DNA of 47,051 nucleotides from positions 1 to 47,051 of the forward strand of contig CALSCQ010001123.1 of assembly GCA_943704525.1 (NCBI GenBank), written 5' to 3'. The notes beneath the pieces were generated by a model. It was given only the letters and a program-made list of their open reading frames with translations. It had not been told where the DNA came from and did no database searches. The stretch comes from Pigoraptor vietnamica. Taxonomy: Eukaryota; Opisthokonta; Filasterea. Shown here in pieces: positions 1-47,051 of the stretch (position 1 is its first letter; each line of letters starts with the position of its first letter). The position numbers and the translations under genes are program-made.

Positions 1-167
<167 letters not shown>

Positions 168-1185
168 TCTCACAAATGATCTCCGACTTACGCCATAGTG
201 TCGACCATCGCCCGGTGGACAACCTCCGTTGCTACCGCCATCTGGCAGGGCCGCGGTATGTGTATATGTATGCAGGCATACAGTTATCTTCACGGTCTGT
301 GCAAGTGCGCTGAGTTCTTCTGCCGGCATTCTCGTGCAACTTGCGTGTTTTTTTTTGTTTGTTTGTTTTTTTTGGTTTGGAATAATGAAAGCTGAGGTTC
401 GTGCAGGACGCAAGCGAGGCGCGGACTCCGATGACGACGAGCGTGAGTCGAAGAGGCCTAGAGGTTGGTCAGACGTTCGTTTTGATTGGCAATGCACTTT
501 CGCGATATGTGCATGAATTCCTGTCTTCGATCTTTCTTGTGCGCTTTCGTTGTAAAGATATGTGCCTTATTATGTCTTGCATGCGTGTCCCAAAAAATAC
601 GCCTGTAACTCATGCGTTACTCTCGTTCTCACTTCCAGCGGCGGGCAGCGGGTCAGGATGTGAGTAGTATTGCCGGTTGCGTGATCCGTTGTTTGCGTAT
701 GTTGCTCCAAGTCCTAATTTGGTCGTTGCTGTTTGCTCACGGCCGTTTTGCCTGACGGTTTGTTGTCTGATTGGTCGCTGCGTTGGCCACAGCCAGCCTA
801 TATTCCCTACTTTTCTGCGTGTCTCGTATCTTCGTCGGTTTGACGTGCATTATCTTGTTAGTGCGCTTTTCCACTGTTGCTGTGGTGCGAAATTTGCGGC
901 ATTGACACATCTGACGACAGCCTCCATTATGTCAACGCAGTGTCGCTAGTGGGAGGTGACGGAGACTGCGTATGCGCATCATCCTCTATCGACGCGTGCT
1001 TGTGCTGTTCGCTGTTCTTGGCTGGCAATGTCGGCGTTCTGTTCTTTTTTCTCGTTTGACTTGAGGCACAAAGTTTAACACACATTCCACACGCGCGCTT
1101 TCCATTTGCCCGGCCACGCACTGGCGGCCGAATTGTTTGCTTTCTCTCGTTTGACTTGACCAACTCTTGTTCCAACGTTCGGCAG
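168..1185. other. Left flank of the CRN/RHS gene: probable first exon and long intron
   Basis: This stretch is T-rich with many short frames. The only coding-like piece is the frame from ATG 385, encoding about 27 residues rich in Arg, Lys, Asp and Glu with a KRPR motif, after which a donor could lie near 440-465. The remaining sequence to the ggcag acceptor at 1181-1185 shows no domain. Confidence 0.4.
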
Positions 1186-2723
1186 ACAAAATCGTTCTCG
1201 CCGGTCCCCCGCGTTCGCACTTGATACATTTCATCAATGCGCTGATGAAGGACGATTATGTTCTGGCGAACGACTCTTACGTCGACGAGGACGAGGAGGC
1301 AGTGGCCTTCTCGTCGATTACTTTGAATGGTGGTGCACGCTGGTTGGGATCCGTGTACGCGAGCTCGAAACTCTTTGTGCGTCCGTGTTATACAGAGCTC
1401 GCGGACATCGTCGCGTCTAGTGACGGGGGGTGTGTCATTCGGGGCACACCGGGCATCGGGAAAACAGCTATGCTCGGATTTCTGCTGTATCAGTGGATCT
1501 GCGACCCGGACTCTGAACTGCATAAGAAGTTCGATGCTTGTTTGTTTACCAGCGACATAGAGGAAATGGCGGTTCTGCTTGTCCGTTCGCCGACGGGTAA
1601 CTCGATTGATATTCGTACGAGCTACGATCTATGTGCTGAGGGCAGATTCTTTGCCTTGTGGACCCGTATCCGAGTGGAACTAGGCCCGGCGTGATCGTGC
1701 ACGAAAACGTGTTCAACGTCATCGCTGCGTCTCCGTCGACCTCCCTCAAAACTGTTCTTCATCTCACAAGCGTGCGTGAAGTGTATATGCCTGTTTGGAC
1801 GCTGCCCGAGCTGTTGGCTCTGCGAGAGTATGCTTTCAATCACGTGACTGTGCTCGTTGTGAACGACGGGTTCGCGCACGTAGGTGGACTGGTTCGTTAC
1901 GTCTTCGCTAAGAGGGACAGTGTGATGCATTATGCGACCTTTGTGAGGGCCGCCTTGGCTCGGTGCGGCGATGCGGCGCAAGTCATTCGTATTGCGCAGT
2001 TGGCGAACGCATCGTCGGACGATCGTGGTACCGTACACGCTGTTCTACACATGGTCCCTTCGCAGGACTTTCGAACGTATTCTCTTCGGATCTGCACGAC
2101 GTACGTGCTCGACGAATTACTGCGCGTGACAGCCCTGAATGCGTTGCAGGCCGTGAAAGACTTAGTCAGATCGGGCATGGGCGGAATGTACGCCTCGCTG
2201 CGTGTGTCGTTTTACGAACTGGGCTGCGCTCACCAAATCTTCGAGTCGGCCGTGCAGCAGCAGAGGAATGTCACTTCGAAGGCGCGCCCACTTGGGAGTC
2301 CAGGAAGGGCCCAAAATCTGACCCTTCCCGTGCGGAGTTTTGTGCGCTTTCAGGGAGATTTTGCAGCAATCGGGCCGCCACCTGCCGTCTGTACGTACTA
2401 TCGTCCCAACTCGCCGAGTCAGGCTGTGTTTGACGCATTCGTGTTCGACCCTGCGACGCCAAATGTCGTTTCTTTTCTTCAGATGACCGTGTCGACGTCG
2501 CATGGCGTGAAGACGACTCCGGCGAAGTCGGTCGTATTGGCGGCGCGGGCGGATCTTTGGCGCCGGCGTGCAAATTCGGTTGTATTTTGTTGTTCCGAAG
2601 ATGATGTTTATGGCCTATCCGTTGCAACCTTTCGTGACTGCGAAGGGTGACGCCTATCGCGCTGCGCTACCCGGAGAACTCGCGAACAACTTTCAACAAT
2701 GGGTGATCGGGATGGACATCTGA
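1186..2723 (+). pseudogene. CRN/RHS-type P-loop NTPase with C-terminal nuclease-like domain, looks broken
   Basis: The protein resembles the Crinkler/RHS superfamily (oomycete Crinklers, trypanosome retrotransposon-hot-spot proteins), which pair an NTPase with a restriction-endonuclease-fold domain. Visible parts, in order: a leader with GGARWLGSVYASSKLFVRPC, a Walker A loop GTPGIGKT near 1450, a central helical ATPase portion, a C-terminal segment with FLQMTVS near 2475 that matches the family's nuclease core, and the usual QQWV-type ending before a stop at 2721. The coding signal moves between frames in roughly two or three places, so the copy looks broken, though unrecognised introns cannot be excluded. 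A possible first exon with a KRPR nuclear-localisation-like stretch starts at ATG 385; the acceptor before 1186 is ggcag. Family members are often multicopy and linked with mobile DNA. Age cannot be judged, but domain motifs are still clear, so the copy seems fairly recent. Confidence 0.7.
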
Positions 2724-3883
2724 GCATCTTTGAACATGCTGTTGCCGCGGTCAGTTTTCGTACGACGGCGGTCTCAATTGCGCCGTTATTCTATGCGAGC
2801 ATTGCGTTGTGGGGGTCGTTGTACGTCAATCAGCTGGCAGAGCGACGAACATTCTACTGCAAGTAACGTCGTTCGACGCCTCGTCTCGTCCGCCGCTTCT
2901 TGCGCCGTTACGACGCGGTGTTGTCGCGAGCCAGGGCTCGCCTATCGAGTTTGTTCGGGCGTACACGTTGGCGTGCATGGGCACGTGGTCGCTTCGTCGG
3001 CGGGTTCTCCGAACCGACGAATCGGCTTACACGGCGTAGCGTACTCTGAGGAGTCGATCCGTCGGTGCGAGGTCGATTGTTTGGAGCTCAGAACGGACGG
3101 GTCTTCGTCGTCACAGAATGATTATAGCTGTGGGTGCTGACAGAGTTCTGTGATGTGTACTAATCATACAGGCACCGCGCAACTTACACACGCCCATGGT
3201 ATGCAGCCCAATCACGAGCGGCCGTCGCGAGCACGTATGCGTGGGACTTACCAGGAACGGTCCCGTGTCGGCTGTGAGTTTTTGTATAGTAATAGTATTA
3301 CTTCAGACTGAGTTTGGGCTGCCAACGTATCTTCTTCCAATCGGTTACTGTTTTGTTGCAGAGTGACTGAGCTCGTATAATATTATCTGTGTGCAATACT
3401 CTCCTTCCAACTCCTTACGAGCCTCTCCTTTTCAGAGCTCTTTCGGCTGCGTACGCGACCGACGCGGCGGCGCCTTGAGGCGGCCGCAGCCCGCTTGATA
3501 AACCGTGCGCCTCAGTGGCACAATTCACACACATGACACCACTGTCACAGACTGTGAGCCACACAATTGATATACCTGCACACCGGATACACACACGATA
3601 CGAATTAATTATGCACAGTCACACTCCACCGGTCGGGCGCACACACTGGAACAATTGAGAGACAAAGAACATTGTCAATTGAGCCTGCCGGAGCCGGCAG
3701 ACAGAACTCGTCGAGACTGGCGCGGACTGAAGGATCGGTGGCCTGGGAATTTATTTTAGTAGGGATAATGACACTGACTAACTTGGCATTCTAATTAAAA
3801 ACTGCCACTCTGTCAGTTGCCCATTGCAGCATATCTAATGCTCTGTCCCGTCGGTTATATATTATTCGGTCCGTAATAGAGCC
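2724..3883. other. Intergenic region, no gene recognised
   Basis: About 1.16 kb between the CRN/RHS gene and the 3' end of the Tim44-like gene. A 136-codon open frame at 2730-3140 has no recognisable domain and is best taken as chance in GC-rich DNA. From 3140 the base composition becomes more AT-rich, with a short perfect inverted repeat (CTGCCGG/CCGGCAG) near 3687-3702. Confidence 0.5.
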
Positions 3884-5043
3884 TTATCGTTCGATGAGGT
3901 TGACGACGCGGTCAATGTCGGCCACGCGCCACTCGAGCTCTGTTATCCCGCTTTCCTCCGAAAGGAACGCCTCGAACGTCACGCGGTGTGTTGCGGGGAC
4001 CTCTTCGTCCGAACCGACAAGCACGCGGTCCTGCGTCTTGATCGAGAACACCTCGCTGCACTGGCACGCGGCCTCCACCTGCGCAGGGAATGAATGAGCC
4101 AGGGGGACGAGTGTACTGACATTTTGAGAACGCAAGATGAGGGGGGCTAAGGTAAGAGCGTCAATAAACAACCCGCTCGTGCACAGCGATATGACGGTCG
4201 CAGCCAGAGCACCGAATAAGCGCGAAGCACCCGGAAGCCCACCTGCACTTTCAGCCCTGCCCTGAGGGCCCTAAAGCTCAGCGCGTTCGCCGGAACGCGC
4301 TCGCCGCCGTCCGCGCGGAGCCACGCCGTGTCAATGTACAGCTTGTGTCCGAAAAAGTCGTCCACGTGCATCGCACCGCCGCGTATCGAGGCCGGGTTCC
4401 CAACAACGACGCGCAGTCGCCGCACCCGCGGCAACGTGAAGCTCTCCGGGTTCACTTTGAGCGACAGCGTCATGCCCTGCTTCGCCATCCACAGGAACGA
4501 GTCGCGAAAACGGCGCAGCAGCTCGGGGCCCAGCAGCGGCACCATCGGCTCAATGTCGCGGCGGGAGACGAGATCGGTCACCACCTTAAATGCTTGCAGT
4601 GCGCCCGCGCGAAAGTCCGAGTCCCAGTAGGACGGCGGCGCCACGGCGAGGCCAAACGTGCGCATGCCTATGTTGTTGGCGAGCGTGAGGCGGACCGAGT
4701 CAATGATGCCGCCGTCGTCCGGGTACGCCGTGGAGAAGTGCCGCGACGCATTCCAGGGAAAGTTCTCCGCGATTTCCTCCGGCGCAGGCACCTTGTCAAG
4801 CGGCGCGTTGCTCTCGTCGGGGACGGATGCGGGCGCGGGGACAGGGGGAGGGGAGCGGTCGTCGCCGGTGGGCGGCCGTGGGATGCGCGGGTCTGTCGGC
4901 CGCACTGTGTAGGCCCTGTAGACGCAAAGGGCGGCGCGCGGCAAGAGGCATCTTACGGTCGATGCGAGAGGCACAGCGGTCGCTAGTGAGAGGGAATGTC
5001 GCACTGCGGCGGGTGCGGCGCGGAAGAGCGCGCGCGACGCCAT
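3884..5043 (-). CDS. Tim44-like domain mitochondrial protein (TIM44/MBA1/MAIP1 superfamily)
   Basis: Two exons on the minus strand, 5043-4243 and 4078-3884, joined by a phase-0 intron (gtgggc...gcgcag), give 331 residues. ATG 5043 was chosen because it opens a typical mitochondrial presequence (MASRALFRAAPAAVRHSLSL, no acidic residues); an ATG 69 nt upstream is in frame. After a Pro-rich linker (residues 50-90) the C-terminal ~220 residues look like a Tim44-like fold: a conserved YWDSDFRAGALQAF stretch, then strand-rich sequence ending in EWRVADIDRV. In this superfamily TIM44 tethers mtHsp70 to the inner-membrane translocase, MBA1/mL45 bind mitoribosomes, and MAIP1 works with the m-AAA protease. 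Which role applies here is not shown by the sequence. It is divergent from HEATR6. The mitochondrial and superfamily calls are firm; the subfamily is open. Confidence 0.75.
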
Positions 5044-5346
5044 TGCAGCAGTGTGTGGGATGTGAAAACGCGTCGCGGTCAGAAGGTGCGCTAGAGACGC
5101 CGCATGGACCACGCGAGCGCTGAAGCCGTGGAGTACGATAAAGTCGTTTGCGGCTGATGCGGAGAGAGAGAGAGAGAGAGAGTGCTAAAAAACTGCCGCT
5201 CTGTTGGTGGCGCAGACAGCTGTGCCGTGTTACAGTCACGTGAGCAGTGACGCACGGAATGCGCTGAAAATCTCTAACCGTCACACCACACACACACACA
5301 CACACACACACACGCCCCTCTCTCTCGCACACGCGCGCACGAGGGC
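5044..5346. promoter_or_regulatory. Divergent promoter of the Tim44-like gene and HEATR6
   Basis: The 303 bp between two divergent start codons must hold both promoters. It contains an (AG)n run at 5161-5182, a palindromic E-box TCACGTGA at 5236-5243 and a (CA)n run at about 5287-5313, only 34 bp before the HEATR6 ATG. No TATA box is evident. Confidence 0.6.
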
Positions 5347-7860
5347 ATGGGGCGCGAGGACGACGCGCGTCGATGGGCCGCGGCGTCGCAGGCGGCGCTG
5401 CACGTGGCCGCACCGCCGGGCGCGCGCCTGGATGCCCTTAACGCGCAGGTGGTTGGGACAGCTCTCGACGACCTCATCGCGCTGCAGTACCCCCTCTCGC
5501 ACGTGACCGCGGACGAGGCCGCAGCGCTGCTTGTGCCCCTCTGCCGCCTGGTCTCTGCATCGCCAACTGCCGTGTCTGCGGCCGAGTTGGCGTCGTCGAA
5601 GGTCCTTCAGCTTGCCGCGGCGCTCGTGAACAGGCAGGGCCTCGCACAGCACGCGGCCGCCGTCGATGCCGTGCTCGATCTCGCCACTTCCCGCCTTCGC
5701 GCGCGCCACCACTGGCTCCTGGCGGATGCGCTGCGGGCCATTGGCGCCGTGGCCTACGACAACGCGCCGGCGTGCGCGCGTTACCTGGACGCCCTACTGG
5801 CCGAGTCGCACGGCGCTCTTCTCGCCCTCGTGCGCTCGTTCGGCGCAGACGCGGAGATCCGAAGACTGGCCGTTGCGTGCGCGGGCAGCTTGTGTGCGGG
5901 TGCGCCGCCGCAGCGCCTGACGCCGCATCTGCCCGGCGTCCTTTCTGCGTCGATTGCCAGCCTAGAGGACTGCGCGGCCGTGGCGCCGGGCGATGCTGCC
6001 GGTGGTCGGTTGCTGTGTGCCACGTACAAGGCGCTGCAGGCGGCGATCGCGGCTGCGCGGACCGTGCCGTCCCTGCCGACTGTGCTTGCGGCCGTGAAGA
6101 CGCACATGTTTCACGGTCTCGACGCAGCCGCCTCCGAGTCCCTGGGGTCGTCCTCCTTTGGACTGCCGCGCGAGACGAGCGCTCGGTACGATCTGCTTGC
6201 CATGCCCGCGAGTGCACGCCCACCCGCGGTCGAGCAGCTGCAGCAGGCGCACGGACAACCCGGATCTCCCGCGCAGGCGTCGTCGCCGTCGGGCCGTCGC
6301 GGTTCGGGTGCGCGTGGCCGTGCATCGCTGTCGGGTGCACCACGCGGAGCGGAGGGCGCGGAGGGAGAAGGGGGTGCGCTGCGCCTCAGCTCTGACTCGG
6401 AGGTGTCTGACCTCGGCGACTTTGGTCTGCGCGCGAGGTGTGTGGGCGGCCGTGTGTACATGTCCGTCGTGAACAACTTTTGTAGTAACAGCAGCGTATT
6501 TTCTTTTTCGATCTTGGTTCGTATTTCCTATATGTTGCGCCTTGCCTTCTGACGTGCAAGTTGCCCCTCCCAGGCCCGAACGCCTCGCCGCCTCGAAGGT
6601 GCGGCAGTGTGCGCTGCAGTGCTTGCAGGCGATTGCGAAGACGGCGCCGCGGAGAGACCTGCAGGCGTACTGGCCCTCCCTTGTCCCGGACAGCCAGCAA
6701 CCCACGCAGCGCACGCTCCTCACGTCCGTCCTGCACGACCCGAATCCCAAGGCACGCCTCGCTGCGCACGCCGCCCTCGCCGCCCTCCTCGACGGTTCGA
6801 GGCAATACCTTTCCGTTGCGTCCGAAGCAGCGACGCCGGCGGCTGCCAGTGCGCCGCGCGCGCAGGCCTTCACGCCACTCTCAGCGACCGTTGCGGGAAT
6901 GATCGACGCCCTCCATGCCGGTCTTGCGACGGCCGTTCGCAGCGAAGTGGCAAATGCGGCCTGCCTCGCACAGGCGCTGCGCACGCTCGCCGTGCTGGCG
7001 GCCAACGCACCCTACGACAGGCTGCGGCCGGGTCGCGCGGCGGCGTTGCTGAGCCTCGTGGGGGCACACACGGCACCAGAGGCGAACGGCGTCGTGCGTG
7101 ACGTGAATGTTCGAGTGGCTGCTCTCACGTGCATTGGCAGCGTGTTGTCGGCGCGGGGCTCCCCTCTTCCCGAGATCGCGGCGATGTTGTCGGGCGATGG
7201 CGCTGTCGTGAGTGCGCGGGGCGTTGCGGACATGCTTGCGGCGCGTGAGGCGGTGCCTCTGCGGGTGGAAGCGTGCCAGGTTTTGTGCGTCATGGCGCGC
7301 GGTTACTATGCGGCGACCGTCGCCTCGTGCTGGAAGGAGGCGCTCGCCGCGGTGCTTGGCTGCGCCGGCGACACGGACCCGACAGTGCGCATGTACGCAG
7401 TGCGCGCGATAGAGGAGATTGGGAAGGGTGTGCGTGCGGGGGACGCGCGGTCGGCGCCGGTGTACTGGGCCACTGCTCTCGACGCGCGCGTGACGGCGCT
7501 GCTTGGGGATCCCTCGCCGCTCGTGCGGGCCGCTGCGTGCGATTGCGTGTCGGCGATTGGCCAGGAGTGCTTTGCGGGTGAGTCGTCCGGGGATCCTTAG
7601 TGCGTTGACGGTGTCTCTGTTTCGAATCCGTGAAATCCTAATCTCTACGTCGTATTTGCTCTCTACTGACTTGGTCGCTACCTTTCTCCACTGGCGCAAT
7701 AGGCGTCCCACGTGACCGGGGGCTGCTCTGCATCACGCTTGTCCTCGGCCTCAACGACGACGAATCGCCCGTCGTGAAGGCCGCCGCCTGCCGAGCTCTC
7801 GGAGTCTTTGTGCTGTGGCCATCCTTGCGGGAGGTGAGACGGGAAACAGTGCGTGCGTGC

Positions 7861-7912
<52 letters not shown>

Positions 7913-9539
7913 TTGCCTCACTTGTTCTGACGTCACTTTTTCCATCATCGTCTTCGTATTCGCAGGACCTCTGTTTTGTCGCGGACATGGCCAATGCCGT
8001 GCTCCAGTCGGTCGCCAACGAGAACCTCAACGTGCGCGTCCGGGGCAGTTGGGCGCTCGGCAACCTGTGCGAGAGCCTCGTTGCCCTTCGGTGTGTATTG
8101 GACTCGTGATTCGCACCAAAGTGGGCGCTGTCTCGCTGCTCCATCTGACTTCCCTATTTCTCCATAGTGATGCCGTTGCGGCCGGTGGTGTTGACGCACA
8201 CGTGGAGGACGCCCCGACGACCCTGCTGCTGCGGCTGGCCCGCGCAGCGCTCACGTGCGCGCGTGACAACGACAAGGTGTGCACACTACAACTTCGTTTG
8301 AAATCTATTCCATAGTTGCTGACTGTCTCTCCGTCCTATGTTATTTCCCACAGGTGCGCATGAACGCTGTGCGAGCCCTCGGCAACCTTTTGCGCCGTGC
8401 GGACGCCGAGTTCCTCTCGTCATCGGACGGGCGGACACTCGCGCTGGACATGGGCGACGCACTGGTGAAGGCGTCGAAGACGGGGCCGGTGAAGGTGCGC
8501 TGGCGCAGTGCTCGTGTTACACATCGTCTCACACTTCGTATCTGTGCCGCTCTAGAATTGTATGTATGTTCATTGCCATGTGTGTGCTTACGCTCCGCTC
8601 ATGTTGGATTGCGCGTGCGCAGTTGCGGTGGAATGCGTGCTACGGCATAGGTAATGCCCTGCGGAACCCTCTCCTCTGCGCATCTGCGGCACCGCGACCC
8701 CACGAGCACGCGCCCGCACGTGCCGCGTGGCCACAGCCGGCGATCGACGCGCTGGTTGCCGTTGCATCCGACAGCAAGAATTTCAAGGTGCGCATCAACG
8801 CCGTCGCCGCTCTCTGTGTGCCGGCGCGCCGCGAAGACTACGGCGCCGCGGCCAACCCCGAGGTGCTTGCGGGCGTCGTGTCTGGACTCGTGGCGGCGTT
8901 TGCGGCGGCGGAATCCGTCGATGACTTCACGGAATTCAAGTACCAACAGACGCTGCAGGACCAGGTAAGCATGCAAAGCGTGCGTTTGGGTGGATGTGAG
9001 GGCCGCAGTGGGGCGTGGCTGCTGTTGCATTGAAGTGAAGCCGCTGTTAGACAGTGTTAATCTGGGAAACCTGCCTCACCCTTTTGCCGCAATCCGTCAG
9101 CTGGGTGTGAGTTTGTGCCATGTGATTGGCGTGTCGGGGGCGTCCGACCGTATCGCGCTTGCACGGGCGGTGGCTGCGCGCGCGGACGACTTTCTGCGAC
9201 TCGTCGACCGCCACATCGCTCGAACAGAGAGTGGCGCGCTGCAGCTTTCTACTGCTGACCAGTCGGGAGAGGTACGTGAGCAAGAGATGCGTGCACGCAG
9301 GCGCATGCATGCTTATCTGCTTTGTATTTCAGAACGACCACGATGACGACGGAGCGGTGGAAACGATCGCCCTCGCCGACGACAAGCCGGCCACTGCCGT
9401 GTCAACGACGCACGTACGGACAGTATGTGCCGCTGTCGCCGACGCACTGGAGTTTGCGGGGAGCACAAGCGCACTTCGGGCACCAGCTGGACTGGCGCAG
9501 GCCCTCAGACAGCGCGCGGCGACTCCGCAGCCAATGTAG
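5347..9539 (+). CDS. HEATR6: HEAT repeat-containing protein 6
   Basis: Nine exons (5347-6437, 6574-7577, 7703-7833, 7966-8090, 8168-8276, 8354-8494, 8623-8964, 9101-9271, 9333-9539) with agreeing phases give 1106 residues, close to human HEATR6 (about 1180). Exon 1 holds the N-terminal DUF4042-like helical region, then a Ser/Gly/Arg-rich linker and the acidic SDSEVSDLGDF segment that precedes the central repeats in the animal protein. Diagnostic stretches include SKVRQCALQCLQAIAKTAPR, ITLVLGLNDDESPVVKAAAC, GSWALGNLCESL and LRWNACYGIGNALRN. The whole protein is an alpha-solenoid of HEAT repeats, so a scaffold role is likely; the human protein is poorly characterised apart from its amplification in breast cancer. 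Intron 3 carries a long GC/GT repeat. Confidence 0.93.
7861..7911 (+). repeat. (GC)n(GT)n microsatellite in HEATR6 intron 3
   Basis: Alternating GC then GT dinucleotides fill most of the 132-nt intron 7834-7965, beginning 27 nt after the donor. Such runs can form Z-DNA and vary in length. Confidence 0.9.
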
Positions 9540-10295
9540 AGATGCGCCCTGTTGGCATGGGATGGACAAATCCGGTCTCAAAGCAGGTTTTTTTTTTATC
9601 TGCATGCGTTGCGAGTGCCACGCTCCCATGCGATAGGCGGCACTTTTTGGCGTTGACGTGACAGCCACGTCGACTGACCCAGCACCAAAACGCCGTGATG
9701 ATGCACTGCGCGATGGGGTGGGGGTTAGGTGCGGGGTGAAACAAAGGCGTTTCACGGCTGTATGCGCTGAAACTCCCACCCATGCCCAAACCATGTAACC
9801 TCCACAATGCATTAAACTGCATACTGAGCGGGTATGAAGAAACCCTCACCCTCTCATCTCCATCTAATCCCCACCTTGACCCACACATTTTTGTGGGTGT
9901 GCGCTCACTATGGCACAGTATTACGCACGCGCCCCCTGCCCTGAGTCACCACCCCATTTTTGAGCCATTTTTGATACATTATCTATGGAGTGTGGTACTT
10001 TATTTCAACTTGTACCGCGGCGCCCGCAGATCGGAACTTCACACCGAGCAGGTGTTGGCCACGCACACCGAACACGCGCATCTTCTCTCTTCTTTTCTTT
10101 AGCACGCGTACATGTGTGCGCTACTGTCGACCTGTGCGTCGTCTTGTCTGTTGCGGCGCTGCTTCTGCTCTTGCATGGCGAATGCGGGCTGAGTCGCACA
10201 CACACGGCTAGTGCTCGACGGGGAGAAGCGCGTCCGTGCATTCTCCGGCGGACGGGGGCGACGGCGGGCATCCGCCTGCTGCGACCCCCGCGGAA
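9540..10295. other. Intergenic region between HEATR6 and GBF1
   Basis: About 755 bp with no convincing gene. It should hold the HEATR6 3' end and the GBF1 promoter. Visible structure: a T10 run near 9586, a G-rich stretch at about 9714-9740 with four G-runs that could form a quadruplex, and a perfect ACCCACA/TGTGGGT inverted repeat near 9879-9900. No tRNA or snRNA motif was recognised. Confidence 0.5.
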
Positions 10296-13200
10296 ATGGC
10301 GCCGCCCGCGAATGGCGTGCACATTGTGCAGGCCGAGATCACGCTCGTGGTGACGTCGATGCGGCGCAACCAGCGCTGGTCGTCGTACCAGGGGGAGGAG
10401 CGGGATCCCATACTGCAGCGCTTTGCGGCGCTCAAAGAGCTGCTCACTGTTGCGACGGGTGAGGAAACAGCGGTGTTCGTTCTGTGCGTGTCTGTGTGTT
10501 GCGGGAATGGTGTGTGCGTGGCCCGTGTATCGACAGCATGTGTCCTCTCTGTCGGCGCATGGCCGCTCACGTGCACCGTCGCAGACCTGCACTCCGTCGA
10601 CATTGGCGATTTGATTGGGCCCTTTCTCGAGGTCATTCGGTCGGAGGAGACGACCGGGCCGATCACCGGCGTGGCGCTGTCGTCCGTCAATAAGTTTCTG
10701 TCGTATGGCATTCTGGGTGAGAACGCGCACTTGCCGCCTGCGGAGCAGTTCGTGGCGATTGTTTCGATTGCTAACTCGCTGTTGGCCGTGCGTGTAGATC
10801 CGGACTCGCCGCACGCGAGCCGAGGCATTCGCATGATTGCGGACGCCGTTACGAACGCGCGCTTTCCGGCGACTGACGCCGTGACGGACGAGGTCGTGCT
10901 CATGAAGATTGTGCAGGTGCGCCTCGGATGTGTATGGCTGTGGTAATGGCCTGTGGTGGCTGATAGTGTGGGCAAGTGTGTCTGTGCGTGTGCGTGTGTG
11001 GAATGCGTCTGGTGCAATGTGTTTGCCAAAAGTGCTTGAAGTGACACTGTTCCTTTTTTCCTTGTCCCACGCACGCGTGCAGGTGCTCCGAACGGTGCTA
11101 ATGACGCCCATCGGACGTCTTTTGAGTGACGACGCCGTGTGCGAGATGATGCAGACATGCTTTCGGATATGCTTCCAGAAGCGCCTCAGCGGTGCGTGGG
11201 CGACACAGTGTTCTGCGAGGGCACCCGCACTTTGCCCTCGCTTCTCGCGGTTTCACAATTGCGTTTGGCTCGTGTTGTTTCGTGCGTTACATGCACACGT
11301 GCACTATGGAAGACGTTCTCACTCGTCACGTGCGCGCACCCGTCGCAGAGGTCCTTCGGCGGTCGGCCGAGCAGACGCTCGTGGACATGATCCAGCGACT
11401 CTTCGGGAGGTGGGTCTGCGCTCACGTGATTTCGTGGCGCGCTGCCATACATGCATCAAACACGCACCTGATGCGTCCCCGTGTGCGCTTGTTCAGGCTC
11501 GACGAGTTTGTTGGGACGGACGCCGACGCCAACACGGCGTCGATATCCGCGGCGGCCCCTGCGGAGCCCGCTGCGGGCGTCCTCACCACCAGCGACAAGA
11601 CGAGCAATGTCCTGCAGCCCGCGCCGCAGCTGGGACACGCCGGCCTGGCACCGAACGCACGTGACTCTGGGTCTGCTGGTTCCCCGGCACCGCCTTCGGA
11701 GGCTGAGGCGGACGGCTACGACGTCGTGATTGTCGCGGCCGATGTGTCGTCGGACGGCGCGCAGCACTCGGAAGCTTCGGGCCCTCCCGTCGCGCACGTG
11801 TCGGCAGACGGGTCGTCGACGCCCGTGCCGCGGGCAGCAACGCCACTCGACGCGCCTGCTGCGCTGGACGATGCGTTTGTGAACAAGCAGGGCGTGCGCT
11901 TTGCGAACCAGGAGGCCCTCGCGAACGAGCTTGCCGAGGCCATGGAGCGGCCGCTGTCGAGCGCGTCGGAGGAAGAGCGCCCCTCGGTGCCGCACGGGCT
12001 GCCGTGCGTGCGCGAGCTGCTGCGGTTTCTCATTTCGCTAGCAGACATCACGGACAGGAACAACTCTGACGCCATGCTGCAGATGGGGCTGACGCTGATC
12101 ACGGTCGCTCTCGAGAGCGGCGGCCACTCGATCTCGCGCCACCCGACGCTCATGGACCTCGTGCGGGACCGCCTGTGCCGGTGCGCCTTCCGCCTGCTGC
12201 TGTCGGACTCTGTGCCACTGTTCCTGCTCGCCCTCCGCGTGTGCTTTCTGCTGTTCGAGGGACTGCGCGCGGGCCTCAAGTTCCAGCTCGAGTCGTTCAT
12301 CACAATACTCATGGGCCGCATCGGATCGCCCGACCAGCAACATCCGGGGACGCAGCAGCCCGCGAGTCGCACGCAGGCGCCCGTCAGCGGCGCGCCGTCG
12401 CTCACGGGCGTGTACGTCGGGCCCGTGGAGGTGCAGGAGCTCGCGCTCGACTGCCTCGTGCAGCTGTGCCGGATCCCGTCGTTTGTGGCCGAGCTGTACC
12501 TCAACTACGACTGCGACCTCTACTGCTCAAACCTCTTTGAGCTGCTTGCGAAATTTGTCTCGAAGAACGCCTTCCCCGCGCACGGCTCGCTCTACATGAC
12601 CCACGTGCTCTCCCTCAACGCGCTCCTCGCCGTCGTCGACTCGATCGAGGCGCGGTGCCACGACGCCAAAACGCAGCCTCGCCCCGGTGCCCTCGCCGCG
12701 CTTCACTCACTCGCCGTCGCCGCCAAGGACGCCCTCGCGAACGCGGCGGGGTCGCTTGCGTCGGTCACGCGCTCGGACAGCACCGATTCGTCACGGAGCG
12801 ACGCGCACGGTCACCCCGTGCTGAGGCGGCGCGTGTCGCGGCGGCTAGAGTCGTGCGGGCCGCCGTCGCTGGATCCCGACCACCTGCCGACACCCGAGGA
12901 ACTGATTGAGCACCGGCAGCGCAAGAAGCTGCTGGTGGCCGGCGCGGAGCAGTTCAACACGAAGCCGCGCAAGGGCATTCAGTTTCTGCAGGAGCACGGG
13001 CTGCTGACGGACCCCGTCGACCCCGTCGCGGTGGCGGACTTTCTCCGCAATAACCCCCGTCTGGACAAGAAGATGATCGGGGAGTACATTGGCGACAAGG
13101 CGAACCTCGAGGTGCTCCGCGCGTTCGTGACGTCCTTTGACCTCGCGGGCCTGCGCATTGACGAGGCCGTGCGGCTGCTGCTCGAGTCGTTCCGCCTGCC

Positions 13201-16200
13201 CGGCGAGGCGCAGATCATCGACCGCATCATCGAAGTGTTTGCGGACCGTTACTACACGCTCAACGCGGACTCGCACCGCAACATCGCCGACAGGGACAGC
13301 GCGTACATTCTCGCGTATGCCATCATGCAGCTGAACACGGACCAGCACAACCCGCGCGTGCGCCGCCCGATGACGCTCCACGACTTTATTCGCAACCAGC
13401 GCGGCGTCAACGCGAAGGGCGATTACCCACCGGACTTTCTCGAGCTCATCTACCACTCGATCCGCTCGCGGGAGATTGTGATGCCGGACGAGCAGGCGGG
13501 CGCCGTTCGCGAGGACTACCAGTGGCGCGTCATGCTGCAGCGCTCGGCGTCCCCCGCCGGCACGTACCTCGCCGCGCACTCGAGCGCCTACGACCAGGAC
13601 GTGTTCCTCCTCGCGTGGGGCCCTGCGATCGCCGCCATCTCGTACGTGTTTGAGACGGCCGTCGACGAGGCCGTGGTGCAGCGCGCGATCGCCGGGTTCC
13701 GCAAGTGCGCGGTCATCTCGGGCCACTATGGGCTGTGCGACGTCTTCGACAACCTCGTCATCTCGCTGTGCAAATTCACGTCGCTGCTCTCGCCGCCGCC
13801 GTCGTATGGGACGATGGCGGGTGCGGGCGGTCCGGGGGGTGCGGCCGGCGGGTCGCAGTGGCTGCTTGAGCAGACGGCGATCGCGTTTGGGCGCAATCTG
13901 AAGGCGCAGATGGCCGCGCAGACGGTGTTTGCCTTGACGCGCGAGTACGGTAACATGCTGCGCGAGGGGTGGAAGAACATTCTCGACTGCATGGTCCAGC
14001 TGTACCGCCTGCGCCTCCTCCCTCGCGCCATGCTCGAGGCCGAGGACTTTGCCGACCCGTCCGGCCGCGTGCCGCTCCAGCGACAGCGACAGCCCGCGGA
14101 GGCCCAGCGCAACCGGGGCGACTCGAGCCTCTGGTCCGCCATGTCATACTACCTCTCGCTGTCTTCCGAGCCCTCGGAAGAAACGCCTCCTGCCGACGAC
14201 GTTGCTGCGCGCGCGCGCGCGGTCGAGTGCGTGGCGCAGTGCCGCGTCGAGGAGCTTATTGCCGAGTCGCGGTTTCTCAGCGCAGAGTCGCTGCGTGAGT
14301 TTGTCAAGGCACTCGTGTTTGCGTCGCAGGGTCCTCTCGCCCACGCCGCGCTCGGCACGCAGTACGACGGCGACGCGGCCGTGTTCTTCCTCGAGGTGCT
14401 CGTCGAGGTGACGCTGCGCAACAAGGACCGCATCGACCTCGTGTGGGACACGGTCCGCGAACACCTCGTCGGCATTGCGACCTTGCAGCCTGCCTTCCAC
14501 CTGTCGCAGGCCATCGCCGCGCCCACGCCCCACCACGCGCACGGCCCGGCAGTGCACTCGGGCTCGCCGTCGCCAGAGCCGCAGCCCATGGTTGTGCTCA
14601 CCCCCTTGCCCCTCCCCGCGGGACCGCACGGATCGCAGCCGGCGCCGTCGACGTTTGCGGCGTCGTCGGCCGCCGCTGCGTCCGGGTGGCACGTGGAGCG
14701 CGCGGTGGTCGGCCTGCTCCGGATCGGCATCCGCCTGTTCCACCGCGAGCGCATGTCCGAGGAGATACTCGGTGCCCTCCGCCGCCTCGCAGCCGCCGGC
14801 CGAGCCCTCGAGTGGGAGGGCGTGCGGTTCCAGCTTGCCGCAGGGCTGCACGCGCTTCTCAAGGCCAACGGCGCGCTCATTCGCCGCGCGGAGGACTGGG
14901 AGACGGTGTTTACGCTGCTCGACGGCGCGCGGCTCAACCCGAAAGCCCGCGCGTCGGCGTTTGACTCGCTCGCCTACATCGTGGCCGAGGCCGATCACGT
15001 GCGCCGGTCGAACTTTGCGCTCTTTGTCGCCGCGCTTGGCAGCGTCGCGTTCATGGCGCCGCCCGCAGCACAGCAGACGACGCAGCCACAACCCGCCACT
15101 GTTGCGACCGGCGCCGGCGCACCGTCCAATGCGCAGCGCTCGCAATCGCCTGCCGTGTCGACGCCGCCGCCCCAGCACGGCGCACTGCACGCCACACACC
15201 CTCCCGGACACCCCACGCGGGAGGGCCATCCGGGCGCGCTCCATTCGCTCGTGCCTGTGCCGCTCTTGCTGGACGTGCTCGCCGTCCTGTACTCGCGCGT
15301 GCCGGCGCTCGCGGCGGAGGGCCCCGTGAAGCCCGAGGAGCTTGCGCGCGTGCAGCGACTCACCGGCGCGTCGCACCCGCAGGCGCAGCAGTCGTCGCCC
15401 GTGTGGCAGGTGTTCTACCGGCCGCTGCTCCGCATGATGGCCCAGCTGTGCTGTGAGCCGCGGCGCGAGAGTCGGCAGGCGGCGCTGACGCTGCTGCAGC
15501 GGTCGTTGCTCTCACTCGAGACAAAGGCGCTCGGTGCGCAAGACTGGGAGGCGTGCTTTGTCGAGGTGCTCTACCCGATGCTCGGGTGGCTGCTGGACCC
15601 GGCGCTGTCCGGTGGGTCGACTGTCGCGATAGTGCTGCTTCCCATGTGTTGCGTCCCCGTGCATTAGAGACAGTGTATTGCCAGCCCCTCTCAGCGCCCA
15701 TCCCCGGCTAACGCGTTACCCCGCGCAGCTGGCGATCCCGCGTCGATCGACGAGACGCGAATGCGCGCGTCTGCGCTCGTGTGCAAGGTGTTTCTCCTCC
15801 ACCTGAGCCCGCTTCTCGGTCTGTCGGGGTTCTCTCGCCTGTGGCTCCAGCTGCTCGACTACACCCACGTGTACATGCGCGCCGACAACAGCGAACTCTT
15901 GGTACGTGGTCCGCAATGTGTCCTCTTTTGCTTGCGTGCGGGTGCGCTAATAACCTTTGAGCTGAGCCCTTTATTTTCCACTACTGATCCTTTTTGTTTT
16001 TGACAACGCGCAGGCCGAGGCCATACTCGAGTCGCTGAAGAACATGCTGCTTGTCATGTCGACGTCCGGCATCCTCGTGGACCCGGACAACCCGTCCCCA
16101 CGCCGCCCCGTCGCCGGCGTCGACCTCGACCCCGCGCGTCTGGCCGAACTGTGGTCGGTCACGTGGTCGGGCATCGACAAGTTTTTGCCGACGCTGCGCG

Positions 16201-16495
16201 CGGAACTCTTTCCGTCGCCGATTGTGCCGCGACCAGCGCCCGCACAACACGAGCCCGCGGCCGAGCAGCCGCACGCGGACGCGCCGAAGGCCGCCCAGGG
16301 TGAGCGTTGGTCACATGCGCCGGACTTGTCCATTAGGTTCTGCATTTCCAACTTTCGTTATTCGCTCTTCTTCGAAACCCCTTTGTTCGCACGCTCATCG
16401 CACCGTTCCCTTTTCGTCCAGCAGCGGCCGCGCCTGCACGCCCCGCGCAACGAGGCGCCGAATTCGGACGAGCGGCGGCTGTTGTGAACATATAA
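10296..16495 (+). CDS. GBF1: Golgi-specific large Arf-GEF of the GBF1/GNOM/Gea family
   Basis: Eight exons (10296-10458, 10585-10916, 11083-11191, 11349-11409, 11497-15611, 15729-15901, 16014-16299, 16422-16495) give 1770 residues; human GBF1 has 1859. Domains in order: DCB (about 1-220, with the conserved [20 protein letters not shown]), a disordered insert, HUS (about 380-600, HUS box NYDCD at 558-562), Sec7 (about 691-888), then HDS1-3. Sec7 domains exchange GDP for GTP on Arf; GBF1 does so on cis-Golgi membranes to recruit COPI. The glutamic finger is present (E792 in FRLPGEAQ, equivalent to human E794). The residue matching human M832 is Q833, discussed below. ATG 10296 is the first in-frame ATG before the conserved DCB start. 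Exon 5 is 4.1 kb, unusual for the window. The last acceptor is a CAGCAG tandem. Confidence 0.95.
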
Positions 16496-16884
16496 GGCTC
16501 TGGATGGCCGTTTAGAGCCTCTCGCAGTCATGTCTCTTCACACTTGCACCATGGTGTTGCGTGCGCGTGCGGCGTGTGCCATAGAAGAAAGCGTCTCCAC
16601 TGGTACTTGGGTGCGCGTGTGTGCCTGTGCTGGAGTATTAGCAGTGCGCGCGCCGTTGAGTGCGGACGGTCAACTCAATGACGGCCAACACGCGTCATCA
16701 ATTTCACGGTACACAATTCCAACCCAATTACAACCGGAGCAAATCTCATGCATCTCTAGCAAACCGTCATAACTGAGAAGTGTAAGAAGGCTAGGGAGCA
16801 ACGTGTGCGTCCGCGTACTCGTGTGCGCACAGCCTCCGTTCGCGTGCGCGTGGTTGGAGGGGTGTTCATCGCGCGCCGTTTGTC
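16496..16884. promoter_or_regulatory. GBF1 3' end and NSRP1 promoter
   Basis: About 390 bp between genes in the same direction. A 7-bp perfect inverted repeat (AGGCTCT at 16495-16501 and AGAGCCT at 16514-16520, 12-nt loop) abuts the GBF1 stop codon and could fold in the 3' UTR. The rest shows no coding signal. Confidence 0.45.
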
Positions 16885-17189
16885 ATGTTCGCCGCCAACA
16901 AGAACCTCAAGTATGGCCTCACCATACCGAAGAAGGCCGAGACAAAGAAGCCCGTCGTAACCGCAGGCGCACACGCGGCGTTTGCGCAGGACGACAGGTG
17001 CGTTGTGAGTGTGCCATTCGAAGTAGTGTGTGGACAGTGCAGTTGTCTCATGGTGTGTTATGTTGCAGCGACGACGAAGACGCCGAGGCGAAGGAGCGCG
17101 TGAACGCACAGCTGCGCAAGGAGCGCGTGAGCATACAGAAGAATAAGCAGGTGTGTGTGTGTGTGTGCGTGCGTGCGTGTGTGTGTGTG

Positions 17190-17226
<37 letters not shown>

Positions 17227-17572
17227 ATTGAGGAGAGGGACGTCGAAGCTGCAGCTGCAATTGCCAGGCGTGCTGTGTCTGTGTGATGCGCACGTGCGTT
17301 GCTCAGCATGCGCCTGTTGCGTGCGCAGCTCCAGGCGGAAATTGAGAAGGCGCTCCACGAGGACCCCACTGTGTACTCGTACGATGAGGTGTTGCCTTCG
17401 CTGTGCTCTTGGCGAATGTGCGCTGATAATCGCTGTAATACCTGCGTTATTTTCGCGCCTTTGGTCTTGCGTGGGCACTTTTTGGCAGTGCATGAAGATG
17501 CATGGCGTTTTGAATTCCCTCTCCTCGTGTCTGCGTGTGTGTGCGTGCGCTCTGCTATTCCCTGCGCGTTTC

Positions 17573-17611
<39 letters not shown>

Positions 17612-18751
17612 CCCCTCGCTTTGTGCGTGGTGTGTGTGCTGTCGGCTGCGGCAGGTGTACGACAGCATCGACCAGGCGCGCAAGGACGAGGTGGACGCGG
17701 CCGAGCGCGAGCGCAAGGCCTCTCAGAAGCCAAAGTACATCCAGGCGCTGATGAAGAAGGCAGAGCAGCGGAAACGCGAGGACGAGGTGCGGTACGAGCG
17801 AAAGGTCCAGAAGGAGCGCGAGAAGGAGGGCGACGAGTTTGCGGGGAAGGTGGGTGCGAGCACACGCGAGTATGTGCGCGTGCTAAGTGCGCTGCTGCCA
17901 AGTGCATCCATACGTCTCGTTGCTCCAGTCACGTGCAACGTCGCATCGAATGTTGCGCCTGTTCCCTCTCCCCACCACGCACACACAGTTCCGTTCACAC
18001 CATGCGCGCCTGCTTCCCCTTTTCGCCACTCACACGTGATGCCCTGTCGGCTTCATTTCCCCCGCAGGAGGCGTTTGTGACGACGGCGTACAAGAAGAAG
18101 CTCCTCGAGATGCAGGAGGAAGAGCGCCGCGCCGCGGAGGAAGCCGCCCGCGAGGCGCGCGATGACGTCACGAAGAAGAAGGACATGAGCGGCTTTTATG
18201 CGTCACTGCTCACAAAGAACGTGGCGATGGGCGGTGCGTCGAAGGAGGAGGAGGAGGAGAGGACGGCTAAGAAGAAGGCGGCCGAGCAGCGACAGAGGGA
18301 GGAGAGGGAGAGGGAGGAGAAGGAGAAAGAGAGGGCACGCGAGAGCGAGCGGCAAAGGGAGAGAGATGGGGCTCGTGACGACCGACGGCGAGACGACCGC
18401 GACCGGCGCAGTGAGAGCGACCGGCGGCACGACGACGGCCGGCGAGGCGAGAGCGACCGGCGGCGCGATAGGGAAGACGAGCGTGAAGGGGGCCGTCGGT
18501 CTCGTGATCGCAGCGAGGAAGGGGAGGACGGGCGGAGGGTCGAGCGCGAGCGGGCACGTGACCGCAGCGAGGAGGGTGCTGCGCTGTCCCGCAAGCGTGC
18601 GCACGGCGCCGATGGGGCGGAGAAGGAGAAGTCGGAGGAAGACGCCACGTCGAAATTCGGGAGGCGCAACACGGAGGAGACGGTGCAGTCTGCACGTGAG
18701 CGCTATCTCGCCCGAAAGGCAGCACGGGCCGTGGCACCGCCGACGGAGTGA
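16885..18751 (+). CDS. NSRP1: Nuclear speckle splicing regulatory protein 1 (CCDC55 family)
   Basis: Five exons (16885-16997, 17069-17150, 17329-17388, 17655-17849, 18068-18751) give 377 residues; the human protein has 558. The N-terminus carries the family signature YGLTIPKK, followed by ALHEDPTVYSYDEVYD, KPKYIQALMKKAEQRKRE and EAFVTTAYKKKL...DVTKKKDMSGFY, all conserved blocks of the DUF2040 coiled-coil domain. A long Arg/Glu/Asp/Ser-rich RS-like tail (about residues 225-340) precedes the conserved end SKFGRRNTEETVQSARERYL. Family members sit in nuclear speckles and modulate alternative splice-site choice. The gene converges with the endonuclease gene with 135 bp between stops, and an ATTAAA overlaps the stop codon. 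Two introns hold striking repeats: GT in intron 2 and 33 C in intron 3. Confidence 0.93.
17151..17224 (+). repeat. GT microsatellite starting at the NSRP1 intron 2 donor
   Basis: GT/GC dinucleotides run from the first base of the intron for about 74 nt, so the 5' splice site is embedded in the repeat. Confidence 0.9.
17576..17608 (+). repeat. Poly-C tract of 33 nt in NSRP1 intron 3
   Basis: An uninterrupted run of C lies about 46 nt upstream of the acceptor at 17654. It is on the sense strand, so the transcript carries poly-C in the position of a polypyrimidine tract. Confidence 0.95.
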
Positions 18752-18886
18752 TTAAAGCGGCTGTGGACAGACAACGGTAGCGAGGTAGCCCATGCACACT
18801 AGCACAGGATCATGAGCACGCATGCATGCACGCTCCGAGGCATTGTGCGGCACACGCGCAGACAACAGCCCATTCTCCAGCAGACT

Positions 18887-19975
18887 TCATTGCGACAGCG
18901 ACAGATCGGCGGCAATGAGCAGGTGATCGGACGGCTCGTCTTCGCTTGGAAACAGCTTCTCCGGCAGCTCGCTCTCCGCGGGAAGAGGGCGCACTCCGTC
19001 CACGCGCCACTGCTCGCTCACAAAAATGTAGTCGAGCGTGTCCACGAAGCGCTGCTCGCGCGTGAAGGCCGCGTTCGTGAGGGGCGGCTCGTCCCCGAGC
19101 GCGACGGCGTACGCGCTGCGCATCGCAAAGGGAACGACGGGCGCCCAAGGGTCGTGCGCGCGCGGCGGCGGCATGTGCTCGGAACCCTCGGGACCGGCGT
19201 CCCCGCGCGTGAGCATCCTGTAGCACGTGCTGTGTGGCCTGATGTTGAAGTCGCCGGTAATCACGAGGGGGTCGCCCGCAGCGAGGCGCGCGCACCGCTG
19301 TGCCAAGAGGGCCGTGTGGATGACCATCACCGGCGGGTGCTTGAACGCACACGGCATGTGGTACGAAGCGACGCAGAAGACGCGCCCCGCGTGCGTGCCC
19401 GACAGCCACCGCAGCCGCGCAAAGATCACCGTGTTGCTGCGGCGGCGCGCCTCCTCCCACACGTCCGGGGTCCTCTCCGCCGAGGGGCGTCTCGCCATGA
19501 GACCCATGGCCGCAGGGAGGGACAGCAGGGCGCGGAAGGCGCGGCCCGGCACGGAGACTGCGGCGGATGCCGCGCTGGCGGTGGCAGACCACAGGCGCAG
19601 GGCGAGGGAGGGCGCCGGCGGGTATGGCCACGGCTTTGCGTCCGCAAGGCGCGAGATTGAGCAGTCTTCGAGCGCAAAGAGGGACGTGGGGAAGGCAAGC
19701 GCGTTGCCCATGAAGCCGTTGAACTGCGGGCCGTAGTTGCTGGCGATGGCAAAGTAACCGCCGCGCTGCAGGTGCACACTGAGGGGGCCGAGCCAGTCGC
19801 GCGACACCTCTTGGAGACAGATGACGCTGCCGCGCGCCATTTCCGCGGAGAGGAGCGCAAGCACCTTCGGCAAGCGAGCGCGCGCGTCGAGATGCTGCGC
19901 GCTGCTGCGGACAAACATTTGGGCGTCGCTGAGGTGCGACGATAGCACGTTGTACGACACCACGCGCACCGCCAT
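18887..19975 (-). CDS. Endonuclease/exonuclease/phosphatase (EEP) family protein
   Basis: A single exon of 362 codons from ATG 19975. The EEP fold motifs appear in order: SYNVLSS (N9), ICLQEVSRDW (metal-binding E56), NTVIFARL, VASYHMP, the GDFNIRP loop with Asp and Asn, TLDYIFVS, and a terminal SDHLLIAADL with the catalytic Asp-His. All the usual metal and phosphate ligands are present, so an active Mg-dependent phosphodiesterase is likely. The layout is closest to CCR4/Angel/PDE12-type deadenylases and phosphodiesterases, but without their leucine-rich repeats or other added domains; the substrate (poly(A), 2-5A, DNA or lipid) cannot be told. There is no targeting signal. It is the only clearly intronless gene here and converges on NSRP1. 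Confidence 0.85.
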   Translation of the reverse strand: MAVRVVSYNVLSSHLSDAQMFVRSSAQHLDARARLPKVLALLSAEMARGSVICLQEVSRDWLGPLSVHLQRGGYFAIASNYGPQFNGFMGNALAFPTSLFALEDCSISRLADAKPWPYPPAPSLALRLWSATASAASAAVSVPGRAFRALLSLPAAMGLMARRPSAERTPDVWEEARRRSNTVIFARLRWLSGTHAGRVFCVASYHMPCAFKHPPVMVIHTALLAQRCARLAAGDPLVITGDFNIRPHSTCYRMLTRGDAGPEGSEHMPPPRAHDPWAPVVPFAMRSAYAVALGDEPPLTNAAFTREQRFVDTLDYIFVSEQWRVDGVRPLPAESELPEKLFPSEDEPSDHLLIAADLSLSQ

Positions 19976-20424
19976 TCTGCCTCGCGCTGCCCCTGTGTCT
20001 CGCTGTTGCTGCGCGCGCGTTAATCTCTTCTCCTCGCACGCCCTCCTTCACAGCTGTTCTGCGCGCGCGTTAATCTCTTCTCCTCGCGCACCCTCCTTCA
20101 CAGCTGTTCTGCGCGCGCGTTAATCTCTTCTCCTCGCGCTGCCCCTGTCTCGCTGTTGCTGCGCGCGCGTTAATCTCTTCTCCTCGCGCACCCTCCTTCA
20201 CAGCTGTTCTGCGCGCGCACACTCTGCCTCTGTAACAGTCGCGTCAGAGCGCGTTATCCGTTTTTATGCTTCCGGGTTCACTCCATCAACGCGTAACACG
20301 ACTGTAACAGGCGCCAACATGCACTCTGCGCGTGTTGGGCCCAATCGCCCGTCTGCGTGTTCAGGAGAACGCCCTGCGACGTCTTTTGGCGCTGCGCACT
20401 CCACGCGCCGTCCGTCGCTTCCCT
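19976..20424. promoter_or_regulatory. Divergent promoter between the EEP gene and the cap methyltransferase gene
   Basis: The 449 bp between two divergent start codons. Its left half is a 50-bp minisatellite (next entry) lying directly upstream of the EEP start codon, so it would form its 5' UTR or core promoter. The right half (20220-20424) is less repetitive and has no clear TATA box. Confidence 0.55.
19981..20219. repeat. 50-bp minisatellite, four full units plus partial ends
   Basis: The block GCGCGCGCGTTAATCTCTTC recurs at 20011, 20061, 20111 and 20161, exactly 50 bp apart, with partial copies on both sides. Each unit ends in one of two tails: type A with CCTCCTTCACAGCTGTTCT (units 1, 2 and 4) or type B with CCCCTGTCTCGCTGTTGCT (unit 3 and the partial copy before unit 1). 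Units of one type are nearly identical. Confidence 0.97.
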
Positions 20425-22451
20425 ATGGACTCTCAGGGCGACGAAGAGGCGCTCCTTCGCACGATGGGGCTGCCCACTTCGTTTGCCGCAACGCAGCGCG
20501 GAAGGCGCCCGCACGCACGGCGACGCGAAGACGCAGTGAACGACGACGGCAGTGGAGGGCGGAAGAAGCGCAGGCACGCGGACGTGGACGATGCCGCTGG
20601 CGTGCGAGAGGGAGATGGGGGTGCGCTGCTCATAGCATGCGGCCATCGACACAGTTTGCAGCCGTCCGCGGACCATGAGGAGGGGGCCGTGTTTGTCACG
20701 AGCCCGCCTTGCCAGTACGAAGGCGCGCCGTGGCTCTGGTACTCGGCCGTAGATCATGCGCTGGACCTCAACGCCGTCCGCGCAATTCCCTGTCTCACGG
20801 AAAGTGTTGAGGCTGTGCTGCGTGTGCCATTGTGCGACCCCGACTTGCTCGCACGCGTCGCGGCGGCCAAAGAAGAGTTCCACGCCGCCGCGGAGCGCCA
20901 CTCGACGCGCGTGTTCTACAGGGCACGTGACGAGGCGAATCCGTTCGAGTCCCTGGGCAGCGGCCCCTTCTGCAACCGCGCTGCTCTGAAGCTAGCCGTC
21001 ATCGACCATGTGGCCGCACTCGGCGATCGCGCTGCGGTCGAGACGCGCGAGGCCTCGGCGTGCGGCGGGCGTCCATTGCCTCCTTCCTCTCACCTTGTAA
21101 CAAAGAGTCAGGCGGAGGACGCCCCATCGCTGCCTGCACAGAGGGGCGAGGGCGGGAATACTGACGAGACATATCCTGCTGTTGGCACGCCGAATGGGAC
21201 GTTTACGTTCGTGGATCTCTGCGGGGGTCCCGGCGGCTTCACCGAGTATTTGTTGTGGCGTCACGGCCGTGCGAATGGCCCCGATGCGGGCGCGAAGCAT
21301 CCAACGGCGTCGCAAAAAGTGCGTGGGTGGTGCATGTCGTTGCGCTGCGAGGGGTGCGATTGGGACGTCGCGGCGATGAAGGCGGCGAGGGAATTGCTGT
21401 CGTCCGTCCACATCACGTACGGCGCGGATGGGACGGGCAATGTCTACTCGCGGACGAACGTGGACGAGCTAGCACGGCTCGTGACAGAGGGCACGGCGGG
21501 GAAGGGCGTCCACGTCGTCGTGGCCGACGGCGGGTTTGAGGGGGCGCGCGACAGGCACGACCAGGTGACTGGTTCAGACGTGCGGCCGCATCATAGGCTG
21601 TTTTGCTTTGCATTCATTTGGTAGCTTGTGGTCGTATTCGTTGCCTTATGCTCTTATGTCACTCTGCGTGGTTGTCGTCGCGAATCGACTGGCTGATTTT
21701 TGTGCGCCTCAACTGCTGCCACGCGGTGGCACAGGAGGCCGCCACTTTCCGAATTCTCGTGTCGCAGATCGCGGCGGCACTGCGCTGTTTGGGACGTCGC
21801 GGCGATTTCGTGTGCAAAGCGTTCGATCTCGTCACGCAGCGAAGTGCGTCGGTGCTATGGATCCTCTCGCGACTGTTCGAGACAGTGTCTATCGCCAAGC
21901 CTGTAACGAGTCGCCCGGCCAACTCGGAGCGTTATCTTGTCTGCAAGGGGCTTGTGGCCGACAGCGACACGTGCCGCGGTTGCGCTGAGCGGCTCTTCGC
22001 GATCGGGGAGGCGTGCGGTGCTGGCTGCGATGCTCTTGCGGACGGTGCGGCGGAAGCTGAACGAATTGCCGCCGTGGTGGATCCGATTGTTTTGGCGAAC
22101 GACACCCCCTTTCTTGAGTTCGTCGTTGGAGCGAATGCAAGGTGGGGGAATCGGCGGTGCGGCTATGTGTGTTGCATTCAAGTTCACTTGGTCTGTTCGG
22201 CCATTGACAGGGCTTTCTGCGCGCTACTGCATTCTTAGTCAAGAGTCTACTCACTCAGCGTCTCAGTCCCACTTCTTTCAGTTCGTTATGTTTCACCTCA
22301 TAGCTATTAAGTGTATGCCGTCCAGTTGCTCCCCTTGTATGGCGGCCGCTGACTGGATTTCTCGTGGCGCAGGTTGTGCCAGCAGCAGTTGGAGGCGTCG
22401 CACGAGCTCGTTTCGAAACTGGCCCAAATTACTGCGGCGGAGGCGATATAA
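20425..22451 (+). CDS. CMTR1: Cap-specific mRNA 2'-O-methyltransferase (CMTR1-like, FtsJ fold)
   Basis: Three exons (20425-21564, 21735-22141, 22373-22451) give 541 residues. The Rossmann methyltransferase core matches CMTR1: ANPFESLGSGPFCNRAALKL with the first catalytic Lys (K189), SAM-binding DLCGGPGGFTEYLLWR (D264), the catalytic Asp in VVADGGF (D368), FVCKAFDL (K408), and KPVTSRPANSERYLVCKGL with E445. The complete K-D-K-E tetrad indicates activity: transfer of methyl to the ribose 2'-O of the first transcribed nucleotide (cap 1). The N-terminus has a basic stretch (KKRR) that may be a nuclear signal and an MGLPTSF motif. ATG 20425 is the first in-frame ATG. Human CMTR1 also carries G-patch, guanylyltransferase-like and WW domains; these are absent, so the protein is a catalytic core form. 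CMTR2 is less likely because only one methyltransferase fold is present. Confidence 0.88.
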
Positions 22452-22777
22452 TTAATATTAAATACCGGTGACTTGCCGATGGCGACCAGCCCTGAACCAG
22501 CCCTGAACGCATTCGTGTTTTGCGTAGCCTGGTCAGCTTGTGCCGTCGTGGTGAGCGGAGGTGCGCGTTATTATTTCAGCCGTTATTCGCATTGACGATA
22601 GTTTCGGCAGCGCCAGAAAGGCCTGTTTCGGATTTTGATGTTCCATCCGTCAAATCTGGCTGGCAGTGGCAAGACTAGTCACAACATCCGCCTCTGTCAA
22701 CTGCCGACACAAAACAACTGCCGTTCTCGAACACAGTGGATGATTGACGCCAGCAAATTACAACGTTGCTTCCATAT
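22452..22777. other. Short convergent intergenic region
   Basis: About 326 bp between the stop codons of the cap methyltransferase and UVRAG. An AT-rich stretch (aattaatattaaata) right after the methyltransferase stop is a likely poly(A) signal area. Nothing else is seen. Confidence 0.5.
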
Positions 22778-25369
22778 TTACTGCGCAGGTGCCTGAAGAA
22801 TGGCAGGCAAGGTCACCGCCACCCCGTTGGGGTCCACCGACTGAGGCTTTGTGTCCGGCGCAGCTTCCTTCCCGCCAGAGGCGCCCATAGCGACAACGAT
22901 GGAGGGACGTTCTCTGCATTTAGACGAAGGCAGACCGTGTCAAGCCAGGCACTGTATCGCGATGGGCAATAGCGCTCGGACATCGAACAAACTCTTAGCT
23001 ATTAAGGAGACAAAAAAAGATGAAAGCACTTACGGTGCTTTTGTCTCCGTATGCAGCAAGAGCTTCAGATTGGGGAGAGTGAGGCGAAGATCGCTCGCAA
23101 GAATTCCGCAGAAATTGAGAAGCTGGTGAAAGTAATGGTCAGCGCCACAACTCACAAGCAGTGCCCAACAAATTCGCAGCCAAAGCACACCTGCTCAATG
23201 TTCTTGTTCAGCAAAAACACGCCCGTGTCAAAGCGGACGCGATCCGCGCCCTTGGAATACAACGGATACCTGTCGTGCGCACGGGACAGTCAGCACACTG
23301 GACTGTATAACGCTCAGCACACTAGACGACAGTCACTGCATAACGCAGCCAGCACACTGGACGACTGCATGAGGAGAGGGTGCGTGCGGAGGGACTCCTT
23401 ACATGGCCGGTTGCGGAAGAGAAATGCCGTCGAAAATGAACGAGCGCGACGACATTGGGACGAGCGGGAAGCGCAGGGGCATTTCCAAGTACTTGGCGAT
23501 CATGAACACAAGGTGTGCCACGTGACCAAGGGACGTCGCAATGAGTTCCTCGTCGTGGCCTGCAATGGAGCAGATAAGATTGGAATGGCACAATTGTGTG
23601 TGACAGCACAAAAGAGGCAAAACAGTGTCGGAGGTGGCCAAAGCAGGAAATGCCGCCTCACCAGCATAGTCCGAATTGGGCAGTCGCATGTTCGATATTG
23701 AGTACACATTCGACTGCTTATTGAGCTGCGATTGCCCGTTGAAGTTAGGGTAAAATACGTACAGTGTCAACCGGACCAAGACAGGCACACTCCAGTCGGG
23801 CGCAGAGACCTCCCCAACCCCACCCACCAGCTCAATTGGATATATTGCGCTCAGCTGCGCAATCAGCTGGCTTCGGCGCAGCATCAGCAGCGCGTGCGTC
23901 TTTCGCAAAACGTCCCTGCGGTTGCCAGACATCAGCGCATATGCAAAGTGGAAGCAACCGCAACGCATCACGGCGACTCCACGGAATTACGATATTTCAT
24001 AGGCTCGCGCAGAGACACGCACTTTTTAGCCGCCAGTTCGGCGCCGGCCTCGCCAAGCGCGCGCATGGCCTCCACGAGCTCAGCAGACAGTGTCGCGAGG
24101 TGCCGCCTCCTGTCGGCATTCGCAGTCGCAAGCGCGTCTCTGCGCGCGATGTCTGCAACAGGCGCGGCATCAGCAGCTGCACTGCGCGAAATTGGTAAAC
24201 GGACTGCGAGACACACCTTCGTCTCTCAGCGCCTTCTGAGCCTCAATCTCCTTCTTGAGGTAGGCGAGGCGAATGGACGTCTGCGCACACTCCGGCGCCT
24301 GCAACGAGAGGGCAAACCTCAGTGCCACACGTCAAAAACGAGAGGGAAACGGCGACAACATGAAGTGCTGTCACGATATCGACCAAGCTCTATCGTTGCG
24401 TGCGCTGTGCAGTACATTCGGCCGGTGAGGCGCACCTCTCGCCTCTCGGGCGTGTTCAGCGCCCGTTGGATCGCCCGTCGTGCCTCGGCAGTCTCCACCG
24501 CGCGTGCAAAGTGCTCCCTCTCGAGCGAGTTGATGCGCTGCACGTGGTCCAACCCGTACATGCGCCGCACGCGGCTCCGCTCCACCTTCACCATCGACGC
24601 CTTGATCTCCTGCTCAATCGACGTGATCGCAAACTCAACGCTCGACATTGGCGGCCCGTAAAACCCGTCGGCCAGCTCAAACAACACTGTGTCCGGCGGG
24701 TACGCCCCGTTCGGCATCGGCGCCTCCTTCCCCACAGGCGCCACCGCGGCAACCGCAGAGGACGACGACGACGGCGCAGCTGCAGGCGCAGGGGAGGGCG
24801 CTGTTGGCGGCGTGACGTCGCCCAGCTCGGACAGCTCCAGGCCATAATACTCGAGGCCGTAGAGGTCCACAGTCCACTCAAGCAACAGTCGGTGTGGCCG
24901 CGACGCATCGTCCGGCGCGGCAAACACGCGCAGCACAAACTGCGACAATGCTCGCAAGTGCCGTGAAGGGACGAGTGTGAGATCGAACGGCCGCCATGCC
25001 GGGTTCACTGTCGACGCAACCGTCTCGCTAACATAGAACGCTGCAACGAGCGCACTTGATAAGCAAACGAAGCAATCACGCAGATCGCTCACAGGTGAGC
25101 CCACGATACACGCACACGCACACGCACCGCGCGTGCCCATGTCCTCGTGGAGTGCATAGTAGAGATTCGGAAGGCCATGCTCGGGCTTCCACGTCAGATT
25201 GCGGACGACGATGGCCTTGAGGTGACGCAGCCGCCGCTGCACCACACACAACGCGGTGAGTGGGGGTTCAGATGCGACAGTGTCGAAGGCAAATCACGCT
25301 GAATAGCGCGCAACAGTAACACACCTGCTGCGATGGAAGGACCGTTCGCTTGTCGCCGCGACGCGACAT
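22778..25369 (-). CDS. UVRAG: UVRAG/VPS38 homologue, PI3-kinase complex II subunit
   Basis: Eleven minus-strand exons (25369-25325, 25236-25128, 25040-24436, 24298-24217, 24176-24023, 23915-23828, 23713-23662, 23559-23403, 23269-23191, 23122-23034, 22913-22778) give 531 residues. The exon 1/2 join LPSQQ-RRLRHL is identical to the human protein. A C2-like domain follows (NPAWRPFDL, LLLEWTVDLYGLEYYGLEL), then a coiled coil (about 200-320), then the C-terminal domain with SQLIAQLSAIYPIEL, GHVAHLVFMIAKYLEMPLRF, YPLYSKGADRVRFDTGVFLLNKNIEQ and LRLTLPNLK. UVRAG/Vps38 pairs with Beclin 1/Vps30, Vps34 and Vps15 to make PI3P on endosomes. The last exon is less sure: without that splice the frame stops at TAA 23032-23030, giving 487 residues. 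Exon 6 could end slightly later (gtctct donor). It is divergent from RPGRIP1L. Confidence 0.9.
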
Positions 25370-25826
25370 GGCTCGGGCGCCTCACTGTCGGTCCGCCCGA
25401 GCCAACGCACGCAGTGAAAACAACACGTGCAGACGCACACGCACGCACACACTCCGTCACAGATGCAGACACACAGGCGCAGATGCACCAACAACGACAA
25501 AGAATGGGTGAAGAGCGCTGCGCAGAGTGCTTTGAAGAATGGCGACAGCGCACTGAGACGGTTTCGCCAACGCCGACAACAACACTGGTAGGTCCACTGC
25601 ATCGAGAATCCGGGGTGTAAATTGTCCCATTTATTAAGCGAGATCTCGGCAAAGTTCAAAATGTGGAATTCGCGGCAGAACCAATTCAACACCAATCAAA
25701 GTGGAGCGCCTTTTCTGCAATCGCTTTTCGATTCGAATTCAAACGCTGCTAGCAAATGGTCGTCGTCGCCGGGAGTCCGCGGGTGTGACAGAGCGTGTTG
25801 GGTGGGCGGGTGCGCCCTTTGGGAAA
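25370..25826. promoter_or_regulatory. Divergent promoter of UVRAG and RPGRIP1L
   Basis: The 457 bp between the two ATGs. It contains CA/CG-rich repeats near 25430-25480, a CACGTG near 25423, the palindrome-centred 14-mer AGCGAGATCTCGGC at 25637-25650 that recurs in the 33534-33948 promoter, and a CCAAT near 25691. No clear RFX X-box, the usual ciliary-gene element, was found by eye. Confidence 0.55.
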
Positions 25827-28800
25827 ATGGCCGTGAGGATGGCGCCTGCGGACGAGCTTCCGCACAAGCTTAGTCGCGATGAGCTCGAGGAGGCCTATAT
25901 GCGCACGCGAGAGGAAAACAGGGCGCTGAAGGTGGCCGCGCGCGAGCAGGAGGACAAAATGCGACGGTGAGGCAGGCGACAGAGGCGCTTTGGCCGTGCG
26001 AAGTGTGTGTGGGATTGAGATAATTTTGTCTAGCTGGCGTAGTCACGCATGTTAAGCAACAAACGGTGACGGTGGTTGTATGCGCAGAATGGCGACGAAA
26101 CTGCTGCGACTGACGGCGGACTTGAAGCGCCGCGAGGGCGACGGCGCACACCCGCGCGGTGGCGTGACAATGAAGGACCTTCGCGCTGGCGAGGAGGCGG
26201 ACGAGCTGCGGCAAAAGGTGGCCGAGCTCACGCGGCAGAACGAGAACCTCAAAGGGAAACTGCTCCTCGCGCGGGAACAGGCCGGCGCCGCCACGTCTGT
26301 TGCGAAGCGGAAGCCGCTGGGAGTGCGCGCCCAGCCGTCGCAGCCGCACTCCCCGGCCATGTCGGCGGGGGCCACGGCTGCGGCGAGCGAGAGGGTGGCT
26401 GCGCTCGAGGCCAGCAATTCGCAGCACCGGGCCGCGCTTGTGTCGCTGCGTGATCAGCTTGAACGTCAGCGCGCCGAGCACGAGGCGTTGATGCGCGATC
26501 GGGTGGCGAAGATGCGGAACGAGTTTGACGTGGAACTGCGGGTGCAATTGTCACGACAGCGCGCGGAATTCGACGCCGAGTTGCAGTCGCTGACGGAGGG
26601 CCTGACGGGCGCGCAGCAGCACGACATTGAGCTCATTCGGCTGCAGCGCGACTTGAAAGACAAGTCGTCGCGGCTGCAGGCGCTGACGGACCGCTATGCC
26701 GCGGCCGAGGGAGAGCTGGCCGCACTGCGAGAGACGCACGCGCAGCTGATGGACCAATGCGACCGCCTTAGCGAAGAGCTGCGTGGCGAACGCGTCGTCC
26801 GCGCAACACTCGAGGCGCACGCCAAGTACCAGAAGCAGTCGGAGAAGTCGACGGCCGAGCTCAACGAGATTATCAAGGCAAGTGGCAATCAGTGGCAATT
26901 GCGGCGCTCAATCGTGTGCAGTGTGCCGCAATCGATGTCTGACGGCGCTTTGGTCACTGCAGGACCTGCGTGCGGAGAAGGCGCTGCTGGAGCAGGAGAA
27001 CGACCGCCTCAGTCGCACGGTGCTCGACGATGCCCGCGAGCGTTCGCACAAGGACGCCGAGGCGAAGCTGCGGCAGAAGATTGCCTCGCTCGAAGCTACC
27101 ATTCGCTCCGATCTGGCCGACAAGCAGTCGCTGTTGGACCGGCTGGAGGAGGAGAAGGTGGGATTGTGGTTGCCCTGTGTCTGCGAGCGCGCATGCTCTC
27201 GTGGATAGCCGCACATGCGTACGTGCGCGTGTTGGCCGTGCGGGTCCGCGACGGTCTAACTGTATTTCTGTGACAGACGGCGTCGGAGCGCCTTCGAACG
27301 GAGAAGAAGGAGGTGACGATTGCGCATCTGGAGCTGAAGCAACAGCACGAGACGCTCATGGAGAAGGTCCGCTTCATCACGCGCGAGTCGGCCGTCGATT
27401 TCGACGAGGTGGAGGAGGCCCTTGCGATCGTGCGTGCGCGCAAGGACCGCGCGGCGACGAAGCTGCCGTTCCTGCACCCCGTGGACGACCGCCCCGCGGA
27501 CCCCATGCGGGAGTTGGAGCAGTTGCGCGACTCGCACGCGGGAACCGCGAGGGAGCTCGAGAACACGCGGCGGCTCCTGTCAATTCAGGTCCGTGGGCGT
27601 TTGCAGTGGCTTGTGCTTGCGGAGCGGTGCAAGTGTGTGTGGCTGACTCGCGTTGAGTTGCGGTTTGAGTCTGATTTGTTCATTTTTCGCCCTTCTTTTC
27701 TGTGCCGCGCAGATTGGCCTTGTGAAGACGTACAAGGAGGACAAGGAGGAGGCCGCGGCGACCCTCCAGCGCACAATCGCCGAGTACGAGCGCCGGCTGA
27801 GCGAACAGGCGCGGCTGCTGGACACGCGCGCAGCCCGCATCAAGAAGCTCGAGGCACAACTGAAGGACGTGGCTTACGGCACCCGCCAATACTCCGTCAC
27901 GCGCGGTGCTGTGGGCGCGGACGAGGACGACTCGCTGGCGGCCGTCTCGATCAACGACGATAACGCCGACACCGTGTCGACGGTAGAGCTTGAGCGCGGG
28001 CAGAATTTGTTCGAGATTCACGTGGGCCGCGTGGCAATGTCGCTGGCTTCCCTGCAGTCGCTCGGCATCGTGCACAGCTCGTCCGAGGCGGGCACCATGG
28101 CGACGTTTGTCACGTACGACTTTTTCGAGTTTGAGACGCAGACGACGCCCGTGGTCGTCGGCCTTGCGCCGGACTTCAACTTTACGTCGCAGTACGTGGT
28201 GGAGGTGGACGACTTCTTTCTCAGGCATCTGCAGAAGGAGCCGATGGGGTTCGATCTGCACACTGCCTATGGCGCGGACTACCGCACCGTCGGCACATGT
28301 CAGGTGCGTGTTGCCTGTTCCTAATGCCGTGATAGGCGCCTGCGGCATGTGCTGTTTGCTGAAGACGTGCAATGGCAGGTTTCCTTCCGGGACATTCTGG
28401 AGCGGCAGGGGCGGCTCACGTTCACTGCACAGTTCGTGAGCATCGGTGAGTCTCTCTCTCTTACATAGGGGTGTTCCTTGCACAGTCGACGGACCAATCG
28501 CGCTCTGATTTTGGCTATCCGACATCCGTGCATAGTGACCTATTCCCTGAGATTTATTGCAATGGCTCACCATACGCTGCCTTGAGCCCACGCAGACGAC
28601 CCCACGGTGGTTGTCGGCACGCTCGAGTACTGGGTGCGCATGTGCCTCCCAATGGACCAGGCCCTGCGGCTGTTCAAGGAGCGCACCAAGGCGCTGGGCT
28701 ACATCGACCCCTCGCAGGCCCGGGGCGCCGCCAGCACCCTCGGCCTCGCCCCGCCGCAGCAGGAGGCTCGCCAACTCTACGTCTCTGTGCTGCAGTGCCG

Positions 28801-30311
28801 CGGCCTGCGCGCGCGACGGGACGGCATGCAGCCTGCGCCGTACGTCGTGTACAAGGTCTTCGATCACCCTGACCACGACACTGCGATTGTGCGCAACTCG
28901 AACGATCCGGTGAGGCCATGTTGGAGGCTCTCGTGTGCTTTGGCATTTTTGTCCTCTTTTACCCCGCGCAATACTCACCCTCGTCGTGTCACGACAGGTG
29001 TTCGACGACGTCCAATCGTTTTCGGTCCCTCGCTCCGAGGATGCCGAGCACTGGCTGCGGCAAGAGACCGTCGATTTCTACGTCTTCGACGACAGCGACC
29101 CACAGCGCGACTACTACCTCGGAATGGCCTCCATTGTGCTGGCGCCGCTTGCGGACAACGGGGAGGTTTCCGGCGAGTTTCCGCTGGCGGGACCCGACGG
29201 CCGCATCAACGGCACCGTTGTCCTGTCCCTGTCGTGGCAGCACAGTCCAGGCGTCGTGCCGGAACTGGTCGCCCAGCGGCGCGTGGAAAAGCCCGTCCCT
29301 GTCAGCGCCAAGCCGTTTGCCGCCCCGGATGCGCGCCTCGCGGTCCCCGTGGCTGCGGCGCCCAAAAGCACGGCGCCGGCCGCACCGGCCGCACCCCCGG
29401 CCCCCATGTCGCTGCGTCCGGAGCCGACGATCGAGGACGACCACTCGGAGGTGTCGGAGGCCTCGTGGCGCGGGCGGCCGCACACGTCGGAGGACGATGA
29501 CGCGGACAAGTACGGCGCCACCGACGACGAGGGGTCGGACGGTAGCTTTGGCGTGGGCGGGCATGCCATCGGCAGCGAGAGCGATGCGGGGTCCATCGTC
29601 AGCGACGTGTCTGTGCCACAGCAGCCGCCGCCTCGGGCGAAACCTGCGCCGGCTATGAGCAAGCCCGCGAAGCGACCACTGCCGGTGCGCACCCCTCCTG
29701 ATGTTGCGCCGTTGATTCAGGGGGGCATTGATTAACTTTGTATGGCCACGCGCAGCAATCGGCGTCGGTGTTTGTTGGCATCGACCGCCTCGAATTCGAC
29801 CCGAAATCGTCGGCTGCAAAGGACAAGAACGTGCGCCAGGTGTTTGTGGACTACCATTTTCTCGACTTCCCCAGCGATGGCACAATGGAGACGGTGTCGT
29901 GCGCCGTACGCGCGGGCGGCATGATATTCGGCTACTATCAAGGTGCGTATATACGCTGTCCTTGTGTATACACACACTCTCGTTGCTGCCTTCTGTGGTA
30001 TGACCGTCGACCCCTTTGCAGAGTTGGTACTCGACGAGCACAAACTCGAGCTGCTTGGCTCGATCTTGCGGTCAGATGGTGAGGGAGCCGCGGACGTGAC
30101 TTTTACTGTCGTGAGCGAACCCCCTGAGGACGACGAGAACGGCGACTGCAGTGACATTGGCCACGCAATTGTGAGCCTCTCTGACATCGTGCGGACAAAA
30201 TCGGACTTTGACGGCCCGGCCGCACTCGTCTCTGCTGACGGACGCGAGCGAATCGGGACGCTCTGGCTCACGTTCAAGGCGCTGGACGTTCTCACGGCTA
30301 TTCTCGGCTAG
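25827..30311 (+). CDS. RPGRIP1L: RPGRIP1L (nephrocystin-8/MKS5), ciliary transition-zone scaffold
   Basis: Ten exons (25827-25966, 26088-26877, 26963-27157, 27277-27588, 27713-28303, 28379-28445, 28596-28909, 28998-29684, 29756-29942, 30022-30311) give 1190 residues; human has 1315. The N-terminal half is coiled coil, opening with RDELEEAYMRTREENRALK and MRRMATKLLRLTADLKR. Then come the conserved ARIKKLEAQLKDVAYGTRQY, a first C2 domain (ERGQNLFEIHVGRV...FNFTSQYVVEVDDFFLRHLQ), a second C2 domain (YVVYKVFDHPDHDTAIVRNS...DFYVFDDSD), an acidic linker and the C-terminal RPGR-interacting domain (FTVVSEPPEDDENGDCSDIG). RPGRIP1L builds the transition-zone gate at the base of cilia with MKS and NPHP proteins, so the organism almost surely makes cilia. 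Intron 2 is GC-AG. The exon 8 donor (gtgcgc, 29685) could lie elsewhere in the linker. Confidence 0.95.
26878..26962 (+). other. GC-AG intron in RPGRIP1L
   Basis: The exon end ATCAAG is followed by GCAAGT, the textbook GC-type donor context, and the 85-nt intron ends in cactgcag. Both flanking exons encode conserved coiled coil and the phase is 0. No GT donor nearby gives an open frame. Confidence 0.85.
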
Positions 30312-30888
30312 GGCGACTGCTGTGCCGCTTCGGCGCTGGTAAAATACAGCAAACTTGTACAGACACGAGGGGCATTTAATGGACTATTGCTTAGACCTGG
30401 CTCGCGGTAGACAGCCGACTGACTGATCACTCCCCCGGATGCAGTAGGACATACCGCTTTGGGCAATAGGGGCAGCCGAAGCGCCCCATTTGGGCGAGGG
30501 CGTTGACTGACCCACGTCCTCTGTTTCTCACGACGGCCTTCAGCAGAAGCGAAACGAAGGCGCGTGTGCGAAGCAGTTGCGCACACAGTTTATGCATTGA
30601 CGCAACGGCCTCTTGGCGCGCCGCTTCATCCTTCTATTCCGTCGTTTTGGTTTTTTCTTACGATCGGTCTGTCCCTCCATTCGGCGTTTCACTTGGTACC
30701 CCTCCTCGTGGCTTCTGACGTTTCGCTTACTCGAAGGACCAACACTCATAGTTTTTCCTTGCGTCGTTTTCGTATTTCGGTGGTTCCTTCTCGCTGTTTC
30801 CGCGCCGCGCGACGCTTCTTCGCGCACCGTTCGCCCGCACTGGCTGTGCCGCGACGCACCCGCCGGCCGTAGCCGCGCGGCCTGAGCC
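30312..30888. promoter_or_regulatory. RPGRIP1L 3' end and ABHD17 promoter
   Basis: About 577 bp between two same-strand genes. It is moderately T-rich from 30620 to 30800, which fits a promoter and 5' UTR. No coding or RNA gene was recognised. Confidence 0.45.
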
Positions 30889-32410
30889 ATGGGCGGCTTC
30901 AAGCACATGTGCTGGCTGTTCTGCTGCCCACCGGTGCCGTCCCGCATCGCCGCAAAGTTTGCCTTCATTCCGCCCCCGCCCACGTACGATTTTGTGGACG
31001 CTGACAAGATTGACAAGGCCGATGCGACGGGGGCTATGGCGCACGCGGCCTCGCAGTCGCTTGGCGTCCCCGCGCCGCAAACACTCGGCGTGCCCGCTGC
31101 TTCACTCGCCCGGAGACCCACCCTGCGCGACGCCAAGCGAGAATATCTGTCGTTGCTCGACGGGGGCGTGTTGCGCACCGATCGCGTGGAGGTGATGCGC
31201 CTCCGAACGCGACGGCGCGAGACGGTGGCGGCCATGTTCTACGAGCACCTGGGCGCGAACTTGACGATTCTCTTCAGCCACGGTAACGCGGTGGACCTCG
31301 GTCAGATGGCGCCGATTTGCATTCGCCTCGCACGTGACCTGAGGAGCAACATCATGCTCTACGACTACTCTGGGTACGGCCTGAGCACGGGCGAGTCGAC
31401 GGAGAAGAACCTCTACGCGGACATCGAGGCGGCGTGGGAATATCTCGTCGAGGTGCGCGGCATTCCGCCGGCGCAGATCGTGCTCTACGGGCAGAGCATC
31501 GGCACGGTGCCTTCGGTCGACCTCGCGTCGCGGAAGCACCCACTCGCGGTAATCCTCCATTCCCCGCTCGCGTCGGGACTTCGCGGTGAGTCAGTGTGCG
31601 CAGCTGTTCGCATGTGCCTATTTCGCCGCGTTCGTTCGCCGGCTGACGCGTGCTTTGCGTGCAGTGTTTACCTCGGTACGCGCCACGTACTGTTGCGACC
31701 CCTTCCCTAGCGTGGAGAAGATACATCTGATCGAGTCCAAAGTTCTCATTATCCACGGGCTTGCGGACAGGGTACGGAACGCACGCGTCTGTGCGCTAAA
31801 GGAGCCATCTCACGCAATTGGCGCATGCGTGACACGGTCTGTTTTTCTCTTGTCGCAGATGATCAGCGCCGACCACGGCAAGATGCTGCACGCAAAGTGC
31901 ATGGACCCCGCCGAGCCGCTCTGGGTGGACAACGCGGGCCACAACGACATCGAGGCCTTCCCGGAGTACATGACGCGCCTGCGCGCCTTCTTCGACGAGC
32001 TGTACGCACAGCTGCCGCCGTCTCTGCGGCCGTCGGTGATACACCAGTCGTTCCAGGCGCTCCTCATGCAGCCGGCCTGCAGTCCGGACATGCCCAGGGC
32101 CCACGGGGGCAGCCCGAAGTCGGCGCACACGCCAGCGACCAACGGTCACGTGTCCGCGGTGGCTTCGGAGGGCCCTGGTCGGTCGTCGTCCGTGTCGAGT
32201 CTTCGCAATGTGCAGCCGCAGGCGTCGGGCGCGGACGACTCCCCCGAGCCCATCGCGCGCTTCAAGAAATTTTCGGCGTCGTATCGGCGGGCGACGCAGC
32301 GAAGATCCAAAACCGGCAAAGAACCGCTGCACGAATCGGAAAAGGCTGCTGCTGCGGCCGAGGCGCCCATTTCTCTGGACACTCTGGGTGCCTCCGTGTC
32401 CGAAGTGTAG
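30889..32410 (+). CDS. ABHD17: ABHD17-type alpha/beta hydrolase, protein depalmitoylase
   Basis: Three exons (30889-31585, 31665-31771, 31859-32410) give 451 residues. The N-terminus MGGFKHMCWLFCCPPVPSRI carries the Cys cluster that is palmitoylated in ABHD17 and holds it on membranes; it also starts Met-Gly, so myristoylation is conceivable. The core follows the family closely: TILFSHGNAVDLGQM, YDYSGYGLSTGESTEKNLYA, the nucleophile elbow GQSIG (S203), HGLAD (D267) and GHNDIE (H296), a full catalytic triad. ABHD17 enzymes remove palmitate from Ras, PSD-95 and similar proteins. Human proteins have about 310-330 residues; this one has an extra loop (residues 45-75) and a Ser/Pro/basic disordered C-terminal tail of about 115 residues. 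It converges on the dehydrogenase with 172 bp between stops. Confidence 0.92.
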
Positions 32411-32582
32411 CGGAGGAATGAAGCGACAGAGTGACTCTAGAGCACCACGCCCACTACTAGCGACACGTCAGACATTCTCGCACACACTGGATGCCGGGCA
32501 CACTTGCAAATTTTATGTACAACAAGAGGCAGTCACCGCAGGGAAACCGCCCGACGCACGCGCAAACGCAGCACGCAAAGAC

Positions 32583-33533
32583 TCACTGCGAGACGGGGGG
32601 GAGGCGCATGCCGCTGATGGCAACAACGCTGTCGCCAGTAATGTCGACAAACTTCTTGGCGACGATTCCCTTGATAAGATCCGACGTCTGGTAGCGAAGG
32701 TGGGGCTTCTCAGACTGCGCGGCGTCCACAATGACCTTGGCGACGTCGTCACCCGACTGGCCGTGGGTGGCGAACATGGCGCGCGTGCCGTTGAGGTACG
32801 ACTCCATGCAGGCCTTGTACACCTCGTCCGACGACGAAGGGAGCGTGCGCGAGGCGTTGTTGATAAACTCGGTGTTGATGGGGCCCGGCTCGATCAGCGA
32901 GACGTAGATGCCCTGGCGCAGGAGCAGCGCGGCCAGCGACTCGGACATGCCCTCCACCTGCGCGGCAAAGGGACAACGTCAGGCACGGCATCGGTCACGA
33001 TCACACAACCACAAACACACGCGCGCCCAGAATGTGTAGACACATGTGTGCAGGACACCCACCGCGAACTTGGCGGCCGAGTATGCGTCGTTGAACGGCT
33101 GGCCAAAGACGCCCCCCACGCTCGTAATGTTGATAATGTGGCCCTTCTTCTGCGCGCGCATGGTGGGCAGGACGGCCTTGGTCGTCGCCCACACGCCAAA
33201 GAAGTTGATCTCAAAGCACTTGCGGAGCTCGGCCTCCGGCAGCTCCTCGAACAGGCCCAGGCAGCCCGCGCCGGCGTTGTTCACGAGGACGTCAATGCGG
33301 CCGTGGTCCTTCACGATCGACGCGACGCACGCCTCGATCGACTTGGCATCCTCGACGTCCAACTGGCGCACGTCCACGTTCACACCCTCGGCCTTTGCGC
33401 GCTCCTGCAGGGCCGTCGCCTTGGACGTGTTGCGCATGGTTGCGACCGAGACATACCCCGCCTTGGCGAACAGGATGGCAGCGCTGAGGCCCACGCCAGA
33501 GGACGTGCCGGTGATGAGGGCGACCTTCGACAT
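32583..33533 (-). CDS. Short-chain dehydrogenase/reductase, classical type
   Basis: Two exons on the minus strand (33533-33063, 32957-32583, phase-0 gtgggt donor) give 281 residues. The classical SDR motifs are complete: TGTSSGVG nucleotide-binding loop at 9-16, an acidic/amide LDVED at 63-67, NNAG near 88, catalytic S138, Y151 and K155 in YSAAK, and the following EPGPINTEF. ATG 33533 gives the usual start 8 residues before the Gly motif. Classical SDRs of this layout (retinol, 17-beta-hydroxysteroid and related dehydrogenases, plus many bacterial oxidoreductases) use NAD(P)H on alcohols or ketones; substrate and cofactor cannot be told here. No signal peptide or membrane segment is seen. It is divergent from an NTF2-like gene. 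Confidence 0.9.
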
Positions 33534-33948
33534 TTTCGCTTGCTCAAAAGGCGCTTGCGTTTCAAGTTCTCGAGTGTTTCTGTTCGCGTCGTGTCGGTGC
33601 CGCAGGAGGCCTTTTATAATGTGCGCACCGTCGCCACCTGCGCGGAAATCGCGGAGGCGTGGTTGTGTTGCGAACAGAAAATTACGACGATGTTCCGCTT
33701 TCCGACGGGCTCTTCCACGCCAGTATGACGGAAAAAAGCCGCGGAGAAATTTACGGAAAAACTGCGGAACAATGCTAAATTGGACACGTGACACAATTGT
33801 TACGTTGGCTGTTTTTGCGGAGCGAATAGCTCGGATTTCGTGGGGCCTTACTAGAAAGTGAAGCCGATTTTTTCCTTATTTGGCACGTCACGTGCCGAAT
33901 GTAGCGAGATCTCGGCGATTCGCTACGCATTAACATCCCATTTGGGGG
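33534..33948. promoter_or_regulatory. Divergent promoter of the SDR and NTF2-like genes
   Basis: The 415 bp between two ATGs. Near the NTF2-like start it holds a 15-nt palindrome GGCACGTCACGTGCC (33882-33896) and, 7 bp on, the 14-mer AGCGAGATCTCGGC (33903-33916) that also occurs in the UVRAG/RPGRIP1L promoter. A second CACGTG lies at 33785-33790. Confidence 0.55.
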
Positions 33949-34407
33949 ATGGCCCGTCAAGGTGTTGTGTTGTCCTCCCCTGCGATTGTGCGTGATTCCG
34001 TTCAAGAGCGCGCTTTCCTTGTCCCCGTGCGCGCCGATCCCAAGGAGCTCTTTAGACAGAGAATGACGGCAGAGGAGAACGAGGCGCTTATTAAGCGATT
34101 CTATTCTTGCTTCCAGGTGATTAGTACCCGCCATTGCTGTTGCAATGCTGTGCAGAACACACACACTGACAATTCATTGGACGCAGGCCAGGGACGCCGA
34201 GGGAATGGCGGCGTGCTATCACGCGGACGTAGAATTCAACGACCCTGCTTTCGTGGGGCTGAAGGGGTTCCGCGCGGGTGCCATGTGGAAGATGCTGATA
34301 GAGCGGGGCAAGGGCGACCTTCGCCTCGAAGTCTCCAACATCAAGGCCGACGAGGCCAAGGGTGAGCGCTGCCCGACGTGAAACAGCTGCGAACACGTCT
34401 CTGTATG

Positions 34408-34454
<47 letters not shown>

Positions 34455-34460
34455 CCCATG

Positions 34461-34502
<42 letters not shown>

Positions 34503-35125
34503 CGTGTGCGTGTGTGTGTGCGCGTGTGTGTTTGTGTGCGTTTGTGTGTCTGTGCAGTGTGTGTCCGTCCGTGTGTGTCTGTGATGCATCGGTGTGAGCG
34601 CATGTATGCGTATGTGTGTGCAGGGTATATGCATGTGTGTGTTTGTGTGTGCGTGTGTCACGATGTGTTTTATGCGGACTTCTGCATTGTGAGCCAAAAT
34701 GTCTGACGTGCGTTATATTGCTCATGTGCGCTCCACTTGACAAAGGTTCTGCGCACTGGGAGGCCTACTACACCTTTTCGCAAACGAATCGGCCGGTGCA
34801 CAACATTATTGACGCCGAGTTTGAGTTCAAGGACGGGAAAATCGTGCGACACACGTGAGTAGCGTTCTGAAGAGGCGTGTCCCGGTCTCTGGGTTGCTTG
34901 GCTGAACCGCACTGGCGCAGAGACACGTTCGACTTCTGGCGGTGGGCTGGCCAGGCGCTCGGGCTGTCTGGACGGCTGCTGGGGTGGACGTCGTTCATGC
35001 AGAACGCGGTGCGCTCGAAGGCCGCCGCGGGCCTCGACGCGTACATTGCCAAACGCGGCCTGGACCCCAACGCACCCGCTGTGGCGCCCGCTGCGGCAGA
35101 GGGGGCCGTTGCGTCCTCGCAATAG
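33949..35125 (+). CDS. NTF2-like/SnoaL-like superfamily protein
   Basis: Four exons (33949-34116, 34187-34361, 34746-34854, 34921-35125) give 218 residues. The middle is a typical SnoaL-like cone-shaped fold: [84 protein letters not shown], then [10 protein letters not shown] and a C-terminal helix. Relatives are mostly bacterial proteins of unknown function, some polyketide cyclases or steroid isomerases. A second in-frame ATG at 34063 begins right at the domain ([10 protein letters not shown]) and may be the true start; the preceding 38 residues have no known motif. It is divergent from an SDR gene, a pairing seen often in bacteria. Intron 3 is swollen by GT repeats. Confidence 0.8.
34409..34657 (+). 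repeat. GT-rich microsatellite in intron 3 of the NTF2-like gene
   Basis: About 250 nt of GT with scattered GC, AT and TT interruptions, including two copies of a CATG-flanked boundary near 34458. It makes this 384-nt intron several times longer than its neighbours. Confidence 0.9.
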
Positions 35126-35797
35126 AGTTCGTCTTGCGCTAGCATGCCTTGTCCAGCTGAATGGAACCGGAGTGGCCCTAATTGCACGCGATGCTGAGCT
35201 CAATGTTATTTTTATAGGGCACGATGGCAACATAGTGTTAGGCCACTGCGCTTCCCCAGCGTACGCGCTCTGCACCGAGGCCGCGGCACGGTATAGTTGC
35301 ATTATTCCGCTACCATGCGGTACTGTCCTCCATGCGGACAATCCCGCGGCGGTTTTGGCGGCGCCAGTACAGCCGGCTGGGGTCGCGACTGGAGTTATGC
35401 ACACCTTCATTGTCGGATACCAATTCGTCTCGATCGATGTACCGTTTCCTGGGTGAACCCTTTGGCTTCGTATTTCGAGCCTAATCGTTCGCGTTGTGCG
35501 TGTTTACGTTATTGTCCCTGACTGCGAGTGCGAGGTAACAGGGCCCCGACTCTGATTGGTCGCGATCATGGCCGGACACAAAATTTTTTCGGAAGTTCCG
35601 GCGCAGCGAAACGTCGCACTTCTGGCAGCCGAACCTCGCGCATACTGTATATGCTTCCTTCCGTGCAATGGCTTCATTGGATCATCTCTGAAAAGCAACG
35701 ACTCATTCGACGCCTTATCGAGAATTGCGCTGTCTTCCCCGAGTCGCGGCTGATTAGACGAACTACCGAGAACTGCCCAGATTGCCGCCGGACGGAA
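35126..35797. promoter_or_regulatory. NTF2-like 3' end and aminotransferase promoter/5' end
   Basis: About 670 bp. No domain was recognised in any frame. An ATTGG (reverse CCAAT) sits at 35555-35559. The frame of the aminotransferase is open upstream to 35651 (ATG) and carries a duplicated 32-nt segment (35699-35730 and 35747-35778) encoding RLIRR..ENC twice; this may be coding or 5' UTR. Confidence 0.45.
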
Positions 35798-37628
35798 ATG
35801 CCTCTCGCACACACAAAGCAAGCGGTCGCCAAACCGGCTTCGACGATTCCATCGACTTTAGCCGTGAAAGGGCGGGTGCTCAATACGTATCGCAGCAATC
35901 CTGATGTGCAACGCGCAGCATTGCGAATTGCCCTTCGCGCCGAGAAAGATGCCGAGGAGGACGACACGGAGTTTCGGCGCGCCGCAGCGCACCACGAGGG
36001 CCTCCAGACGTTCAAAAACTGGCTTGCGACCATCTCACCCGAGAAAACCATGATGCACGCGGCAGCCGACGAGATCCACCTCGGCTTTGGCCTTCCCGAC
36101 GACACGCTCCTCGGGCTGGGACTGGAGGCGCTGCGGGTGGCTGCGGACATTCGCCTGGTTGGTGCCGCACTGGCTATCCCCCCCTCCCCGCTCACAGACA
36201 CACACATACTCTCTCTCTCTCTCACCCATATTTGCAATCATAACGGGCCCATTCACCACCTTACCCTCCCCTTCCCATTGCAGCGGGAACCAGAGGCGTG
36301 GGCGCTCCTCGAGTATGGACCGCAGGAGGGCGACGCCGACTTTCTGCGGTCGCTGGCCGCGTACCTCACGCAGCAGTACGGCTCCATGGTGCAGAGGTAC
36401 GTTCGCAATACCTTTGATTTCAATGGAACCGGCGCCTCTGACATTCGGCGCCGCACCACAGCGACCACCTCATCGCCACCAATGGCGCGACGGCAGGCCT
36501 TGCATTCATCTGCCAGCAGTTTGCGCGGACTGGAAGCACCGTCTACGTCGAAGACCCGACCTTCTTCATAGCGTTAGACATGTTCCGCGAGTTTGGGCTG
36601 CGGGCGGTGCCCATCGAGTGCGACGACGAGGGCGTTTCTGTCGCCGCACTAGAAGCGCAACTTGCGAGCGACGCTGCCGACGGGGCGCTCAAGGAGTGCG
36701 CGTTCGGCTACGCAGCGCTCGTGTACCTCATTCCGACCTTCCAGAACCCAACGGGCCGCGTCATGTCCGACGCGCGCCGTCGCGCCATCGCCGGCTTCGC
36801 AAAGGCGAAGGGCCTCCTCGTCGTGTGCGACGACGTGTACGACTGCCTCGCATACATCGAGGGCGGCCGCGCCACTCTTCCACCGCGCCTTAGCGAGTAC
36901 GATCCCGAGGGACTTAACGTGATCTCGAACGGATCGTTCTCAAAGGTCGGTTGGTGCGACGTGGCAGCCCGTCACACGTGACTCACTCTGACGCATTCAC
37001 TCACACAACGACACACCATGACAGCTGTTCGGGCCGGGCCTGCGCCTCGGATGGATGGAGAGCGGACCGCACCTCCGCTCCATCATGCTCAACAGGTGCG
37101 TGAACGTCTCCGGCGCAGAAGACCTCCCCTGTTGCTGTAAACACGCCACGTATTAGCTCGGGTACCTACGATGTGCGCACTCACACCCCTTACCTTGTCA
37201 CTCCCAGTGCCTTCCTCAACAGCAGTGGGTCCATGAACCACATGACGAGTGGCATCCTTCAGGCGGCTATGGCATCGGGGCTTGCCGGCGAAGTCTTGAA
37301 CCTCCACCGGTCCGCGTACGCGGCGCGTCGAGAGGCGCTTCTCGGCGTGCTTCGCGACGAGCTGCCGCGGGAGTGCGATGCGTCCTCTGCACCGGGGGGC
37401 ATGTTCGTGTGGGTCCGCCTTCCCGAGAACGCGTGCGCGGGTGCGCTGCTGCAACTGTGTCTCGCCAAGTACCACGTGCGCTTCCAGCCCGGCATCCTCT
37501 TCTCTGCGGCGCACCGTTTCGGCAACTGCGCCCGCCTTTCATTTGCACCGTACCCACGGTCGACGGTGGCCGAGGGCGCGCGTCGCTTCTGTGCCGCCGT
37601 GCGAGAGTATCTCGCCGGAATGCAGTGA
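35798..37628 (+). CDS. PLP-dependent class I/II aminotransferase
   Basis: Five exons (35798-36157, 36284-36396, 36462-36945, 37025-37095, 37208-37628) give 482 residues. Fold-type I motifs in order: IHLGFGLPDD, LEYGPQEGDADFLRSLAAYL, ATNGATAGLAFICQQF (PLP phosphate region), YVEDPTFFIALDMF, YLIPTFQNPTGRVMSDARR (substrate and PLP contacts), CDDVYDCLAY (Asp for the pyridine N, Tyr for O3'), SNGSFSK-LFGPGLRLGW with Schiff-base K319 as the last codon of exon 3, and RLSFAPYP with the carboxylate-binding Arg. The layout is that of the aromatic/2-aminoadipate aminotransferase-like family with fungal and bacterial MocR-like relatives. The true substrate is unknown. The start is uncertain: ATG 35651 is in frame and would add 49 residues. 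The first donor (gttggt) is weak. Confidence 0.87.
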
Positions 37629-37845
37629 CATGCGTAGTGAGAGCATTTTGCAGTAAACGAAATCAGGCACGGATCACCCGCGTCACGTGATCGTTTGAAT
37701 TTTTTGGCGTGGCTTCAGGAGTCTTCAGGTTCAAACCTCATTGCGCTTGCATAAGCTGTCCGTCTTGACGCGACTCTCCTGCAACCGTTGCCGCGCGCGT
37801 CTCTTCCTGTCGCGCTGTTCGAGCCCCTCTGTAAGGCGAACGAGA
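37629..37845 (+). promoter_or_regulatory. Promoter of the bHLH-hemopexin-SAM gene
   Basis: A 217-bp gap holding the aminotransferase 3' end and the next promoter. It contains the palindromic E-box TCACGTGA (37683-37690), about 155 bp before the ATG, of the kind the downstream bHLH protein would be expected to bind. Confidence 0.45.
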
Positions 37846-38892
37846 ATGGACAACCCCGCACCCGTTCTGGGCATCGCGAAGGTGAGGCAGCCAAGGCAGC
37901 ACTTTCGAGATGGCGGTGAAGAATGTGCATCAGTCAAGTTCGTATTATTATTATTGAGCGAAGTGCGGCGTCAACTTACGCTCAAAGTTTGCCGTCTTAT
38001 TTGGTCAGGCACGGTACACGTACGCACCCACAGTCGCGCCTGCCGCTGGCGCGCGCACTGCCCTTGCGCCGCTGGCGACGCTTGGCAGCATTCCGCCTCT
38101 GCCCCCTCACCTTCCCGCGCACGGAGTCGCTGCGTGGACCCAATTCGCACCGCCGCTCTCAATCGCACCGGACGGTGCTGTCGCTGGTAACGTACCCATC
38201 GCGCCCAATGGCCCTGCCCCGGTGCCTCTCGTGTCACAGTCTCGCAAGCGGCCCGCGTCCGATGTCATTATGCTCGACAAGAAGGAGAGGTGCGGTGCCC
38301 AGCGCGGCTGCGCGTTGTTCAGTCGCGTCTGTCCGAGGTGGTGTTATGTGGAGTGACCTCTCTGGGGCACTGTTAACACTGACTGGACTTCCTGATGGTC
38401 GCTACTGCACCGTGCTTTATGCGGGCCAAGTAATCTGAGTCCACTTTCTTTCACACCTGATGCGCTTTTAGACGCCGACTGCGCCACAATGCGTTTGAGA
38501 GCAAGCGGCGAGAGGAGCTCGGCAAGTGCTTTGACCGGCTCGCAGCAGTGCTAGAGACCCAGACAACGCTTGTGCGCGATGCGACGAAGCCGTTCAAGAA
38601 CTATCTTGTGCTGACTGCCGCCGACATCATCGAATCACTTGCGCGAGACAACGAGTGGGTTTTTCCTGCACTTCTAAGCCTTTCTGTGTGCGTAGAGAGG
38701 GGGAGGGGATAGCGGGAGAGAGGGAGCGAGAGAGAGGAATGACGCCTCGCTTTCCGGCTAACACAACACGTGCGTTCCTGCACACGTGCTCTAACTCTTT
38801 GGATGCGGGGACACACACGCACACCCACCCACCCGCGCATCCATCCACCCACCCACCACGCATACACACGCACACACACGCACACACACACA

Positions 38893-38939
<47 letters not shown>

Positions 38940-40984
38940 ACTCACTCTGTAGTCTCACGACGTAAGCGCATTTTCCCACGCGCACGTTCAATCATGCACG
39001 CGTGTTTGATTGGGAGCGTGCGTGGGCTTTGGCATACATTTCTTTTATTTTCTGCTACAATTCCGTTACCGACCGTTCGCTTAATTTTCGTTTCATTCAC
39101 GCCAGGGCTCTCCGCGCAACTGTCGCTGACCTCGAGCGCCGCATGGAATTGCTTGATCCAGTTAGTGCACTTCTATGCGATCCTCCTCTCTTCAATTCAC
39201 CGCCGCTCGCCTTCGGTGACGACACCGAGGACATTTTCAAGGCCCTTGGTGCGTTATCTCTGTTCGTGTGGGTGGGTTTCACGCACTTGTTTAACTGATT
39301 GTTTGCATGACGCAGGAATAGGCAAGGAGGATGACACCATCTCGAAAAATTTTGTCGGCATCGTGGTACGTGTTGTGCCTTGCTTCGATGCTGAAGTCTT
39401 CGTCAGTGCTTATCTGATGTGTTTTTACCGCCTGTGGGCAATTATGACGTTTCTTGCACTCGCCAACTATTCTGCTGCAGCTCCAAAACGGGAAGCTGTA
39501 TATGTTCGACCGCATTGACCCTGGGTATCCGGCGCCCGTTACCCCCGCGAAATGGCCTGGCGTGTTCGTTGGCGGTATCGATGCGGCATTACAGTGGGGT
39601 CCTAACAGGACGCTGTTGTTCTCGGGAGAGCAGTATTCGATTTACGATATGCAGGTGGGCCCATCTCTGGCACCATTTTGTACTCGCATGCCTTCGAACT
39701 GACAGGGGATCCGCGCCTGGCGTCCCTTTGCAGGAGGACCGCGTGGAGCCTGGTTACCCTCGCCTGATTTCAGAAGGATTTCCAACACTTTCGTTTAGGC
39801 GATTGGACGGCGCTGTTAATTGGGGGAACGGCAAGGCATACTTCTTCTTCAACGGATACTATGTGCGGTATGTGCCTCCCACGCACAATCCGTGATCACT
39901 GGAACTATCTTTCTACGTACTTCTTATCTTTGAAAGAACGGATTTTTCCTCGCTTGCGAAATTTCGAACCTGTATCAATCGACATGTTGGCATTGTCCTG
40001 TCTTTCGTTGCTGCACAGTCACGCCCTAACTCCGACGCCTTTGTGGCTGCGCAGTTACGACATTGCCGCAGACCGGCAAGACGAAGGATATCCACGCCTC
40101 ATCGCTGACGGGCAATGGAATGAGATGCTTGCCCTTTGCAACGGTCTTACTATGTCGTCAGTACGCTGGCCCGTGTGCTGGAACAACGGCCGCGCTTATC
40201 TCTTCAACAAGGACGGGACGTATATCAGGTATTGGTTGTTGCCACTGCGTGGTGTCCGACCCCTCAGTTTGTGCTGACGTGTTGCCTGGCGCAGGTACGA
40301 TCTGGCCAACCTCAAGCTTACGAAAGTAAGCCTCCAAGAATGGACATCCTACCAACGTATTGTGCAGTCAAAGGGTGATGCGCAGCGAGGGCGGACTGCT
40401 GCTGGTGAGCTGAATCGTTGTCAGTGCTGGCTGTAAGTTCTTAAAGTTGACTAATCTAATTGTTGCGGTCTCTGCTGTGAATTTATTGCAGCTGTTGGTG
40501 CTTGGCTAAGTTCCGTGGGTCTGGGCGACTGCGTTGCATGCATCATGCGTGAAAAGGTCACTTTCGATGACCTCAGGAATATGGTGCGTTTCAAACTTAC
40601 ACTGTGCGTAATTCACACCAGTCTGATCAGCGCTGCGTAAGGTTCTATTGTAATCAGTTTACAATCTGCGTCCTTTTGCTAACGTGCATGTTACTGCGCA
40701 GTCCGATGCCGACTTGGAGCACATAGGCATTGCAGATCCCTCTGCACGTGTCACGATTCTGCAAGCTGCTCGTGATGGGCTGTTTCCTGTGCCGCCGCCA
40801 TTGGACAACGACTCAGCGCGTTCGTAAGTCGATCAATCATGCGCGGCCGACTCTGTCTGATGTCTCGGCCGTGTTCAGTTCCCCGGCACGACGTCCGGCG
40901 TCAGACGCGACTCGCGGAAATGAATGGGACGGGGGCCTGGCTCCCACGCCAGTAGTCACTTCACTGCGCCACGTCAGCCACTGA
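37846..40984 (+). CDS. bHLH-leucine zipper protein with hemopexin repeats and a SAM domain
   Basis: Twelve exons (37846-37881, 38009-38289, 38472-38654, 39106-39248, 39316-39365, 39481-39654, 39734-39867, 40055-40228, 40295-40404, 40492-40583, 40702-40823, 40879-40984) with all phases agreeing give 534 residues. Residues 13-95 are Ala/Pro-rich. A bHLH basic region follows, RRRLRHNAFESKRREEL, with H111, E115 and R119 in the E-box contact spacing, helix 1, a loop, helix 2 (TAADIIESLARDNEAL) running into a short zipper to about 180. Residues 232-410 are hemopexin-like blades: DPGYPAPV/GGIDAAL, VEPGYPRLI/FFFNGYYVRYDIA, DEGYPRLIADGQW/AYLFNKDGTYIRYDL. A SAM domain (about 429-487, WLSSVGLGDCVACI...LEHIGI) follows, then a disordered tail. 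There is no signal peptide. If the last intron is retained the frame ends at 40827. I know of no described protein with this architecture. Confidence 0.85.
38805..38945 (+). repeat. CA/CT microsatellite in intron 3 of the bHLH gene
   Basis: A CA/CCCA-rich run passes into a pure CT run (about 38894-38934) within the 451-nt intron 38655-39105, the longest of this gene. Confidence 0.9.
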
Positions 40985-41568
40985 CTCGCACTCGGTTAAC
41001 CGACCATGCACAATACAATCGTTCACGCGGCGTACTGAGAACTGTTAAGACAGTCCATGTCAGCCGCCGGCGCCCCGGCTGAACTCAGGCAGCCTGATCC
41101 GATGTAGATTCGTCTGCCTGATCACCGTGGCACGGCCGGCCCACTGCGCCAGCGGCCGAGCCCGCCGTTGTCCGGACAATGTCACTCCCCTGGGGCACAT
41201 TATTTATAGCATCGCCCTCTTAATTTAGTAGTCGGTGGGGGTGTGGTCCCAGAGGCAGACTATTTATATCGACGTTAATGTCAATTTTAGTAATCCGCGG
41301 GGGTGTGGTCACAGGAGGACAATTGCGGGCGAATTTAGACTGTGCGTGTGGAGGAAAATTGATCAAAATTCAATGCGTTCCGACGTCTGGAGTACGGCCG
41401 GCCGAGAGGACAATGCTGAACACGTGTACTACTCAATCATGTCCGCCGGGGGCTCACTTTAGCGCCTCTCCTCATCTAAAGAGGAAAACAAGAACAGTCA
41501 AGGCGTTGAAGGTTGGACCGCACACTCAGTCAGTAGTCATCGTCAGATTCTGTGCTCGCTCGTACACC
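40985..41568. other. Intergenic region before the cupredoxin-like frame
   Basis: 584 bp without a recognised gene. It contains a two-unit 60-bp tandem repeat (separate entry) and presumably the promoter for the cupredoxin-like frame; no TATA box at a usual distance is clear, although TATTTATA occurs in the repeat. Confidence 0.5.
41201..41320. repeat. Two-unit 60-bp imperfect tandem repeat
   Basis: Units 41201-41260 and 41261-41320 both begin TATTTATA and share a core of the form TTTAGTA followed by GGGGGTGTGGTC and CAGAGG/CAGGAGG. They differ at many sites, mostly in the first third, so the duplication is old or only the core is conserved. Confidence 0.85.
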
Positions 41569-42033
41569 ATGCGTCTGCGCATTCTCCTGGCGATTGCGCT
41601 GGTCGGCGTGGGCGCTGCGTTCGCGCAGTACCCCGACGACAGCAGCGTCGACGAGGACTCGGACGGCGGCGGCCTTGGCTGGGTCATTGTGGACCGGCAC
41701 GACAGACGGGATCGATGGCGCCGTGGGGTCGACCGGCCCCGACTCCCCGAATGGCCAGGCTGGTGCAACCAGGACGACGTGGACTGTCGCCGCGAAGAGC
41801 AAGTCGTTCTCTCCGAACACGCTGTTCATTGTCGTCGGCGACACGGTGAAATGGACGTCGCTGAAGGCCGGAGGCCACAACCGGTGCGGCAGATCACGTC
41901 GCTGTCGAAATGCGGTTCGAACAAGAGCGGGGGGTTCTCGAGTGGAAGCGCGGGCGCTGTCGACACGTTTTCGATGGTATTCAACACGGCAGGGACATAC
42001 CTTTACAAGTGCGACGTGAGTGTCCGCGCATAG
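41569..42033 (+). CDS. Cupredoxin-like secreted protein, reading frame disturbed
   Basis: From ATG 41569 a clear signal peptide (MRLRILLAIALVGVGAAFA, cleavage before QYPDD) leads into an acidic stretch. An intron from 41683 or 41689 to 41758 (ggccag acceptor) restores the frame of WTVAAKSKSFSPNTLFIVVG, DTVKWTSLKAGGHN, the first half of a cupredoxin with the His ligand. Near 41885 the coding signal shifts frame without a plausible intron; it continues as ITSLSKCGSNKSGGFSSG, then FNTAGTYLYKC with the Cys ligand, and stops at 42031. The usual His and Met after the Cys are missing, although FVMVCGTAVA in another frame just downstream looks like the last strand. Cupredoxins bind copper for electron transfer. 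This copy is decayed, carries sequence errors, or is joined to the next gene in a way I cannot resolve. Confidence 0.5.
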   Translation: MRLRILLAIALVGVGAAFAQYPDDSSVDEDSDGGGLGWVIVDRHDRRDRWRRGVDRPRLPEWPGWCNQDDVDCRREEQVVLSEHAVHCRRRHGEMDVAEGRRPQPVRQITSLSKCGSNKSGGFSSGSAGAVDTFSMVFNTAGTYLYKCDVSVRA

Positions 42034-42053
42034 ATTACGCCTCCGGATTTGTC

Positions 42054-45000
42054 ATGGTGTGTGGGACAGCCGTCGCGGCCAAGGGCGGCGCTGCACATGT
42101 ACAGGCGAAGGGAGCGGCCGCGAAGGCACCTGCGGCGGCGCCTGCGAAGAAGCGGCTGCCGTGGGAGAGGGACGAGGATGAAGAGGAGGAGTCGGACGAA
42201 GACGACGACTCGCGCGATGACCCGCGCGGAACGGGCCCTGCGCCAGCCAAGGGCTCGGCCGCGCCCGCAAAGACTGCGCCGGCGGCAGTGGCGTCTAAGG
42301 GATCTGCACCTGCAGCGACGAAGCGCATGCCGTGGGAGAAGGACGCGGGCGATTCCGGGGATGACGACGCATCGGACGACTCGCGGGGGGATTCGCCCGC
42401 ACCGCGCGCGCAGGCGAGAAAGGGAGCGCCCGCGACGACAAAGGAGACGCAGAAGGGCGTGACCGCCGCGAAGAAGAAACTCCCTTGGGACAAGGACGAG
42501 TCGTCGGACGAAGAGGCGCCCGCGCAGCCCGCATCCAAGGGCGCGAAGGCCGCAGTGCCGGCTGCGGGGAAGGACGGTGCGAAGGGCCCCGCTCCAATCG
42601 AGGTACCCAAGGCGGCAGCTGCGGCGGCTCCCAAGAAGCAGCCGTCGCTGGACAAGGGCCGGGACGACAGCATCGACGACGTTCTGTCGGACGACAACGC
42701 CAGCGAGCACTCTGAAGAAGATTCGCCGGACGCGCTCGTGCCCAGGCGCGCAGTGCCGTCGAAGGGTTCGGCGCCCGCGCAGAAGGACGCCGGCGTTAAG
42801 CCTAGCGCTGCGCCCGCACCCACACAGAAGGACGCCGGTGCCAAAACGAGTGCGGCCGCACCCGCACAGAAGGACGCCGGCGCCAAACCGAGCGCTGCGC
42901 CCGCGCCCGCCGCGAAGCAGCCGCCCTCGCGCACCGCCAGTCGAGGCGATGAGAGCGACAGCGACTCGGTCGTGGACTCCCCGCGCACTTCACCCCCGGC
43001 CGCACGCGCGGTTGCAAAGAGTGTCCCTGCCGCTGCGCCTGCGTCGACGCAAGCGGCCGCCAAGCCCGCGTCGACGGCCACACAAAAGGCGACACCTCGC
43101 CAGGACAGTGCCACGGAGGCGCCTTCCGGCGGCACCGGCGCTTCGGCGGTGAAGGGCCCGTCTGCGCAGGGCAGTGGGTTGCAGCCGCCCGCTGTCATGC
43201 CGAGGCAGTTTTTTGAGCCGACTGTGGAGCGTGGCGACATCTCGGACTCGTTTGACAGGTGCGTTGGGTGTTTACTGTGCGTGGCGCTGGTAGGACCGTT
43301 TGTGGCCGCCGCTCGTTGTGCAATCTTCCCGCTGCTTCTAATTCTTACCGTCCTCGCGCTCTCTATGCATGCGCGTGCGCTGACGATGACTCTCTCTCTT
43401 GCCGCAGCGACAACGACGACGGCGCGCCTGTCGAGCTTTCGCCGGCCATGTCGAAGGGCGTGGAGGCGATCGAGAAGGCGAAGCAGTCGCTTGCGCAGGC
43501 CAAGAAGAGCCCTGCGCCAGCGGCCGCGCAACCCGTGGAACCGCAGGGTACGAAGGAGGGGGCGGGCGCGGCGAAGAAGGCGGCGGAGACTGCAAAGGAG
43601 GCGCCGAGGAGTGACTCCCCGTCGCTTTGGGATTCAACGGAGGAGGATAGCGCACCTGCGGCTGCAGCTCCAAAGGGAGGGACCGCGCTTGCCGTGGAAC
43701 GGGCGGAGAAGGAGAGGGTCGAGAAGGAGAAAGCGGAGAGGGAGAGGCTCGAAAAGGAAAAGGTCGAGAAGGAGCGACTGGAAAAGGAGACGGCGGAGAA
43801 GGAGCGACTGGAAAAGGAGAAAGCCGAGAAGGAGAGGGCGGAAAAGGAGAGGCTCGAAAAGGAGAAGGCGGAGCGAGAGAGGCTGGAAAAGGAGAAGGCG
43901 GAGAAGGCCGCGCCCAAAAAGGGCCCCGCACGCGAGGAGACGCCGTCGCCGTGGGAATCGAGCGACGACGACTCTGCGCCGGCTCCCGTTTTCGGAAGCG
44001 GAGCGAAGGGGCTTGCCGGGCAGAAGGACGCCGGCGGCGCGTCCGGATCGCGGTACTCGGACATTCTCGCCGCGAACAAGGAGCTTCTTGGACGCTCGGG
44101 CGCCAACCTCAGTGCCGACGACCTCCCCGCGAAGGCCGCGGCGCCGTCCAAGTCTCTTGGTGCGCCTGCAGCCGCCGCCCGCGGTGAGCCGAGCACCGGC
44201 GAGATAACTCCCGGCCTGCCGACGGGCTCTGACATTGACGAGGACGTCGACTTCTCCGCGGGGAGTGACGACGAGGGGTACCGCCCGTCCGCCGGGGGCC
44301 CGGCACCGGCGCTCCCCCGCCGTGTCGAGAGCCTGCATGCGGGTGGCACTGCGCACGCACCGGCGCCATCCCGCGCCCCCGAGCCCCTCGCCGAACGGCG
44401 CGGGCTCCGCGACGTATCGCCCCTCCCCAGTGGTCACGTGGCACCGCTCGCGCCTCTTTCGGGACGCGCGGGTTCCGATGTGGATCTCACGGGCCGCGGT
44501 GCCGGGCGATCGCCGCGACTGGCGCCTCTCACCGCCGGCAGCCCTCGCTCGGCTAGCCCGGCGGGACGAAACATTCCCCCGCTGCAGTCGCCACCGGCGG
44601 CAACGGACCTGGCGCCGCTCCCGACGCATGCTGGCGTGGGCGCTGGCGCCGGTCGTCCGGGACAGCCCACATCGCTGCTCGGTCTGCGCACGTCGAGCGA
44701 CGCGGAGGCGCACGATCGCGACGTCGCACGCACTCGCGGCGCCGGTGAACGCCAGGCGTCCGTTGGGTCGTCCGGTGGGCGGCAGTCCTCGGTCGCATCA
44801 TCGGCCGATCGGTCGCACTCTGCGGATGCGCCCGTGTCACGGCAGGGGACGCTGGACCGCGCGGGCTCTGAACGGGAGAGCGAGAAGAAGGGGGAGCGCA
44901 CGCCGCCCGTGGACAGCGCCGCGACTACCGCACCCGCGACGTGACAATCGACCATGTCGCGTCAGGTGACGGACGCCGTTGCGCAGCCGCACGCCGCCGC

Positions 45001-47051
45001 AGAGGCCAAGGGCGCCATGAAGGACAAGGAGAGCGAATTGGACAGAGAGACGGAGAGCGAGCGACCCGCCAACCTCCCCCGCCGCCGCGCCCCGCTTCTG
45101 GGCGACACGCGGCAGTCCACCGTCGCGTCGCAGTCGTCCATTTCGTCCGCGGTAAGTTACTTTGAGTCACTGCGCATGGAGGACGACCCGCCCGCCGCCG
45201 CGGCGCGCGCGCAAGCCGCCTCGCAGCGTCCGCGCACGCCCGAATTGCCTGCGGAGCCGAAGGAAATCCCGGCGACGGCGACGGCGACGAGCGAGCATGC
45301 GACCCACGCGACGCACGTGGATGGGGCACCGTCGACGGTCCGCAGCAGCGACGCTTCGCCTGGGACGGCCGAGGCGCATGTGCCCGGTGGGAAGCCGCCG
45401 CTGGGCCCTCATGGGATATTGGGAGTCGACTACGCGCCGGTGGCGAGCGTGCGCGTGCCGTCACCGTACGACTCGCGGTATTTTGCCGCACAGACGACGC
45501 CGCGCTCGGCGTATGCCCGTTACCACGCGCCCGTGAACACTGAGTCCCTACGTCCCGCACTCGAGGCCGCACTCGGCGCTGTCGGCTGGGCTGCCGGTGG
45601 ACTACACGTCGCGTCTGAACACGGCGAGTAGTGCACCGGGTGTTGACGTTGCGGAGGGGAGCGCTGGGGGGCGCAGGATGCTGCCGTGGGTGCGCTGCGC
45701 GAGTGGCTCGAGAGGGAGCGCTCGCTTCGGATGAGTGCCGAGCGGCAAGTGCAATCGCTCAGTCGCAGCTGTACGCGCTTGAGACCGGAGACACGAGGCG
45801 ACTGGGCGACGAAATTCGCTCGCTGCAAACGGCGCTCGGGAGGGAGTCTGAGGTGCGTATGCGTGCATTCGTGTGTGGGAACGTGTACGAATCGCTGCCC
45901 ATGCGTGTACTGCGTGCTTGCATGCGCCTGTGTGAACCCTTGTCTGTTTACTTTTTCGGGTGCCTGGCTCACATGTTTGCGCCGCAGCTCCGCCACCAAG
46001 CCGAACAAAGCCTGTCAAAGCTCGATGCGGAGCTCGAGCAGTACGCCCAGCACCTCACGGAGGCCACTGCGGTAAGTACGACCATCACTGTGTACCTGTG
46101 CCGTGTTTCTGCCGTTGTAGTGGCATGCATCGTGACGGTTGTGTGCATGCGAGAGCGGGGGCACGTGACCCCTGTGGCCGATCGCTCACCGTCCGACGCT
46201 TGCAGGCGCGCAATATGGCCGAGTCGCAGCTGGGCGAGCTTGACCGCCAGTCGCGCCGCCTCATGCAGCAGGTCCAGAAGGTCCGTGTGCCGAGCCCTCG
46301 CTTCTTTTTTGGGCCGTTCATGTTTTCTCCGTCGACAGAGTCTGCACGGATGCCTTTCTCGCTCTGCACGTCGCTAGCGACGAAACAGTCACTCTCCTCG
46401 TCGTCCCTCTGTTGCGCGCCCCTGTGAACAAGCAACATGGTCTGACCCCAAGTGCTGTCTGCGCTTTCAATCGCTCGTGTGCAGGAGGCCGAGCTTCGCG
46501 CCGCCGCCGAGCGCCTAGCCCGCGAATCGCGCGCCAATTTGGAGCGATCGGAGGCACGTGCCAACCAGGCAGTGAAGGAGAAGAACGCATCGGAGTTTGC
46601 GCGGAAGCAGCTGGAGCTCGCTATTGGGAATCTCCAGAGTGAGTGCGCCTCTCTACACCGGGACAGTGCTTTGGGCTGCATGCATGCTCGGCACACAACG
46701 TGGTGCATGTGCCTCTCTTTCAACGCGCACGCACGCACACTAACCCCGACGCCCGCACAGGCACTCTGGCAAATGCCGAGCGCGACTTGGACGACATGAA
46801 GCGCCAGCTGGACAGCGAGCGCGCAGCACGTGAGGCTCAGAGCCGCATTCTTGAGGAGCAGACGCGGCTCCGCGAGACACTCGAGGAAGAGACCCGCCTG
46901 AGCCTCCAGCGCAAGGACGAGGTCTTCAGCCATCTCGAGGCTGCCGACGGCGCCCAGCGCGCCCTCCGCCAGCGGAACGACCAGCTGTCGCGCGAGATTG
47001 CGACGCTCAAGTCGGAGTTGGCGCGCGAGAAGGCGGCGGTGGCGCAGGTGC
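42054..47051 (+). CDS. Large disordered, single-helix and coiled-coil protein (3' end outside the window)
   Basis: The exons are 42054-43258, 43408-45580, 45677-45852, 45988-46071, 46206-46280, 46485-46638 and 46761 onward. The first ~400 residues are Ala/Lys/Pro-rich with acidic repeats: KRLPWERDED, KRMPWEKDAG, KKLPWDKDES, and later SLWDSTEED and SPWESSDDD. Three QKDAG.K.SAA repeats lie at 42770-42910. A 70-residue ER/EK run (43700-43910) should form a single alpha-helix. A Ser/Pro-rich disordered part follows, then a long coiled coil from about 45690 to the edge. Two problems: an in-frame TGA at 44942-44944 separates two open stretches in the same frame, and exon 3 changes frame near 45740. 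The start is not certain; the frame is open upstream of ATG 42054. Length and layout suggest a cytoskeletal or basal-body scaffold (FBF1 or CEP type), but I do not recognise the family. Confidence 0.6.
42769..42912 (+). repeat. Three-unit Ala/Pro/Lys tandem repeat in coding sequence
   Basis: Three units of about 48 nt each encode variants of APAQKDAGAKPSAAP. Differences are mostly single bases (GVK/GAK, KPS/KTS), indicating recent duplication within the disordered region. Confidence 0.85.
43700..43910 (+). repeat. ER/EK single alpha-helix coding repeat
   Basis: The coding strand repeats GAGAAGGAG-type units encoding about ten copies of E(R/K)xEKE with Leu, Ala or Val at every seventh position or so. 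Charges alternate i to i+4, which is the signature of a stable single alpha-helix rather than a dimeric coil. Confidence 0.85.

Follow-up and report, generated by a model that had tools for sequence, protein, structure and literature searches.

Transcription factors in which a bHLH is joined to an added regulatory domain are known. Closest to the protein described here are the bHLH-zipper factors of group B (USF, MAX and MYC), which have the same His, Glu and Arg residues in the basic region, a helix-loop-helix (HLH) and a leucine zipper, and USF2 and MAX provide its nearest bHLH chains in the PDB. Our protein differs from this group in that its HLH match lies under the Pfam cut-off, and we know of no hemopexin propeller or SAM domain in USF, MAX or MYC. 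The bHLH-PAS factors of group C likewise place a possible sensor or dimerisation domain after the bHLH, but in our protein a propeller stands in place of PAS and a zipper is added. Hemopexin propellers have been known from secreted, seed and bacterial proteins. The MMPs, the seed albumins LS-24 and DC25 and bacterial repeat proteins all share a PF00045 match over the cut-off with our protein, whereas the latter is fused to a DNA-binding domain and has a degenerate blade 1 and channel. Nuclear MMP3 resembles the factor proposed here in that its hemopexin domain acts in transcription; MMP3 itself is a protease that is secreted but also has a nuclear role, and it is not known to contain a bHLH. 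Finally, aureochromes (LOV-bZIP) unite sensor and DNA binder in one protein (PMC7670200 and PMC11174801), as the present factor might, but the latter has another candidate sensor and a bHLH in place of the bZIP, and a LOV-bHLH-SAM gene of the same genome (C281, see below) offers the closer comparison to them. What is new here, as far as the searches below reach, is the domain combination.

The gene in question is located on the + strand of the window, by which we mean the whole stretch of 47,051 bases that was analysed (contig C450; G+C 52-71% in 2-kb steps), and the genome assembly scanned alongside it comprised 32.5 Mb in 1395 contigs. The twelve exons (Table 1) follow one frame to the stop codon, giving 1605 bases and 534 residues, and all 11 introns, of 55-451 bases, run from GT to AG. 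On the 5′ side, an in-frame stop precedes the ATG, with no other ATG in between. Retention of an intron would introduce in-frame stops in 9 of the 11 cases, the exceptions being introns 1 and 5, whose lengths are not divisible by three; the splicing of intron 5 is a prediction. The claim of an earlier note that twelve exons with agreeing phases are present was thereby borne out, and its view of one gene and one protein gained support from the same domain order in a second gene, described below. As modelled from the sequence, one gene encodes a bHLH-zipper, hemopexin and SAM protein.

Table 1. Exons of the bHLH-hemopexin-SAM gene and other genes in the window
Feature	Position	Strand	Basis or remark
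DUF4042/HEAT protein	6542-7597	+	Pfam
GBF1 (Sec7) gene	11192-15664	+	one open frame
FtsJ-like methyltransferase	20332-21621	+	Pfam
GAS (growth-arrest specific), weak match	26080-27270	+	20.4 bits, below cut-off 32.3
PLP-dependent aminotransferase exons	35528-37628	+	by eye; directly upstream of the bHLH-hemopexin gene
Exon 1: start codon	37846-37881	+	open frame and splice sites only; with exon 12 the weakest, without homology support
Exon 2: Pro/Ala-rich N-terminal region, basic stretches RKR (91-93) and KKE (103-105)	38009-38289	+	
Exon 3: basic region (H111, E115, R119), helix-loop-helix, zipper L162	38472-38654	+	
Exon 4: zipper L169, L176, L183 and linker	39106-39248	+	
Exon 5: linker end and first strand of blade 1	39316-39365	+	
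Exon 6: hemopexin propeller, blade 1 (shortened) and beginning of blade 2	39481-39654	+	Pfam
Exon 7: blade 2 end, blade 3 start	39734-39867	+	Pfam
Exon 8: remainder of blade 3, blade 4 start	40055-40228	+	Pfam
Exon 9: blade 4 end and onset of the SAM match (residues 427-428)	40295-40404	+	Pfam
Exon 10: SAM domain, first part	40492-40583	+	SAM_1 427-483
Exon 11: SAM domain, second part	40702-40823	+	Pfam
Exon 12: C-terminal tail and stop	40879-40984	+	open frame and splice sites only; without homology support
Secreted-looking, perhaps cupredoxin-like protein	about 41570-44200	+	by eye; downstream of the bHLH-hemopexin gene; runs on into a long Ala/Lys/Asp/Glu-rich region

Among the neighbouring genes, GBF1 gave 1745 database matches, and in the 120 that were listed the species shown were animals, with 46-48% identity. 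Pfam returned no match for the one frame searched in the putative aminotransferase region.

In the bHLH-zipper part, Pfam HLH matched residues 107-135 at 18.1 bits (E 0.0025), under the cut-off of 20.7. The basic region keeps H111, E115 and R119, which are common to the C250 protein described below and align to USF2 and MAX; we take these to be the E-box-type basic residues of group B bHLH-zipper proteins. Leucines L162, L169, L176 and L183 are spaced seven apart after helix 2 and form the zipper. When the bHLH-zipper stretch alone was compared with the PDB, USF2 (E 0.0039), USF (0.054) and MAX (0.10-0.24) were matched with an alignment running through the basic region, and three unrelated chains (a designed protein, CG11900 and CREB) fell in a like range of 0.012-0.29; with the whole protein, USF2 was a weak match (0.077). 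The N-terminus is Pro/Ala-rich and has basic clusters at 91-93 and 103-108.

Pfam Hemopexin (PF00045) matched the protein at 70.6 bits (1e-19; cut-off 21.3), with two stretches significant on their own, and gelatinase A and other MMP hemopexin domains were matched among solved structures (best 1.5e-20). Four blades were recognised by eye and pattern. Blade 1 is 12 residues shorter than in C250, the channel Asp-Ala/Gly at the blade start is present in two of four blades as compared with all four in C250, the channel Asp of blade 4 being among those lost; GYP is absent from blade 4 in both genes. Throughout the propeller (residues 223-412) there is no His, and neither of the two Cys stands before a Pro. 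A haem-sensing transcription factor is expected to provide His or Cys-Pro as haem ligands, and haem sensing via propeller histidines was ruled out for this copy, as none are present. No signal peptide was seen by eye. SAM_1 (PF00536) matched residues 427-483 at 33.3 bits (6.4e-8; cut-off 23), and the whole protein matched the ANKS1A SAM construct among solved structures (3.4e-7).

The profile searches thus placed both the SAM domain and the propeller named in the earlier note over their cut-offs, whereas HLH stayed below in the window copy; by eye and pattern the propeller has four blades where at least three had been claimed. Its canonical bHLH accordingly stands as to the three basic-region residues, the zipper and the HLH of C250, which is over the cut-off, but not as to the HLH score of the window protein itself. 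The nuclear location that it proposed is in keeping with the basic stretches, which by eye are fit for nuclear import.

A genome search with the window protein gave matches outside the window on contigs C250 (two), C911 (three) and C321 (one). The C321 match, to the SAM region, was considered as a third family member and dropped as a chance match, being by eye a histone stem-loop binding protein. The C250 gene, on the minus strand, encodes at least 539 residues in twelve modelled exons up to the contig end, with a GC donor in one intron, and the model breaks off there ahead of any SAM. Its protein consists of the basic region RRLNHIALEQKRRQE, an HLH, a zipper and then hemopexin repeats, with Pfam matches to HLH (37.1 bits) and Hemopexin (73.2 bits) that are both over the cut-off, and it is 36% identical to the window protein, with the same order of bHLH, zipper and hemopexin. 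The bHLH-zipper-hemopexin join therefore stands in two separate genes, and C250 is the strongest evidence that this predicted join is real. Moreover, C250 was the best match (77; next 59) when the window bHLH was compared with 22 other bHLH stretches of the genome, the C250 stretch being longer than most. A profile of the two genes matched the MMP14 hemopexin domain (2.2e-15), MAX (6.8e-8) and the ANKS1A SAM construct (6.6e-7) in the PDB; its bHLH part leans on C250 and its SAM part comes from the window protein alone.

The two genes probably go back to a single fusion before duplication, although two separate fusions may have given rise to them. None of the 11 window introns shares its codon position with an intron of C250; three of them (at the basic region, at blade 1 and in blade 4) are three codons away from a phase-matched C250 intron, an agreement that is compatible with common origin but need not reflect it. 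The linkers and N-terminal regions showed no likeness beyond chance between the two proteins (346 of 2000 and 136 of 500 shuffles were as good).

A search of 5.8 billion proteins with the window protein, in which 8000 candidates were scored, listed 69 matches, all of which carry PF00045 and for none of which PF00010 is listed. A search with C250 residues 236-400, from the bHLH to blade 1, turned up 144 database proteins with words in common, none of which scored; either search can find only relatives of similar length that have short words in common. Among the 69 listed, the top hemopexin scores belonged to unnamed repeat proteins from metagenomes or bacteria, and MMPs of insects and others scored lower. 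For the window propeller, 20 of the 69 (best 403) outscored C250 (325), and the C250 propeller likewise preferred database proteins (best 452). These scores speak against the two propellers being closely related, although the comparison leans towards the database proteins, since those are whole, repeat-rich and often longer. A search of NCBIfam gave two matches only, far below the cut-off. The combination of bHLH, hemopexin and SAM, for which the earlier note knew of no described protein, was found neither among the 69 listed matches nor in the literature searched, which consisted of titles and abstract openings of mainly open-access journal papers.

In a bHLH tree of 23 rows (the window, C250 and C911 copies together with 20 of the 24 genomic HLH matches), which was mostly unresolved, window and C250 were not joined, and the window branch was the longest (4.27). 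They were not joined either in a hemopexin tree of 54 rows, consisting of 51 of the 69 database proteins and three from the genome; the other 18 were left out, as their best match covered an insufficient part of the profile. Here C250 grouped with P0010, a metagenomic protein (97/88); the window copy formed a long branch, being one of four rows flagged as long. When window and C250 were held together, the AU test did not reject the arrangement (p 0.493), and the constrained tree scored 0.38 higher.

A PF00045 scan of the genome matched only C911 (twice) and missed both bHLH-hemopexin genes, so that such scans undercount. Likewise, the 24 HLH, 26 SAM and 28 PAS_9 matches of the genome scans are lower bounds because intron-split domains are missed, the HLHs of window and C250 included. 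On C281 (3978-821, minus strand), an eight-exon model of 657 residues comprises a LOV-type PAS, a bHLH and a SAM (PAS_9 52.6, HLH 53.4 and SAM_1 57.9 bits). Its LOV motif reads GRNCRFLQ, the cysteine of which we presume to be the LOV cysteine by role, and its nearest solved structures are miniSOG and aureochrome1-like LOV (about 3e-21). As a candidate for a light-controlled bHLH factor, this gene is perhaps more striking than the bHLH-hemopexin gene. C62 (11392-10230, minus strand) has a LOV-like frame containing GKNCRFLQ and, downstream of it on that strand, a SAM that by eye closely resembles the C281 one; no bHLH was seen between the two. The minus strand of C911 carries a bHLH stretch (HLH 45.4 bits) upstream of a separate hemopexin gene (120.5 bits, four stretches), whose product looks by eye to have a signal peptide, repeats of EGF- and HYR-like type and a membrane segment; a bHLH-hemopexin fusion could arise from such neighbours. 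In addition, C241 contains a bHLH-PAS gene in one frame of 505 residues (HLH 58.1 bits; PAS_3 87.2 bits in two stretches), and MYC-like and SREBP-like genes were seen by eye. This genome thus shows several combinations of sensor, bHLH and SAM modules. According to PMC5064789, bHLH groups C (bHLH-PAS) and F are holozoan-specific. Taken with the animal matches of GBF1, these bHLH genes point to a holozoan genome, probably that of a single-celled organism.

We consider it reasonably probable that the window gene encodes an E-box-type bHLH-zipper factor with a four-bladed propeller that would dock nuclear partners and a SAM domain, one of at least two bHLH-hemopexin genes in the genome. From its residues we infer that the protein would dimerise via HLH and zipper, that the basic region of the dimer would bind an E-box, and that the factor would act in the nucleus. 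Its DNA binding may be weakened, given the HLH score under the Pfam cut-off and the longest branch in the bHLH tree. With lower confidence, the propeller may serve as a docking platform for other nuclear proteins, by analogy with nuclear MMP3, and, also with lower confidence, the SAM domain might add self-assembly or partner contact. According to PMC3885614, the hinge and hemopexin-like part of MMP3 are needed for NF-kappaB binding in the nucleus, and a review (PMC5554797) states that MMP3 transcriptional activity requires the hemopexin domain. Docking is favoured over haem or ion binding because the window propeller has no His and only two of four channel Asp; on account of these channel defects and the MMP3 precedent, we place docking first, ligand gating second and decay third.

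Conceivably, the propeller could instead bind haem, a polyamine or an ion and thereby control dimerisation or DNA binding, much as PAS and LOV domains do, a possibility we rate as rather doubtful. According to PMC6934871, a seed hemopexin-fold protein binds porphyrin (an analogue), LS24 occurs with spermine bound and ions occupy the channel in some of the related seed proteins, but the channel of DC25, the protein examined in that work, contains only water. Such gating would fit a genome that joins bHLH to LOV and to PAS. The earlier note had proposed that the propeller senses a small molecule; for the window copy this found no support, in view of the missing His, the incomplete channel and the shortened blade 1, and sequence alone names no ligand. 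Ligand binding is more plausible in C250, which keeps all four channel Asp, so that the C250 propeller might bind a ligand while the window copy is the poorer candidate.

The long branches of the window copy in both trees, together with the 12 residues lost from blade 1 and the two missing channel Asp, could also point to a decaying or dominant-negative relative of C250 that would still dimerise while the old job of its propeller is lost. We regard this as unlikely, as the twelve exons are open and in frame, and the E-box residues and zipper are intact. Finally, it is most improbable that two adjacent genes or an assembly join were misread as one: intron 5, which precedes the main hemopexin exons, lacks an in-frame stop and C911 does show a bHLH upstream of a separate hemopexin gene on the same strand, but the order is identical in C250, exon 5 contains no Met, the first Met of exon 6 (M239) lies within blade 1, and exon 9 runs from the propeller into the SAM domain.

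A hemopexin propeller occurs on a bHLH in two gene models of one genome, which suggests that this fold was drawn into gene control. Taken with the LOV-bHLH-SAM gene, it points to bHLH factors having acquired several sensor or docking domains in this relative of animals, and such joins bear on the origin of the bHLH-PAS factors. More tentatively, and with considerable doubt, a lineage of single-celled animal relatives may have built one-protein receptors that lead from signal to DNA by setting varied modules, such as the hemopexin propeller and LOV, on a bHLH with or without a SAM domain, the bHLH-hemopexin members being ligand-controlled. If this is true, ligand-controlled bHLH-hemopexin factors would constitute a receptor class absent from the literature searched.
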